Positions 1 through 64,000 of a DNA stretch of 64,000 nucleotides are shown in pieces (positions within the stretch are counted from its first letter, which is position 1; the number at the start of each line of letters is the position of its first letter). Origin of the DNA: Planctopirus ephydatiae (lineage in GTDB: Bacteria; Planctomycetota; Planctomycetia; Planctomycetales; Planctomycetaceae); the NCBI RefSeq assembly GCF_007752345.1, contig NZ_CP036299.1:3249501-3313500 (forward strand), written 5' to 3'. The notes beneath the pieces were generated by a model. The model was not told the DNA's origin and made no database searches. It saw only the letters and a list, made by a program, of their open reading frames with translations. The position numbers were made by a program, and so were the translations under genes.

Positions 1-205
1 CCACTAATGGCTTCAAGACGGATGTTGCGACGGGGTGAGCGGGACTGACGCTGGCCACAGTCTCTGGCGGTAAGTGAATTCTGCTGAGAGTAGCGACAGG
101 CTGATCGATCGAAGCTGTTGATTCAGGACGTACAGCGCTACCAGCTCGGCTGTGAAGCTGAGCCAGCACGTTCCGTACGATCTGATCGACAAGTTCGGTG
201 GACAT
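1..205 (-). CDS. N-terminal fragment of a probable BMC-targeted enzyme (truncated by window start)
   Basis: An open frame runs from an ATG at 205 to the window edge without a stop, so only about 68 N-terminal residues are visible. The first ~20 residues (STELVDQIVRNVLAQL core) form a predicted amphipathic helix almost identical in pattern to the N-termini of the aldehyde dehydrogenase and PduL in the same operon, and are followed by a Ser/Pro/Ala/Val-rich linker. That arrangement is typical of encapsulation peptides on compartment cargo. It lies 84 bp downstream of a BMC-P gene on the same strand, so it is probably the next operon member. The catalytic domain lies outside the window. An aldolase or dehydrogenase of the fucose/rhamnose pathway would fit, but this cannot be decided here. 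Confidence 0.6.
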   Translation of the reverse strand, partial: MSTELVDQIVRNVLAQLHSRAGSAVRPESTASIDQPVATLSRIHLPPETVASVSPAHPVATSVLKPLV

Positions 206-250
206 GGGGACTTTACTGGTCGTTTACAAAAAATGTTGACTTTAAGTTTA

Positions 251-281
251 TTGGCAGGCGGGAGCCTGCCCTACGAATCAG
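251..281. repeat. Dispersed hairpin repeat, copy 1
   Basis: A 31-nt element containing a 7-bp stem (GGCAGGC / GCCTGCC) around a GGGA loop, followed by CTACGAATCAG. A second copy with two mismatches lies at 589-619. It sits in the gap between the BMC-P gene and the truncated first gene. Its form resembles a REP-like intergenic element. Confidence 0.6.
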
Positions 282-289
282 TTTTTAAC

Positions 290-547
290 TTAGGGATCGA
301 CGAGGCCAAGTGACATGTAACGAATCGGACTGTCCTCCGCCTTGACGGTCTCGCGAACTGTCTTTCCGTCGGAAGTAATGACCACCCGATCACCCTGGGC
401 AGCACCCAGACCATCAATGATCAGTTGGGGGGCACCATCGGGTTTGTCGTTGACACCCAGTGGCTGGGCAATCAGCAGTTTCCATCCCTGAAGGCTGGGA
501 TGCTTGACTGTGGAAGTTGCTCGACCAATAATTTTTGCCACTTGCAT
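290..547 (-). CDS. BMC-P shell vertex protein (EutN/CcmL family)
   Basis: This 85-residue protein fits the length of the EutN/CcmL pentamer family, which caps the vertices of the polyhedral shell. It shows the usual start MQVAKIIGRATSTVKHPS, a LLIAQPL strand, a GLGAAQGDRVVI core (family G-A-G-x-G-D-x-V) and a hydrophobic end. A textbook ribosome binding site (AGGAG eight bases before the ATG) fixes the start. It is 68 bp downstream of the aldehyde dehydrogenase. A second, more diverged BMC-P gene lies at 2685-3047, so the compartment probably uses several pentamer types, as described for planctomycete BMCs. Confidence 0.95.
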   Translation of the reverse strand: MQVAKIIGRATSTVKHPSLQGWKLLIAQPLGVNDKPDGAPQLIIDGLGAAQGDRVVITSDGKTVRETVKAEDSPIRYMSLGLVDP

Positions 548-588
548 CCCCGTCTCCTTTCTATTTGTTTGCGAGTGTTTGAGGTTTG

Positions 589-619
589 TTGGCAGACGAG
601 AGCCTGCCCTACGAATCAG
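589..619. repeat. Dispersed hairpin repeat, copy 2
   Basis: Second copy of the 31-nt element at 251-281, differing at two positions in the stem/loop region, which weakens the 7-bp stem to 5 bp plus a mismatch. It overlaps the last bases and the stop codon of the aldehyde dehydrogenase gene, so the repeat contributes a few terminal codons. Confidence 0.6.
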
Positions 620-2037
620 ATGACGCGGAGGCTGTCGACCAGCACACAGCGGCGGCTGCGGGTGAAAGTGAGTGGGTTGGTCACCCCTTCACCTGTCGGC
701 GTCGCAATGCTGAAACTTAGATAGCCTTCGCCACCTAGCCCAAGACCAGCCATCGAGGGGCCATTTTTGATGAAGAGCGTCGTATCGACGGCTTTCCCCA
801 TTTTGGTCATCGTCTGCACATTGCGCGAGTGAATCAGACTGGTGTGCCGGAAACCATGCTCGTATTCGAGAGCCAGCTCAATCGCCTGATTGACATTCTT
901 GGCCCGGACAAAGGGGACGAATGGCATCATCTGTTCTTCGGGGACGAACGGGTTGTTGACGTCGGTTTCGCCAAAGAGAAGCTGTGTTCCGGCAGGGACG
1001 CGAACTCCAATCAGTTCAGCCAGCTTGGTGGCATCAGAACCAACGAGGTCGCGGTTGAGATGCCAGTGGTCACCGGGCTTTGTGGGAGGTGTAAAGGCAA
1101 GTTTGGTGAGAGCATCAACTTCGCGGGCCGAGAGCTGGTAACCACCTTGCTGCCCCATCCGCACCATCAGCGTGTCGAAGATCGACTCGACTGCGAAGAC
1201 TTCCTTCTCGCCAATGCAGAGGAGGTTGTTGTCGTAGGCGGCCCCTTTGACAATCGATTTGGCGGCGTTCTCGAGGCATGCCGTCTCATCAACAACAACA
1301 GGCGGATTGCCAGGACCCGCTACAACGGCCTTCTTGCGGCTTTCGAGAGCAGCACGAGCCACTGCAGGGCCGCCGGTAACGCACAACAGCTTGACACCAC
1401 GATGTGCAAAGATGGCGGCGGCGGTTTCCAGCGTGGGTTGTTCGATGATGGTGATCAGATTCTCAAGACCTGTGGCTTTATGAATCGCCTTGTTAAAGCG
1501 ACGGACACCTTCGCAGGCAATCCGAGCACCACTGGGGTGTGGGTTGACAATCAGCGTATTGCCGCTGGCCACCATGTTGATGACATTGCCAGCCAATGTC
1601 GGTAGAGAGTGCGTGACCGGGGTGATGGCACCAATGACACCAAAGGGAGCGTATTCCACAATGGTCAGGCCATTATCGCCGCTGAAGGCATCGGTTCGGA
1701 TGAACTCGGTGCCTGGAACCAGCTTGATGATCTTCAGCTTTTCGATCTTGTGATCGAGGCGGCCGATTTTTGTTTCGTTGAATTCCAGCGTGCCCAGTTC
1801 TTCGGCCTGGGAATCGCAGATCTGGCGGACACATTCAATCGCTTTGCGGCGCGCGTCCATCCCCGCATCCGAGAGCTTCTCAAATGCTTCGCTAGCGGCA
1901 GCAACCGCCTGATCGACATCTTTGAAGACACCCCAGTCTCCATCACGAGAGGCTACTGATTTCTCGGCGCCACCCTTGTTGAGCTGAGCAAGAACTTCCT
2001 GCACCACCTGACGGATGGCTTGTTCTGTCGCTTGCAT
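616..2037 (-). CDS. CoA-acylating aldehyde dehydrogenase of the microcompartment (PduP/EutE type)
   Basis: This 473-residue protein is expected to oxidise an aldehyde (propionaldehyde or lactaldehyde-derived) to acyl-CoA with NAD+ inside the compartment. Residues 1-20 form an amphipathic helix ([14 protein letters not shown]) followed by a short linker, a typical encapsulation peptide. The aldehyde dehydrogenase fold follows: [12 protein letters not shown] near 133-144, NPHPSGA near 165, [11 protein letters not shown] near 220-230, [10 protein letters not shown] near 241-250, and the catalytic Cys at about 274 in [10 protein letters not shown]. Length matches PduP (about 460). It lies between a small membrane protein gene and a BMC-P gene. 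PduL and AckA in the same operon would take the acyl-CoA onward to acyl phosphate and acid. Aldehyde specificity cannot be read from sequence. Confidence 0.93.
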
Positions 2038-2172
2038 CGATTCGGTCTTTCGTATCTGGCTTGGATCTTCTGAGCGAGTAAGAGCTATCGTCTTCTCGCT
2101 GCCGATGATTCATGAATTTGTGTTTGAAACCTGGTGAACCATGAGGAGGTTCAATTCAGGACTTGTTAGCGC

Positions 2173-2688
2173 CTAGTCGGTGGAGATCCCTCGATAGGCC
2201 ATCGACTCCTGACAGATTTTTCGAAATTGCTGGACTTTGGCTTGTGTGGGAAAATGAATCATCATCGTGAAGACGGTGAATGCCGCCACGATCGGACTGA
2301 TGATTGAGCCAGCCATCAGCCAGGCCACCAGATTCAACATGCCTGCACCTTCCACGACGGCAAGGCGAATGATGCCCGAAGTGAGGAAATTCTGGGCCAT
2401 CCAAGGCTCATCAATCGTTTCAGCCTTGTTCAAAGCCCCTTTGAGAATCTGCGCCGGAAGCACAAATGAGAGCACAATGGCGCTACAGCCCATAACGGCT
2501 GCAATCAGAGTTAATGGATTGCCGAGCAGATCTCCATCAAACTTGAACTCTCGGATAATGGTGATTACGACGGCAAAGACCACCGGCCCCATGATGAGAG
2601 CCAGCGTGATGATCTGCAGGTTCTTCAAAGCTGCATCGAGTGTTGTTACCTGTGGGGCACCAGACTTTGCGGACAAAGATTTGTTCAT
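2173..2688 (-). CDS. Small four-helix membrane protein in the BMC operon, unknown function
   Basis: The 171-residue product has about four hydrophobic segments (approximately residues 25-45, 57-78, 103-121 and 125-147) and a soluble C-terminus. It matches no family I can name. The start overlaps the stop of the upstream BMC-P gene by 4 nt (ATGA), with AGGAG eight bases before the ATG, so the two are probably translationally coupled. A multi-pass membrane protein is unexpected between shell and enzyme genes. It could be a transporter or channel for the substrate or acid product, or an anchor holding the compartment at the cytoplasmic membrane; both ideas are inference from position only. Confidence 0.8.
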   Translation of the reverse strand: MNKSLSAKSGAPQVTTLDAALKNLQIITLALIMGPVVFAVVITIIREFKFDGDLLGNPLTLIAAVMGCSAIVLSFVLPAQILKGALNKAETIDEPWMAQNFLTSGIIRLAVVEGAGMLNLVAWLMAGSIISPIVAAFTVFTMMIHFPTQAKVQQFRKICQESMAYRGISTD

Positions 2689-3047
2689 GACCTGGACTCC
2701 TCAGTGGCTGAGGATTGATCGGCAAGTCTGGTGCTAAAAACGATCTTCCCTTGAATCTGGACGACATCGATCAGACCGATGATTGCGCAGTCGATGGGAA
2801 GAGGTTTGGTTGAAGGAGTGAAGCGTGCCGACGAACCCTGCACGATCAGCACGATCTGTCCTTCTCCCGCACCGACAGTATCGACAGTGATAAACGTACG
2901 GCCCGTCGAGACGAGTTTGGATTCTGCCTGCCCATCTGCGGACGATTCCTGGATGCGTAGCGGCTCGACCACCAGCAGCTTCTGGCCGACCATGGAGTCG
3001 ACCTTCTGCGTGGAGACCAGACTTCCGGTGACGCGTGCGAGGAACAT
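2685..3047 (-). CDS. BMC-P shell vertex protein (EutN/CcmL family), longer variant
   Basis: The 120-residue protein belongs to the EutN/CcmL pentamer family: MFLARVTGSLVSTQKVDSM at the start, KLLVVEPL strand, VDTVGAGEGQIVLIVQGSS core, and IIGLIDVV near the end of the domain. An extra ~20-residue polar tail (SSATEESRS end) makes it longer than the 85-residue BMC-P at 290-547. In the loop region the usual basic D-x-V after the GAGEG motif is replaced by QIV. It follows acetate kinase by 53 bp and overlaps the next gene by 4 nt. The ribosome binding site is weak. Confidence 0.92.
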   Translation of the reverse strand: MFLARVTGSLVSTQKVDSMVGQKLLVVEPLRIQESSADGQAESKLVSTGRTFITVDTVGAGEGQIVLIVQGSSARFTPSTKPLPIDCAIIGLIDVVQIQGKIVFSTRLADQSSATEESRS

Positions 3048-3100
3048 GGTGGATTCAACTTAAATAGAACATGGAGCGACTTGCCCATGGAGTTCATGGA

Positions 3101-4288
3101 CTAGGACTTTGAAAGAAGTTCGGCTGTCTGTCGGGCAACGACCAATTCTTCATTGGTCGGGATCACCCAGAGTTCAATCTTGCTCGTCGGAGTCGAAAAC
3201 TTGCCTTCAGTGCGAAGCTTCTCGTTGATCGCCAGATCGATTTCGATGCCTGCGAAATCCATCTGTGAACAGACATCTTTGCGAATTCGGCTGCTGTTCT
3301 CGCCAATTCCGCCTGTGAAAACGATGGCATCAGCACCATTCAGGACCGTGAGATAAGCACCGATGTATTGACGGATGGACTGGGTGAAAACTTTGAGTGC
3401 CAGTTCGGCTTTTTCGTGGCCATTAGCGGCGGCCTCTTCAAGGTCACGCACATCGCCAGAGAGACCACTGAGTCCTAACAGTCCGCTTTTATTGGCAAGA
3501 ATGTCGAGGATTTCCGGCAACGTCTTGCCAGTCTCCTGAATCAGCACAGGGAGGGCAAAAGGGTCAAAATCACCCACCCGGTTGTTATGAGGCAAGCCGG
3601 TCTGTGGGCTCATTCCCAAGGTATTGCCCTGTGACTTCCCATCACGAATGGCACACAGCGAATTGCTCCCCCCCAGATGGCAAGAGATCACTTTCAAATC
3701 CGATCGGCCTTTTAGCTCAGCAATCCGCTGACTGATAAACCGATGGCTGGCACCGTGAAACCCCCAACGCTGAATGCCATATTGCGTCTGCCATTCATGA
3801 GGCACCGCATAGGCTCGTAATTCGGGTGGAGTGGTCTCATGAAAAGCCGTTTCGAGAGCAGCGACTTGCGGCAAATTGGGGAACGCCGCCTGAAGCTGTC
3901 GCATGGCTTTGGCATAGGGGGGATTATGAGCCGGTGCAATCGCTGCATACCGCTCTAACCCTGCGAGCAAAGCGTCATCGACATGTCGAACACCAGAAAG
4001 TGCACCAGCCATCACCGCTTTGAAGCCAATTCCATCCAGTTCAGATGCATCCTTGAGGCAACCTGTTTCGGGAGCTGTGAGTTGCTCCAGACAGAATTTG
4101 ACTGCGACTGCATGATCTGGGACGTGCGCCGTCGCTTCGTCTTTGAATGAGCCAATTTCAACAGTACAACGACTTTCCGGCCCGCCAATACGATCAATGC
4201 CACCACGCGCCAGCTGCCGTTCGGTAGTGAGATCGAATAAACGGTACTTGAAGCTCGTGGAGCCGAGATTGGCGACCAAAATCTTCAT
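3101..4288 (-). CDS. ackA: Acetate kinase (acetate/propionate kinase family)
   Basis: This 395-residue enzyme transfers phosphate from acyl phosphate to ADP, giving acid and ATP, the energy-yielding last step of the compartment pathway. It shows the N-terminal phosphate-binding motif ([16 protein letters not shown]), the second family signature [12 protein letters not shown], the HLGGSNS loop, and the C-terminal [11 protein letters not shown] adenosine motif. The start was set at ATG 4288 because GAGGA lies eight bases upstream and the protein then begins at the conserved MKILV strand; an in-frame upstream extension of 16 codons has no family match. The usual GTRSGD loop reads NNRVGDFD here, a variation that may reflect a substrate other than acetate. 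Confidence 0.92.
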
Positions 4289-4472
4289 CGGGAAATCCTC
4301 GTGTTGAAATCCGCGGTTGCTTTCAATCTGTAGCAATTCTCGAGTGCGTGGAGGTCATTCGCTCGGAATCACTGCTGGGCGAGCCTGCAGTGGCACCCCA
4401 AGGCAAGTCAGGAGAGCACCCCGACCACCCGGGAGTGATACCCGGAAGAAGACGTACGCGCCCGTTACAACC

Positions 4473-4892
4473 CTAGATGAACTGCTCGAGGAGCGACTTT
4501 TCCGGGCGGGCAATGACATGTGCGCTCACCACTTCACCGACGGCGGCAGCGGCCTGCTGACCGGCATCGACCGCAGCTCGAACGGAGCCCACATCGCCAC
4601 GAACAATCGTGGTGATATAAGCGTTGCCGATCTGAATCTGCTTAACGAGAGTGACGTTGGCAGCCTTCAGCATGGCATCGGCTGCTTCGATCTGGGCGAC
4701 GAGCCCTTTGGTCTCAATGAGACCGATTGCTTCACCATTCATGAGAGAAGTTCCAGAGACAGGAGACGGAAGTTGTTCAATAGAATTCGCAACAGGCGTG
4801 ATCACTGAACGAGCAGCAGCTTTCGCCCGAGGACGCTTCTCCGCAGACGAGCGTGATTTTTCAACCGGTCGTTTGCTGGACGTCTTGGGCAT
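4473..4892 (-). CDS. BMC-H shell protein with basic N-terminal extension
   Basis: The 139-residue product has a complete BMC-H domain from about residue 53 ([20 protein letters not shown]) to the C-terminus, preceded by a ~50-residue extension rich in Lys, Arg, Ser, Ala and Pro. BMC-H monomers form the hexagonal shell facets. The pore loop, normally I-G-S-G, reads IGNAYIT here, unlike the neighbouring BMC-H, which suggests a different pore. The start at ATG 4892 is preferred because GAGG lies five bases upstream; a GTG at 4913 would add seven residues. It follows the first BMC-H gene closely. Confidence 0.93.
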
Positions 4893-4931
4893 GACCACCT
4901 CATTCACTGACACGCAGGCATGTGCCGGGTA

Positions 4932-5222
4932 TTACTTGCTGATGGGCTTTGGCAGAATGGCAGCCAGTTCTTCGTGTGGTCGTGGAATCACTTGAACACT
5001 GAGAACTTCGCCAATTTTGCTCGATGCGGCAGCGCCGGCATCGACAGCAGCTTTCACAGCAGCGACATCGCCGACCACGAAAGCCGTAACAATACCACTG
5101 CCGACCTTTTCCCATCCGACAAGCCGGACGTTGGCCGACTTGAGCATGGCGTCGATCCCTTCGATCATCGTAACGAGACCCTTGGTTTCGAGCATGCCGA
5201 GCGCTTCGATCGATCCAGCCAT
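4932..5222 (-). CDS. BMC-H shell protein, canonical length
   Basis: A 96-residue BMC-H hexamer subunit (PduA/CcmK type) with [20 protein letters not shown] at the start, the pore loop VGSGIV, then [17 protein letters not shown] and [14 protein letters not shown]. It forms the bulk of shell facets and a small central pore for metabolites. A strong ribosome binding site (GAGGAAG about six bases upstream) sets the start. It is followed after about 40 bp by a second BMC-H that carries a basic extension and a different pore loop, so mixed shell facets are likely. Confidence 0.96.
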
Positions 5223-5309
5223 GAAAACTTCCTCTCAAGAAATGGAACTGCGAGAACCTATGAAACCTGCCAGCCGGAAAACACTCCCGGCTGGATGTAT
5301 TCCTTCACA

Positions 5310-6044
5310 TTATTTTGAATGGCAACCACAACCGACTGGCTTAACTAGCTCTACCTTCGTGGCATGCGAGAGATCAACTGCGTTGCCTTCATCCGTATCA
5401 ATATGAACTTCCAGTTTGACGTCTTTATCTTCACGAACCGTGACATGTTCGAGAGTGGTGGTGCAGGGGCCGGAATGGATTTTAAGATCCATTTCGTCGC
5501 CATTTTTCACACCGTAGTAAGCACAGTCAGCCGGGCTCATGTGGACATGCCGCATAGCGCGAATGACACCCGACTTGAGTTCCACCACACCGGCAGGACC
5601 TACCAGCACACAACCGACCGTGTCATGGTGATCCCCACTGATCCGCACCGGGAGATCAATCCCGAGCGAAATACCATCGGTGAAAGCCAGTTCGACCTGC
5701 GAAGCATTGCGGCACGGGCCTAACACACGAACATCAGGAATCATTCGGCGACGAGGCCCAAAGATGGTGACCGTCTGCTTGGCGGCGTAGTAGCCATCCT
5801 GATAGAGCCACTTCATGGGCTCGAGTTTGACACCTTTGCCAAACAGAACTTCAACATGTTCTTCAGTGAGATGCACATGCCGGGCGGAGATATTGACAAC
5901 CAGGGGGTTAGGAGGCCCGCCAGCCAAAGAGACGGAATCCGAGGAGGTGGTCGCTCCCGCCAATTGCCTGGTGAGTACGGCTCGAACCACTCGCTCGACA
6001 TCAGCACGAGAGATATTGCCTGCAACCACAGAATCAGACGACAT
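5310..6044 (-). CDS. pduL: Phosphate propanoyltransferase PduL
   Basis: The 244-residue enzyme converts acyl-CoA plus phosphate to acyl phosphate and CoA, recycling CoA inside the compartment. It has the duplicated PduL barrel with zinc-binding His clusters: [16 protein letters not shown], and [11 protein letters not shown] near the end. The first ~30 residues contain an amphipathic helix ([17 protein letters not shown]) and a Thr/Ser linker, an encapsulation peptide like those on the other cargo enzymes here. ATG 6044 was chosen over an in-frame GTG at 6062 because a purine-rich site precedes it. The C-terminus ends in a short Cys-Gly-Cys-His tail. It follows the DeoR regulator by about 46 bp. 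Confidence 0.94.
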
Positions 6045-6090
6045 ACGCGAACTCTTTCTCACTCCAGCGTTTGATTATCACGGGTTTGAA

Positions 6091-6840
6091 TCACGCAATT
6101 AGCAGTTCAATTCCCAAGTCTTCAATCCGCTTTCGCCAATCTTCGGGAATCCCTTCGTCTGTCACAATTTCATGAACACGGTCGAGTGGACAGAGTGGGG
6201 AGAGGGCTGCTTTTCCAAACTTCCGACTATCAACTGCCAGCACCACTCGTTCAGCGGCATCAATCATCCGCCGCTCGGCCTCAACGAGGAGGGTGTTGCT
6301 GTTAAACAAGCCTTTCTCCGTCACGCCACCGACACTGAAAACCATGCGAGGAACCTGCAACTGCGATAACGCCAAATTCAGGAGTGGGCCTAAAGTCACA
6401 CCTGTTTTGGGATGCAGATACCCTCCTAAAAAAATCAATTCCACACCCGGGCTGTTCACCAGCAGATTGGCAATCGCCAGGGAATTGGTCACGACTTGAA
6501 GCTCCTTACCAATCAAGGCACGAGCAACCTCAAGCGTCGTCGTTCCCCCATCGAGCAGGACTGTTTCACCACTTCCTATCGTTTCCGAGATCGAACGAGC
6601 AATTCTCTGCTTCTCGACCAGAGAGGTCACACTTCGCTCTTCCAGAGAAACAACCGATTCACCGACATAGGCAGCCCCGCCTCGTGTGCGGCGAACCTGC
6701 CGAATTCCGTCAAGATATTCCAAATCCCGCCTCAGTGTTGACTCGCTGACCCCGGTTTTGGTCGCAAGCTCATGAAGCGATATAAAGCCTTTTTCTTCAA
6801 TAAGTTCGAGCACATGTCGACGGCGTTGATCCAACAGCAT
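6091..6840 (-). CDS. DeoR-family transcriptional regulator
   Basis: The 249-residue protein has a DeoR-type helix-turn-helix in the first 60 residues (ISLHELATKTGVSESTLRRD) and the DeoRC sensor domain, with the sugar-phosphate-binding LLDGGTTTLEVA motif near residues 96-107 and VVTNSLAIAN shortly after. Members usually repress sugar catabolic operons and are released by a phosphorylated sugar intermediate. As first gene of the minus-strand microcompartment operon it most likely controls it and itself; a near-palindromic AT-rich site about 120 bp upstream is a candidate operator. The ligand, possibly a fuculose or rhamnulose phosphate, is inference. Confidence 0.9.
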   Translation of the reverse strand: MLLDQRRRHVLELIEEKGFISLHELATKTGVSESTLRRDLEYLDGIRQVRRTRGGAAYVGESVVSLEERSVTSLVEKQRIARSISETIGSGETVLLDGGTTTLEVARALIGKELQVVTNSLAIANLLVNSPGVELIFLGGYLHPKTGVTLGPLLNLALSQLQVPRMVFSVGGVTEKGLFNSNTLLVEAERRMIDAAERVVLAVDSRKFGKAALSPLCPLDRVHEIVTDEGIPEDWRKRIEDLGIELLIA

Positions 6841-7347
6841 GGTTCAAATCATCCCTCGCCACACCTACCCAAACATCCTGATCGTTAAACTGATCGGCTC
6901 AGGATGTCATAAGAATAGGTCGAACTTCCACCGCACTCAAGCAGGAACATATCACAAAGTGCAATTATTTTCCAAAATATTGCAAAACATGCCATCCTGT
7001 TGAAAACACCAACTCACACATTCTCTGGCATCGACAAGTTGCTCCAGCAGAATGAAAGGAACTTGCGGAAGGTCTGTTCAGGCAAGGAGTGCCGATATTC
7101 CCGGAGGGACTTCGCGCTGCCAGCAGGATCACTATTCAGAGAGTTTGGCTGACAGCAGACATGACTCGCCGACGAGAAGAGACTGACCTGAGACTTAAAG
7201 ATTTCATGACAAGAGCGGAGATTGGCAGGTAAATCTCAGTCAACGCACCCTTTTTGCAGCGTTTTGATGCTGGAGCCTTCTGGGAGGTACGCCCCATTTT
7301 GCCAAACCCGCCAAACGGTTGAAAAATCGATTTCGATCGGCCGACCA
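6841..7347. other. Upstream region of the microcompartment operon, no gene seen
   Basis: About 500 bp between purN and the DeoR gene. Apart from the near-palindrome at 6961-6983 no structure was recognised. It should hold the operon promoter; no convincing -35/-10 pair could be assigned by eye. A 70-codon GTG-initiated frame (7136-7348) directly after the purN stop lacks recognisable protein character. Confidence 0.5.
6961..6983. promoter_or_regulatory. Candidate operator: AT-rich near-palindrome upstream of the DeoR gene
   Basis: A 23-bp stretch with half-sites GCAAT and ATTGC at the ends and TTT/AAA matches inside, 16 of 23 positions symmetric. It stands out as AT-rich against the surrounding GC-richer DNA and lies about 120 bp before the regulator's start codon. 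DeoR-family proteins often autoregulate through such sites. There is no experimental support. Confidence 0.35.
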
Positions 7348-7992
7348 CTAGGGCAAAATCATCGTCCGGCGTCCAACAATCTGCACGCGATGGTTTGCCA
7401 CCAGCTCAATGGCTTCCGGATAGGCTTCGCTCTCGGCATCAAAAACACGCTGGGCTAAGGCATCGGGCGTATCATCCGGCAGAACGGGGACAACCCGCTG
7501 GAGAATAATTGGGCCGTGATCGTACTCATTGTCGACAAAGTGGATTGTGCATCCTGAAAACTGGACGCCTCGCTGAATCGCAGCTTCGTGAACATGATGC
7601 CCATAAAACCCTTTGCCGCAAAACGAAGGAATCAGGGAGGGGTGGATGTTCAGCACTCGATTGCGAAAGTCTTCTGGAACTTCAAGAAGCGAGAGAAATC
7701 CGCCGCAAATGACAAGATCGGCTTGATGCAACCGGCATAGCTGAAAAATTGCTTCGCTGTGACTGCTCGTGGAAGGGAACTCCTTTCGATGGCAGACCAC
7801 GACTTCCAGTCCATGCTGTCGGGCTCTTTCGATACCACCCGCATCAGGACGACTGCTGATAACCAGTGGAATCTGGGCATTGAGGGAACCCGCTGCAATT
7901 CGATGACAGAGATTTACAAGCGTTGTGCCGCCCCCGGAGATCAAGACAACCAGACGAACAGCCTGATGACCGGCGGAATCTCCTTGTGGCAT
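7348..7992 (-). CDS. purN: Phosphoribosylglycinamide formyltransferase
   Basis: This 214-residue enzyme formylates GAR using 10-formyltetrahydrofolate in the third step of purine synthesis. The catalytic triad is visible: Asn115 and His117 in NIHPSLIPSF, and Asp154 in CTIHFVDNEYDHGPI. The phosphate-binding loop near the N-terminus reads SGGGTTLVNL rather than the common G-x-G-S-N-L. The loop after the catalytic Asn carries FCGKGFYGHHVHEAA, a form seen in a subgroup of PurN proteins. purD, another gene of the pathway, lies far away at 29106. It is last in a run of four minus-strand genes. Confidence 0.92.
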   Translation of the reverse strand: MPQGDSAGHQAVRLVVLISGGGTTLVNLCHRIAAGSLNAQIPLVISSRPDAGGIERARQHGLEVVVCHRKEFPSTSSHSEAIFQLCRLHQADLVICGGFLSLLEVPEDFRNRVLNIHPSLIPSFCGKGFYGHHVHEAAIQRGVQFSGCTIHFVDNEYDHGPIILQRVVPVLPDDTPDALAQRVFDAESEAYPEAIELVANHRVQIVGRRTMILP

Positions 7993-8106
7993 GGATCACT
8001 CGATAAGTTCAGAAATCGGGGCAATTGGACGGATCTTCCCAACAAAGCATCCGTCATGAAAAAGGCGGGGCAATAGATTTTGCCTGTCGGATGCAAGATA
8101 ACGTCC

Positions 8107-9474
8107 TCAGGATGGCTCGTCGTCCTCTGGAAGCCGAGGATTTTCGGGAAAACCTAACGCGGTGTCTTGTCGACGATGCGGCGTGACCTCCTTCGATGAT
8201 CCACTGCCTTCCCCATGGCCAGCGAGACCCGATGTCGGCAAGGTCGATGGATTCCCGGAAATCGAAGGAGTCATCGGGGCATGACCGTTCTTAAGTTCCA
8301 GTGAGGAAGCACTGGGAGGAATGGTAATGTTTAACAGTTGTTCGTGCGGAGTGAGTGTCTGATCGATATTCCCGGGGACTCGCAACTTCTCTGGCAACCG
8401 TCGCTTCTCACTTCGAAAAGTCCACAGACCTAACATGATCCAGACGGCAACCAGGCCAGCAATCCCATAGGCCCAGACGGGAATGATCAGGGTTGTTTTC
8501 TGAATTGGTGGAATCCATTCTATCTCTCCAGCCAACAGCATCGGAGCTTTCCGCGGTTGATCCTGGGCTTCGTAGCCATACATTTTGAAAAAGTAACCGG
8601 CAACGACAACCTCTTCGACAAGATCCCCTCCCAGAGGCATCCCTTCTGGCTTTTGCGTGAAGACGACGACGGTGGGATTGTTTTGAGAATCCGCAGAGTA
8701 AAGCCAGCCTTCATAAACAGTCGTTAAGCCCTCGTCATTCGGACCTGGATCGTATTTGACAAGTTTTCGCAGAGTTCCCCGTAAGACGACCGGTTTTCCC
8801 CGATAGACTTCCGGGTGAAGGAACAGATCAACGAATGGCGAAAACTTCTTTTCGGTGGCGGCTTTGGAATCATGAGCGGCAATACGGGCCTTGCGATACT
8901 CAATTGCCAATTCCTGCAGTTGGGGAAAAGACATGAGGCTGGCAAGCTTGAGAATTCGAAAATAAGCCTCTCGATCTTCGACTTTTAGCCCGAGAGTGCT
9001 GTCACGGACATCTTTGAACACTGCGGGATTAATCGAAGCGCCGCCATCCAGCGTGATATCGAACTGACCAGCTTTTTTAGCGGGAAGATCACGAATACTT
9101 TCGACCGGGCGCCCCAGACTGGGAACCGGATCTTCAAACTGGATACCGGAGGGAAGCTTGTTTTCGGGCCCTCGACGTTCAAGGGTAGGGAAATCTCGCC
9201 CCTCCATGGGCGGAAGCGGAGTGGGCAACTCCTGAGATCCGCTACGAGGTGGAGTGACGTTTTTTCCCTGATCTGTTTGTGACGCCGCTGGAATCGAAGG
9301 AGAAGCTGAGTTCGTCGAAGCTCCACCTGAAGGTGGTAAAGAGGGAAGGGTTCGAACTGGTGGTTTCACAGGGGGAAGGTCTTCAAACTCATCTGAAAAC
9401 TGCGCCCCTGCCAGGTTGGCAGTTCCACCCCAGATTGCGATGAGAAATACGATCCGTCGAATCAGCCATGACAT
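8107..9474 (-). CDS. Exported or membrane-anchored protein of unknown function
   Basis: The 455-residue product starts with a signal peptide (SWLIRRIVFLIAIWGG... cleavage near AGA-QF), followed by a ~90-residue Pro/Ser-rich low-complexity stretch, a globular region of about 200 residues including KPVVLRGTLRKL (OB-fold-like strands, a guess), one transmembrane helix (LIIPVWAYGIAGLVAVWIML) and a Pro/Ser-rich cytoplasmic tail. ATG 9474 is preferred over an earlier in-frame start because it begins the signal peptide and has GAGG upstream. No named family was recognised; similar architecture is common in planctomycete envelope proteins. Confidence 0.75.
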   Translation of the reverse strand: MSWLIRRIVFLIAIWGGTANLAGAQFSDEFEDLPPVKPPVRTLPSLPPSGGASTNSASPSIPAASQTDQGKNVTPPRSGSQELPTPLPPMEGRDFPTLERRGPENKLPSGIQFEDPVPSLGRPVESIRDLPAKKAGQFDITLDGGASINPAVFKDVRDSTLGLKVEDREAYFRILKLASLMSFPQLQELAIEYRKARIAAHDSKAATEKKFSPFVDLFLHPEVYRGKPVVLRGTLRKLVKYDPGPNDEGLTTVYEGWLYSADSQNNPTVVVFTQKPEGMPLGGDLVEEVVVAGYFFKMYGYEAQDQPRKAPMLLAGEIEWIPPIQKTTLIIPVWAYGIAGLVAVWIMLGLWTFRSEKRRLPEKLRVPGNIDQTLTPHEQLLNITIPPSASSLELKNGHAPMTPSISGNPSTLPTSGLAGHGEGSGSSKEVTPHRRQDTALGFPENPRLPEDDEPS

Positions 9475-9734
9475 GATTGACCATCCTCTTTGCGGGCAGG
9501 CACTCCAGCTTGATCTGCACACCCTCCAACAATGACTTATGCAGTTATGCTCCAGTCCCTACAGTTTCACAAAAGCACGCAAACCTCCTGCTTATTCGAG
9601 ATTGTGCCGTGGTGCAAGCAGAGTGTCGAGTCGTCTCTGGCTGAATCCCGGAAACTGAAGCCGCGTGGAGCAGAGAATCGATCTGCACAAATGAGAAACT
9701 GAAGGTTGATCAAACACCGTCTCAAACCAGAATT

Positions 9735-10694
9735 TCAAAGGGATGGATTGATCTCACACTGGCAGTTTCCGGTTCCGAAGTCTGATCCACTGCGAATGCG
9801 AAAGCTCATGAATTGTTCATCACGCCTGAGAATGGTGACATGCACAGGCTCACCCGGCGGGTGCTTGGAAATAGCCGCGACCATTTGTCGCAATGTAGGA
9901 TTTTCAACGTCATCGATCGAAAGGATGCGATCTCCGGGACGTAAGCCGACCCGCGCTGCTGGAGAATTGGGAACAATACGGTCAATCACCACGTTCGAGC
10001 CAAAAGGCATCGCGCCGATGACTCCGAGGCACCCATTGACTTCTGAGCTGATCTGAAGACGCGGGTACCACTGTCGCAGAGCCGCCAATTCTTCACCAGG
10101 GATATTGAGTTTATCTGAAACATAAAGGACGTGAAGAGTATTGAGTCGCTTCAGATGTTTAAGCCCTTCGCGTCCTCCGGTATAACGCTCATCCAACAAC
10201 ACAAATTCAAATGTCGTCGAATTTCCGATGAAATGATCATTGACCGATTCGACCTGTGCACCGAGACGAGACAGGTGATCGATCGCCCGCATCCGGCGAA
10301 TCGAAAAGTTCTCCGACAAAGCGTCAAATGCAGCGTCGGCCACTTCTTTATGATGATACGTGGTTAATGATTCGATGGCAGAGAGGGCCGCTTCACCAGC
10401 TTCATTCTCATCAAGAACGGTCATATCTGAGAGAACATGAATCAATGAACGGCATCGATCGGGAGCCTGTTTGATCTGAGTCACAATCTCCGGGACGACA
10501 TTCTGGCCGGCCTTGATTAACTCTTCGGCGGCACGGCGTCGATTCGATGCAGATCCGCTGTTGAGATCGCGAATGTTTTTCGATGTCAGCTCCGGGCGAC
10601 TCAATTCCCCTTTGGGATTAGACGTCAAGGCAAACCAGAGAATCAATCCGAGAATGAGAGCGATGACCACATATCGACCAGGAATTGGCAGCAT
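9735..10694 (-). CDS. Membrane-anchored HEAT/leucine-rich/PDZ protein
   Basis: The 319-residue protein starts with an N-terminal membrane helix (YVVIALILGLILWFAL). Residues about 40-130 look like HEAT-type helical repeats (RRRAAEELIKAGQNVVPEIV), about 170-215 have a leucine-rich pattern (LKHLKRLNTLHVLYV), and about 225-310 form a PDZ domain (VIDRIVPNSPAARVGLRPGD followed by LSIDDV). PDZ domains bind peptide C-termini, so this is probably a protein interaction or quality-control factor on the outside of the cytoplasmic membrane. No protease domain is present. It lies between the zinc-ribbon gene and the exported protein gene on the same strand. Confidence 0.75.
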   Translation of the reverse strand: MLPIPGRYVVIALILGLILWFALTSNPKGELSRPELTSKNIRDLNSGSASNRRRAAEELIKAGQNVVPEIVTQIKQAPDRCRSLIHVLSDMTVLDENEAGEAALSAIESLTTYHHKEVADAAFDALSENFSIRRMRAIDHLSRLGAQVESVNDHFIGNSTTFEFVLLDERYTGGREGLKHLKRLNTLHVLYVSDKLNIPGEELAALRQWYPRLQISSEVNGCLGVIGAMPFGSNVVIDRIVPNSPAARVGLRPGDRILSIDDVENPTLRQMVAAISKHPPGEPVHVTILRRDEQFMSFRIRSGSDFGTGNCQCEINPSL

Positions 10695-10779
10695 TTGTTC
10701 CTCGCTCTATTGTGATTTGATTACGGCTTGCTCGAATCAATCGCACCATCAACAACAAAAAATCCCCTGGCAGAACGAG

Positions 10780-11010
10780 TCATGATTCAGGGCGAACCAT
10801 CACCTGTAATTGATCATCGAGATTCTCATCCATTTCCACAGTGATCACATTGGGACAACAACAGACGGGGCAATCCTCGACATATTCCTGAAAGCTTCCC
10901 TGTGAAAGGTCAACTGGCACAATAATCTCTTCGCCGCATGAAGGACAGATGTAAGCCGCCTCCAGAAATGTGCTGCGCTGCCGGCGTCGACGTCGCTTAG
11001 GTTTTGTCAT
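10780..11010 (-). CDS. CPXCG-motif cysteine-rich zinc-ribbon protein
   Basis: The 76-residue protein has an Arg/Lys-rich start followed by two Cys pairs: CPSCG near residue 22 and CPVCCCP near residue 47. This is the arrangement of the small CPXCG zinc-ribbon family widespread in bacteria, of unknown function. The second knuckle has three consecutive cysteines (CPVCCCP), one or two more than usual. It lies 85 bp upstream of the PDZ protein gene, possibly co-transcribed. Confidence 0.85.
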   Translation of the reverse strand: MTKPKRRRRRQRSTFLEAAYICPSCGEEIIVPVDLSQGSFQEYVEDCPVCCCPNVITVEMDENLDDQLQVMVRPES

Positions 11011-11305
11011 CCTTCAAATCCTGAATTTAGATTTCATTACAGCAACAGCTCCGGGCCCTGTTCTGTTAGTGCATGTGGCCTCTCAAGGATGATAGCCAGC
11101 AGCTTCAAATTCACCGGGAGGCAGTACCTGTATGGAGTCGAAGCTATCGATGATGACTTTTTGCAGCGATCCCTAGTTGCAAAAAAGCGACAAATTCTGA
11201 CGAATCGTTACATTTGGCAGCGCCTGTCGCTAATTTTCCACGCAAATCAAGAAAAATCCTCACCTCGAACTTGAGAACTCACTGCAACAGTGAAATAGTT
11301 CAAAA

Positions 11306-11992
11306 ATGCTCAAGTTCGGCGAAAAACTGCTCCCGTCCTCCTGCTTGTCGTATCTGGCCTTTCGTCTGGCCTGGCGGCAAACGGTCGAGGCACTCATTTA
11401 TCAGCAGCAACCTCTCGAAGATCGATACCAGACGCTTTCAGGCGAAGATTTCCTGGCGTTCGAGAAAAAGAAACCAACAACTTCAGGATTTCTGTGCGAA
11501 GTTCCCTTTCTGTCTGAAGTCGCACCTCAGGTGCAGTTGGATCTGCTTTCCAATTTCTGGTCGCGACACATCAGCCTGGCGAGCTATCGAGCCTCACTTC
11601 TGGATGAGGCGATTCTGTATGCTGCCTGTGAATCTGCAGCGAGTCTGCTGGAGCATGATCCTCATGCAGTGCCACTCCATCTGAAGGGTGGGCCACTGGA
11701 TGTGACTTTTCCCGTGGACGAATCACTCTCAGCCGAGATTCGCAAGCTCTATCTGGATCTGCCCAGCGAAGGCGATTATCTGCTGATCGGGCAATTTCTG
11801 GATGTACCACCCGAAGAATGCCGCAAGCTCAAGAAGAAATTTGGCCTGCGATCCATCGAAACCGAGGAGCTCTTTGACATTCTCGGACGCTGGACCATAC
11901 AGCCAGCTATGAATGACCGTCTGGCTGGACTGCTCTCGCCCCAGGAGATATCCAGACTTCGCAAGATTCTGGACCGTCACATTCGCATCTGA
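11306..11992 (+). CDS. Conserved-looking cytosolic protein of unknown function
   Basis: The 228-residue frame has no signal peptide or membrane segment and no motif I recognise. It is mostly helical, with many Leu, Glu and Arg residues, including LPSSCLSYLAFRLAWRQTVE near the start and a C-terminal SPQEISRLRKILDRHIRI helix. Codon usage and composition match neighbouring genes and no competing frame is better, so it is probably a real gene. It stands between the divergent zinc-ribbon gene and the convergent methyltransferase gene. Confidence 0.65.
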   Translation: MLKFGEKLLPSSCLSYLAFRLAWRQTVEALIYQQQPLEDRYQTLSGEDFLAFEKKKPTTSGFLCEVPFLSEVAPQVQLDLLSNFWSRHISLASYRASLLDEAILYAACESAASLLEHDPHAVPLHLKGGPLDVTFPVDESLSAEIRKLYLDLPSEGDYLLIGQFLDVPPEECRKLKKKFGLRSIETEELFDILGRWTIQPAMNDRLAGLLSPQEISRLRKILDRHIRI

Positions 11993-12049
11993 GAAGCATC
12001 CATCTTCATAACTTTCGATGTCTAACACAGCGAAAGTCCCGTGTTCATC

Positions 12050-12838
12050 TCAGCGAGCCAGTGCATAAAGCAGAATTCCGGTCGCGACGGAGACATTCAG
12101 CGAACCCACGGCTCCCTGACTGGGGATCGAGCAGACTTCATCACACAGTTCGAGTGTGAGACGCCTCAAGCCACCTTCTTCGTTACCAATCACGATCAAC
12201 CACGGGCGATCCGCCTTGATTGATGAAAGTGGCTGCTGGGCATGCTCCGATGTCCCTAAGACCCAGACGCCACTTTTCTTGGCAAGTTCGAGAGCACGGG
12301 CAAGGTTAGGGGGTTGTGCGAAAGGAATCGATTCCAGTCCACCTGCCGATACATCGTAGGCTGTCCCTGAAAGCGGTGCCGACCGGTCTCTCGTGGCGAT
12401 GATGCCGCGAACTCCGAAAAATGCAGCAGCACGGAAGACGGCTCCCACATTGTGAGGATCTTGCAGGCAATCCAGTGCCAGCCAGATGCCATGCCGATTA
12501 CTTTCTATTCCGCCGGATGGATCACTCTTCTGTGCTAATGGGCCCGGTGGAGCAAGTTCAAAGAGTTGCTCCACTGTCAAAGGAGCTCGGTCGCGAACCG
12601 TGGCTTCCGAACTGCTTTGCCTTTCGAACTTTCCACCGCGATCTTTTCCGCTCGCGGGTCGTTCAGAACCACTGGAGGGAAGGGCCGTTCGAATGGGAAT
12701 GCGATGCACTCTCGCCTGTTCGAGTACTTCGCTCCAGGCACTGGAAGGATTGGCTGTGGTGACAATTTCGAGGACATCGTGTGGTCGATATTGCAGGGCA
12801 GCGAGGACACTATGAGGATTTCGCAGGGTGACTGTCAC
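12050..12838 (-). CDS. SpoU-family 2'-O-ribose RNA methyltransferase (TrmH/RlmB type), copy 1
   Basis: The 262-residue SPOUT enzyme uses SAM to methylate a ribose 2'-OH in rRNA or tRNA. All three SpoU motifs are present: LDCLQDPHNVGAVFRAA (motif 1 with Asn and Arg), VIGNEEGGLRRLTLELCD (motif 2) and IPSQGAVGSLNVSVATGILL (motif 3). An N-terminal substrate-binding domain like that of RlmB precedes it, with a ~40-residue polar insertion of Ser/Arg/Lys between the two. A second paralogue follows immediately upstream on the same strand with only 47 bp between them. Confidence 0.9.
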   Translation of the reverse strand: MTVTLRNPHSVLAALQYRPHDVLEIVTTANPSSAWSEVLEQARVHRIPIRTALPSSGSERPASGKDRGGKFERQSSSEATVRDRAPLTVEQLFELAPPGPLAQKSDPSGGIESNRHGIWLALDCLQDPHNVGAVFRAAAFFGVRGIIATRDRSAPLSGTAYDVSAGGLESIPFAQPPNLARALELAKKSGVWVLGTSEHAQQPLSSIKADRPWLIVIGNEEGGLRRLTLELCDEVCSIPSQGAVGSLNVSVATGILLYALAR

Positions 12839-12885
12839 AAAAGACTTTCCATGGTAAATAGTGGCATTTCGCCATACTGAATTTG

Positions 12886-13698
12886 CTATTGAATCTTCGC
12901 AGACTGCCGCTGGATTTCGGCCAGTAAGATCCCGGCAGCCACAGCAGCATTCAAAGACGATGTTTTACCCGCCATAGGGATCCGTACCTGAATATCGCAA
13001 GCTGATAGCAGAGAAGAAGAAACACCTTTCCCTTCGTTGCCAATAATCAAACACAATGGCGCAGGGATCGCGACATTCCAGAGGGATTGCTCGCTCTTCT
13101 CTGTGGCAGCCAGGATTTTCATGCCCCTCGATTTTAGCTGATCGATCGCTCGTTCGAGAGCTGGAACACGATAGATGGGCAGGAAGTTGACGGCACCGGC
13201 AGAACTTCTTGCTGCCTGACTGTTCACACCCGACTGACCTTTTTCAGGAAGCACGATCCCACCGGCACCCAAGGCTTCCGCACAGCGAATGATGGCACCC
13301 AGATTAAAGCTGTCTTGAATTCCATCCAGGATGACCAGAAGCGCCGGGAGTTGTGCCTGGAGCAGACCATCAAAATCCGCATAAGGAAACTCCGGCATCC
13401 GGGCAGCCAGCCCCTGATGATCTTCGGCTCGAATCAAACGAGAAAGCTCATCAGCAGTCGAAGCCACCAGATGGATCCCGGCTGCTTCACAAAGATCTTT
13501 GAGCGAAGTCGAATCGGTTTCCAAGGAATCGCCCAGGGGCAAATCGCCCAGGGGATCATGCGGCGAAAATCGATGAGAATCGTAATGCAACTCCAGAGGA
13601 ATCCAGTATTTGGCGTGAATCGTGGCCGATACGAGGTGGCGTCCCCAGATCCAAGAACGATTATGGTTTCCAAGTAGTTTCGGCACCGAAAATCTCAA
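12886..13698 (-). CDS. SpoU-family 2'-O-ribose RNA methyltransferase (TrmH/RlmB type), copy 2
   Basis: The 270-residue product has the RlmB-like N-terminal signature WGRHLVSATI and the three SpoU motifs: LDGIQDSFNLGAIIRCAEA, LIIGNEGKGVSSSLLSACD and IPMAGKTSSLNAAVAAGILL. It is about as diverged from copy 1 as two separate SpoU subfamilies usually are, so a recent duplication is unlikely. One of the two may be the 23S G2251 methyltransferase RlmB and the other a tRNA enzyme; the sequence does not settle which. It is first of the pair on the minus strand. Confidence 0.9.
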   Translation of the reverse strand: MRFSVPKLLGNHNRSWIWGRHLVSATIHAKYWIPLELHYDSHRFSPHDPLGDLPLGDSLETDSTSLKDLCEAAGIHLVASTADELSRLIRAEDHQGLAARMPEFPYADFDGLLQAQLPALLVILDGIQDSFNLGAIIRCAEALGAGGIVLPEKGQSGVNSQAARSSAGAVNFLPIYRVPALERAIDQLKSRGMKILAATEKSEQSLWNVAIPAPLCLIIGNEGKGVSSSLLSACDIQVRIPMAGKTSSLNAAVAAGILLAEIQRQSAKIQ

Positions 13699-13974
13699 AT
13701 CTCTGTTGGCAGGTTCTGTAGCAAGGTCGTGAAAGAGAGCCTGCTGATTTCAAATGTCGACGGGGTCAATCTGGCATTGCCAGGCATGGAACCATCACTC
13801 GACCTCGACTCCAGGCGAAGTCCTGGCTGTCGCCATGTCAAACAGTTGTCGAGATTCTATTGTATGAGGATAAGATCAGGACTTGCCAATTGCGAGCAGT
13901 GAGGCGACACTCGTTGAATTCCTTTGCCAACTGGCAAAAGCAGGTCATGACCCTCTCGATGAGTTCAGCATAAG

Positions 13975-14793
<819 letters not shown>

Positions 14794-14914
14794 AGGCTTT
14801 GAAAAAGAGGTTGGATCTCATAGAGAAAATTGTTGGAACAAGGATTGATTTTGAGCAGGCCCAAGGCAACACTCTAATTTTCATTAGAATTTTGTCCCTC
14901 CTGGAGCCTGCTGT

Positions 14915-15994
14915 ATGCCTGCCCAAACTCCCCGTTTCAAAGCGTTCTCAGCCCGACCGGGATTCACACTGATCGAACTGCTGGTGGTGATTGCCATCAT
15001 TGCCATTCTGATCGCCTTGCTGTTACCAGCCGTCCAGCAAGCCCGGGAAGCCGCCCGCCGGACACAATGCAAAAACAACCTCAAGCAACTTGGCTTGGCA
15101 CTACACAACTACCACAGTTCTCTCAACACATTCCCGCCAAGCATGTCTCATGGTGGAGCGGCCAGTTACACGGGTGGCGCCAACTGGAGTGTGCTGGCGT
15201 TTCTGACACCTTATCTGGATCAGAGCAATGTCTATAACGCGATGAATGTCAACTTCCCGACCTACGATGCGACGTTCAACATCAGTGCGCCAAATCGAGT
15301 GGCTGCGGGAACTATCGTCCCCTCGTTCCTGTGCCCGAGTGATCGTGGAACCGCCATTATCAGCAATGTGCTGGGTGTCACAACCGGTTTGGGCCCGACG
15401 AACTATGTGGCCTGTAATGGAACAGGAACAGTTGGGCGCGACGGGCTGACAACTGGCGGTACGAGCACAAACTACCCTGGCTCGCCATATCAAACCGATG
15501 GTGTGCTCTTTGCCAATTCGAGAACACGTATTGGCGATATCACCGATGGTACCAGTAATACGATCTGTTTCTCCGAATCGCTCCTGGGTGATCGTACAGC
15601 CAATGGCACGACCTTGAGAGAACGTGCTTTTGCCGTCGCGACTCCCTCCTATTCCTACAGCACCTTCAACGATGCGGGTTGCACTTCGGCAACAACCTGG
15701 GCCGATGGAACCGCCAGAAACCCCAAGGGCTACAGTTGGATTCACGGTGAAATCGGCGCAGCCTCATACAATCATTACTACGGGCCGAATTCAAGAAACT
15801 ACGATTGCGGTGGCAATGCCCTCGAGCTTGGTGGCACTGCCATTGGCTGGCGTGCAGCACGCAGCATGCATAGTGGTGGAGTTCACACCCTATTGGCAGA
15901 TGGCGCTGTTCGTTTCGCCAGCGAGAACATCGACCTCTCTGTATGGCGATTCCTTTCCACGAGAGATGGGCGTGAAGTCACGAGTGAGTTCTAG
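14915..15994 (+). CDS. DUF1559 prepilin-like protein (planctomycete type, H-X9-DG tail)
   Basis: The 359-residue protein has a type IV pilin-like N-terminal methylation motif, PGFTLIELLVVIAIIAILIA, followed by the conserved AVQQAREAARRTQCKNNLKQLG region and the DUF1559 body. It ends with the H-G-x-DG element (HSGGVHTLLADGAVRF) that names the H-X9-DG family. The Ser/Thr/Asn/Gly-rich middle fits an exported surface protein. Planctomycetes encode many paralogues, often used as pseudopilins of a type II/IV-like system. GGAG ten bases upstream sets the start. Confidence 0.95.
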   Translation: MPAQTPRFKAFSARPGFTLIELLVVIAIIAILIALLLPAVQQAREAARRTQCKNNLKQLGLALHNYHSSLNTFPPSMSHGGAASYTGGANWSVLAFLTPYLDQSNVYNAMNVNFPTYDATFNISAPNRVAAGTIVPSFLCPSDRGTAIISNVLGVTTGLGPTNYVACNGTGTVGRDGLTTGGTSTNYPGSPYQTDGVLFANSRTRIGDITDGTSNTICFSESLLGDRTANGTTLRERAFAVATPSYSYSTFNDAGCTSATTWADGTARNPKGYSWIHGEIGAASYNHYYGPNSRNYDCGGNALELGGTAIGWRAARSMHSGGVHTLLADGAVRFASENIDLSVWRFLSTRDGREVTSEF

Positions 15995-16245
15995 TTTCTT
16001 CGCACCTCGCACTTCAATCAACATGCAAAACCAGCCACCACAAAGAGCCGCCATGAACCTTGATCAGAGATCGTCGAGATACGACCTACTCCCCGATGAT
16101 TGACAGCAGCAGAACTGGTTCTTAGTCGTTGATCATGCAGTATTATGTCAGAATCAATTACAGGCGTAATGAGATCATGCCCGCCCCGATCGACATACCC
16201 CAAATCGCAGATGACATTCTGCCCGACGGGCGTTAATCTCAAGTG

Positions 16246-16590
16246 ATGGAAGAGAAGACTGACGCAACTGCCCGTCCCATCGAATGTGCCGAAAAACTCA
16301 AAGTTCTCGGCGAACCAATCCGGTTTCGCCTGATCGAGGCTTTGCAGGCTGGTTCTATGGCAGTGGGCGATCTGGCGGAATTGCTGGAATTGCCGCTCAT
16401 GCTCGTTTCTCATCATCTGAAAGTTCTGCTCGAGTATGGATTTGTCCAGAGGCAGAAAGAAGGTCGTTTTGTCTATTACTCTCTCGGAGACGACGTCCTG
16501 CGCATGAACAAGCTCAATCTCGGCTGCTGCGAACTCAGCTTTCCTGCTTCAGAAGATCAGCGACCCAAGTCGGGTGGAGAGTCGCTGTGA
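16246..16590 (+). CDS. ArsR-family winged-helix transcriptional regulator
   Basis: The 114-residue protein has the ArsR fold: AEKLKVLGEPIRFRLIEAL at the start, the helix-turn-helix AVGDLAELLELPLMLVSHHL with recognition helix, and the wing RQKEGRFVYYSL. The family ELCVC metal-binding motif in the recognition region is absent; a Cys pair (NLGCCELSF) occurs at the C-terminal end instead. Metal sensing through that pair is possible but not shown. ATG 16246 is preceded in frame by GTG 16243; either could start it. No regulated metal operon is adjacent. Confidence 0.85.
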   Translation: MEEKTDATARPIECAEKLKVLGEPIRFRLIEALQAGSMAVGDLAELLELPLMLVSHHLKVLLEYGFVQRQKEGRFVYYSLGDDVLRMNKLNLGCCELSFPASEDQRPKSGGESL

Positions 16591-16633
16591 GCTGCTGATA
16601 ACTTGAAGTCGATTCGACAATCCCGGGAGTCGG

Positions 16634-16657
16634 TTACCGATTTAATTACCGATTTAA
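16634..16657. repeat. Perfect tandem duplication of 12 bp
   Basis: TTACCGATTTAA occurs twice in immediate succession (16634-16645 and 16646-16657) in the gap between the ArsR gene and the convergent radical SAM gene. It is short and may be a replication slippage product. Confidence 0.6.
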
Positions 16658-16798
16658 GCTGAGAAAAGACAATTCAAAGTGAATCAATGTTGTTGCACGA
16701 TATTGAATGTGGCTGGTATCTGCAGCTTTGGGTATTTGCTTGACGGCACCTTCTGATTCGGCTTGCCCACTTCGATTTGCGATCTTCGTCAGGAGCGA

Positions 16799-17857
16799 TC
16801 ACTGGAATAATCTCAATTGCGAACTTTGAGGTGCAGGCCTGCTGAACTGCGAACAATCAAGAGGCGCAAAGTTTTTGAAGCCATACTTTTGCTGAAAGAC
16901 ATGGAACATCGTTTTGATCTGTTCAGCAATCGGGCCCGCCCCTGTCATCCGCTGGCCCCAGGAGGAGTTATTCAGGCCTCCCTGCCGTGTGTGTCTGATG
17001 AGGCTTTCCACCTTTTCCGCTTTGAGGGGTTGAGTCCGTCTCAGCCATTCCAGAAAAACGGGTTCAACAGTCAGTGGCAATCTGAGCAAGACATAGCCAG
17101 CGGCCTGAGCACCCGCTTCACGAGCAGATTTCATGATTTGCGGCATCTCGTGATCATTGAGGCCGGGAATCATGGGCGCAACCATGACTCTGACAGGGAT
17201 CCCCTCTTTCGCCAGAAGTTCAATGGCCCGCAATCGAGCTGCGGGAATACTGGTGCGAGGCTCCATCTCTCGAGCCAGTTGAGGTTCAAGAGTAGTGATC
17301 GAGATGGCCACATGCACCAGATTCCGCAAAGCCAGCGAAGCCAATAACTGCTTGTCACGTACGACCAGTGCATTCTTGGTGATCAGCGTGACCGGTTGAT
17401 TGAATTCATCCACGACTTCGAGGCATTGGCGAGTCAGTCCCAACTCTCGTTCGACGGGTTGATAGCAATCGGTCACTCCACTGAAAGCGATGGGTTCTGA
17501 CTGCCACGATCGACGCGAGAGAAACTTTTTGAGGAGAGCAGGTGCATCTCGTTTGACAACAATCTTGGTTTCAAAATCAAGACCCGCATTTAACCCCAGA
17601 TACTCATGCGAATTTCGGGCATAACAATAACTACAGCCATGGATACACCCGCGATAAGGATTGACACTGTATCGAAACGGGATGTCTGGGGAATTGTTCT
17701 CAGAGACGATGGTCTGGGATGAATCTTCAATCAATTCAATCGGGCGATGTTCCCGTTGATGCAAGTATTCTTCGTCCCATTCGAGATGCTCCAGGTCGGG
17801 CACCGCGTGGGTATTTTCGAAGCGATTGGGAGGATCGAGGTGAGATCCGTGCCGCAT
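16799..17857 (-). CDS. Radical SAM protein of the PA0069/SplB-like family
   Basis: The 352-residue protein has the radical SAM cluster-binding motif in NPYRGCIHGCSYCYAR, with Cys at 71, 75 and 78 when starting at ATG 17857. That start has GAGG upstream; the longer reading frame begins 35 codons earlier without support. SFIT-type SAM and TIM-barrel residues follow (LITKNALVVRD, VAISITTLEPQLAREMEPR). It is related to the family annotated PA0069 and resembles spore photoproduct lyase in the N-terminal half, but no function is established. Confidence 0.88.
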   Translation of the reverse strand: MRHGSHLDPPNRFENTHAVPDLEHLEWDEEYLHQREHRPIELIEDSSQTIVSENNSPDIPFRYSVNPYRGCIHGCSYCYARNSHEYLGLNAGLDFETKIVVKRDAPALLKKFLSRRSWQSEPIAFSGVTDCYQPVERELGLTRQCLEVVDEFNQPVTLITKNALVVRDKQLLASLALRNLVHVAISITTLEPQLAREMEPRTSIPAARLRAIELLAKEGIPVRVMVAPMIPGLNDHEMPQIMKSAREAGAQAAGYVLLRLPLTVEPVFLEWLRRTQPLKAEKVESLIRHTRQGGLNNSSWGQRMTGAGPIAEQIKTMFHVFQQKYGFKNFAPLDCSQFSRPAPQSSQLRLFQ

Positions 17858-18203
17858 GCGTTGACCCTCAGATAAAGCGACTCGCACCAAATATATACAA
17901 AAGTACACATTCATGGCAAGTGATTTTCGGGATGTGAGTCCGGAACACAAAGATCTGGGCATTCGACTGGCAGAACTTTGTTCGCTCCGATGAACCGCCA
18001 GAGCGTTGTTTCGTCAATTACTGTTTGCTGCCCCATAAGCTGTTTGCCTAAAGCCGCAAGCATTTCCAATGAGCGGATTGGCGCAGGGCTCCAGTCTTGT
18101 GAAGCCGAAAGAACCAGATTAGCTTCTTCAGATTGTCGGGAAGGCTGCACAGACTGAATGTGCTGACTGCTGCAGACTCAACACCGATCCGGGAGATGCT
18201 CTG
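17858..18203. other. Intergenic region between radical SAM and FAH-family genes
   Basis: About 346 bp of divergent upstream DNA. A minus-strand GTG frame (17911-18150) covers part of it but lacks family resemblance or a ribosome binding site. No regulatory structure was recognised. Confidence 0.4.
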
Positions 18204-19076
18204 ATGAAACTGGGGATGATCGACGCAGAAGCTGGGCTGCGAGTGGTCGCGCTGAATCCGGATGGTCAATACGTCGACCTGCTGGCTCTGGATGCACAGA
18301 TTTCTCCAACACTCATCGGCATTCTGGCCGATCCGGAAGGACTGGCTCGTGTCGCCAGTGCTCTGGTAACGGGGTGGAGCAAAGGGCCGTTTATTGACGG
18401 CCGACTGGTCGCACCTTTTTCTCGACCAGGTAAGATCATCTGCATTGGACTGAATTACCGCGATCACGCCAAAGAAACTGGTGCGGAGATTCCCACAGAA
18501 CCTGTGGTGTTCAGTAAATTCTCCAATACGATCACATCTCCCGAAGCCCCGGTCGTCTTGCCCTCAGTCGCCCATCAGGTCGATTTTGAAGCGGAACTTG
18601 TGGCGGTGATTGGGAAAAAGGCGAAGAACGTCTCGAAATCCAAAGCCTTCGAGTACATCGCCGGCTACACCTGCGGCAACGATGTCTCTGCCCGCGACTG
18701 GCAGAAAGGGAGGCCAGGGGGCCAATGGCTCATGGGAAAGACCCCTGACACTTTTGCACCCATTGGTCCCTGGTTCGTGACTGCAGATGAAATTGGGGAT
18801 CCTCACGATCTGGCGATCTCCCTCAAGCTCAATCAGGTGATCATGCAGCAATCGAGGACGAATGAGTTGATCTTTGGTATCGACGAATTAGTCGCTCACC
18901 TATCTCAACTCGTCACTCTGGAGCCAGGAGACCTGATTTTCACAGGGACACCATCGGGCGTAGGTGTAGCCCGCAAACCTCCAGTCTTCCTAAAGAATGG
19001 CGATGTCATGGAAGTCGAGATCGAAGGGATCGGCGTCCTGCGAAATCCGGTGATCGCCGACTTGCACAATCAATAG
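18204..19076 (+). CDS. Fumarylacetoacetate hydrolase family protein
   Basis: The 290-residue protein has the FAH catalytic fold: PGKIICIGLNYRDHAKETG, then the metal-binding acidic residues in VDFEAELVAVIGKKAKNV and GNDVSARDWQ, LMGKTPDTFAPIGPW, and the closing TGTPSGVGVARKP loop. Members hydrolyse or isomerise C-C bonds of 2,4-diketo acids and related compounds, for example in sugar acid or aromatic degradation. The first ~60 residues are the usual N-terminal domain of the short FAH subgroup. Its substrate cannot be assigned; no aromatic pathway genes are next to it. Confidence 0.9.
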   Translation: MKLGMIDAEAGLRVVALNPDGQYVDLLALDAQISPTLIGILADPEGLARVASALVTGWSKGPFIDGRLVAPFSRPGKIICIGLNYRDHAKETGAEIPTEPVVFSKFSNTITSPEAPVVLPSVAHQVDFEAELVAVIGKKAKNVSKSKAFEYIAGYTCGNDVSARDWQKGRPGGQWLMGKTPDTFAPIGPWFVTADEIGDPHDLAISLKLNQVIMQQSRTNELIFGIDELVAHLSQLVTLEPGDLIFTGTPSGVGVARKPPVFLKNGDVMEVEIEGIGVLRNPVIADLHNQ

Positions 19077-19119
19077 CCACACTTCGACTGGCGGCTTTGC
19101 GTGGTGAGAGACGACAATT

Positions 19120-20139
19120 CTATCGAGTTGCGGAGAAGCCTGCTGGCTGGATCTGAGCGACATTGCCAGGGTTAGATTGCCCTTTGGCAATCGCATCGGC
19201 TCCTGTATCGGCAGAGAGCATTTGTGCTAAAGTCGTCGCACCACGGTGATCTGGCTGCATAGCCAGCGATTTCTGGACACTGATCCTGGCGTGTTCTCCA
19301 CTTCCCGTGTGAAACTGGGCTTCGGCAAGGTGATACCAGTCGTCAGCCGATAGTTCACGCTCGGCAATCGATTGCTCGAGACGTTGCACGGCGTCTTCCC
19401 ATCGCTGATTCGAAGCATAGGCCAGGCCCAATTGCCACTCGGCCTCGCGTTGCTGCGGCAGGGTCGCATAGGGATGGTGCATCAATTCACGAAGAATCGG
19501 GCAGGCACGGTCAGCCTGACCACGCTCGATCTGTACGCGAGCCATCGCCAACTTAGCCGCTACGTCATCCGGCCAAAGGTCACTGACAGACCGATACATT
19601 TCATAGGCGGCATCGTAATCTCGCTGCTTTTCATGAATTTTCCCTAAGAGCATTCTTGCAGAGACTGATTGCGAATCTCTTAGCAGTGCCGCCTCGGTCG
19701 CGAGTTGCGCTTCGTCGATCTGCCCCAGTTCGAGGTAACATTGACCCAAGTTGACAACCGGTTGAGGATCACCAGCGAACTGATCAGCCAGACTCCGGTA
19801 TTCGGCAATAGCAGCCTGGTGGCGACCACTTTCCCACAACAGCCGGGCTTTCATATCACGAGTTGAGGCGTTTTTGGGAGAGCTTTTTTCAATCTCACTG
19901 AGCAGAGACGAAGCATGCCGGAAATCTCCCTGTTCATGGAGAGCCTCGGCATCTTTACACAATTGTTCACATCGCCGATCCTGACTGGCCACCTGCCGAC
20001 TGACCCATTGGCAACCGGAATGCGAAATGGTCAAAATCGCTAGAGTGAACCCGAATGCGGTTTGGGAGACCAGACGTGCAGACACCCGGCAGAAACTGCC
20101 AGCCAGCCATCTCGAAATGCCTGGAGATATCCATTTCAT
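19120..20139 (-). CDS. Exported TPR-repeat protein
   Basis: The product (339 residues from ATG 20139, or 347 from 20163) starts with a hydrophobic segment (AFGFTLAILTISHSGC) that could be a signal anchor or a poor lipoprotein signal, followed by about six tetratricopeptide repeats, e.g. PVVNLGQCYLELGQIDEAQL and DDWYHLAEAQFHTGSGEHA. TPR arrays mediate protein interactions in envelope complexes. A Ser/Ala-rich C-terminal tail closes it. No specific partner is evident. Confidence 0.8.
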   Translation of the reverse strand: MKWISPGISRWLAGSFCRVSARLVSQTAFGFTLAILTISHSGCQWVSRQVASQDRRCEQLCKDAEALHEQGDFRHASSLLSEIEKSSPKNASTRDMKARLLWESGRHQAAIAEYRSLADQFAGDPQPVVNLGQCYLELGQIDEAQLATEAALLRDSQSVSARMLLGKIHEKQRDYDAAYEMYRSVSDLWPDDVAAKLAMARVQIERGQADRACPILRELMHHPYATLPQQREAEWQLGLAYASNQRWEDAVQRLEQSIAERELSADDWYHLAEAQFHTGSGEHARISVQKSLAMQPDHRGATTLAQMLSADTGADAIAKGQSNPGNVAQIQPAGFSATR

Positions 20140-20163
20140 GGCACGGGCTCGCACCAAATCCAT

Positions 20164-20473
20164 TTGAACGAGTGAGGAGCAGCAGGCAAAAATCGATTAT
20201 AGATCACATTTTGCTTTGTTCTCCTGATATCATATCGACCAGATTTGAGGGAAGACCGAAGCGATTTCCAGCGATTGTTAAGGCTTTTGATGGCCTCATT
20301 TCCAGAAAATTGAGAGGTGGAGTCGCTGGAGATTAAGCGGCCTCAGACATGGAAAATTCAGCACAACTTGATCTTTCCGAAAGCTCCCCCTATTGTTCGC
20401 CCAAGGTAACGACTGGTTGACCCAGTCATTAAGTACAACGATTTATCACTCTCTGACAGGACTCCAGGTCATT
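20164..20473. other. Divergent intergenic region upstream of sat
   Basis: About 310 bp between the TPR gene and sat. A few weakly AT-rich stretches are present but no convincing promoter, riboswitch or small gene was recognised. Confidence 0.4.
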
Positions 20474-21733
20474 ATGGCTGATTTGATTCCTCCCCATGGA
20501 GGATTGTCCGAACCGGTCAATCTTACAGTTGCAGCAAACGATATCGAGGCCTTTAAGGCTGAAGCAGCAGGCCTGACAAAGGTTCCTGTTTCCGCGGCAG
20601 ATCTTTCGACCGTCTACCGCATGGCTGATGGCACACTCTCGCCATTGACCGGGCCGATGGACAGTGCGACTTATCATCGCGTGCTCGATGAAGCTGTTAT
20701 TGAAAATCTGGGCAAGAAATATGCCTGGACCATTCCTCTCGCTTTCCCAGTGACTGCTGAACTGGCGAAGACCATCAAGGCCGGCGACAAGGTGGCATTG
20801 ACTGCTCCAGATGGCAGTGCTGTCGCCATTGTTGAGTTGACAGATGTATACCCATGGCCTAAGCTGAAGTATCTGCAGAAGGTCTACCGCACCGACCGTA
20901 TTGATCACGCTGGTGCGGATATGGTTCTCAAGGGGGATGCTGAAAAATCTCACCTGATTGGCGGCAAACTGCGAGCACTGCCACAACCCAAGAACCCGGC
21001 CTTCGGGAAGTATGTGTTGACTCCCGTAGAAGTGCGTAAATTGCTGGCCTCCAAGGGCTGGAATGCAGTTGTCGGCTTCCAGACTCGTAATCCTCTGCAC
21101 CGTGCTCACGAATACGCTCTGGTTTACGGGTTGGAAACGCTCATTGCTGGCGGCAAGAACGCTGGCGCTGTGCTGAACCCGTTGATTGGTGAAACCAAGG
21201 GGGATGATGTGAATGCGGAAATTCGCATGTCCACCTACGAAGCACTCATTGAGCAGCGTCAACTGGGTGATGGTGACAGCGATGAAAGTCTCTGGAAAAG
21301 CCGTAACGAATCGGTGCCTGATCGCGTGATTCTACTCGGTTTGGACATCAAGATGTTTTACGGTGGGCCGAGCGAAGCCGTGATGCATGGCATTTACCGC
21401 CAGAATATGGGCTTTACGCACATTGTGATTGGCCGTAAGCATGCCGATGTCCCTTACGCCAACGGCGAAGCGATCTGGGGCGATTTTGATGCCCAGGAAA
21501 TCTTCAGTAAGCTGGGTGGCGAGCTGCTGATCCAGCCACTTAAGGTTGGTTTCGCAGCCTATTACGAATCGATTGGCCGCGTCGATCTGACCGAACGTCA
21601 CGCGGGCGAGAAGCCACTTTCCATCAGTGGAAAAGACATTCGCTCCACATTGCAAAAGGGCGAAATGGTCGATCCCCGCATTATGCGGCCCAGTACCTCT
21701 GAGATTCTGGCTAAGGCGATGAAAATCGCGTAG
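20474..21733 (+). CDS. sat: Sulfate adenylyltransferase (ATP sulfurylase)
   Basis: The 419-residue homo-oligomeric type enzyme activates sulfate with ATP to adenylylsulfate. The active-site motif [12 protein letters not shown] lies near residue 200 and the second site reads [10 protein letters not shown]. The start is set at ATG 20474, giving [16 protein letters not shown], since the longer frame has 27 unsupported codons. No APS kinase, APS reductase or cysND gene is adjacent. It is followed by a strong terminator. Confidence 0.93.
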
Positions 21734-21777
21734 CGGATCTCTGACTCGATCTCTATCAGAGAGTTTGCAGAAAATCA

Positions 21778-21821
21778 TCAGGGCCTGCCGGCAATCTTGT
21801 CGGCAGGCCCTGAGTTTTTTT
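21778..21821 (+). terminator. Rho-independent terminator after sat
   Basis: A 13-bp stem TCAGGGCCTGCCG / CGGCAGGCCCTGA with a ten-base loop, followed by a run of seven T, 45 bp after the sat stop codon. Confidence 0.9.
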
Positions 21822-21981
21822 ACACAGCCAGTGATTTCAATTTTCTTAGAAGTTCACCGCGTCGAGAGTGTTACTCCATCCAGAAATCAATGGCGCGAAA
21901 TCGTTCCGCAAAACATGCTTGCTTGGCGTCAAAAACATGTCACGCGACGCCTGCGAAATCCTGAAATCTGTATCAGCGAAC

Positions 21982-24213
21982 TCAGGGCTTCATGGCAGGC
22001 AGGTCGGGCAACGGGAATTTCTGCAGTTTGACCGAGTTACCGTTAGTGGTGGTTGTCCGGCTTCCTTGAAGAGCGGCAACAGCATCTGCCAGAGAGCCAT
22101 CGGGGGTGTCGTCCAGGGAGGCGAAGAGTTTCTTTTCGTCGGTCGCGGTCATGGCCCAGCCAAAACGCTGGACATGAGCTAACAGGTTTCGCACGGCTGA
22201 GAGCCGTACATTTTCGGGAAGATTGCTGTTGGCAGCAACTTCAGCCAACCGTGACTGCACATCGCGAGTTCCAATCGAGAGGACTGCCCGCTGGGCCAGT
22301 GGTCCCAGTTGAGCATCATCCACGAGTGACAACAGTGGAGCCTGTGCGGAAGAAAGGTCAACTTTGACGGCACTTTCAGGACGAGAGAGATCCGCCAACC
22401 AGGCCAATGCATCTCCCCGCATCTGGGCACGTTCCTGAGGAGTGAGGGAAGCCGGCGCGTAACGTGCCAGAAACTCTCGCGTTTGCGAATCGAATCCATC
22501 AAGAGTCGAAGATTCGGCAACAAAGAGAATTGGTGGATACTGCATTAATTGGCGAGTGACTGCGGAGCGGACAGATTCCGGCCCATACAGGAGGATCGGA
22601 AGTGCCGCCGTCCGGGCATCGGCACGGAAGTTCGCCAATGTTTGTGAAAGCTCCCAGCGGGCCACATTGACATCAATAACGACCAGAGCACACTGAGAGG
22701 AAGCGGCAGCTTCTTTAAATCCCTGCTGTCCCGTTTCTACACGGATCGATTCAAATCCAAGGTCGGCCAGAAATCCGACTGTCTCAGCCGACCTGGTTTC
22801 ATCAGCATCAATCACGATGGCTTTAGGTTCTGTCCCGGTGCTGAGGCTGCGAGTCAGTATCTGAGCGATCTGATAAGAAAAGGCTTCAAAATTCTTGGGA
22901 GCCAATTGCAGTATGGCAGTCGCTGCTGCAAACCGCACTCGTTCATCAGGGTAGCTCAATGCGTTCTTGAGCGGTGACTGCACTCCACCGGCAACCTTGA
23001 GAGCCAACTCACTGCGCTGATCGGCCAGAGCATCAATGACTCTCACGGCCGGCCCAGGCTGACCAACTTTGAGTGCTTCGGTCAGTACAGCGGAAAGGAG
23101 CTCCGGGCTCACTGAACGCAGCATCGAGGCTGTCTGAGCTGCCGGATTCCCCAGAGCGGTCTCATAGGCCAGATAACTCGTCAGATAAAGCTGCTGAGTC
23201 TGTGGACGGTCCGGGCTGATCCCTAGAGCTAACCTGGCAGTTCTGGCAGCAAAGTACGCACTGGCTAAAGCGGGTGCCAATTGCCGTTCACCAACCAGAT
23301 TATCGGCTGAGTCGTACACCCAGACAGAGACCAAGCCATCATTCATCAGGGGGAGTGGGCCATGGCCTGAAAGATAATCGCGAGTGCGTTGTTCCAGCGC
23401 GTTCAGAGCCACGACATCAGAGAGTCGATCTGCCCGGTCTGGCTGGTTGTAGAGGATTCTGCCCAAAGCTCTCAGAGCAGCCGTTTTTTCGGGCAGAGAA
23501 CTTTTCTGGCCAAAGGCGATGCCGTAGAGATCGAGCACGGCTTGATCGGCTCGAAGATAACCCAGGACATCGATCACTCGAGTCCGCACAGATTCTTGAG
23601 GAAGACTGAGTCCTGCTCTCAAAGGATCGATCGTCATACCACCCATTTTCACGAGCGCGTATGTCAACAGATCCTGTTCTCCACTGTCTTTGGTTGACTG
23701 CATCCGTTGCAGCATCGAGGCCACAACAATCGGGCCCAGATTCCGCAATTCGACGATTGCCAGGTCTCGCTGCTGGGGAGAGACATTGAGCTGATCAAGC
23801 AATTTACCCACGAATTCGGGATTGGCAGCCTGCTCTTTGGCGGCTTTACCAAGCTGCACAATTAATTCCTGAGATGCAGGCTGCAACTCCTTCGTTTGCG
23901 AGAGCTTCAGGAACGCAGCAGAACCATGCTTGTCCCGAAGTGCGAGCAGGAGGTCATTGGAGGGCTGCCCTGCCATGAACTTGTCGAGATATTGCCTGGC
24001 AAGATCGAGTCGTCCCAGGTCGACCATCAACAAAACGACCGAAAACTCCTGCTCAGGAGTTTCGGGAGGAGCAAGCAACGGATTCGTATCGGCAAGGCGA
24101 TCGGTCGCTGCTGGAGGATTCGCCCCCTCATCTTGAGCCCATGCCACAGGCGTACTGACAATAGCCAGCCCGGCAAAGATGAACAGCAGTAAATACCGCA
24201 TGGCAAAAGACAT
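21982..24213 (-). CDS. Exported HEAT-repeat protein with embedded receiver-like domain
   Basis: Starting at ATG 24213 (GGAG upstream; the longer frame adds 81 unsupported codons) the product is 743 residues with a signal peptide (RYLLLFIFAGLAIVSTPVAWA). Helical HEAT-like repeats fill most of the protein, e.g. SVRTRVIDVLGYLRADQAVL and PDERVRFAAATAIL. Residues about 460-545 resemble a CheY-like receiver: AIVIDADETR with the acidic pair, GFLADLGFESIRVETGQQGF, then LVVIDVNV with the phospho-Asp position, and ILLYGPES. The usual Lys after the last strand is not seen, so it may be degenerate. A receiver inside an exported protein is unusual. Confidence 0.8.
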   Translation of the reverse strand: MSFAMRYLLLFIFAGLAIVSTPVAWAQDEGANPPAATDRLADTNPLLAPPETPEQEFSVVLLMVDLGRLDLARQYLDKFMAGQPSNDLLLALRDKHGSAAFLKLSQTKELQPASQELIVQLGKAAKEQAANPEFVGKLLDQLNVSPQQRDLAIVELRNLGPIVVASMLQRMQSTKDSGEQDLLTYALVKMGGMTIDPLRAGLSLPQESVRTRVIDVLGYLRADQAVLDLYGIAFGQKSSLPEKTAALRALGRILYNQPDRADRLSDVVALNALEQRTRDYLSGHGPLPLMNDGLVSVWVYDSADNLVGERQLAPALASAYFAARTARLALGISPDRPQTQQLYLTSYLAYETALGNPAAQTASMLRSVSPELLSAVLTEALKVGQPGPAVRVIDALADQRSELALKVAGGVQSPLKNALSYPDERVRFAAATAILQLAPKNFEAFSYQIAQILTRSLSTGTEPKAIVIDADETRSAETVGFLADLGFESIRVETGQQGFKEAAASSQCALVVIDVNVARWELSQTLANFRADARTAALPILLYGPESVRSAVTRQLMQYPPILFVAESSTLDGFDSQTREFLARYAPASLTPQERAQMRGDALAWLADLSRPESAVKVDLSSAQAPLLSLVDDAQLGPLAQRAVLSIGTRDVQSRLAEVAANSNLPENVRLSAVRNLLAHVQRFGWAMTATDEKKLFASLDDTPDGSLADAVAALQGSRTTTTNGNSVKLQKFPLPDLPAMKP

Positions 24214-24682
24214 CAGCTGCAGCTCCGGACAACCAGACAACCGCGAGACTCGTCCCTCCATGGATCGCCTCAATAACCCGGGAAACATCGACCCGGTGCA
24301 CATGTTGTCGATGGTACGGTTCCAGAGATGGGCATGGCAATCCACTGTTTCCTCCGATTCTTGCCGAACCGGCAATCCTGACGGAGAAGTTTCTAGTCCC
24401 ATACCCTCACACTTCCCGGAGATCGGTTGATCGTGACCAAACTCTTCCGCGTCCAACCTTCTGTTCGGTCAGTCTCGGCCGAAAGCTGTGTGACGTAGGG
24501 TTTGTGCGGATTTTTCATGTTCGACATATCATGACGGCAACTGCATTCCGCCAGGAAGCAGCTCTATCTCCACAGAAAAATGCGGGAAAATTGGCCTCTT
24601 GGTCGAGTTCACAACATCACTTCGACAAACTCACTCGGCGAAAACGTCGAATTACCGGAACCTTCTCAAGACTTATCCGCCC
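24214..24682. other. Divergent intergenic region between HEAT and MFS genes
   Basis: About 470 bp. Both flanking genes have longer in-frame extensions into it (minus strand to 24456, plus strand from 24599), but neither resembles the protein family, so the region is treated as upstream DNA. No other element recognised. Confidence 0.4.
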
Positions 24683-25975
24683 ATGAGCTCTCCCACATTC
24701 AGAGAACTTCCGCCTGAATCGCTTAAAGGCGGAGGCCAAAAACAAGCAGGAATTCAGTTCATCCTCTGCACACTTCTACTGGATGTTTTAGGGATTGGAC
24801 TGATTATTCCGGTTCTACCGGATCTGGTGAAAATGCTGGCTGGGAAGGACAATTCGGACGCATCCCTGTGGTACGGCTCACTGATTACAGCCTACGCCAC
24901 CATGCAGTTTCTGTTCGCGCCACTGATCGGTGCGCTTTCAGATCGGTTTGGTCGCCGACCGGTGCTGCTGACAAGTATTGCAGTGCTGACGTTCGATTTT
25001 CTGCTGACAGCTTTTGCGCCCAATCTCTGGTGGTTACTTGTGGCTCGCATTCTTTCCGGAATGACTGCCGCCAACATTACAGCAGCCAATGCTTATATTG
25101 CTGACATCAGTGACGAAACAACCCGCGTTCGCAATTTTGGTCTTGCGGGCGCAATGTTTGGTCTTGGATTTGTTCTGGGCCCACTCTTAGGAGGGTTCGC
25201 CGGCAGCTACAGTTCGAGGTTACCGTTTCTACTGGCAGCACTGTTATCGGCCGTCAACTTTCTTTATGGCTGGTTGGTTTTGCCTGAATCTTTACCCGCC
25301 AACGCGCGTCACTGGCCACGCAGATCGTCATTCTTTCCGGGAACATCACTGCGGTCACTGCGCGTCGAGCCTGTGGTTTTTGGACTGGCGATCGCCTATT
25401 TCTGTGTCAGTTTTGGAGAAATGACCCTACGTTCAACTTGGATTCTCTTTACTGAAGAACGCTTTCATTGGGATGCCTTTCAGAATGGACTGGCCCTTTC
25501 GATGGTGGGCCTGATGACGGCTTTTGTGCAGGCTGTGCTTGTCCGCAGATTCAATAACCGGTTTGGAGAACGGGCAGCTCTGCTCACTGGACTTTTCATT
25601 TCGATGCTGGCGTATATCGGCTATGCCTTGGCAACCCGCGGCGAGATGATGTTCGCGATCATCATGCTCAGTTCACTGGGTGGAATATCTGGGCCAACGG
25701 CTCAATCGATTATTGCCAAACGCGTTGATCCGAAAACTCAAGGACAAGTGCAAGGGGCGCTCTCGAGCATTGCCAGCCTGACCGCCATTCTGGCACCATC
25801 GCTCGGGACAGGAGCCTTCTGGTACTTTACCCACGCTCCGCAGAAGCTCTACTTCCCTGGAATCCCCTTCGTAATCGCTGCGATCTTTGCATTCCTGGCT
25901 CTGCTGATTACTGCCTGGGTCACACAGTCAATCTCGACATCTCATAAAGCGATAGAACCGAGCCACCATACGTAA
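24683..25975 (+). CDS. MFS drug transporter of the DHA1 family (TetA-like)
   Basis: The 430-residue protein starts at ATG 24683 and has about 12 membrane helices. The MFS motif A reads GALSDRFGRRPVLL between helices 2 and 3, and GLAGAMFGLGFVLGPLLGG is the antiporter motif C of helix 5, as in TetA-type proton/drug antiporters. The start GIGLIIPVLPDL matches TetA-like proteins. It might export tetracycline-like or other small molecules; substrate unknown. No TetR regulator is adjacent. Confidence 0.88.
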   Translation: MSSPTFRELPPESLKGGGQKQAGIQFILCTLLLDVLGIGLIIPVLPDLVKMLAGKDNSDASLWYGSLITAYATMQFLFAPLIGALSDRFGRRPVLLTSIAVLTFDFLLTAFAPNLWWLLVARILSGMTAANITAANAYIADISDETTRVRNFGLAGAMFGLGFVLGPLLGGFAGSYSSRLPFLLAALLSAVNFLYGWLVLPESLPANARHWPRRSSFFPGTSLRSLRVEPVVFGLAIAYFCVSFGEMTLRSTWILFTEERFHWDAFQNGLALSMVGLMTAFVQAVLVRRFNNRFGERAALLTGLFISMLAYIGYALATRGEMMFAIIMLSSLGGISGPTAQSIIAKRVDPKTQGQVQGALSSIASLTAILAPSLGTGAFWYFTHAPQKLYFPGIPFVIAAIFAFLALLITAWVTQSISTSHKAIEPSHHT

Positions 25976-26144
25976 CAGGCTGGTCGTACGGCTATCGTGA
26001 GGAGTTATACGATCGTGACGAAAGAGGCTCGGTCGTCTAGGTATTGTCGATATACCAACCTGTTTACAAAAATGATGCGAGAGGCATCACTGTAGAAGTG
26101 CTGTCTGCCGCGACTTCTTGCACCTCATCGTAGGAAAATTTGAG

Positions 26145-26175
26145 TTCACCACGAAGGTCGCGAAGAGCACGAAAA
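26145..26175. repeat. Possible dispersed repeat (CACGAAG-rich)
   Basis: A short stretch with repeated CACGAAG/CGAAGAG/CACGAA units resembles low-complexity intergenic repeats often seen in planctomycete and verrucomicrobial genomes. Only one copy was seen in this window, so the assignment rests on general familiarity. Confidence 0.3.
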
Positions 26176-26209
26176 AAGCGGTAAAGACAATTCCGTCGTC
26201 TTTACCGCT
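26172..26209 (-). terminator. Rho-independent terminator after lysA
   Basis: On the minus strand a 12-bp perfect stem (AGCGGTAAAGAC / GTCTTTACCGCT) with a nine-base loop is followed by six T. It lies 52 bp beyond the lysA stop codon. Confidence 0.88.
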
Positions 26210-26261
26210 CATTGGTAGCTTCAATTCAGTATGTCAACCGCTCGAACGATAGAGCTGATTA

Positions 26262-27536
26262 TTATTCAACATCCATCTCGGCGGCAATTAAGTCGTCGTA
26301 GGTCTCGCGACGACGGACCACCTGCACGTGACCTTTATCAATGAGCAATTCGACCGCACGAGGGCGGGAGTTGTAGTTACTGCTCATGGATGTCCCATAA
26401 GCACCGGCACTGAAAATGCTGATCAGATCACCGCGCTGAACTGGCGGCAAATAACGTCCCTTGGCGAAGTAATCGCCCGATTCACACACCGGGCCAACGA
26501 CGTCGCAAGCTTCGCATCCTTCAATTTCGCCTTCATAGTTAGCCGGTTCGGCTGCAGCCTTCACTGGCCAGATTTTATGGAAGGCATCGTACATCGCAGG
26601 ACGCATGAGATCGTTCATAGCCGCATCCTGAATCACGAAGAGTTTGCCACCTTCACGTTTGGTGTAGACCACTTCGCTGACGAGAATACCAGCATTGCCA
26701 GTGATGAAGCGGCCCGGCTCCAGAGCGAGCTGAACACCCATTTCCTGAACGGCTGGCACAATCACTTTGGCATACTCAGAAGCAGGCAAGCCTTCGCTTC
26801 CCCGATAACTGATGCCAAACCCGCCACCCAGATTCACCCAGCCAATCTCATGTCCACGAGCACGAAGATCGCGCGTCACTTCAATGGCCTTCTGCCCAGC
26901 CAGATCGTAGGGTTCTGTCGTCAGAATAGGAGAACCCAGATGCATGTGAATCCCGACGAGTTTCAACCGGGGAGTCTTCAAAACTTTGTCGGCCAGTTCG
27001 AAAACCCGTTCGATATCCATCCCGAATTTATTGCCCTTTTTGCCCGTGGTGGTTTTCGCGTGGGTTTTTGCATCGATGTCAGGATTCAGACGTAACGCCA
27101 CAGGGGCAATGACCCCCATTTTTTCAGCCACTGCAGCGATGGCATCCAGTTCTGGTTCGCTTTCGACATCGAACATCAGAATCTGATTTTCGAGAGCTAA
27201 CTGAATCTCGGCATCAGTCTTGCCGACACCTGCAAACACCACCTTCGCTGTATCGGCTCCGGCTTTTCTTACGCGGTAAAGTTCGCCACCAGAAACCACG
27301 TCGAAGCTGCTCCCGGCATCCCGCATCACCTTAAGAATACCCAGGTTCGAGTTCGCCTTGACTGAGAAGCAGATGACAGGATTGACAGCCGCAAAGGCAT
27401 TTTGAATCTGCCCCAATTGGTGCAGCAGCATGGCTTTGGAATAAATCCAGCAGGGGGTGCCAAAGTCACGGGCAATTCGAGAAACAGGGATCTCTTCGCA
27501 AAACAATTCACCATCACGGTACTGGAAAGGATTCAT
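26262..27536 (-). CDS. lysA: Diaminopimelate decarboxylase
   Basis: The 424-residue PLP enzyme converts meso-diaminopimelate to L-lysine. The PLP lysine is Lys60 in [42 protein letters not shown] and [15 protein letters not shown] follow in the family order. The start at ATG 27536 gives [18 protein letters not shown], the usual beginning, whereas the longer frame adds 42 unsupported codons. It is immediately downstream of asd, on the same strand, forming a small lysine/aspartate pathway pair. Confidence 0.94.
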
Positions 27537-27689
27537 TACAAAGTCACTTATATAGATGGAGGTGTCAGTCGATGAACATATTGGCCTGTGAGCCGAACAT
27601 CGTTCATGGTTTATCGGGAAAAATGATGCATATCGAGCAGTGGTGATTGCCAGGGAGTTCAAGGAATTGAACCCCGGATCAGCGACTCG

Positions 27690-28694
27690 TCAGACTCGTG
27701 AGGCGAGGAGTTCGGCAATCTGGATCGCGTTAGTCGCGGCACCTTTTCGCAGGTTATCACTCACACACCAGAAGGAGAGACCATTGGGGTGAGAAAGATC
27801 CTGCCGAATTCGCCCCACAAAGACCTGATCGCTGCCTGTGCAGGAGTGCGGCATCGGATATCCACCATGCTCGGGCGTATCGATGACCGTAATCCCTGGA
27901 AAGCTGCTGAAGAGTTCTTTGGCCTTTTCGACAGAAATATGCTTCTCGGTTTCAACCAGAATGGTCTCACTGTGACAGTTTGCAACGGGAATACGCACAC
28001 AGGTAGGACACACCAGGATCGATTCATCACCCATGATTTTACGAGTTTCGTAGACCATTTTGAGCTCTTCGCTCGTATAGCCATTCTCCTTGAAACCGCC
28101 AATCTGAGGGATGGCATTAAAGGCAATCGGCGACTTGAAGGCTTTTTGTTCGTACTTTTCGTGCTCTAACGTAGCGCGAGTGGCACCAATCAGGTCATCG
28201 ATCCCCTGAACTCCTGCGCCACTCACCGCCTGATAAGTGCTGACGACAACGCGTTTGACCTTTCCAAAGTCGTGCAACGGCTTGAGTGCCACGACCATTT
28301 GCGTAGTCGAGCAGTTCGGGCTGGCAATGATCCCCTTGGCGTCGAGTGCTGCCTGGGGATTGACCTCAGGAATGACCAGTGCCACGTCAGGATTCATCCG
28401 GAAGTAGCCCGATTCATCGATCACTTTGCAACCAGCCGCCACTGCAGCAGGAAGAAACTCGGCAGCGACTTCATCGGGCGTGCTGGCAATCACCAGATCA
28501 ACACCCTGGAAAGCAGCGGATTCAAGAAGTTCAATCGTATGCTCGACACCTTTGAACGTGATTTTGGTACCCACACTGCGGGCAGAAGCCAGAAACTTAT
28601 ACTTGCGTGCCAGATCGGGCCTCTGTTCCAGAAGACCTACCATGATCCGACCCACAGCCCCCGTTGCTCCAACTAATGCGAGTGTGCCAAACAC
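27690..28694 (-). CDS. asd: Aspartate-semialdehyde dehydrogenase
   Basis: The 334-residue enzyme reduces aspartyl phosphate to aspartate semialdehyde, the branch point for lysine, diaminopimelate, threonine and methionine. The nucleotide-binding loop VGATGAVGR is at the start and the catalytic Cys is at 128 in ASPNCSTTQM; CVRIPVANCHSE follows later in the protein. About 150 bp separate it from lysA, with which it probably forms a lysine/diaminopimelate operon. Confidence 0.95.
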   Translation of the reverse strand: MFGTLALVGATGAVGRIMVGLLEQRPDLARKYKFLASARSVGTKITFKGVEHTIELLESAAFQGVDLVIASTPDEVAAEFLPAAVAAGCKVIDESGYFRMNPDVALVIPEVNPQAALDAKGIIASPNCSTTQMVVALKPLHDFGKVKRVVVSTYQAVSGAGVQGIDDLIGATRATLEHEKYEQKAFKSPIAFNAIPQIGGFKENGYTSEELKMVYETRKIMGDESILVCPTCVRIPVANCHSETILVETEKHISVEKAKELFSSFPGITVIDTPEHGGYPMPHSCTGSDQVFVGRIRQDLSHPNGLSFWCVSDNLRKGAATNAIQIAELLASRV

Positions 28695-29105
28695 GACAAT
28701 TTCCCTCTGCGTTACAAATAAGCAATCACAAGAACCGACAAGGCTGTGCTACGCCTCAATTTGTCAGGCGAAGCACAGATATTCATCTCTCCAGCATCTC
28801 CAAAGATCATAACCCGACGCGATACGCTTGCCGAGTGCTGCCCGTGGGCCACTCTCAGCGATCTGCGGGAATCTGTTCACCGCCAGACTTCTCCTCAAAA
28901 TCCGCATTCAAGATCACATCCCTGAGAATTCTCCGGACCCGAGCTGCAACAAACTTCAGAACACATTACACAACAACACGTTACATCTTTACCAAGCAGA
29001 GTCGCAGTCTGCTGCACCAGTTGACTATCATATGGTTCAAGACCTCGGATCAGATTTCAACGTCGGAAATCGAACAAACTTTTTGCTTGAGAACGAAAGA
29101 TCGCA
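28695..29105. other. Divergent intergenic region between asd and purD
   Basis: About 410 bp containing the two upstream regions. No clear promoter, riboswitch or small gene was recognised. Confidence 0.4.
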
Positions 29106-30401
29106 ATGCGAGTGCTGGTCGTCGGACAAGGTGGTCGTGAACATGCGCTGGTTTACCAACTCAAGCGTTCCCCCTCTGTCACCGAAGTTTACTGTGCGCC
29201 TGGAAACCCTGGAACTGGCGTCGATGCCACCAACGTCTTCATACAGGCCACAGATACCGCCAAGCTCGTCGAGTTCGCGATCAAGAACAAAATTGATCTC
29301 ACGGTCGTCGGCCCCGAGATTCCGCTGGTTAACGGGCTCGTCGATGAGTTTCTCAAAAACGACCTGAAAATCTTCGGCCCCACGAAAAAAGCTGCCGAAC
29401 TGGAAGGCAGCAAAAAGTTCGCCAAGGAAATCATGAAAAAGGCGGGCGTTCCTACGGCCGACTTTCGTGTCTTTTCCAATGCCGCCGAAGCGATTTCTTA
29501 CATTGACGAGCGAACCGACGAACGCTGCGTTGTCAAAGCCGATGGACTGGCTGCGGGCAAAGGTGTGGTGGTCTGCCAATCCAAAGCCGAAGCCCGCGAA
29601 GTCATCAAGAAAATGCTGGTGCAGAAGCAGTTTGGCACCGCCAGCCAGCAAATCGTGGTCGAAGATTGCCTGATTGGCGAAGAGGCCAGCATTCTGGCTC
29701 TGGTTGATGGCTCGACAATTGTCCCTCTCGAATCGGCTCAGGATCACAAAGCCGCTCACGATGGCGACACCGGCCCCAACACGGGCGGCATGGGGGCCTA
29801 CAGCCCAGCTCCCATCGTGACTTCTGAACTGACAGATATCGTTGTCGAGAAGGTTCTCGTGCCGATTGTGCATGAGATGAAGCGGGAAGGGCGGCCATTC
29901 CGCGGCTGCCTTTATGCCGGCATTATGGTCACGGCCCAGGGCCCGCGTGTGCTTGAGTTCAATGTTCGTTTTGGCGACCCGGAAACTCAGGCTGTCCTTA
30001 TGCGGCTCAAAAGCGATCTCGGACAGGTGCTACTCGCCTGTGCCTCAGGAACGCTCGATCAACTCGAACCTCTGGAATGGGATCCGCGCCCATCCGTCTG
30101 TGTGGTCATGGCCGCCGAGGGCTATCCAGGGGATTACAGTAAAGGGAAGCCGATTCGTGGACTTGATGAAGCGGGCGGACTTCCCGATGTCAAGGTTTTC
30201 CATGCCGGCACCAAAATCACTAGCGAGCATGTCGTCACCGATGGTGGGCGAGTGCTCGGTGTCACAGCCGTTGGCGACGACTTACCACAAGCTAAGCTGC
30301 ACGCCTACCAGGCGGTGAAATGCATCCGCTGGGACGGCGCCTGGTGCCGCAAAGACATTTCGGACAAGGCGATTCGCAAGGGGCTGAAATCATACGAATG
30401 A
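29106..30401 (+). CDS. purD: Phosphoribosylamine-glycine ligase
   Basis: The 431-residue ATP-grasp enzyme joins glycine to phosphoribosylamine in the second step of purine synthesis. The N-terminal VVGQGGREHAL motif, VKADGLAAGKGVVV ATP-grasp strand, GPNTGGMGAYSPAP signature and EFNVRFGDPETQAVL metal-binding motif are all present. Length matches the monofunctional bacterial enzyme. purN is about 21 kb away at 7348-7992. Confidence 0.96.
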   Translation: MRVLVVGQGGREHALVYQLKRSPSVTEVYCAPGNPGTGVDATNVFIQATDTAKLVEFAIKNKIDLTVVGPEIPLVNGLVDEFLKNDLKIFGPTKKAAELEGSKKFAKEIMKKAGVPTADFRVFSNAAEAISYIDERTDERCVVKADGLAAGKGVVVCQSKAEAREVIKKMLVQKQFGTASQQIVVEDCLIGEEASILALVDGSTIVPLESAQDHKAAHDGDTGPNTGGMGAYSPAPIVTSELTDIVVEKVLVPIVHEMKREGRPFRGCLYAGIMVTAQGPRVLEFNVRFGDPETQAVLMRLKSDLGQVLLACASGTLDQLEPLEWDPRPSVCVVMAAEGYPGDYSKGKPIRGLDEAGGLPDVKVFHAGTKITSEHVVTDGGRVLGVTAVGDDLPQAKLHAYQAVKCIRWDGAWCRKDISDKAIRKGLKSYE

Positions 30402-30772
30402 GCCCGAATTGGGGATGCTTTTCCGTCAATCGGCTTGCAATCAACTCTTCACTAAGGGCCTGTATTCACCGGGTGACTGGCGACTTGAGACCATCGCATC
30501 AGTTCTCATTGCGTACAGAAGTCTACCCATTCAGCATGATGGGGGAGTCTCAGTTTTCCGACCGTTGATCGTCGTTTTTCGATAAACCGGTTGACTCAGG
30601 GCACTGGCTCGTTTTACGGTCAATAGACGATCTTCGGGTGAGGATGCTGCTCAACGAGCCCGTGAGTGAATTGTCCGAACTGGGTATTTCCTGGTGAGAT
30701 CTCCTGACTTTTGCAGGAGACGCTGTGGATTTCCCCTGCCGATTCTCTACTGACTCAAGGATGTCCCGCCGC
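30402..30772. other. Intergenic region upstream of the M1 peptidase
   Basis: About 370 bp. No promoter, terminator hairpin with T-run or gene was recognised. Confidence 0.4.
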
Positions 30773-33289
30773 ATGAGACCTGCCGAAACTTCGATTCCCA
30801 GCGCCATGTTCATTTTTCCCACACGACATGTACTCCACCTGACCTGTGCCATCCTGCTGGCTGTGCTTCCTGCAGGCATATCAAGTGCTGCAGAAGACGC
30901 ACCGGCACCGTCGAACACGTCACCCATCGGCATCGACCCGTTCCAGCAGATTGACAGTTTGCTCCCCACCCCCACGGAATCACGCCTGGCATCCGGGGCA
31001 CCTGGCCCGGCCTATTGGCAGCAAAAGGCCAGTTACAAAGTCGATGTGACCCTCGATGAAGACCATCGTCGCCTCAAAGGGTTCGAACGCGTCCATTATG
31101 AGAACAACTCGCCGCATTCGCTCAATTATCTCTGGTTGCAGTTACAGCCGGATACCTACACCCCCGACTCTCCCGCCACGTTGACCCGAACCTGGTCAGA
31201 TAGCGGGAGTGTCAGTATTGGTGATCTGCAGCGAGCCCTCACACCTGAGACCTTTGCAGGTGGCATGAACATTTCTGGAGTGAAAGACGCAACAGGCAAG
31301 CCTCTCAAAACGATGATTCATCAAGGTCTGTTGAAGATCGAGTTGCCGGCACCACTGGCCCCGCGCAGCAGTTTTGACTTTGAACTGGCGTGGGAATACG
31401 CCATCAACGACATCAAGCTTTTGCCTGGCCGCACGGGCTACGAGATGCTCGATGATGGAAACGCCATCTATGGTCTTGCTTACTGGTATCCTCGGATGTG
31501 TGCCTACACCGATTACGGCGGGTGGCGCACTAAACAGTTCATCGGGCGAGGCGAGTTTACCGTCGAATTTGGTGATTATGATGTCACCATTCATGTCCCT
31601 GCCGATCATGCAGTGGCCGCGACTGGCGAACTCATGAATCCCGAGGAAGCATTGACTCCCGAACAGCGTGAGCGTCTCAAAAAGTCAGACACCTCGGATG
31701 CACCGGTTTTTATCGTGACCAAAGATGAAGCCGAAGCCAGGCGGAAGGTCAAGACTTTCCCGCAACTCAAGGCCTGGCGATTCAAGGCAGATAACGTCCG
31801 GGACTTTGCCTTTGCCACTTCTCGCACGTTTGTCGTCGATGCCTGGGGAGTTCCACTGAATGGCCGAACTGTCCGCTGTATGTCGCTGTACCCCAAAGAA
31901 GGGATGCCACTCTGGGATAAATACGCCACACATTCAGTGGCCCAGGCGATTGAGGTCTATTCCGAAGTGACCGGCATTGCTTACCCGTGGCCGCATTGCA
32001 CTGCCGTGATGGGGATTGTCAGCGGTGGGATGGAATACCCGATGATCAACTTCAATTCCCCCAAGCCCGAGAAGGATGGCACTTATACCGAAACCGTCAA
32101 AAATCGATTGATTTCGGTCATCATCCACGAGACGGGGCACAACTGGTTCCCGATGATCATCAATAACGATGAGCGGCACTGGATGTGGCTCGATGAAGGT
32201 TTCAACCAGTTCGTGCAAGGGTTTGCTGAACGGGCCTGGAAGCGTCGCCTGGGGAAATCAGGCGAGCCATCGAAGATTACAGAGTATCTCGTGAACCCGG
32301 CTCACCAGCCCATCATGACCCAGCCGGATAACCTCAAAGATGTGGGCCGCAACGCGTATGCCAAGACTTCAACAGGTCTGACCATGCTACGGGAAACCAT
32401 TCTGGGTCGGGAGGTATTTGATGCCGCGTTTAAGGAGTATTGCCGTCGGTGGGCGTTTAAACGTCCTGAACCAGCCGATTTCTTCCGCACGATGGAAGAT
32501 GCTTCTGGCTTTGACCTCGACTGGTTCTGGCGCGGGTGGTTCTTTTCCACTTCGAGTAACGACGTGGAAGTTCTGGCCGTCACACGTCGTTTGCTGCAGA
32601 CTGGCGACCCGGCCAAAGACAAAGAGCGCGACGACCGCAAAGAAGCCAAACTCCCACCAAGCCTGACGGAAGAGCGGGATGCCAACCTGACGAAGCGTGT
32701 CGATAAGTACGACATGCTTAAGGATTTCTACGATACCTACGATCCACATGCCGTCACCGAGAAAAAGGTGGATCGTTATCAGAAGTTCATGGAACGACTC
32801 ACTCCCGAGGAGAAGGCCACACTCGCCAATCATCAACTGCTCTATGAAATCCGAATCCGCAACAATGGTGAACTGCCGATGCCTCTGATTCTGCAGTTGG
32901 AGTTTGACGATGGCTCCAAAGAAATCCGCAGATATCCGGCGGAAATCTGGCGGCTGGATGGCTCTGAGTTTTCCAAACTGCTGATCACAGCCAAGCCACT
33001 CAGATCTGTGATGGCCGATCCCTACAACGAAACGGCTGACATCAACTACAGCAACAACCGCTTTCCGCGAACCATTGCTGAAACGGATCTGACGATCACC
33101 AAGCCCGCCTCAGGAGAACCTCGAACCCCGCGACCAGGAACCCCCAATACGCCCGCCAGTGCAGTGCCCTCAGGCGATGCCAGCAATCCGATGCGTGAGC
33201 ATCAGGAGGAACTTCGCCGTAAAGAACAGGCGGCTAAAAAGGCCGAGAAGAAACCGGAAGTGAGTGGGGATAAGAAGGACGAGCAGTAG
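30773..33289 (+). CDS. Exported M1-family (aminopeptidase N-like) metallopeptidase
   Basis: From ATG 30773 the product is 838 residues with a signal peptide ending near SSAAEDA; ATG 30806 is a possible alternative start nearer the hydrophobic core. The gluzincin motif HETGHNWF (residues about 452-459) and the third ligand in WLDEGFNQF 18 residues on define the zinc site. The exopeptidase GAMEN loop reads SGGMEYPMI. The last ~60 residues are Pro-, Lys- and Glu-rich. Probably it trims peptides outside the cytoplasm. It is convergent with the FG-GAP gene. Confidence 0.9.
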
Positions 33290-33374
33290 AAAATCTGTCG
33301 AATTTCAGGCCGCCACCATGGATGTCGGATTGCTCGCATTCCCGTCATTGCATTCGGGTGACAATTGAAGAAAT

Positions 33375-33410
33375 GAGGGAGTACTGCTGGCCCGCCAGCA
33401 GTACTCCCTC
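33375..33410. terminator. Perfect 16-bp inverted repeat between convergent genes
   Basis: GAGGGAGTACTGCTGG and its exact complement are separated by a four-base CCCG loop. It lies between the convergent M1 peptidase and FG-GAP genes, where a bidirectional terminator would be expected. No T-run follows on the plus strand; a modest T-rich stretch follows on the minus strand. Confidence 0.6.
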
Positions 33411-33447
33411 TCCATACACGAAGTCTTGGTATAACGGCTTCACAATG

Positions 33448-34692
33448 TCACTTCTGCGTCGGCTTCTGCAAGAGGACGTTGACCCCTTTTTTGTTTGAGA
33501 GAATGACGTCTAACTGCCCATCGGCATTGAAGTCGCAGATCTCGAATTGCGTGCCAATGCCAGTATCGAGACCAGCCCCGATCTCCCGCCGGACAAATTT
33601 CGGAGGCTGGCCCTTTTCGCGAGTAATCTCATAAGTCAGCATGGCCACGGGTTCTTTTTCGCCAGGATCAGAACCATTATGAGCCCAGAAGCGCTTGCCC
33701 GTCACCAGATGAGGATTGCCATTGCCCTTGAGATCCACCATCAGCAGTGCGTGTGTCTGTGAAACCGTGTCGTCGATCTTGTGAAAGACCATTTCTTTGC
33801 CAGAACCGGTGTTCTCAAACCACCAGACACCATACTTGTGGGCCGAGCTCATAATGACGTCATGATCACCATCCAGATCCAGATCAATCACATGGAGATT
33901 GGCGGCGGGCAGGGGGGCACCATCTGGCTTTTCGGAAAGCTTCCATGGATGAAATACCCACAGAGAACCATCGAGCTTCTCCGGTTGTTCCCACCAGCCA
34001 TGAGGGATGAGCACATCGGCGCGACCGTCACCATTGAAGTCACCGGCACCTAAGCCGTGATAATACTTGAAGGTGCCATTCTGAGCGGGATCGCCGGGCT
34101 CACTGATGGGGGTAAACTTCCAGCGTTCGCGAATTTTGTCGGCGGGAGGAATTTCGAGATACCCCATCTGCCGTTCAGGTTGTGAGCCCAGAACAAGTTC
34201 TGGCTTGCCATCACCCGTAATGTCCGTGAAGAGTACCGTTTCGTTGCAGGCACTCGTCCAGATTTCGTGCTTTTTCCAGTGGCCTTCGGCATTCTGAGGA
34301 TTCTCGTACCACGAGAAAGGATCACCTGGAAAACCGACGATGATCAAATCGTCCCAGCCATCACCATTAATATCGTTAGCGAACTCCACGAAGCACTGGC
34401 TGTAGCTGCCGTTCCATTTGTATTCACCAACCGGGCGAACTTCATGCTTTTTCCAATCAGGAGCGGCATACCAGTAATCTCCAGCAGCGACATCCATCAA
34501 TCCATCATGATTGAAGTCGCCAGTCGCCACCCCCTCGGCACGGAATGTCTCATCGAGCTTGATTCGCGTCCAGTTGTCGTCAACCGCAATCTCTGCGGCG
34601 TGGGCATTTCTCAGGACGAATGTCCCGCACGCCAGTAAAAAAAACAAACCGAACACAACTTGGCGTATGATCGCATGTGGCCGTCGGCACAT
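33448..34692 (-). CDS. Exported FG-GAP/VCBS repeat protein
   Basis: The 414-residue protein has a signal peptide (QVVFGLFFLLACGTFVLRNAHA) and about seven calcium-binding FG-GAP-type repeats with D-x-D/N-x-DG loops: DFNHDGLMDV, DINGDGWDDL, DITGDGKPEL, DFNGDGRADV, DLDLDGDHDV, DLKGNGNPHL and DFNADGQLDV. This forms a beta-propeller, common among secreted planctomycete proteins, possibly carbohydrate or protein-binding. No catalytic domain is visible. Confidence 0.9.
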   Translation of the reverse strand: MCRRPHAIIRQVVFGLFFLLACGTFVLRNAHAAEIAVDDNWTRIKLDETFRAEGVATGDFNHDGLMDVAAGDYWYAAPDWKKHEVRPVGEYKWNGSYSQCFVEFANDINGDGWDDLIIVGFPGDPFSWYENPQNAEGHWKKHEIWTSACNETVLFTDITGDGKPELVLGSQPERQMGYLEIPPADKIRERWKFTPISEPGDPAQNGTFKYYHGLGAGDFNGDGRADVLIPHGWWEQPEKLDGSLWVFHPWKLSEKPDGAPLPAANLHVIDLDLDGDHDVIMSSAHKYGVWWFENTGSGKEMVFHKIDDTVSQTHALLMVDLKGNGNPHLVTGKRFWAHNGSDPGEKEPVAMLTYEITREKGQPPKFVRREIGAGLDTGIGTQFEICDFNADGQLDVILSNKKGVNVLLQKPTQK

Positions 34693-34844
34693 CTCAGAAT
34701 CCCCCCACCGAATACATCAACACTCTTTGATCCACTTCTGTTGTAACCTCTTTCTGGTGGGAATGTCCATTCTATCGATTGATCAAATATGTGAACGACG
34801 CCCTTGAGAATGCCTCGCACCGGGTAGTTACTCCTCGACTGAAC

Positions 34845-36548
34845 TCAGTCAGCGACAGGCCCATATTCCGGCAGCCATTGACTGGCTTCAATTCGGGCAA
34901 CGAGTTCAGGTCTGGTTGTTATGGGGGCCACACCAGCCCGTTGTGCTTCCATTCCGACGGCTTCGGCAATAGCACGGGCGACTGATCGTACTTCGGAAAG
35001 TGGCGGGAGGAGCGAGTCTGCAGCGTCTTTAAGTGCTGGCGAATGTTCGCCCAGTGCCCGCGCTGCCGCGAGCATCATCCCGTCGGTAACCCGCGTGGCT
35101 TTTGAGGCCACAACTCCCAGCCCAACCGCAGGAAAAATGAACACATTATTGCACTGGGCAATTGGAATTGTCCGCCCATCCCACACAACTGGGGCATAAG
35201 GTGAACCCGTTGCTACCAGAGCCCGGCCATTTGTCCAACGGAGCAAATCTTCCGGGCAGGCTTCGGAACGCGACGTGGGATTCGAGAGTGGTAGAATCAC
35301 AGGGCGATCCACCTTGCTCGCCATCTCGCGAATGATCGGTTCCTTAAACGCTCCACCCACAGTGGAAAGACCAATCAGAATCGTCGCCTGAACCTGCTGA
35401 ATCACATCGGCCAGACCGATGGCACCATGGGCTGTTTTTGGCCAATTGACCAAGTTTGCGGAATCCTGAGCATATACCTGTTGTTCGGGTGAAAGGTCGC
35501 GCCGATCAGAGCTCAACAGCCCATCTTTATCGACCATCCAGAACCGCTGCCGGGCTTCGGCTTCCGATAATCCGTCCTGCACTAAAGCCGCCCGCAGATA
35601 ATCGGCCACACCCACGGCTGCCGAACCTGCACCGAGAAACACGATCTGTTGCTCACGCAATGGTTTTCCTGTGACGCCCACAGCCCCCATCACAGCCCCC
35701 AGAGCCACAGCGGCTGTTCCCTGGATATCGTCATTGAACGTCAGCAACTTGCTGGCATATCGCTCAAGAATAGGCCTCGCATGCGGGGTCGCAAAGTCTT
35801 CCCATTGCAGGCAAACCTGAGGCAACTCCTGTTGAACCGCTTTGACGAACTGATCAATAAAGTCGAAATACGCCTGTCCCGAGATGCGTTCGTGTCGCCA
35901 GCCAATGTACTCCGGATCCTTGAGTCGCTCGGCATTGTTCGTGCCCACATCAAGCACGATGGGCAATGTCCGCTCAGGGCGAATTCCACCAATCAGCGTG
36001 TAGAGCGAAAGCTTTCCGATGGGAATCCCCAGCCCGCCCGCCCCTTGATCACCGATCCCGAGAATTCGTTCTCCATCCGTCACCACAATGACGTCTACAT
36101 CCGAGTAAGGCCTGCTGCGAAGGAGCGCGCCAATCGAATCTCGCATCGGATACGAAATAAACAATCCTCGCGGTCGGCGATAGATATGGCTGAAAAGCTG
36201 ACAGGCCTGCCCGACTACAGGCGTGTAGACCATTGGGAGCATCTCTTCAATATGCTCCAGCAGCAGCCTGTAAAATAGCACCTCGTTCGTATCCTGCAGT
36301 GCCCGAAGGTAAATATGCCGTTCGAGATCATCGTCTTTCCGCTGGTAGGCCTCGTACACCCGCTGAACCTGTTCGTCGAGACTTTCGATATGCGGAGGGA
36401 GCAGGCCATGCAGCCCGTAGCGATCTCGCTCCTCGATACTGAACGCAGTTCCTTTATTGAAGGCGGGATCACTGATTACCCGAAATGGGAAGGAATGACC
36501 CACTCCTGGAGATGGCACAGGTGGCACGTCACTCGACATAGGGATCAC
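34845..36548 (-). CDS. maeA: NAD-dependent malic enzyme
   Basis: The 567-residue enzyme oxidatively decarboxylates malate to pyruvate. The N-terminal GTAFSIEERDRYGLHGLLPP segment, the active-site Tyr in MVYTPVVGQACQ, GDQGAGGLGIPIGK, and the metal-binding EDFA plus NDDIQGTAAV motifs match the large (about 560-residue) malic enzymes, as does the NAD fold loop FLGAGSAAVGVADYL. The ATG at 36548 is followed by another (MIPM) three codons on; either start is possible. Which cofactor is preferred is inferred from family length. Confidence 0.92.
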   Translation of the reverse strand: MIPMSSDVPPVPSPGVGHSFPFRVISDPAFNKGTAFSIEERDRYGLHGLLPPHIESLDEQVQRVYEAYQRKDDDLERHIYLRALQDTNEVLFYRLLLEHIEEMLPMVYTPVVGQACQLFSHIYRRPRGLFISYPMRDSIGALLRSRPYSDVDVIVVTDGERILGIGDQGAGGLGIPIGKLSLYTLIGGIRPERTLPIVLDVGTNNAERLKDPEYIGWRHERISGQAYFDFIDQFVKAVQQELPQVCLQWEDFATPHARPILERYASKLLTFNDDIQGTAAVALGAVMGAVGVTGKPLREQQIVFLGAGSAAVGVADYLRAALVQDGLSEAEARQRFWMVDKDGLLSSDRRDLSPEQQVYAQDSANLVNWPKTAHGAIGLADVIQQVQATILIGLSTVGGAFKEPIIREMASKVDRPVILPLSNPTSRSEACPEDLLRWTNGRALVATGSPYAPVVWDGRTIPIAQCNNVFIFPAVGLGVVASKATRVTDGMMLAAARALGEHSPALKDAADSLLPPLSEVRSVARAIAEAVGMEAQRAGVAPITTRPELVARIEASQWLPEYGPVAD

Positions 36549-36817
36549 TCGCTTCTAATGCCTGAGAGCTGATTGACTCGAAAGGCACTGGGGATTTGTC
36601 GTTCATACGAAATCAATGCTGTCCTGGCACAATAGGAAGCCAGATTTTCAGGAGCAATCCCTTCTTGAAAATCGCCAGCAAAATCTGAGCCACAGGTCTC
36701 GAAGATGTGTGGAATTGTGCATTGATCTTGACCCGTTATTCGGAAGCGTAGACAAATGGTGAACTCGTCTGGAGGACGAGCGGTCGTTCGCGTTCACTTT
36801 TTGCCAGGGATGATGAC

Positions 36818-38761
36818 ATGGCCCGAGAAACCAAAGTCGGACTGGTGCTGGTGGTTGTGCTGGCCTGCGGCTTTGGCTTGCTGCTCTACAAACGGCTGCA
36901 ACACCCACAAATTACTGTCGCGCAAGCCACAGAAGGTGCCTCAACAGAAATCAGTGCTGACGATATCAAGGCTGAGATTCAGCTCGCTTCCGGCAACGCA
37001 GTACCTTCGTCATCCAGTCCTGAGAGCAAGCCAGCCACGACGCTTCCATCGAGCCTGGAGAACGAACTGCTCGATCTCAAAAACGATCCTGTCGCATCTC
37101 CTGAGGCTAACTCGAAGTCGTCTGCAAGAAGTCTCCCGAGCTTGCCGACAGACCTCGATGATATGGCGTTTCCAGCGGAAACACCTCCCGCTGCAGTGGC
37201 GGCTTCCACGCCAAAATCGACGGCTGTCGATGCTGATCCTTTCGCAGACCTGGACTTGCCTGCCAATCAGGCTGCGGGATCAAAGCTACTGGATAACGCG
37301 ACAACATCTCCCGCGACCACAGCAAGTGGAAATACCTCGAAGGCCGTGGAGACCGACCCCTTCGCCTTGGATCTTCCAGATTTAACACCCAGAAAGCCAT
37401 CACCTGCAGCAATCACTTCCTCTGATAATGCAGAATTGACTTTACCTGCTGGCAATCTTGAGCCCCTCCAGAACAAACCAATTTCTTCTGAAAAGATGAC
37501 CACAAGTTCGCCTGCAAATGAAGATCCATTTGCCCTCAAATCTCCTGCTGGTGACATGGAGAAGGCCGCTGCAAAGACCACTTCTCTTGGTAACGAACTG
37601 TCTTTACCTCCCGCAAAAAATCAGCCATCGGTGCCTCAGGATGATCCGTTTTCCATGCCCGTCGAGATCCCTGCGAACGATGCAAGTCTCCAGACAGACA
37701 GCCAGGCGAAAGTGGTCGAATCCTTTGAGCTGCCTGTCCAGGTGGAACCCAAGCGATCTGCCACCAGCTTTCCTGTGAATGAGCCTGCACAGCCAACAAC
37801 TCAAGAGACATCCCGGGCTGTACCAGAACTTGGATTTGCAGAACTCGAGCAACCTTCCGCTAAAGCGAAAACTCCATCTCCGGCAGTCATCGACGAATTT
37901 GGGTTCGATAATCCTACTTCTCAGAAGGAGCCAGCCAAGCCGGCATTGCCACTCGATCTCGATAGCGATCCCTTTGGCGGCAGTACCACAACACCCGGAC
38001 CAAAGCCGGTAGAGAGACCTGCATCAAACATCCCCTCACAGCCAGTGAACAATTCTCCTGCGAATGATCTCGATGCTTTCAGTTTTGAAACGCCGGCCGC
38101 TTCGACCGGTGGTCTGAAACAACCTGCCCCTGCTGGATTGCCGATGGCGGACAACAAACCCGCTCCACAGGAGTCACCGTTTCCAGATCAGCTTTCGATA
38201 CCCGCACCCAATACTCAAAACTCAGTGAATTTGAGCCTTGATCCAGGTTCTACAACCCCTCCCAGCCAACGCTACACCGTCGAACCCAGTGATAACTTCT
38301 GGAGTATTTCGCGAAAGGTCTATGGCAGCGGACGCTACTTCAATGCTCTTGCCTCTCATAATGCCAAGGCGGTTCCTCGTCCCGAAGCTATGAAACCCGG
38401 AACGACTATCGAGATTCCTCCAGTTGAATTTCTTGAGCAGAAATATGGATTCTCGACCTCTCGCGAAGTCAGTGAAGCCGCACGTAACAGTGCTCCATCA
38501 GAAGGAACGAATGAAGCACCTGCCAGTGGTTTCTTCATCGACCCGGCAGGTGTTCCTATGTACAAAGTCAGCGATCAGGACACGATGAGCGGCATTGCCA
38601 GAGCACATCTGGGCCGCTCTTCTCGCTGGATCCAGATTCTCGAACTCAACCGGGATAAGCTTCAAGACGGAAATACCATTGCCGTCGGCACAATTTTGCG
38701 ACTTCCACCCGATGCCAGCCAGGTTCAAGTGATGAACACGTCGCCGGGCACCCGAAACTAA
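36818..38761 (+). CDS. Membrane-anchored protein with DPF-rich low-complexity region and two C-terminal LysM domains
   Basis: The 647-residue protein has one N-terminal membrane helix (VGLVLVVVLACGFGLLLY), a ~450-residue Ser/Pro/Ala/Asp-rich linker with five DPF tripeptides (e.g. DADPFADLDLP, ETDPFALDLP), then two LysM domains near residues 485-535 (YTVEPSDNFWSISRKVYG) and 580-630 (YKVSDQDTMSGIARAHLG). LysM binds N-acetylglucosamine polymers, so it likely contacts peptidoglycan or other glycan in the periplasm. AGGGATGATGAC precedes the start. It is first of a three-gene plus-strand cluster with FtsL-like and FtsI-type proteins. Confidence 0.85.
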   Translation: MARETKVGLVLVVVLACGFGLLLYKRLQHPQITVAQATEGASTEISADDIKAEIQLASGNAVPSSSSPESKPATTLPSSLENELLDLKNDPVASPEANSKSSARSLPSLPTDLDDMAFPAETPPAAVAASTPKSTAVDADPFADLDLPANQAAGSKLLDNATTSPATTASGNTSKAVETDPFALDLPDLTPRKPSPAAITSSDNAELTLPAGNLEPLQNKPISSEKMTTSSPANEDPFALKSPAGDMEKAAAKTTSLGNELSLPPAKNQPSVPQDDPFSMPVEIPANDASLQTDSQAKVVESFELPVQVEPKRSATSFPVNEPAQPTTQETSRAVPELGFAELEQPSAKAKTPSPAVIDEFGFDNPTSQKEPAKPALPLDLDSDPFGGSTTTPGPKPVERPASNIPSQPVNNSPANDLDAFSFETPAASTGGLKQPAPAGLPMADNKPAPQESPFPDQLSIPAPNTQNSVNLSLDPGSTTPPSQRYTVEPSDNFWSISRKVYGSGRYFNALASHNAKAVPRPEAMKPGTTIEIPPVEFLEQKYGFSTSREVSEAARNSAPSEGTNEAPASGFFIDPAGVPMYKVSDQDTMSGIARAHLGRSSRWIQILELNRDKLQDGNTIAVGTILRLPPDASQVQVMNTSPGTRN

Positions 38762-38852
38762 GCGATGCGGGTTGCTCGTAAGTCGATCGACTGCCAGCAA
38801 TTGATACCGCGAAGTTCGCAGGCACACCAAAGCTGTACGGGATCAGGTGGCC

Positions 38853-39176
38853 ATGTTTTTTCGATTTGGGGTCGCAGTACTGATTGTCGTGGCGATTTCG
38901 CTTTATGGAACCTCGCTGGAATCAGAAATACTGTCTCTCAAGAGGCAGATCATTCGCCAAAGCTACCGGATTGACGTCGCTCAGGAGCAACTGGTTCAGC
39001 TACGTCTGGAAGTGCATGCCGCGAGCTCTCCAGTCCATCTGCTACCAAAACTCGAACGTGGCGAGCTGATGGCTATCCGGCCCAGCTATGACGACGATTC
39101 GCGAAAAAAAGATGAAAGACCAAAACGTACTGTGGCGGATCTTTCCCGTCAGGAGAAAACGCCGATCAGGCGATAG
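38853..39176 (+). CDS. ftsL: Probable FtsL-like cell-division protein
   Basis: The 107-residue protein has a very short cytoplasmic start, one membrane helix (RFGVAVLIVVAISLYG), a heptad-rich segment (ESEILSLKRQIIRQSYRIDVAQEQL) likely to form a coiled coil, then SSPVHLLPKLERGELMAIRP, comparable in position to the conserved L-G-M-x-x-P end of FtsL. A Lys/Arg/Asp-rich tail closes it. Position directly before an FtsI-type gene supports FtsL, which bridges the divisome. Sequence identity to known FtsL is low, so the call is partly contextual. ATG 38853 was preferred over GTG 38847. Confidence 0.65.
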   Translation: MFFRFGVAVLIVVAISLYGTSLESEILSLKRQIIRQSYRIDVAQEQLVQLRLEVHAASSPVHLLPKLERGELMAIRPSYDDDSRKKDERPKRTVADLSRQEKTPIRR

Positions 39177-39244
39177 GAACGCCGGGTTTCACTCCACCTC
39201 TCCAGTAATGATCGGAAGAGTGGTCTCTCGAAAGCAATCGTCTC

Positions 39245-41422
39245 ATGAGCTTCTCCTCGTTGATCGCTCGCGTCAGGAACACCTGCCAGAATTGGCTGTT
39301 CCACGCGACCCATCGATGCAGCGAACTCTGGCCTTTCATTCACCAGTTATCTGACCGCTGGTCACAATTACCACTCGTTCAATCCCTGCGCAGGGCAATC
39401 ATTCAGCGCTGGTTTCCCAAGTACGAAATCAGCAACTCGAAACCATCCTCTCAAACCCTCAGTTCGACAGGAACTCTTCAATCTCAACCAACTCCCGAAC
39501 ACTGGGAATGGTTCACTTTTCCCGGGAGATTCTGGAAGGAAAACGTTCCAAAACTTGCGGGAGCCCGATTGATTCTCGCCGCTGGCTCCATTGCGAGATG
39601 GATCTGGAAAGGCTGCACATCGAGCCGTATGCGGCAAGCGATGGAGCTCTCAACGGAGCCGCTGACTTCCCCCAGGGATTCAGTCAACCCAGCAGCATCC
39701 TATCCGTGGCTCACATCTCGTTCGATGGAGCAGCGGATGTTGATTGCCAGCCTGGGTGCTCTGGTCGTGAGTGTGGTTTTGGCCGGGCGGTTGATCCAGC
39801 TCCAGGTTCTTGAGCAGGATGATTTTTCACGAACAGCCTCGGGACAGCGAATCTTTCGACAGACAGTCCCAGCCAGACCAGGGGATATTTTTGATTCTTC
39901 GGGGCGGATTCTTGCAACAACTGTCACCACACAAAGTTTTTATCTGGTTCCCAGCCTGATTGATGAACCAGATTCGTTCGCATCAAAAGTCGCGAGTGTT
40001 CTCCAGCTCGATCCACAAAAGCTCTCTCAAAAAATCAGGAACTCGTCGAAGTCTCAGTTTCTCTGGATTAAACGACGGCTGGACCCCAGCGAAGTCATAT
40101 CGATCCGCGAATTAAAATTACCGCGCGATCAATGGGGATTCCGCGAAGAATATCGCCGGGTCTATCCACAAGGACTAATTGCAGCCCATGTGCTGGGCTT
40201 ACGGAACATCGACGGGATCGGGCAGGGCGGCATCGAAGAATCTCAGGAATCGATTCTGGCTGGTCAACCTGGTTACGAGACCTTACTGAGAGATGCCCGG
40301 GGAAGAGTGCTTGAAATCGAGCCGACCTCGACCTTGCCGATGAGCCCGGGCGAATCTGTCACCCTCACGATTGATACTGTCATCCAGCTCCAGACCGAAC
40401 GTGTTCTGGATGAGGTCATGACTCAGTGGCAACCCAGCAGTGTCTGCGCTATTGCGATGGATCCCCACACAGGCGAAATCCTATCGATGGCTTCTAGACC
40501 CACTTTTGACCCCAATGAACCGGAGCTGGCCGGCAGTGATTCGTGGAAGAACCGGGCTATTGCCGATATCTACGAACCTGGATCGACGTTCAAACCTCTC
40601 ATTGTGGCTTATGGCCTCGAAGCGGGTCTGATTCAAAAAGACCAGGTCTTCGATTGCGAGCGTGGTCAGTATCGGATGGGACGACGAGTCTTGCATGATA
40701 CCCATGCCTATGGCTCATTGAGCCTGACAGATGTGCTCGTGAAATCCAGTAATATCGGCATGGCCAAAGTTGGTGAACTGCTGGGAAATGCAGAGCTTTT
40801 TGAGTCTGCACAACGTTTTGGAATTGGCCGCCGCACAGGCATTGAGTTAACCGGCGAATTACCAGGGCTGTTGCGACCGCTGTCTCTGTGGAACAGTTAC
40901 TCGACAGGCTCCATTCCTATGGGTCATGAACTGGCAGCGACTCCATTGCAGATGATCGCAGCCCACGCTGCGATCGCGAATGGTGGTGTCTGGCGCAGCC
41001 CGACAATCATCAAGGCCCCTCGCGAGAGCCGGACTCAAGTTTCCCAGCAGGTGATTTCCAGCGATGTCTCTCGATGGATGGTCAGTGAACCGCTGCGCGA
41101 AGTGGTTACTCGTGGAACTGGCAAAAAAGCTCAACTGGCAGATTACGAAGTGTTCGGCAAAACCGGTACAGCCCAGGTCTTATTGGCCTCTGGTGGCTAT
41201 TCTCACGGCAAGTATGTGAGTTCCTTCATTTGTGGTGCACCCATCGACAAGCCTCGGGCCATTGTCCTCGTGGTCGTCAACGAAGCCAGTGTGGGTGGTG
41301 AAGCCTTTGGTGGCAAAGTGGCTGCTCCTGCGGCTGCAGAAATTCTGAAACATACTTTAAGGCATCTTTCGAAAGATCTTCGCTGGGCAGCATCACCAGT
41401 AAAGAACCATCCCACCAGATAA
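39245..41422 (+). CDS. ftsI: FtsI/PBP2-type transpeptidase (class B penicillin-binding protein)
   Basis: The 725-residue class B PBP crosslinks peptidoglycan, most likely at the septum. It has an N-terminal membrane helix (MLIASLGALVVSVVLAGRLI near residues 165-184), a dimerisation domain with RPGDIFDSSGRILA, and the transpeptidase motifs SxxK (Ser447-Lys450 in GSTFKP), SxN (Ser501-Asn503) and KTG (Lys639-Gly641). No PASTA domain follows. The ~160 residues before the helix are unusually Trp- and Arg-rich and may be a long cytoplasmic tail or wrong start: ATG 39629, 39641 and 39725 are alternatives. It follows the FtsL-like gene by 68 bp. Confidence 0.9.
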   Translation: MSFSSLIARVRNTCQNWLFHATHRCSELWPFIHQLSDRWSQLPLVQSLRRAIIQRWFPKYEISNSKPSSQTLSSTGTLQSQPTPEHWEWFTFPGRFWKENVPKLAGARLILAAGSIARWIWKGCTSSRMRQAMELSTEPLTSPRDSVNPAASYPWLTSRSMEQRMLIASLGALVVSVVLAGRLIQLQVLEQDDFSRTASGQRIFRQTVPARPGDIFDSSGRILATTVTTQSFYLVPSLIDEPDSFASKVASVLQLDPQKLSQKIRNSSKSQFLWIKRRLDPSEVISIRELKLPRDQWGFREEYRRVYPQGLIAAHVLGLRNIDGIGQGGIEESQESILAGQPGYETLLRDARGRVLEIEPTSTLPMSPGESVTLTIDTVIQLQTERVLDEVMTQWQPSSVCAIAMDPHTGEILSMASRPTFDPNEPELAGSDSWKNRAIADIYEPGSTFKPLIVAYGLEAGLIQKDQVFDCERGQYRMGRRVLHDTHAYGSLSLTDVLVKSSNIGMAKVGELLGNAELFESAQRFGIGRRTGIELTGELPGLLRPLSLWNSYSTGSIPMGHELAATPLQMIAAHAAIANGGVWRSPTIIKAPRESRTQVSQQVISSDVSRWMVSEPLREVVTRGTGKKAQLADYEVFGKTGTAQVLLASGGYSHGKYVSSFICGAPIDKPRAIVLVVVNEASVGGEAFGGKVAAPAAAEILKHTLRHLSKDLRWAASPVKNHPTR

Positions 41423-41427
41423 GAGCT

Positions 41428-42759
41428 TTATGCAGGATTTCTGGGTGGGAAAGTCCATGTTCCCAGAGTCTGCCCATCCATCTGCAAGGCGGTTACCTGC
41501 AGTCGTTCGGAGGTGGCTTCCCCGAGAATCACGGTGGCTAACGGTAGATTGGGCGAACCTCCAATGAGCTGTGCCATCGCCTGACCATTCTCAGCCGGCA
41601 TGAATCGATGCTTGTGCGTATGCCCGCTGATGACCAGTTGGGCTTTCGCTTTCTCTAAATGCGGCAACCAGAACTTCTGCCCCTGCTCGCAGAATCGGGC
41701 GAACTCCATTTGACCTTCCACGGAATCTTTACGCCGATTTCCGAACAGCGGGATATGACAATGCACCACCAGATAAGGCGCACTCGCAATCTCTGGCTGA
41801 GTGAGCACTTTGGCCAGCCATGCCCCCTGAGCTTCACGATAAGGTTCGAATTGCGCTAAGCCTGCATACACAGGGTGACTGTCAGGTTTATCCTCACCAG
41901 TATCGAGACCAATTAAAGCCACTGGCCCGCATCGGAGTGCAAAACATCGCCCGAGGTGACTGTTCTCGGGCCGCGAAAGCATGCATTCTTCCAACCGGCG
42001 GGCCAGCACACCTCGCACATCATGATTGCCACTCACGAACATCACAGGCCGGGTGGTTGCATAAGCTCGGCCCGCTGGCTGCAACGTCTGATTGACCAAC
42101 TGTTTCTCGGAGCGAATATCGTTGAAAATGTCCCCATTCCAGACCATCAGCTCGGGCTGCAGTTCATCGACTTTACCGAGTGCGACGTTCAAGGTCTGAT
42201 CGACCTCGTGCGTATCGTTTATCACACACCAGCGGAAGTTCTTCGCATCTGGATCGGGTAACCGAAACTCGTAAATTTCACTGTATTCTGTCTCACCTCG
42301 CACGATCTTATAAGCATTCTGAAAATCAATCGGAGCAGCGGCTACCCGATAGTAAATCGTGGCGGCTTTAGGCAAACCTTCCAACCGGGCAGACAGCACG
42401 GGAGAATCCAATGAGTTGAGGCCATACCCTCCCGGTCTCACAATCTGGCCCAGTTCTTTCGTCGTCCCATACTCGACCCAGCCGGTCGCATTCCCGGAGA
42501 CTTGCCATACGACACTCATTCCGTCAGCTGCCGGACATTGCAGAACGGGAGCGCCCACAAGAATCCTGGGTGGTGACGTTGCAGTGGCATCGGCGTTCGA
42601 TGGCGGTTGATTCTCAGCTGCATGAACTTCATGCGTCATCGTCAAGACGTCAGTAGACACGATTCCCGCTGTCGCGATGGCACCGATCGACAGCCCTTCG
42701 AGAAACACGCGGCGATTGACATTGAAACTGCTCGATGTTGGTAATTGAGAAGCGTCCAT
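41428..42759 (-). CDS. Tat-exported metallophosphoesterase
   Basis: The 443-residue protein has a twin-arginine signal (NRRVFLEGLSIGAIATAGI), an N-terminal Fn3-like domain as in purple acid phosphatases (MSVVWQVSGNATGWVEYGTT), and the calcineurin-like core: INDTHEVD, WNGDIFND, SGNHDVRG, VHCHIPLF and ISGHTHKHRF, which supply the dinuclear metal ligands. It probably hydrolyses phosphate esters outside the cytoplasm. ATG 42759 was chosen because GAGGCACGACTC lies upstream and the Tat motif then starts near residue 16. It abuts the ftsI gene convergently with only 5 bp between stops. Confidence 0.9.
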   Translation of the reverse strand: MDASQLPTSSSFNVNRRVFLEGLSIGAIATAGIVSTDVLTMTHEVHAAENQPPSNADATATSPPRILVGAPVLQCPAADGMSVVWQVSGNATGWVEYGTTKELGQIVRPGGYGLNSLDSPVLSARLEGLPKAATIYYRVAAAPIDFQNAYKIVRGETEYSEIYEFRLPDPDAKNFRWCVINDTHEVDQTLNVALGKVDELQPELMVWNGDIFNDIRSEKQLVNQTLQPAGRAYATTRPVMFVSGNHDVRGVLARRLEECMLSRPENSHLGRCFALRCGPVALIGLDTGEDKPDSHPVYAGLAQFEPYREAQGAWLAKVLTQPEIASAPYLVVHCHIPLFGNRRKDSVEGQMEFARFCEQGQKFWLPHLEKAKAQLVISGHTHKHRFMPAENGQAMAQLIGGSPNLPLATVILGEATSERLQVTALQMDGQTLGTWTFPPRNPA

Positions 42760-42968
42760 GAGTCGTGCCTCGCCTGTTTGGTGAATCAATCGGCTTGCCA
42801 AAATGCACACGCTATCATGACGCAACAGTATCGACACGGTCAATTCCCGTGACCAGCCTCTGGAAAAGTCACTGAAAAAAATGGGATCTTTCCTGTGGCA
42901 AGAGCATCACGAAGGGCGTATTTGTGACAATCAATCACAGGGAAAAAACTTTCAGAGAGACAACCGCC

Positions 42969-44225
42969 ATGATCTCCGATAGGCAACAGATGACGATCAA
43001 GCAAATGCAGAATTCAAATAGGGCGCAGAAGTCTCATCGTGCTCGAAAGCGGTCTCTGCTTTCCGTTCGAAGAAGCCGTACTGCCATCATGCGATCCAGC
43101 CAAACGAGCATTTGGCAACCAAATCTCATGCGGCTGGCTGCACTATGTGTGCTCCTGAGCCTCTTTGCATCTGCTGAGTTCAATGTGGTCCATGCAGGCG
43201 AAGTCAAAACAATCCTTGGATCAGGCAAAGATGGATTCAATGGCGATCAGCAGCCATTCCGGGAGACCAACAGTGGCCAACCGTTTGGACTGGTGATTGG
43301 CCCGGATGGCGCTTTGTATTTCTGTGAATATACAGGTCATATCATTCGCCGCCTCGATCTGGAAAAGCAGACGGTGACGACCATTGCCGGGACTCCAGGC
43401 AAAAAAGGATTTGCCGGTGATGGCGGCCCGGCGACAAAGGCCTTGATGAACGAACCACATGAACTCCGTTTCACTCCCGCAGGGGATATCGTCATTGCCG
43501 ATATGCGCACGCATACCATCCGCAAGATTGATGGCAAAACGGGCATGATTTCCACGCTGGCAGGCACAGGAACCGCCGGATTCAGTGGTGATGGTGGGCC
43601 AGCCGAAAAAGCTCAATTGAATATGCCACATTCCATTCAAATCGATCCAGCTGGCGATCTGTTGATCTGCGATACCGGGAACCATCGTGTTCGCAAGGTC
43701 GATATGAAAACGGGCCTGATCTCGACCGCTTACGGAACCGGCGAAAAGAAACCTGCCAAAGATGGTGATCCGCAGGTGGGCACACCCCTCAATGGCCCGC
43801 GCAGTATCGATTTCACTCCCGACGGAGACATGATTCTCGCGCTACGCGAAGGGAACGCGGTCTATCGTTTTCCCAAGGGAGAAGCCAAACTCGTCCACAT
43901 CGCCGGTGTGGGTGGTAAGCCATCTTTAGTCGGTGATGGGATTGATGCCCGCAAAGCCATTCTCGGTGCCCCCAAGGGAGCGGCTGTCGATGTTAATGGC
44001 GACATTTATCTCGCCGATACCGAAACACACACGATTCGCGTGATTCGAGCGAAGACCGGCCTGATTGAAACAGTTATCGGTGATGGCAAAGCCGGTGATG
44101 GCCCGGACGGAGATGCAAAGACCTGCCGCCTCAACCGGCCCCATGGTGTGTTCATTACCAAAGAGGGTTTGCTGCTGGTCGGTGACAGTTCGAACAATAA
44201 GATTCGTGTCCTCCCATTACGTTAA
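42969..44225 (+). CDS. Exported NHL-repeat beta-propeller protein
   Basis: The protein carries about six NHL-type repeats, with the recurring pattern GDGGPA-x-x-A-x-L and D-x-x-N-H-x-I-R-x-I, e.g. GFAGDGGPATKALMNEP and ISTLAGTGTAGFSGDGGP. The repeats are strong and cover residues about 90 onward, forming a propeller. A signal peptide (LMRLAALCVLLSLFASAEF) follows a long basic N-terminal stretch, so the true start is uncertain: GTG 42924, ATG 42969, ATG 43089 or ATG 43128 all fit. I used 42969 because AGAGA lies ten bases upstream. Confidence 0.85.
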   Translation: MISDRQQMTIKQMQNSNRAQKSHRARKRSLLSVRRSRTAIMRSSQTSIWQPNLMRLAALCVLLSLFASAEFNVVHAGEVKTILGSGKDGFNGDQQPFRETNSGQPFGLVIGPDGALYFCEYTGHIIRRLDLEKQTVTTIAGTPGKKGFAGDGGPATKALMNEPHELRFTPAGDIVIADMRTHTIRKIDGKTGMISTLAGTGTAGFSGDGGPAEKAQLNMPHSIQIDPAGDLLICDTGNHRVRKVDMKTGLISTAYGTGEKKPAKDGDPQVGTPLNGPRSIDFTPDGDMILALREGNAVYRFPKGEAKLVHIAGVGGKPSLVGDGIDARKAILGAPKGAAVDVNGDIYLADTETHTIRVIRAKTGLIETVIGDGKAGDGPDGDAKTCRLNRPHGVFITKEGLLLVGDSSNNKIRVLPLR

Positions 44226-44267
44226 AGCAGCAGGTGAGTCTTCTCAGAAAAGAATACCAGTCTGTTT

Positions 44268-45362
44268 TTACAGAATGAGCATGCAGTCGCCGTAACTGAG
44301 GAAGCGATATCGCTGTTCGACGGCCTCTTGGTAGGCCTGCATCGTCAGGTCATAGCCTGCCATGGCGCAGACCAGCATTAACAGCGTCGATTTGGGAACA
44401 TGAAAGTTCGTCAGTAGAGCCTCCACCTGCAGAAACTCACAAGGTGGCCTGAGGAAGAGATTCGTTTCGCCCTGCCAAGGTAAACCCACACCCACTTTTC
44501 TCGCAGCCGATTCCAAGGTTCGCGCGGAGGTTGTCCCAATTGCCAGGACCTTCCCTCCCTGAGATCTTGTGGATTGGATTTTTCGTGCCACGTCTTCAGA
44601 CAGCTCGCAGGTTTCTGTATGCATCTTATGCTCGGCGATCCGCTCACTGCTGACGGGGCGGAATGTCCCCATGCCGACATGCAGCGTGACTTCCGCAAAT
44701 TTCGCTCCGGAAGCAGCACATCGATCTCTCAGTGCAGGAGTAAAATGCAGTCCAGCGGTAGGTGCTGCGACCGAGCCTTGAGGCCCGGAAAAAATCGTCT
44801 GATAGCGGACCCGATCTTCCACCTCTTCGTCATCTCTATGAATGTAGGGTGGCAGAGGCATGCTTCCATATTGCTCAAGCAGATCCCAGGTAGAAACTTG
44901 ACTCTGAGGACATGCTTTCCAGATGCCACCCTCTCCACGTTCGATCAACTGCAATTGAAGGTCGGGGTGCTGACGACTTTCTGTACTTTCGACATGAGTG
45001 GCTGGAACAGGAATCGTGATCCACTCCCCAGATTGAAGTCGTCCGCGAGTCTGCCCGATGATCTGCCACTCTCCGGAGGTTGTTACTCCCAGAAAAAGTC
45101 CTTCCCATTTGCCGCTAGTGGAAGCTCTCACACCCTGTAATCGGGCAGGTACGACTTTGCTGTTGTTGACCACAATCAGATCGTGGGGTTTAAGGAACAG
45201 CGGCAGCTCTTTAATGAACCGATGCTCGATCATGCCTTTCGAACGATGTATGACCAGCATGCGAGAGGCGTCTCGCTCGGGCAAAGGATGCTGTGCAATC
45301 AGTTCCGGAGGAAGTTCATAATCGTAAGTCGAAAGTGACTCAAAATCTGGGGAGGACGACAT
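44268..45362 (-). CDS. queA: tRNA preQ1(34) S-adenosylmethionine ribosyltransferase-isomerase
   Basis: The 364-residue enzyme transfers the ribose of SAM to preQ1 at tRNA position 34 to give epoxyqueuosine. It shows the QueA features LSTYDYELPPELIAQHPLP near the start, DLIVVNNSKVVPARLQG, TAGLHFTPALRDR, HVGMGTFRPV and the closing HVPKSTLLMLVCAMAGYD. ATG 45362 was chosen since GGAGAAAGC lies directly upstream and a further 18 codons of frame have no family match. No other queuosine gene is visible nearby. Confidence 0.95.
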   Translation of the reverse strand: MSSSPDFESLSTYDYELPPELIAQHPLPERDASRMLVIHRSKGMIEHRFIKELPLFLKPHDLIVVNNSKVVPARLQGVRASTSGKWEGLFLGVTTSGEWQIIGQTRGRLQSGEWITIPVPATHVESTESRQHPDLQLQLIERGEGGIWKACPQSQVSTWDLLEQYGSMPLPPYIHRDDEEVEDRVRYQTIFSGPQGSVAAPTAGLHFTPALRDRCAASGAKFAEVTLHVGMGTFRPVSSERIAEHKMHTETCELSEDVARKIQSTRSQGGKVLAIGTTSARTLESAARKVGVGLPWQGETNLFLRPPCEFLQVEALLTNFHVPKSTLLMLVCAMAGYDLTMQAYQEAVEQRYRFLSYGDCMLIL

Positions 45363-45544
45363 GCTTTCTCCGATAGACTGCGAGTGCCAGGCCTTGATTC
45401 GCACTCCTTGAATCATTGATGCTACATTGAAGTTCTCGATATGTCTGGCGAACAGAGCCCAGAGTTGCTTTGGCAGGAACAGAAATTCCTGAAAACGGCT
45501 AGTATCGACAGAAATCGAAAGACGTTTTGACGAATGCGAACTGC

Positions 45545-46711
45545 ATGACCCACAGCCCTCGCCCTCGAATTCTGATGATCATCACGGAACTTGACCGGGG
45601 TGGTGCCGAGCAACAGTTCGTGCAACTGGCCATCGGCTTACTGCACAAAGGCTGGGAGGTGCGGGTAGTTTGCCTAGGGCCACGGGCCGAGCTTTGCGAT
45701 CAACTCGAAGAGCAGGGGATTGTTCCTCGCTGTCTGGGTGCCAGGAGCGTCTGGTCAACGCTGTCCGTTCTCAAGCAGTTGGTTGAGAATATCCGCAGCT
45801 TTCAGCCAGAAATTATTCAGACATATCTGTTCCATGCCAATATTCTGGGGCGTCTGGCGGCTTTCAGAGCAGGGCGATCAATTGTCGTTTGCGGTCTACG
45901 AGTCGCAGAGCGGCAAGCCCATTGGCATGGCTGGGTCGAATGGCTCACAGCTTCGCTGGTGACTCGATGGGTTTGTGTCAGTGAGGGCGTCCGTCAACAC
46001 GCTGCGAAAAACTGGAAGCTCGACCAGACAAGGCTCGTTGTCATTCCCAATGGAATTGACATCGACCGCTGGAAAAACGCCATCCCATTCACCAGAGCAG
46101 ATCTCGACCTCCCCGCCGATGCTATCATGCTCTTTTCTGCTGGGAGGCTGGATGTGCAGAAGGGGATGGACACATTGCTCAAGGCGTTTGGAAAAGTGGC
46201 CCCTGAATGGCCCAGTCTTCATCTGGTGATTGCTGGTGAAGGACCGCTAAGAAGAGAGCTCGAACTTCACAAAGGTACTCAAGGTCCAGCCAGTGGTCGG
46301 GTCCATTTTCTTGGCCAGAGAAATGACATTCCTCGCCTGATGGCCACTTGCGATCTTTTCGTGCTGGCATCGCGCTGGGAGGGAATGCCCAATGCACTGC
46401 TCGAAGCAATGGCCACCGGCAAGCCCTGTGTGGCCACCAACGCCGAAGGGAGTTCAGAACTCCTCGGGTATGGCCAGCGGGGCGAACATAGCCAGCGGGG
46501 CTGGCTGGTCCCCGTCGATGATTCACTGGCTCTGGCGGCCGCCATTGATGAGGCGCTCAGCAGCGAGTCTCGATGCACCGACCTCGCAAACTCGGCGCAA
46601 GCATATATTGAAAAACAGCTTACAACACAGGCGATGATTTCTGCCTACAATTTTTTGTACGGGCAATTGCTGGAAGTGAGCCCACCAGCACTCTCAACGT
46701 CGATCAACTGA
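45545..46711 (+). CDS. GT4-family glycosyltransferase
   Basis: The 388-residue product has a Rossmann-type N-terminal half (RILMIITELDRGGAEQQFVQ) and the GT4 C-terminal signature with the E-x7-E site: LFVLASRWEGMPNALLEAMATGKPCVAT. It transfers a sugar from an NDP-sugar to a lipid or polysaccharide acceptor, probably in the envelope. The gene may start at ATG 45545 or at an upstream TTG (45527). It lies between the divergent queA and the mraZ gene and has no polysaccharide cluster partners. Confidence 0.88.
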   Translation: MTHSPRPRILMIITELDRGGAEQQFVQLAIGLLHKGWEVRVVCLGPRAELCDQLEEQGIVPRCLGARSVWSTLSVLKQLVENIRSFQPEIIQTYLFHANILGRLAAFRAGRSIVVCGLRVAERQAHWHGWVEWLTASLVTRWVCVSEGVRQHAAKNWKLDQTRLVVIPNGIDIDRWKNAIPFTRADLDLPADAIMLFSAGRLDVQKGMDTLLKAFGKVAPEWPSLHLVIAGEGPLRRELELHKGTQGPASGRVHFLGQRNDIPRLMATCDLFVLASRWEGMPNALLEAMATGKPCVATNAEGSSELLGYGQRGEHSQRGWLVPVDDSLALAAAIDEALSSESRCTDLANSAQAYIEKQLTTQAMISAYNFLYGQLLEVSPPALSTSIN

Positions 46712-46838
46712 AAATTTTTTCCACGACCGAATCGCTTTGTGCATAACGAGCTACGGCGACAGAGAACATCATCAGGCCCTTCCGGCCTCGAGCTGAACTT
46801 GCACGATGGTGACGGATTGATATTCTGCGGGGACTTTG

Positions 46839-46862
46839 TGGGAGATTGTGGGAAGGAATGGG
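46839..46862 (+). promoter_or_regulatory. Three TGGG repeats at 10-bp spacing upstream of mraZ (MraZ operator)
   Basis: TGGG begins at exactly 46839, 46849 and 46859, about 60-80 bp before the mraZ start. In other bacteria MraZ binds direct TGGGN repeats separated by five bases, the same spacing, and represses or tunes its own promoter. A fourth TGGG lies at 46913, close to the start codon, at a different spacing. A TTGACG hexamer at 46888 may be the -35 element, but no clear -10 was seen. Confidence 0.8.
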
Positions 46863-46921
46863 GAAACATATCCCTTCTTGAAATCTCTTGACGTTGCCTT
46901 GTAACTAGCGACTGGGTCAAG

Positions 46922-47371
46922 ATGCCGCTGACGGGTACCTACCTGCGAATTCTCGACGAGAAGCAGCGTGTGGGCCTCCCCAAGCGACTACGCGAAGACT
47001 TGGGTTGCCTCGAGTGTAATCATCTGTACATCGCACCCGGGACTCAAAAATCACTGGTACTCTACTCTCCGGAAGGTTTCAATTGCCTGTCGGAAACATT
47101 AAGTTCCAGAGGTTTTCCTGGGGGTGACCAAACGTATTTGCGGTTGTTTTACTCTTCTGCGGAGAGGGTCGATTTAGATAATCAAGGACGATTCCGAATA
47201 CCGGATCGGCTGTCCACCCACGCTTTGCTCGATAAAGAAATCTATCTGCTGGGCGTGAATGACCATGTCGAAATCTGGGATCGGGAGCATTGGGATCGGT
47301 ATACGAGAACGTTTTCCCCACAGTTTGATCAGCTCTCCTCTCCGGGGAACTCCTGGCAGATTGCGGGCTGA
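46922..47371 (+). CDS. mraZ: MraZ transcriptional regulator of division and cell wall genes
   Basis: The 149-residue protein has two SpoVT/AbrB-like MraZ domains: LRILDEKQRVGLPKRLRED in the first half and VDLDNQGRFRIPDRLSTH in the second, followed by VNDHVEIWDREHWDRY near the end. The D-x-K/N-x-R-x-x-x-P cores are intact. In most bacteria mraZ heads the dcw cluster before mraW; here the next gene is far away and on the other strand, so mraZ stands alone. Three TGGG repeats upstream look like its binding site. Its likely targets, ftsL/ftsI-type genes, lie about 6-8 kb upstream in this window. Confidence 0.92.
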   Translation: MPLTGTYLRILDEKQRVGLPKRLREDLGCLECNHLYIAPGTQKSLVLYSPEGFNCLSETLSSRGFPGGDQTYLRLFYSSAERVDLDNQGRFRIPDRLSTHALLDKEIYLLGVNDHVEIWDREHWDRYTRTFSPQFDQLSSPGNSWQIAG

Positions 47372-47713
47372 GCGGTGTGAATTCTTTGTTCAACAAGTCT
47401 GCTGGTTTGGAGAACAGGGGAGCTTTGAGTAGATTTGACTGAGTTCTTCCCGCTGGCTTACCGGGCTTCGCGGAAATGCCTGACTGAGAACGGAATCTCA
47501 GCAGGGGCGTTCGCTGCAGAGGAGTTGAGTGATCGACTCTGACATGAAGTGAAAAGCTGCTCGCTGCAGAATGTGGCAAGATGTCACAGGCAGCTGGCAG
47601 ACGCCAATAGAACAGATTGCCGGTCGCAGGTGGCAGCCCGCGACCGGCAGTTTTTTTGATTGTACCCTGATGTTTGCCTGTAGAAATTCCTCACAAGGAA
47701 AATCTCAGAAGCG
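47372..47713. other. Intergenic region after mraZ ending in a terminator
   Basis: About 340 bp. The only clear structure is the terminator at 47618-47657; 247 bp separate it from mraZ, which is long for a 3' end, so an untranslated RNA is possible. No coding frame with family character was seen. Confidence 0.45.
47618..47657 (+). terminator. Rho-independent terminator downstream of mraZ
   Basis: A 10-bp stem TGCCGGTCGC / GCGACCGGCA with a 12-base loop, followed by seven T. It ends transcription from mraZ or from an unidentified small RNA in the gap. Confidence 0.85.
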
Positions 47714-49150
47714 TCAGATGAGCACCTCTTGAACCACGTGGCCGTGCACATCGGTCAGTCGGAAATCCCGCCCCTGAAAGCGGTAAGTTAACCGCTCATG
47801 ATCAATCCCCAGTTGATGCAGCAGTGTGGCATGCAGGTCATGAACGTGAACTCGTCCACTCGTCGCTGCAAATCCCAATTCATCGGTCGAGCCATGAATG
47901 TATCCAGGCCGAAACCCTCCACCTGCCACCCACATGGTAAAGGCATCAATGTGGTGATCGCGACCAATTGTCCCTCGCACTTCACCCAGTGGAGTTCGAC
48001 CAAATTCCCCACCCCAGATGACCAGTGTATCGTCCAGCAAACCGCGTTGTTTCAGATCGAGAATCAGTGCCGCCGACGCCTGATCAACCGCCCGACATTC
48101 CTTCTCCAGAGCGTCTGTCAGATCGGCCCCTTTCCCGCCATGATGATCCCAGTCGGTATGATAAAGCTGAATGAATCGCACACCGCGCTCGACCAGCCGA
48201 CGAGCCAGAAGACAATTATTCGCAAACGAAGCCTTACCAGGCTCAGCTCCATAAAGATTGAGCGTCGCTTCGGTCTCCTGCGAGAGTTCCACTAACTCTG
48301 GAGCACTCGTCTGCATCCGATAGGCGGTTTCGTAAGCGGCAATTCGAGTGGCTATCTCGGGATCTCCCGACTGCTGCAACTGCACGTCGTTCAATTGCCG
48401 CAACGTCGAGATCAGTCGGCTCTGCCCTTCATCATCGAATCCCGAAGGAGTTTGTAGATGAAGAATTGGCGGCCCCTGGCCTCGCAGCGGGACACCCTGA
48501 TACTGTGAAGGCAGAAAACCACTCGACCACAGTGCATTCCCAGCCCGAGGGCCACGCGGGCCGCTCTGAAGCACCACAAAAGCCGGCAGATTCTGTGATT
48601 CACTCCCCAATCCATATGTCAGCCAGGAACCAAAACTTGGCCGCCCAGGTGCCTGAAAGCCTGTATTCATAAACAGTTTGGCAGGACCGTGGTTAAAGAC
48701 ATCCGTCGACACAGCCTTCAACCAGCAGACATCATCGACAATTGAGCGGTGGTACGGGAGGAGCTCACTCAGTTCCATCCCACATTCGCCGTAGCGACTA
48801 AATTGTCGAGTGCTGCCCAGCAGCTTGGCATCCGGCTTCAAAAATGCAAAGCGACGACCCTCAGTAAAACTGGTCGGTGGTGCCTCGCCATGAAACCGCT
48901 TCAGCTCGGGTTTATCCTCAAACAGTTCGAGCTGACTCGGGCCGCCGGCCATAAACAAAAAGATGACACTTTTCGCTTTCGCCAACCTGGGTGCCGGTGC
49001 CGGTTCCGCTGTGAAGCCATCCTGAGCCAACAAAGCTCCCAGTGCCGTCCCTCCCAATGCCAGTGGAGCCTGCTGGAGAAAATAGCGGCGATTCAAAACA
49101 TCAGCGGCCTGTTTCGAAATCTTCGAATTGTCTTGTGATAAATCTGACAT
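47714..49150 (-). CDS. DUF1501 Tat-exported protein (sulfatase-like fold)
   Basis: The 478-residue protein has a twin-arginine signal (NRRYFLQQAPLALGG) and the DUF1501 body: KSVIFLFMAGGPSQLELFEDKP at the start, LFMNTGFQAPGRPSFGSWLTYGLGSES in the middle, and VIWGGEFGRTP plus DHHIDAFTMWVAGGGFRPGY near the end. DUF1501 proteins have an alkaline phosphatase-like fold and always occur next to DUF1553/DUF1549 proteins in planctomycetes. Start ATG 49150 (M5) was preferred. It lies about 70 bp downstream of the partner gene, probably one operon. Confidence 0.92.
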   Translation of the reverse strand: MSDLSQDNSKISKQAADVLNRRYFLQQAPLALGGTALGALLAQDGFTAEPAPAPRLAKAKSVIFLFMAGGPSQLELFEDKPELKRFHGEAPPTSFTEGRRFAFLKPDAKLLGSTRQFSRYGECGMELSELLPYHRSIVDDVCWLKAVSTDVFNHGPAKLFMNTGFQAPGRPSFGSWLTYGLGSESQNLPAFVVLQSGPRGPRAGNALWSSGFLPSQYQGVPLRGQGPPILHLQTPSGFDDEGQSRLISTLRQLNDVQLQQSGDPEIATRIAAYETAYRMQTSAPELVELSQETEATLNLYGAEPGKASFANNCLLARRLVERGVRFIQLYHTDWDHHGGKGADLTDALEKECRAVDQASAALILDLKQRGLLDDTLVIWGGEFGRTPLGEVRGTIGRDHHIDAFTMWVAGGGFRPGYIHGSTDELGFAATSGRVHVHDLHATLLHQLGIDHERLTYRFQGRDFRLTDVHGHVVQEVLI

Positions 49151-49216
49151 GCTGACCTGCACTGTTCTGGTTCGGGAAGAAGTCTCAAGGTTCGGAGGAA
49201 ACGACCAGAAAATCGT

Positions 49217-52200
49217 CTAGTTGCGGGTAATAAACTCATCAGTATTAAAAACGAGTCGCGCCAGACTGATGGTGGCTGCAATCTCGGCTTTGGAGAGATC
49301 TGCCGGCCACGAAAACCGTTTCATTAGCTTCAGGAGTTCGTTGATCTGCTCTGGCGATCGATCAAACCTTTGTTTTTCCGCTTCGAGGAATTTAGCCACA
49401 ATCTCGCTCTCTGCGGCGCTCATGGCACGCGACAGACAGATCTTCCACATGGCGTTGGCAATTTCATGCGGATCGCGAGGCTCATCCTGAAGAACTCGCT
49501 GAGCCAGACCACCTGCCATTTCCAGAAACATCGGGTCGTTCGCCACAGAAAGTGCCTGAAGTGGCGTACTGCTGGGCTGCCTCCGTGTACAGGCCGAAGT
49601 GAAATCGGGTGCGTCAAAAGTCGCCAGCAGCGGGTACGGAGCACTCCGATAGAACATCGTGTACATCGTCCGGCGGTAACGATTGTCACCCTGTTCTTCA
49701 TTCCACGGCTTACTGTTCTGCGTGAACTGGAAAACACCAGCCGGTTGCGGAGGAAACACACTCGGGCCACCGATTGTGGGAGTCAATAACCCGCTGGCTG
49801 AAAGCATCAGGTCGCGCACAATCTCCGCATCCACCCGGAGACGCTGCTGTCGCCCTAATGCGCGATTCTGTGGATCTTTTGATAGAGCCATAGAAGTGAC
49901 TCGACTCTCCCGGCAGTAAGTTTTTGAAAGCAGAATTTCTTTATGAAGCGACTTCATTGACCACTTCTTTTCGATGAATCGACCTGCCAGCCAATCGAGA
50001 AGCTCTGGTGAGAAAGGCAGCGAACCCTGCATCCCAAAATCATTTTCGGTTTCGACAATTCCTCGTCCGAAATATCGCATCCAGACGCGATTCACAAAAA
50101 CTCGTGCCGTCAAAACATTGTCTTTGCTGACCAGCCAGCGGGCCAGATCAAGTCGATTCTTCAGCTTGTCAGCCGGACCGGTAGAGACAGTCAAGGCGGC
50201 AGGAACACCGGGAAAAAGCTCGCCTCGGGGAAGATCGGGATTCAGAAAGTCTCCTCGCAACAGCAGATAGGTCGGTGGCGGCTTGGGAAGATCCTGCATC
50301 ACCATCTGCAGGTATTCGCGGCCCGCCCCTGGAACTTGAGCTTCCAGCCGACGAATCTGCTCGTTGATTTCCGCCAGCTGCTGCTGGATTTGCGAAGAGG
50401 GCGAAGTCGCTTCAGGCCACTGATCTGCGACTTCTACAGCAAACCGGCCAATCAGATAATGAGCATTCCGATCATGTCGAAGCACGATCGTCACAGGCCC
50501 TGGCTCGACCTCTTGAGATGCTTTCAACACGAGTTCATGCCGAGCGTTCATCTTCAATTGCGGATTGCGTTTGGTCTGATCGGCCGAAACATTGATTGCC
50601 CAGCCACTTTGAGGATCATTGTCGATGGCATGGCTGGCGGTATAGCCAGGTTGTTCATGATCAGCAAAAGCCTGCTCAAAACGGAATGATCGTTCCTTCT
50701 GCTTCATGGATACGTCACTTAAAACGAAATTACCATTCGAGGCCAGACCCGGGCCTTGTCTGGGCAATGATTCGTGGGTCAACACCACAATCTTGACAGC
50801 TCGGGTTTTTTCGGGCCAATCGAACGTGACTTCATAGTTATCGTTCTCGGCGAATTTCCGACTGGCCAGCAGCGATTGATCAGGAAGTTGAACAAGCTCC
50901 CCATTACTTCCAGCGGCAAACTGCGTGAATTCAACACGGTTCCAGCGAACAGCAGCCGGGTCTCCACCACTGGCCGCCTTCGTCTCCTTCCCCACGGCCT
51001 CTTTCAATTTTCCCTGCTCAATTCGCAGAGCTTTCAGTTGTGCCAGGAGCGCGTCTTGAGCAGGCGTGAGTCCGAAGACTTCATTCACATAAACCGGAAC
51101 AGTGTCGGCCTGATTGTTGGCATCTTTAGCCGCATTAAAAAACCCATACAGCCTATGGAAGTCCTCGTGTGTGATCGGGTCATACTTATGAGTATGACAT
51201 TGGGCGCATCCGATCGAGAGGCCCAGCCAGACCGACCCGGTCGTCGCCACGCGATCAACCATCGCTTCATGGCGAAATTGATCCGCTTTGACACCACCTT
51301 CTTCGTTGATCATCGTATTGCGATGAAACGCTGTGGCCACAAGTTGTTTTTTGCTGGCATTGGGCAAGAGATCACCAGCCAACTGTTCGATCGTGAATTG
51401 ATCGAACGGCATATCCGCATTCAGTGCTTGAATCACCCAATCCCGAAAGGGCCACATGACACGGGCTCCATCGATAGTGTAGCCATTCGAATCGGCATAG
51501 CGTGCCTGATCGAGCCAGTGCCGTCCCCAGCGCTCACCATAATGCGGACTGGCCAAAACCTGATCAACCAGTTTCTCCCAGGCATCAGGAGCTGCATCCT
51601 GCTCAAAGCGATCGACTTCCTCGGGAGAAGGGAGGATCCCTAACACATCGAGATAAAGCCGGCGAATTCGCACAGCCCGCGAAGCCATGGGTGCGACCGG
51701 AATGCCCTTAGCCAGTAAATCTTTCTCTATGAATCCATCGAGTGGTGAACCAGGGACCGTATCGACAGGGGTTACTATTGATAATGGGATTTCTGGCTTG
51801 GAAAGCGGCGCAAAGGCCCAGTGGGGCTGATACTCGGCTCCTTCACGAATCCACTGTTTCAGCAGGGCGATTTCCTGCGTCGTCAACTGTTGCGGGGACT
51901 CTGGCGGTGGCATTTTGAGATCAACATCGCTGGTCTCGATCCTCTCCACCAGCAGGCTCTTTTCGGGGGCATGGGGCACAACGGCCGCCGCACCATCACG
52001 CTCAGCCAGTGCCCCCTCGGCCATATCGAGCCGCAAACCAGCGGCTCGATTTTTGTCGTCAAATCCGTGGCAGCGAAAGCACTTGTTCGACAGGATGGGC
52101 CGCACATCTCGATTGTAATCGAGCTTTTCTGCAGCAACCGCTGGTGCCATCAGCAGGCAGACGGCCAGACCTGTCAATAACCCTACAGATTCAATGGCAG

Positions 52201-52261
52201 GGCGATGATGCGACTCTCGCCGATTCCAGATGGTCAGGTCACGAAAAAACTGCGAATACAT
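49217..52261 (-). CDS. PSCyt1/DUF1549/DUF1553 cytochrome-domain protein
   Basis: The 1014-residue exported protein has a signal peptide (GLLTGLAVCLLMAPAVAA) followed by the planctomycete cytochrome c domain with heme motif CFRCH in SNKCFRCHGFDDKNRAAGL. A DUF1549 region (YADSNGYTIDGARVMWPFRDW) with a second C-x-x-C-H (GCAQCHTHKYDP) follows, then a ~120-residue beta-sandwich-like insert and the C-terminal DUF1553 (DLARWLVSKDNVLTARVFVNR). Such pairs with DUF1501 are numerous in planctomycetes and are linked to polysaccharide use, with function unproven. ATG 52261 was chosen over an upstream GTG. Confidence 0.93.
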   Translation of the reverse strand: MYSQFFRDLTIWNRRESHHRPAIESVGLLTGLAVCLLMAPAVAAEKLDYNRDVRPILSNKCFRCHGFDDKNRAAGLRLDMAEGALAERDGAAAVVPHAPEKSLLVERIETSDVDLKMPPPESPQQLTTQEIALLKQWIREGAEYQPHWAFAPLSKPEIPLSIVTPVDTVPGSPLDGFIEKDLLAKGIPVAPMASRAVRIRRLYLDVLGILPSPEEVDRFEQDAAPDAWEKLVDQVLASPHYGERWGRHWLDQARYADSNGYTIDGARVMWPFRDWVIQALNADMPFDQFTIEQLAGDLLPNASKKQLVATAFHRNTMINEEGGVKADQFRHEAMVDRVATTGSVWLGLSIGCAQCHTHKYDPITHEDFHRLYGFFNAAKDANNQADTVPVYVNEVFGLTPAQDALLAQLKALRIEQGKLKEAVGKETKAASGGDPAAVRWNRVEFTQFAAGSNGELVQLPDQSLLASRKFAENDNYEVTFDWPEKTRAVKIVVLTHESLPRQGPGLASNGNFVLSDVSMKQKERSFRFEQAFADHEQPGYTASHAIDNDPQSGWAINVSADQTKRNPQLKMNARHELVLKASQEVEPGPVTIVLRHDRNAHYLIGRFAVEVADQWPEATSPSSQIQQQLAEINEQIRRLEAQVPGAGREYLQMVMQDLPKPPPTYLLLRGDFLNPDLPRGELFPGVPAALTVSTGPADKLKNRLDLARWLVSKDNVLTARVFVNRVWMRYFGRGIVETENDFGMQGSLPFSPELLDWLAGRFIEKKWSMKSLHKEILLSKTYCRESRVTSMALSKDPQNRALGRQQRLRVDAEIVRDLMLSASGLLTPTIGGPSVFPPQPAGVFQFTQNSKPWNEEQGDNRYRRTMYTMFYRSAPYPLLATFDAPDFTSACTRRQPSSTPLQALSVANDPMFLEMAGGLAQRVLQDEPRDPHEIANAMWKICLSRAMSAAESEIVAKFLEAEKQRFDRSPEQINELLKLMKRFSWPADLSKAEIAATISLARLVFNTDEFITRN

Positions 52262-52502
52262 CTCGGGAAAACTCCCTGCCACATCACTTCACGCGATTGA
52301 TCAATCATGCGGCAACAATCGCGTCAATTACCTACGCTCAAATTGCGATAAGTTTAAGAAGCAATTCAACTTTTCGTTGCATCACAACAAGAACTCAATT
52401 CATTGAACTGCCAAACTCCCTTGAATACTAGACTTACCCGAGTTTCTCGACATGAGAGAGACAGATTTCAGGTACCTCGAAGGTTACGCCAGGACCCCTG
52501 GA

Positions 52503-53723
52503 TTACTTCTTTTCGAACTGGCTTTGACGGAGTTGAGCCCACTCCAGAAGTTGCTGGTATTGCGAGGCAAACTCGGGTGTTGAGCAGCCCATGGGGCTCT
52601 TGAAGAAAGATCCCACAAAGGGGAGCAATCCTTTGCCTCCCAGCCGTGCTTCCAACTCGGTAATACGCACGAGGTCAAGCACCAGGGGAGCAGCCAGTAA
52701 GGAATCACACCCTTGCCAGGTAAACTGCATGGCCATTTTTGTCCCGAGGAACCCCTCGAAATGGATATGATCCCAGGCGGTCTTCCAGTCACCCAACGAC
52801 TCAATGTACTCGATCGAAACCAGCGTCTGCGGTTTGTAGCCCAGAATCTCTGTCAGCAAATGATCCTTGGATTTGACTTTCGTCGCTTTATTGGCGGGAT
52901 CATCGAGGACTTTCCCATCCAGATTGCCAAAGATATTATGGCCCACCCAACTGTTCACCTGCAGATTTCTCGCAGCAAACATGGGCGCGAGAACTGACTT
53001 CAATAACGTCTCTCCCGTCTTCCCATCGCGACCGCAATGCACCACCCCTTGAATAAGTGCCAGTTCGGACAATGCCGGCAGATCAGTCCCTACCGAAGGG
53101 GTAAAATTGACATGAGAGGCACCGCATTCAAAGGCAGCAATCGCATAGAGCGAACTCGACGGCAGCTTGATAGGCTCAGTGGCTCCCAGCCGCTTTTGCA
53201 TCTGAGGCCAGTCAAGTTCTGCCAGGGCCGGGTCAACGGTTGGTTCTGTTGAAGCGACGTTGACGACAATCAAGCGATCCAGTCGATGCTGTTCGCGAAA
53301 GTTTTCGAGATCTTTGCGGATTCTGGCAATCGCCTGCAATGGACTCTCTGCGAGGTATGATCTCGACTTTTCACCCGCCAGTGAACGAATTCGATCGCCC
53401 ACATTCACCAAGACACCTGATTGAATATTCTGATCCCAAACGGCAAAGTCATCCGCCACCCGGTTCAGCAAGTCGGGAGAAAAGACTCGCGATTTCTCCC
53501 AGAGAACCTGGGCTTCGGCTGCGTATGTGGTTTCGCGAATATCATGACCACCAATCGTCAGATCACCCCAATCGGCCCAAGGGAGACTCGCGAGAGGTTC
53601 CTTCGCTGTCACAAGCCCAACCGGGGCCGACAGCCCCTGCCGGAGTGCCGACAGGCCAGTCGCCACTGTTGTTGCCACACCACCCCAGGCACCGACCATC
53701 CACAGCCCAACTCGCGCCGCCAT
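52503..53723 (-). CDS. ino1: Inositol-3-phosphate synthase family protein
   Basis: The 406-residue protein matches the prokaryotic Ino1 group: NAD-binding loop GAWGGVATTVATG at the start, NVASTEPTV, CGRDGKTGETLLKSVLAPMF, NSWVGHNIFGNLDG, and DSLLAAPLVLDLVRI near the end. The enzyme isomerises glucose 6-phosphate to inositol 3-phosphate through an internal redox cycle. Start ATG 53723 follows GTGAGAGC; a TTG at 53726 adds one residue. The product could feed inositol lipids or a solute. A TIM-barrel sugar isomerase-like gene lies divergently upstream. Confidence 0.9.
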   Translation of the reverse strand: MAARVGLWMVGAWGGVATTVATGLSALRQGLSAPVGLVTAKEPLASLPWADWGDLTIGGHDIRETTYAAEAQVLWEKSRVFSPDLLNRVADDFAVWDQNIQSGVLVNVGDRIRSLAGEKSRSYLAESPLQAIARIRKDLENFREQHRLDRLIVVNVASTEPTVDPALAELDWPQMQKRLGATEPIKLPSSSLYAIAAFECGASHVNFTPSVGTDLPALSELALIQGVVHCGRDGKTGETLLKSVLAPMFAARNLQVNSWVGHNIFGNLDGKVLDDPANKATKVKSKDHLLTEILGYKPQTLVSIEYIESLGDWKTAWDHIHFEGFLGTKMAMQFTWQGCDSLLAAPLVLDLVRITELEARLGGKGLLPFVGSFFKSPMGCSTPEFASQYQQLLEWAQLRQSQFEKK

Positions 53724-54037
53724 CAATTGCTCTCACTTCCCAGAAGTCGTTTCTTCAGTATCCATCTTCGTTCATCACAGCATATGTTACTGCGGCGAGT
53801 ACGCGGGGTTCACCCAATTGGACTCAGCCGGCATTTTTTGGCGAACAGTTTCTCCGCAGCTGCTTTTGAACATATAAATTAACACGAATGCAAAGGTTGG
53901 ACGAGTGAGCAGGTCACTTGTAAACCTCTCAGTTGTCGGATTGTGACCAGATTTTCAGAATAAATCGCTGTAAAGGTCAGTCCGGATCTTTGCGTCTCGC
54001 CGCTGCAATTCTTCATTAGCATCGAGTATGTCTGTTT
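53724..54037. other. Divergent intergenic region between ino1 and a sugar isomerase-like gene
   Basis: About 310 bp with both upstream regions. No operator, promoter or small gene was recognised. Confidence 0.4.
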
Positions 54038-54850
54038 ATGAATCAAAAACATCTTTCTCTGCCGACAAGATTGTTTCGACTCCCGATGCGCCAATCACTA
54101 CAAGCCGCACAAGAGGCTGGGGCCCGAGGAGTGCAACTTGACCTCGCCAGAGAAGTCAACGGCCCGGACTGGAATGCCACAGCCCTCAAAGAACTGCAGC
54201 ATTATGCCAGTGAACTGGGGCTCACTCTGGCCAGTGGCTGGTTACCACTGCGAAAGGCACTTTTTGAAGACGATGGGCTGGATGACCGACTGATGCTCAT
54301 CCGGCATGCCATTCAACTCGCGGGAAAGCTCCGCCTGCGCACCGTCTGCCTTCGCCCGGGCCACTTGCCTCAAGTCACCGAAAACAACCCTGCCATCAGT
54401 TCATCAAAAGCTCGGAAAATTCTCGAAGAAGTCTTCTCGGATCTCACCCGGCTGGCAGATCATCATGGAGTTGTCCTCTGCATCATCCCGACAGCCGATG
54501 CACCGCAAAGTCTCAAAGAGTTCACCAATTCCATAACCACTGGCCGACTGGCAATTGATTTCGATTCGGCATCGTTTGCGATGCAGGGCCTCTCTGTTAG
54601 CGAAGCCATCACTTCGCTCCACGAGCAGATCGGCCATGTCACACTTCGCGATGGCATCCGTGATTTCCAGCAGGGCGGCCTTGAAACGCCTGTTGGCGAA
54701 GGAACAATCCCCTGGCCTGAGGTGATTGGCACATTAGAAGAAGTTCAATTTCGCGGCTGGCTCATGCCAATCCGCACCCAAGGGCAAGATCCACTGGGCG
54801 ATACGATGAACGGTCTGGCTTATTTTCGGCGTATGCTTCCCAGGGGATAA
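54038..54850 (+). CDS. Sugar phosphate isomerase/epimerase-like TIM barrel (xylose isomerase-like family)
   Basis: The 270-residue protein has the AP-endonuclease-2/xylose isomerase-like TIM barrel pattern: LQAAQEAGARGVQLDL near the start, RTVCLRPGHLP in the middle, LAIDFDSASFAMQGL and the C-terminal VGEGTIPWPEVIGTLEE, which is typical for sugar epimerases of this superfamily. Metal ligands are less well conserved than in characterised isomerases. Its neighbour is the divergent inositol-phosphate synthase, so a role in inositol or sugar metabolism is possible but unproven. Confidence 0.82.
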   Translation: MNQKHLSLPTRLFRLPMRQSLQAAQEAGARGVQLDLAREVNGPDWNATALKELQHYASELGLTLASGWLPLRKALFEDDGLDDRLMLIRHAIQLAGKLRLRTVCLRPGHLPQVTENNPAISSSKARKILEEVFSDLTRLADHHGVVLCIIPTADAPQSLKEFTNSITTGRLAIDFDSASFAMQGLSVSEAITSLHEQIGHVTLRDGIRDFQQGGLETPVGEGTIPWPEVIGTLEEVQFRGWLMPIRTQGQDPLGDTMNGLAYFRRMLPRG

Positions 54851-54970
54851 TTCATGTATTTGCTTTGGGGATAATTGCGCGAAGTTTTTCGCGAAGACAT
54901 GCTTGCCCAGAGCGTGCATGACACGCAGATCGTAAAAAGTTCATAGGAAGCGTCTCATCAGAGTCGCTCA

Positions 54971-56461
54971 CTATTCACGGAGGAGGGCAGGGACAGGCAG
55001 TTGACCATCTTCCCATTGGTGAGCCTGCTGACTGTCTGGAAGTGCCGATTCGATATAGAAGCGAAAAGACGTACCGGAACCCGCCGCTCCACCCCCGGGA
55101 ACTGGCGTGGAAGGGAGCCGTCGCACGAGCGGAGCTGTCTTGTAAATGGGCACATTGGAAAGCACCCATTGCGTGTATTGCCCGCCATCTGTCACTAAGG
55201 TGACCAGGAAAGTCATCGGTCTGATCGTTGAAAGATTCTTGAGTTGACCTTCCACCTGCATGCGACCGTCAGGCGAGGAGACCGCTTTAATCTCGACTGA
55301 GGCCAGGTTCGAATTGGCAACGACATACCCCGGCCGTGTCTGGTCGCGATCAATCACCTTCTGCTTCTTGAGTGCTGCATCCAGAGCCTGGGGCAATTCC
55401 TTCTGCAACTCGTCGATGCTCTTCTGAAAAGCCGTCTCAAATTCCCGGCGGCGCGCTTCGGGAGTATCTGTGGCCAGAACCGATTTTTCACCCAGTTTTT
55501 TGACATAAGCCGCATAGTTCTGTTTGTATTTTGTCATCAGCAGCCAGTGCATGGCCCAGGCATGGGCATAAGCTTCGCCGGCCAGTAGATCTCCTCGAAA
55601 GGCCTTGTCATCCGTGATGATTTCCTGCCAGTTCACATTCTTCGCAGCCAGTGCCGACCGGGCATAACGCAGATTCAGTTTGCCGGGGCCGCCAGTCACT
55701 TTTTCACCATTGGCTTCAAATCCCGTCGCAATTCCTTCATTGAACCAGACGGGAACAGGTGCCAATCGTTGCAGCAAGCCTCGATTGTGAACCTGCTGAT
55801 GAATCGCTTCATGAAGAGGGACTTCAAAGGTGTCACATTCGGCCATACGAAGCACGAGTCGATTGGAAGCGGCTGAGTAGAAGCCGAGAACATTGGCCCC
55901 TGAGAGGCCAGTTCCACCTGTCTGTTCATTGAAGTATGCGATGAACTGATCGTTGGTTTCAAAAATCAAAACCACGAGTGGATGAGAAGGTGGTTCAAGA
56001 GCCAGTCCCATATCGGCAGCATATTTTTCAAAAACACTCTCAACTGTCTTAAAGAACTTCGTCGCTTTCTTGCAGAAAGCATTGGCTCGCGACTCCTGGC
56101 TTTTTGGCAATGGTGCCGCCAGAAGCAAGGCCACCACATAAGGCGCATCAATCGACGTCACGCAAACGTCTTTGCCAAACTCGTCTTCCAACTGCCGGGC
56201 TAGTTGTGACGGTGCAATGGGAGCCGGCGCCTCTTCAGGCTTCCGCGACTTGATCGCACCGCTCCCGACAAGCTCGTAACTGCCATCGAGTTTTTCTATG
56301 GCAAGGGCACCCTGACCCTCACCCGCCAACCTTCCTGAAAGCTTCCTGACTTCTCGGCGTTCGTTCAGCAACTCAAACTCATCGGCTGGCAGGGCGCTCC
56401 CCCACAGGCAGGAGAATGCGAGTGTCAAGCAGCCACAAATTCGCCATGCACCAGCTGGCAT
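54971..56461 (-). CDS. Exported DUF1570 protein with gluzincin-like HExxH motif
   Basis: The 496-residue protein from ATG 56461 (AAGGA upstream) begins with a signal peptide (WRICGCLTLAFSCLWGSALP). Residues about 170-290 contain the DUF1570 core: VVLIFETNDQFIAYF, then LHEAIHQQVHNRG with an HExxH motif, and PVWFNEGIATGFE with a downstream glutamate, as in zinc metallopeptidases. The final ~100 residues form a beta-rich domain. The longer frame to 56656 adds 65 unsupported codons. DUF1570 proteins are common in planctomycetes and their activity is not known. Confidence 0.82.
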   Translation of the reverse strand: MPAGAWRICGCLTLAFSCLWGSALPADEFELLNERREVRKLSGRLAGEGQGALAIEKLDGSYELVGSGAIKSRKPEEAPAPIAPSQLARQLEDEFGKDVCVTSIDAPYVVALLLAAPLPKSQESRANAFCKKATKFFKTVESVFEKYAADMGLALEPPSHPLVVLIFETNDQFIAYFNEQTGGTGLSGANVLGFYSAASNRLVLRMAECDTFEVPLHEAIHQQVHNRGLLQRLAPVPVWFNEGIATGFEANGEKVTGGPGKLNLRYARSALAAKNVNWQEIITDDKAFRGDLLAGEAYAHAWAMHWLLMTKYKQNYAAYVKKLGEKSVLATDTPEARRREFETAFQKSIDELQKELPQALDAALKKQKVIDRDQTRPGYVVANSNLASVEIKAVSSPDGRMQVEGQLKNLSTIRPMTFLVTLVTDGGQYTQWVLSNVPIYKTAPLVRRLPSTPVPGGGAAGSGTSFRFYIESALPDSQQAHQWEDGQLPVPALLRE

Positions 56462-56886
56462 GCGCTTTCCTTGGACGAAAATCAGTGAAGGTGATCGTTC
56501 AGAAAGACTTCCGAACGAAAGACAGGAGCGTAGAACTTTACGAATGAGTGTACCCGTAGAAAACGACGCATCGATAGCGGTTCGTGACAAATTCAAACAG
56601 TTGGCCTCACGATCTCCTGAAGAATTCTCGTTGCCATCAGAACCTGCTGGCAACATAGAGGTTTACCAACTTCGCAACCAATACCGCAGAAGCATCATAA
56701 GATATTATAAAATATAGACTTACGAACGCACAGCGAGTCCGACCTTGCCGTTGCAACAAGATCCGATGGCAATCGGAACAGACGTTGCATCCTAGATGGC
56801 CGTAAGAACGAAGAACTGCCATTCTGGCAGCCTGTCTTGTACTTCTCAAACTGTTTCCAACTTTCCAAAGTTCAGTGAGGGCTTCG
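56462..56886. other. Divergent intergenic region upstream of htpG
   Basis: About 425 bp. An AT-rich run around 56697-56720 (TATTATAAAATATA) could hold a -10 element. No CIRCE-type inverted repeat or ROSE-like element was recognised before htpG. Confidence 0.4.
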
Positions 56887-58827
56887 ATGACGACCGCTAC
56901 CCGCGAAGAATTCACATTCCAAACAGAGATCAAGCAGCTTCTCAACATCCTTTCGCATTCGTTGTATCAGAATCGCGAAATCGCAGTTCGTGAACTCATT
57001 TCCAATGCTTCCGACTCACTCAACAAGCTGCGGCATATCCAACTTTCCGAAGCTGAGTACCGGGACGATGCCCCACTCAAAATCACATTGCTCCCCGATG
57101 CGACCGCGAAAACGTTGACAATCGTGGATAATGGAGTGGGGCTGACGCGCGAAGAACTGATTGAGAATCTGGGGACCATTGCCCACAGCGGTTCGCTGGA
57201 TTTCATGAAGAAAGCGGCTGAGGCTAAATATGCTAATCATGATGCGGATTCCGCCGGCAGCAAATCAGACCTTTCCTTGATTGGGCAGTTCGGTGTCGGC
57301 TTCTATGCAGCTTTCATGCTGGCAGATACCGTCGAAGTGATCACTCGCAGTTATCGCGAAGAAACAGGTTGGAAATGGACATCCGATGGCACCGGACAGT
57401 ATTCGATCGAGCCGGTCGATGAAGCACCACGCGGTGCACAAATCGTGCTGCATCTCAAAGAGGATGCCATTGAAGAGTTCACTAAAGAATATCGGCTGGA
57501 GTCGATCATTCGCCGCTATTCGACATTTGTGCCGCATGCCGTCTATGTGGGCGAAAAACACGTCAACAATCAGCCACCCATCTGGGTCGAACCCAAGTCG
57601 CAGGTGACGCCCGAGCAGTACAAGAGCTTCTATCAATGGCTCACACACCACGCGAATGAAGAGCCTTTGTGGCATCTGCATCTCTCGGCAGATTCGCCGC
57701 TGCAGTTTCAATCGATTCTGTATTGCCCGCCAGTCAATCTTGAACTGCAAGGGTTCGGTCGCCTCGAACACGGTCTGACGCTGTGCGCGAAAAGAATTCT
57801 CGTTCAGGACGATAACAAAGATCTGCTGCCTGATTATCTGCACTTTGTCTATGGATTGGTCGATTCCGCCGACCTTCCGCTCAACGTGTCCCGCGAAACG
57901 TTGCAGGACAATCGACTGATTCCCAAGCTGCGGAAGGTCTTGACTAAAAAGGTTCTCGACTATCTGGCCGAACTAGCAGAGGAACAGCCCGCGACCTATG
58001 CGAAATTCTATGAGCAGTTCGGGATGGTTCTGCGCGGTGGAGTGGGGGTCGATTTCGAGAATCGCGAGAAAATCGCCCACCTGCTTCGACTCGCTTCATC
58101 GCATGATGTCACTCCCGGAGCCACCACATCGCTCGGGGAATATGTCAAGCGGATGCGTGAAGACCAGACACAGATCTATTACCTCGGCGGACCAGATCTG
58201 GCGAGTCTGCTCAGGAACCCGCATTACGAAACATTCCGCGACCGTGGACTGGAAGTGCTCTTCCTCACTGATCCGGTCGATGAGTTCGCGCTTTCGCATC
58301 TGCAGGAGTTCGATGGAAAATCATTGGTTTCGATTGATTCGGCTGATATTCAACTTCCCGCTTCAGCCGAATCCCCATCGAGTTCAACAACCGGTGAAGA
58401 GCAGGGTAGTTCTTCACAGATTGCCCCAGCGGGCTTTGACAGGGTTCTTGAAATCTTCCGCCAGGCGCTGGGTGAGCGTGTGCAGGATGTCCGCAAGGCC
58501 ACCCGGCTGGCCACCAGCCCGGTTTGTCTTGTCAATCCGCAAGGCTCCATGAGCAGCCAACTGCAAAAAGTGCTGAGCCAGACCGTCAAGGATTTCAACC
58601 TCAGCCGCCGCATTCTCGAGGTCAATCCTCAGGCACCGCTGATTGGTCGGCTGGCTGCATTGAGTAGTTCCGGCACCAACGAAGACTTTATTGCGGATTG
58701 CGGACTCCAGCTCTATGCCTCGGCCATGCTGCTGGATGGTTTGGTTGTCGAACCAGATCTGACCGCAGACCGTATGCGGAAACTCATGGAAGAAGCTGCC
58801 GACAATCGAACTGTGATTATCACCTGA
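56887..58827 (+). CDS. htpG: Molecular chaperone HtpG (Hsp90 family)
   Basis: The 646-residue chaperone has the GHKL ATPase motifs in order: ELISNASDSLNKLRH, DNGVGLTREEL and GQFGVGFYAAFM, then the middle domain with SRETLQDNRLIPKLRKVL and the C-terminal dimerisation domain. The start ATG 56887 is supported by GAGG nine bases upstream and follows four codons of an earlier in-frame ATG. Length matches bacterial HtpG. A Ser-rich linker (SPSSSTTGEEQGSSS) lies near residue 500. Confidence 0.97.
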   Translation: MTTATREEFTFQTEIKQLLNILSHSLYQNREIAVRELISNASDSLNKLRHIQLSEAEYRDDAPLKITLLPDATAKTLTIVDNGVGLTREELIENLGTIAHSGSLDFMKKAAEAKYANHDADSAGSKSDLSLIGQFGVGFYAAFMLADTVEVITRSYREETGWKWTSDGTGQYSIEPVDEAPRGAQIVLHLKEDAIEEFTKEYRLESIIRRYSTFVPHAVYVGEKHVNNQPPIWVEPKSQVTPEQYKSFYQWLTHHANEEPLWHLHLSADSPLQFQSILYCPPVNLELQGFGRLEHGLTLCAKRILVQDDNKDLLPDYLHFVYGLVDSADLPLNVSRETLQDNRLIPKLRKVLTKKVLDYLAELAEEQPATYAKFYEQFGMVLRGGVGVDFENREKIAHLLRLASSHDVTPGATTSLGEYVKRMREDQTQIYYLGGPDLASLLRNPHYETFRDRGLEVLFLTDPVDEFALSHLQEFDGKSLVSIDSADIQLPASAESPSSSTTGEEQGSSSQIAPAGFDRVLEIFRQALGERVQDVRKATRLATSPVCLVNPQGSMSSQLQKVLSQTVKDFNLSRRILEVNPQAPLIGRLAALSSSGTNEDFIADCGLQLYASAMLLDGLVVEPDLTADRMRKLMEEAADNRTVIIT

Positions 58828-59144
58828 TCAACCAGCCTTCCGGCGATTGTTTTCCATGAGCATTTGGATTGGTACCTGGTGCAATTAAACTGCTCTGATC
58901 TGAGTCAAATCCTGCAAAACAACGCTCAAAAGCCGGTTCGAATGGGCACAAAGGCTTTCTCGATGGACGACTCCGTCGGGAAAGCCTGGTGCATTTGAGA
59001 ATCGCCGCAAATCAAGACTTCACAAGAATTCCGAAAGAATTTTCGAAACAGGCGGTCGATTCGCGTAGCCTGCGGGGTTAAGATTCGACGAAGGCACATG
59101 GGAGTGCCGCAACTGAAGATCACATTATTCGAAAGCGACCGTGC
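58828..59144. other. Intergenic region between htpG and the MoxR operon
   Basis: About 317 bp. No terminator with a T-run or promoter was recognised. Confidence 0.4.
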
Positions 59145-60194
59145 ATGGCTGATAGCGGTGCCGCCCTGGATATGGCAATCGAAAAACTGACAAACGCTCA
59201 TCGATCGATTCGAGAGCAGATGTCTCAGGTGATTGTGGGTCAGGATGAAGTGGTCGATCAAATTCTGATTGCCATGTTCTCCAAAGGACATGTGCTGTTA
59301 GAAGGTGTTCCCGGCCTTGCCAAAACATTGATGATCAGCACGCTCGCTCGCTGTCTGTCGATGACCTTTGCCCGCATTCAGTTCACCCCCGATCTGATGC
59401 CCGCCGATATCACTGGGACTGATGTTCTCCAGGAAAACAAGGAAACGGGAAAACGCGAGTTTCGTTTCATCACCGGTCCACTTTTCCATAACGTGGTGCT
59501 GGCGGACGAAATCAACCGGACACCGCCCAAAACGCAGGCTGCACTTCTTGAGGCCATGCAGGAGCGGCAGGTCACTGTTGGTCAATCCCGGCATGTCCTC
59601 GCCGATCCCTTCTTTGTGCTGGCAACACAAAACCCGATTGAACAGGAAGGGACTTACACCCTTCCCGAAGCGCAGCAGGATCGCTTCATGTTCAAAGTCT
59701 ATGTCCGCTATCCCACCTTTCTCGAAGAGCGGGAAATTGCCCGGCGAACGACCTCTGTCCAGAGTGACAAGATTCAGCATGTCCTGAGTGGCGCCGATAT
59801 CCTTGAGATTCAAAAACTCGTGCGGCAGGTTCCTGCCAGCGAGCATGTCATTGATTATGCACTTGCGCTCGTAAGGCAAACCCGTGTTCGTGAACCGGGC
59901 GTCCCTGACTTTGTGAACGAGTGGCTTTCCTGGGGTGCTGGCCCGCGTGCTGTGCAGTTTTTACTGCTGGGCGCCAAGGCGCGAGCATTGCTCAATGGCC
60001 GGACATACGTCTCACCCGAAGATGTGGCGGCACTGGCCGCTCCCGTCCTCAGGCACCGCATCGTTACCAACTTTGCGGCGGAGAGCGAAGGAATTAACAC
60101 TGACAAAGTCGTGGAAGAACTGCTCAAAGTGACACCCAGCAAGGAAGGCGAGCTGACTCGTGACCCAAGACTTCAGAAGATTTTTGCCGCCTGA
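59145..60194 (+). CDS. MoxR-family AAA+ ATPase
   Basis: The 349-residue ATPase has Walker A GVPGLAKT (residues 54-61), Walker [10 protein letters not shown] (Asp121-Glu122), and the MoxR segments [20 protein letters not shown] and [21 protein letters not shown]. MoxR proteins act as chaperones for vWA-domain proteins in metal insertion or assembly complexes. Here it starts the MoxR-DUF58-BatA-type gene set that runs to the window end and overlaps the DUF58 gene by 35 bp. Confidence 0.96.
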
Positions 60195-61071
60195 GGCCGT
60201 GGCAAGGGTCTCTCGTCTGGAGATTCTCGCGAGGAATGTCGTCGAAGGATTTCTGAACGGGATGCACCGCAGTCCGTACTTTGGTCAATCTGTCGAGTTC
60301 GCACAGCACCGGGAATATGTTTCAGGTGATGATCTGAGACGTATTGACTGGAAGGCCTGGTCAAAAACCGACAAGTATTACGTCAAGCAGTACGAAGAAG
60401 AGACCAATCTTCGGACGACGCTCGTCGTTGATCTTTCTGAATCCATGCAATTTGGGTCGAAAGGGAAGACCAAGCACGAATTTGCGGTGCAGATTGCGGC
60501 AGTCCTCTCTCTATTGCTCCTCAAACAGCATGATGCCGTGAGTCTGGTAACGTTTGACGACTCGATTCGCACGCAGATCCCCATGAGCAGCAAGAAGACT
60601 CAGCTGCACGATATTCTCATGGGGTTATCGAACGAACAACCCGCGAAAAAAACGAATCTTTCCGACATTCTGGCCCAGGTGGCCGATCAGGAATCCCGCA
60701 AAGGGCTCATCATTCTCGTATCTGATTTGCTGGCTGATCGCGAAGGTCTGAAAAAGGGATTACGACTATTAAGGTTTCGCGGCCACGATGTGATGTTGTT
60801 TCACGTCCTTGATGATGCGGAACTCGACTTTGAGTTCAGCGGCCCTACGAAATTTGAAGGTTTGGAAGATTCGGGAGAACTGGTCTGTGATCCCAGGTCA
60901 CTCAGGGAAGGTTACCTGGCTGCTATGAAAACTTACCTGGATGACATCCGTAAGCATTGCGCCAAGTTTGTGATTGATTATCAAATTGTCAGACCCAGTG
61001 AGAATCTAGATGCTGTTCTGTTGCATTACATGAATCACCGCATGGGGATGCACCAGAGTCAGCGAAAATGA
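60160..61071 (+). CDS. DUF58 protein, vWA-related (MoxR partner)
   Basis: The 303-residue protein begins at GTG 60160, inside the moxR end, and has the DUF58 signature in [24 protein letters not shown] followed by a vWA-like region ([13 protein letters not shown]) with a D-L-S-E-S variant of the MIDAS D-x-S-x-S motif. DUF58 proteins usually accompany MoxR and BatA-type proteins. No membrane helix is visible. The start follows AAGGCGAG by a few bases. Confidence 0.92.
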
Positions 61072-61295
61072 AGTTTTCTATTGATGTTTGAGGGGGAACT
61101 CCAACCATCTCCCATGCGATGACTCACATGTTGATTGTTGAACCAAGCTATGGGGCTCATGGGGTTTCAGTTTTTGAAGTTTGTTTGTGGTGATTGTGAA
61201 GTTCAGGTAGGGATGCTGACAGTGGTCTATGACTGCATGCCTGACCGGTAACCCGGTCAGGAAACAGTCCATAACCAACTGAGTGCGGATGCAAG

Positions 61296-63635
61296 ATGAC
61301 GTGGCTTTCTTCGCTATTTTTCAATCCTTCGATTGCACTGATGGGCGCCGGGCTCATCGCTGTGCCACTCATAATCCATCTCATCAATCGAGTGCGATAT
61401 CGACGGGTTCAGTTTGCAGCCATGGAGTTTCTGCTCCAGGCAGAACAGCGAAATCGTCAACGTCTGTTGATTGAACAATTGCTCCTGCTTCTGCTGAGGA
61501 CATTAATCGTCCTGGCACTCCTGCTGCTTATTGCGAGGCTGGTGCTTGATCCTTCACAGTTCGCGCTCTTTCGCGAATCGCGGACACATCACGTCGTGCT
61601 GGTGGATGACAGTGCCTCGACCCGTGAGCGACGTGGAGAAACCACGGCCTGGGCTGAAGGTCTGGGAGTCATTCGAAAACTGGCGGCAGAAGGTGCCCGC
61701 CGTCCGCAGACCCAGAGATTGACGGTCTTACTTGCCTCACGACCTGATAAGCCCTTACTGACTGACCGGGATGTCAATCAGCCACTGGTTGAAGAACTGG
61801 CGTCGCGACTCGACCCTGTTTCCTTCAAGCCGACTCATCAACGGGTCGATTTCCTTAAAGGGATCCAGTCGGCGAGTGATCTATTGTTGGCTGACAAAGC
61901 CGGCGTGAGGGAACTGCACGTTATTTCTGATTATCGCTCGCGCGACTGGAACGATCAGAAACCACTGGCTCAGGCCATGGAAACGCTGGCCGAAGCCGAC
62001 GTGGGAATCCATTTAATTCGCACCACCCCTCAGGCCGGTCCCAATCTGGCAATCACGAGGCTCGATGGTGCTGTCTCCACAGCCGCCGCTGGTGTTCCAC
62101 TCCGATTGACTGCCGGGATCACCAATTTTGGTACTGAAGTCGTCACCGATGTTCGGGCATCGATCTACGACAACGGAGTCAAGACACCCACCACTGTCAT
62201 TTTTGACCGCATCGAACCCGGTACAGAAGTTCTCCACGAAGTGGACCTGCAATTCCCTTCACCGGGTTATCGCCGAGTTGAAATTCGCCTCGATGCCGAT
62301 GGGTATCCGGTCGATAATGTGCGGCACTTAAGTGTCAATGTTTCGGCAGCGATTCCCGTGTTGATTGTCGATGGTGATCCGGCTGGTGATGCCGCTTCGT
62401 ACGTCGCGGATGCCCTTGCTGCCGACCCAGCGGCGACCGGCTTTCAGACCACGATCGATAACCCGGACATTCTGCGTCGCAGGCCCTTGGACGATTACCG
62501 CTGTATCTATCTGCTCAATGTGGGCGAACTGCCGCCGGATTCTCTCGACTATCTGGAGAAGTATGTCCGCCGGGGTGGTGCCTTGATGATGGCTCTGGGA
62601 GATTCTGTCCGCAGTGAAGCATTCAATCGCGTTTTCCATCGCGAGGGCGATGGGTTATCACCTTTGCCTCTGGGAAATGCTCCCCTCGAATTTGCTACTG
62701 ATGTCACATCCACAGAACCCGATCTCAAAGCGGGAAAGCATCCGGCATTCGCGATTCTCCAGGGGGATGACAACCCTTTTCTCGATGCTGTTCATATTCA
62801 AAAACTCTTTGAGCCAGCGGTTGGCTGGGAAGTCGACGACGTTGTCCGTGGCGACAATGTCAAAACCATTGCCAAGCATAAGAGTGGCCGACCCGTCATG
62901 CTGGAGAAGCCTTACGGTGCAGGGAAGGTGACGTTGCTGTTAACTACAGCCCAGCCAGCCTGGAATGACTGGGCACTGAACCCTTCCTATGTCGTTTTCC
63001 AGCTCGATCTGCTCAAATCGCTGATTTCCTCTGATAAAAATGAAGCCTTACGAGTCACGGGTGAACCAATCCTGCTCTCTCTTGACCCGGCTCTCTACAC
63101 CGATCAGGTCGAGTTGTCGATCCCTGATATCGACGGTCAGAGAACTGTGAGGCTGCAGGCTTCTCCTCAAGATGGCCAGACATCAGCCTCCAGCAAACCA
63201 AAGGGAACTGAGGCTTCGGCATCCACCCGACCGGATACGACTCCAGCTTCTCAACAGAACTCGGCCTCTAACCAAAACTCAACCGTTGGTATTCGACTGG
63301 TCGTCGAAGAGAAAGAGACCGATTTACCTGGCATCTACAGCGTTCGCCTGACAACCCAGAATCAGACCACTGAAGAGAAACTTTACGCCTACAATGTGCC
63401 GCTGGAAGAGAGCCAGCTGGCAGTCATTACTGTCGATTCCTTGCGGAAAACAATGGGTAACAACGAAAAATTATCGATTCATGAGGCACAGGATGTCTCC
63501 TGGATCGAAGGGGAAGAGGCGGGTTCGGAACTCCGTACCAGTTTGCTGGCGGCGCTCGTGATTCTTCTGCTGGCAGAGCAGTGGCTCAGTTATCGACTCA
63601 GTTACCACCCGGCGAAAGGTCAGGTGGCACGATGA
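61296..63635 (+). CDS. BatA-type N-terminal domain membrane protein with vWA-like and Ig-like regions
   Basis: The 779-residue protein begins with the BatA N-terminal motif (LFFNPSIALMGAGLIAVPLIIHL) and a second helix near LLIEQLLLLLLRTLIVLALLL, then a long extracytoplasmic region in which HVVLVDDSASTRERR suggests a degenerate vWA MIDAS. A Ser/Thr/Ala/Gln-rich stretch near residue 635 precedes a final membrane helix (LLAALVILLLAEQWLSY). Such proteins follow DUF58 and MoxR genes in planctomycetes. It overlaps the next gene by 4 nt. Confidence 0.88.
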   Translation: MTWLSSLFFNPSIALMGAGLIAVPLIIHLINRVRYRRVQFAAMEFLLQAEQRNRQRLLIEQLLLLLLRTLIVLALLLLIARLVLDPSQFALFRESRTHHVVLVDDSASTRERRGETTAWAEGLGVIRKLAAEGARRPQTQRLTVLLASRPDKPLLTDRDVNQPLVEELASRLDPVSFKPTHQRVDFLKGIQSASDLLLADKAGVRELHVISDYRSRDWNDQKPLAQAMETLAEADVGIHLIRTTPQAGPNLAITRLDGAVSTAAAGVPLRLTAGITNFGTEVVTDVRASIYDNGVKTPTTVIFDRIEPGTEVLHEVDLQFPSPGYRRVEIRLDADGYPVDNVRHLSVNVSAAIPVLIVDGDPAGDAASYVADALAADPAATGFQTTIDNPDILRRRPLDDYRCIYLLNVGELPPDSLDYLEKYVRRGGALMMALGDSVRSEAFNRVFHREGDGLSPLPLGNAPLEFATDVTSTEPDLKAGKHPAFAILQGDDNPFLDAVHIQKLFEPAVGWEVDDVVRGDNVKTIAKHKSGRPVMLEKPYGAGKVTLLLTTAQPAWNDWALNPSYVVFQLDLLKSLISSDKNEALRVTGEPILLSLDPALYTDQVELSIPDIDGQRTVRLQASPQDGQTSASSKPKGTEASASTRPDTTPASQQNSASNQNSTVGIRLVVEEKETDLPGIYSVRLTTQNQTTEEKLYAYNVPLEESQLAVITVDSLRKTMGNNEKLSIHEAQDVSWIEGEEAGSELRTSLLAALVILLLAEQWLSYRLSYHPAKGQVAR

Positions 63636-64000
63636 ACCTGTGGCCTGAGTTATTTCAAATGCTTCCCGTAGCGCAATCGGTCGAAAGCCCGTCTTCAACG
63701 ACCGGAGCCGAAACGATTAATCCGGCCGAAACCATCAGTGCAAAACCGACTGACTCAACCATCACCATGGTCGAGTGGGGTTGGCCTGAAGATCCACTGA
63801 CATGGGCCATTTTGCTGGCGGCTGGAGTTGCTATTACTGCGTATGTGGTCTGGCTCTATCGTAGAGATACGACAGAGACAGGCCTGGCAACCCGCATCTG
63901 GTTGACAGCTCTGCGTCTGGCGATGTTCGCTGGTCTACTGCTCATCTGGCTCAACCCCCAAGAGCGCACACAAGAGTCGATGACCCGCCCTTCGAGAGTG
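63632..64000 (+). CDS. N-terminal part of a membrane protein in the MoxR operon (truncated by window end)
   Basis: An open frame starts at ATG 63632, overlapping the previous stop by 4 nt (ATGA), and runs 123 codons to the window edge. A polar Ser/Thr/Glu-rich start is followed by two hydrophobic helices (TWAILLAAGVAITAYVVWLY and LRLAMFAGLLLIWL). Position after DUF58 and BatA-type genes suggests a large vWA- or glutamine amidotransferase-like membrane protein of the same operon, but the catalytic part is not in view. Confidence 0.8.
   Translation, partial: MNLWPELFQMLPVAQSVESPSSTTGAETINPAETISAKPTDSTITMVEWGWPEDPLTWAILLAAGVAITAYVVWLYRRDTTETGLATRIWLTALRLAMFAGLLLIWLNPQERTQESMTRPSRV

Follow-up and report, generated by a model that had tools for sequence, protein, structure and literature searches.

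A solitary mraZ gene with phased upstream boxes and a putative self-repressing role in a planctomycete without detectable FtsZ

The window analyzed here is a 64,000-nucleotide stretch of the genome of Planctopirus ephydatiae, which is assembled as a single contig of 5.21 Mb. An open reading frame (ORF) on the forward strand at positions 46922 to 47371 of the window encodes a 149-amino-acid MraZ protein, hereafter MraZ1. The Pfam MraZ profile (PF02381) matched this ORF at 72.5 bits, against a cut-off of 23, in two stretches that correspond to the two domain copies. The score for the NCBIfam equivalog TIGR00242 was 88.1 bits, below a cut-off of 98.35 that is curated for naming and reflects no structural feature. 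A DxxxR motif in both halves of the protein is a feature of MraZ, and D12/R16 and D86/R90 of MraZ1 were present in 26/26 aligned sequences (26 of the 28 orthologs described below, with near-identical congeners omitted). When the structure model of MraZ1 (mean pLDDT 87.8) was searched with Foldseek, all 16 matches at E ≤ 0.001 were MraZ chains of M. genitalium or M. pneumoniae, and the TM scores, normalized by query, were 0.70 to 0.80 across these chains. The dN/dS values of mraZ within the genus were 0.028, 0.031, and 0.053, and mraZ1 is thus under strong purifying selection.

Immediately 5′ of mraZ lies a glycosyltransferase gene (GT; 45527 to 46711, forward strand), which adjoins mraZ in many relatives, preceded by queA (44268 to 45416, reverse strand), also a neighbor in many relatives. 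Further upstream on the forward strand are a LysM protein gene (36818 to 38761), which is the first gene of a lysM-ftsL-ftsI group and follows mraW in G004, G021, and other relatives; a gene for an ftsL-like small membrane protein (38847 to 39176), named by its position and its similarity to a gene of G021; and an ftsI-type transpeptidase gene (39245 to 41422; Pfam Transpeptidase, 222.9 bits). The next gene after mraZ encodes a DUF1501 protein on the opposite strand (47714 to 49162) and occupies the place of mraW in some relatives. A hairpin followed by seven T, read by eye at 47618 to 47657 on the forward strand, is the probable end of the mraZ transcript; the same stem was found by a computational scan, which reported it for the reverse strand only. 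The hairpin with its T-run and the opposite orientation of the DUF1501 gene indicate that mraZ is probably the last gene of its transcript.

Upstream of mraZ, a promoter-like element on the forward strand (46799 to 46826) consists of a −35 hexamer, TTGCAC (46799 to 46804), a 16-nucleotide spacer, and a −10 hexamer, TATTCT (46821 to 46826). It matches the consensus at 7 of 12 letters, and the same weaker pair is present in congeners; stricter promoter scans reported none at mraZ and none before lysM. The first-pass annotation of this DNA had noted three TGGG sequences spaced exactly 10 bp apart, and these are found on the forward strand at 46839 to 46842, 46849 to 46852, and 46859 to 46862, the last within TGGGGA. 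Its count of three holds for TGGG itself but not for the array as a whole, as a degenerate first box, GGGG (46829 to 46832), stands in the same 10-bp phase two bases after the end of the −10 hexamer at 46826. The 10-bp-phased boxes would lie over the putative transcription start of mraZ, as placed from the promoter-like sequence. The stretch from 46789 to 46852 is unchanged across three genomes of the genus, and the intergenic stretch just before it (46712 to 46788) carries 7 differences between two of them.

By counts alone, the triple is weak evidence and only mildly unusual. The three-box pattern with at most one mismatch occurred three times in the window; 100 shuffles averaged 0.42 occurrences and never exceeded 2. 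The exact TGGG triple occurred once in the 5.21-Mb genome (reversed control, 0) and at 52 places in 37 related genomes (reversed control, 26), with 4 of the 52 located upstream of mraZ. The genome-wide search proposed in the first-pass annotation was thus carried out for three-box patterns, the form in which ftsK and other wall genes were covered. What lifts the boxes above chance is their place and conservation rather than their number.

To follow the boxes across relatives, a protein search of 59 genomes, 37 of them from the family, was performed. MraZ1 was found in 28/37 family genomes and not found in 9/37. Three further genomes of other families gave weak matches to the MraZ1 search, at places assigned to a second copy, MraZ2 (see below); L034, L035, and the G045 match overlap MraZ2-assigned places and were not counted as mraZ1. 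Boxes at a 10-bp pitch were present no more than 200 bases from the start in 28/28 mraZ1 orthologs, so that the conservation among related genomes on which the earlier proposal had been staked is borne out and chance repeats are rejected. The best three boxes matched at 12/12 letters in 9/28 orthologs, and a three-box test with 200 shuffles each gave p ≤ 0.04 in 27/28 orthologs and p = 0.07 in the remaining one. The box consensus derived from 24 sites outside the genus is GTGG[G/T]GA. A matrix was built from these 24 of the 28 sites, without L023 and the three genus loci. It scored the 28 mraZ upstream regions at 14.1 to 34.2 bits, where the scores of the 24 matrix sites lean upwards because the matrix was built from them; the four left-out sites scored 23.8 to 28.0 bits. 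The window site reached 25.6 bits with this matrix, built without its genus, and the next nonoverlapping site in the window reached 9.8 bits. The weak arrays were those of L013 and L033, at 14.1 and 17.6 bits.

A promoter-like pair matching at 8 to 9 of 12 letters, taken as the best of several placements and without a shuffle control, ends 7 to 11 bases before the three-box site in 17/28 orthologs. These putative promoters resemble TTGAC[C/G]-N16-TAAATT and occupy the same place as the window element. A promoter located downstream of the boxes, before the ATG, was considered and rejected because the last box ends 2 to 5 bases from the ATG in many orthologs, leaving no room there. Among 18 MraZ loci of the phylum outside the class, all absent from the matrix, 11 scored at least 19.5 bits (8 of the 11 from one family) and 7 scored below 14, although starts were placed automatically and some misses may reflect misplaced starts.

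The layout of the window site resembles that of characterized MraZ operators, in agreement with the likeness to MraZ repeats elsewhere claimed at first reading. The Pmra promoter of Burkholderia cenocepacia, also controlled by a member of the MraZ family, is reported to carry four 7-nucleotide repeats separated by 3-nucleotide spacers, a 10-bp pitch, after the −10 and overlapping the start site (PMC7761207). The PDB entry 9sz7, titled as MraZ with a four-box promoter, and the entry 9r4j likewise concern M. genitalium MraZ, according to their titles, and share with the window locus the four boxes and the MraZ fold. The box sequence differs, the direct repeats of Mollicutes being given as AAAGTG[T/G] (PMC8475190) and those here being GTGG[G/T]GA. 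The genomic setting also sets the locus apart from B. cenocepacia and from Escherichia coli, where MraZ represses its own gene and the cluster, as told in PMC8475190: the window mraZ is solitary, with no dcw cluster behind it, and no FtsZ was found in the genome.

It is very improbable that the boxes act as a G-quadruplex rather than as protein sites. The window sequence GGGG-N7-GGG-N7-GGG-N7-GGGG at 46829 to 46863 does fit a quadruplex motif with three 7-nucleotide loops, as do the sequences of two congeners. A quadruplex has been reported in the mraZ promoter of Staphylococcus aureus, where the G-tracts also lie just downstream of the promoter, and the authors report conserved motifs across other bacteria as well (PMC11796246). 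Unlike the phased boxes, which are present in 28/28 planctomycete orthologs, the quadruplex motif fits only 4/28, because many of the boxes read TGGTGA, and we rejected the quadruplex as a conserved feature.

The gene order of relatives indicates how the window arrangement arose. The order queA-GT-mraZ-mraW-lysM-ftsL-ftsI is present in G004, G021, and G023, and in G005 without a detectable ftsL. G006 retains queA-GT-mraZ-mraW-lysM, with ftsL and ftsI not found in the stretch examined, and G018 has mraZ-mraW-lysM-ftsL-ftsI, with no GT found. The window instead reads lysM-ftsL-ftsI (36818 to 41422), then queA-GT-mraZ, the order being broken right after mraZ, and the congener G001 shows ftsI-queA-GT-mraZ-DUF1501 in the stretch examined, as in the window. 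The break-up of the cluster proposed in the first-pass annotation is therefore upheld by synteny. No mraW was found in the window; that of this genome lies at 3666479 to 3667360, about 370 kb from mraZ, so that mraZ is indeed followed by neither mraW nor a dcw cluster. The description of mraZ as isolated applies to mraW but not to ftsL-ftsI, which lie 5.5 to 8 kb upstream in the same direction. Across the family, 9/28 orthologs have mraW no more than about 1.5 kb after mraZ; in the other 19/28, it was not found there.

Both of the separated parts lack the boxes. The lysM-ftsL-ftsI group, 5.5 to 10 kb upstream of mraZ, carries no array, and none was detected in the 25 mraW upstream regions examined from the 35 genomes with mraW, where the best score was 9.7 bits and the others were at most 3.5 bits. 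The repeats, which the first-pass annotation had proposed to look for upstream of ftsL and ftsI, were not found there, and boxes upstream of lysM-ftsL-ftsI or mraW were rejected by the matrix scan. A second mraW-type gene (PF01795) is present in the same genome at 702267 to 703154 on the forward strand, in agreement with Planctopirus limnophila, for which two mraW locus tags are given (PMC12283558).

Discussions of MraZ usually place it at the head of an ftsZ-containing cluster. The lack of FtsZ, earlier supposed for several members of the phylum, proved wider than guessed: no tubulin-family gene was matched in 37/37 genomes, with the search control positive in 13/14. A solitary mraZ is itself of a known kind and is found here in an unusual setting.

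Our preferred reading, to which we assign a probability of roughly 85%, is that the window gene encodes an MraZ that represses itself through an operator at 46829 to 46862, and that the cluster has moved off while chiefly self-control was kept. MraZ1 would bind the four 10-bp-phased boxes covering its transcript start, and the bound protein would block initiation and so repress its own gene. The remaining cluster genes would have been relocated in this genus, mraW to a distance of about 370 kb and lysM-ftsL-ftsI to the 5′ side of queA. As the separated genes lack boxes, self-control would be chiefly what was retained. We infer the binding by MraZ1, repression as its sign, and the absence of further targets from the sequence comparisons above. 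The phased boxes kept in 28/28 orthologs support the earlier suggestion of autoregulation retained after the break-up, and it is most likely that self-control outlived control of the cluster. Self-control would then be separable from regulation of both the cluster and FtsZ, with mraZ and its operator kept away from mraW and in genomes with no detectable FtsZ.

That MraZ1 was instead rewired, and still controls other genes such as those of division or the wall through shorter or divergent sites, is possible but somewhat doubtful. The strong purifying selection on the protein would fit such a role, and the genome-wide searches took in three-box patterns only, which two-box or divergent targets would escape. 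A relaxed search of the P. ephydatiae genome with one mismatch found 8 other three-box-like places, compared to 1 in the reversed control, and the best two scored 21.6 and 20.4 bits on a scale on which the window site scored 24.1. However, four of the 8 places fall within ORFs, and none of the four neighboring ORFs scanned is a division gene; one place (13.8 bits) precedes an HD/GGDEF gene by about 110 bp. The absence of arrays at mraW and upstream of lysM-ftsL-ftsI in the window also speaks against rewired control. We consider it improbable that mraZ1 and its boxes are a relic merely not yet lost. The gene was not found in 9/37 family genomes, although in one of these, G003, the contig stops 41 bases past the GT match, at the expected place of mraZ. 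Against decay stand the dN/dS values of 0.028 to 0.053, the promoter-operator block unchanged within the genus, and the boxes kept in the 19/28 orthologs where mraW was not found within about 1.5 kb.

In three genomes that lack mraZ1, the boxes are missing too: G016, G024, and G012 keep queA-GT-mraW but have neither mraZ nor boxes. A search of these three stretches with an MraZ1 profile found no remnant of mraZ, and the gene was found in G021, as expected. G030, also without a detected mraZ1, has an 11.1-bit place at the end of the GT gene (L186); no mraZ remnant was found there by profile search. About 230 bases past the GT end, a TTGACC promoter-like stretch is followed by a single GTGGGGA box (read by eye), and this stretch is possibly a decayed operator at the place where mraZ would have been. 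The G010 genome has queA-GT beside ftsI, lysM, and mraW on the other strand (L176); neither MraZ1 nor MraZ2 was found in it.

MraZ2, a diverged paralog not anticipated in the first-pass annotation, is encoded elsewhere in the P. ephydatiae genome (L049, orthologs L050 to L078; G000:C1:4502153-4502617, reverse strand; Pfam 54.4 bits) and was found in 30/37 genomes. Among 199 genomes of the phylum, matches to MraZ2 above 230 bits occurred in only 12, all of the same class, and the next best match scored 57. In a quick tree, MraZ2 formed one clade (SH-aLRT 100) on a long branch of 2.3. The tree omitted two near-identical congeners per paralog, 2/13 loci of one further search, and 4/18 phylum loci, two whose reading was too short and two that were not entered. 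The MraZ2 model (mean pLDDT 95.9) gave 16 PDB fold matches at E ≤ 0.001, which were MraZ. The first DxxxR motif is kept in 28/28 aligned sequences (of the 30, with near-identical congeners omitted), and the aspartate of the second is replaced by alanine in 25 and by glycine in 3. The surroundings of mraZ2 are hardly conserved: outside the genus, no neighbors formed a cluster of more than two, as judged with crude ORF picking.

The sequence upstream of mraZ2 follows a different design, with two TGGG-N7-CCCA palindromes 41 to 42 bp apart. The pair matched at 12 or more of 16 letters in 37/37 genomes examined and at 15 or 16 letters in 33, and only 9 to 13 of 16 letters were reached in the 28 MraZ1 upstream regions. 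Conversely, no direct-repeat array at a 10-bp pitch was found upstream of mraZ2, where scores were at most 9.5 bits in 37. Searched for the exact pair, the 37 genomes yielded 17 places, spread over 16 genomes; 15 of these places lie upstream of mraZ2, and the control gave 1 place. In many genomes, a palindrome fills the gap between the −35 and −10 hexamers. This embedded form, sought as TTG-N3-GTGGG-N7-CCCA-N-TA-N3-T with one mismatch, occurred at 16 places, 14 of them upstream of mraZ2, and the control pattern occurred at 11. The mraZ2 of P. ephydatiae has a 15/16 pair but lacks both the exact pair and the embedded promoter form.

The palindromes are intact (16/16) in eight genomes lacking a detected MraZ1 (G007, G012, G014, G016, G020, G040, G045, and G049), which argues that MraZ2 itself is likely the reader of its palindromes. 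Cross-regulation between MraZ1 and MraZ2 is rather unlikely. A GTGGG core is common to both operators, and in L077 and L078 the second, downstream mraZ2 site is TGGG-N6-TGGG, a direct repeat of 10 bp; this hints that both designs share TGGG as one half-site. Against it, the palindromes are kept in the eight genomes without detected MraZ1, and direct repeats are found among the MraZ loci outside the class, for which no MraZ2 was detected. With MraZ2 and its palindromic operator in the same genome as MraZ1, this FtsZ-lacking cell probably operates two MraZ loops, each under its own control.

We lean slightly toward a broader reading in which the Planctomycetia possess two self-controlled MraZ switches in the absence of FtsZ, an ancestral MraZ with four boxes and a class-specific MraZ2 that reads a new palindromic operator. 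MraZ2, having lost the aspartate of the second DxxxR motif, would read two palindromes placed four helical turns apart, the downstream one filling, in many genomes, the 17-bp gap between −35 and −10. If so, MraZ would act in a role that does not depend on FtsZ, and altering one half of the protein would have converted a direct-repeat code into a palindromic one. We found no description of a second MraZ or of a palindromic MraZ operator in planctomycetes in the open-licence literature, and to that extent the MraZ2 operator is an undescribed variant. The direct repeats and the palindromes form a natural pair for working out how MraZ reads DNA. This question could be addressed in the related P. 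limnophila, whose division genes have been examined for essentiality and in which all but one of the dcw genes were reported as nonessential (PMC12283558). One palindrome-pair match located away from mraZ2 (G012:C63:582-636) resembles, by eye, the T-arm of a tRNA.
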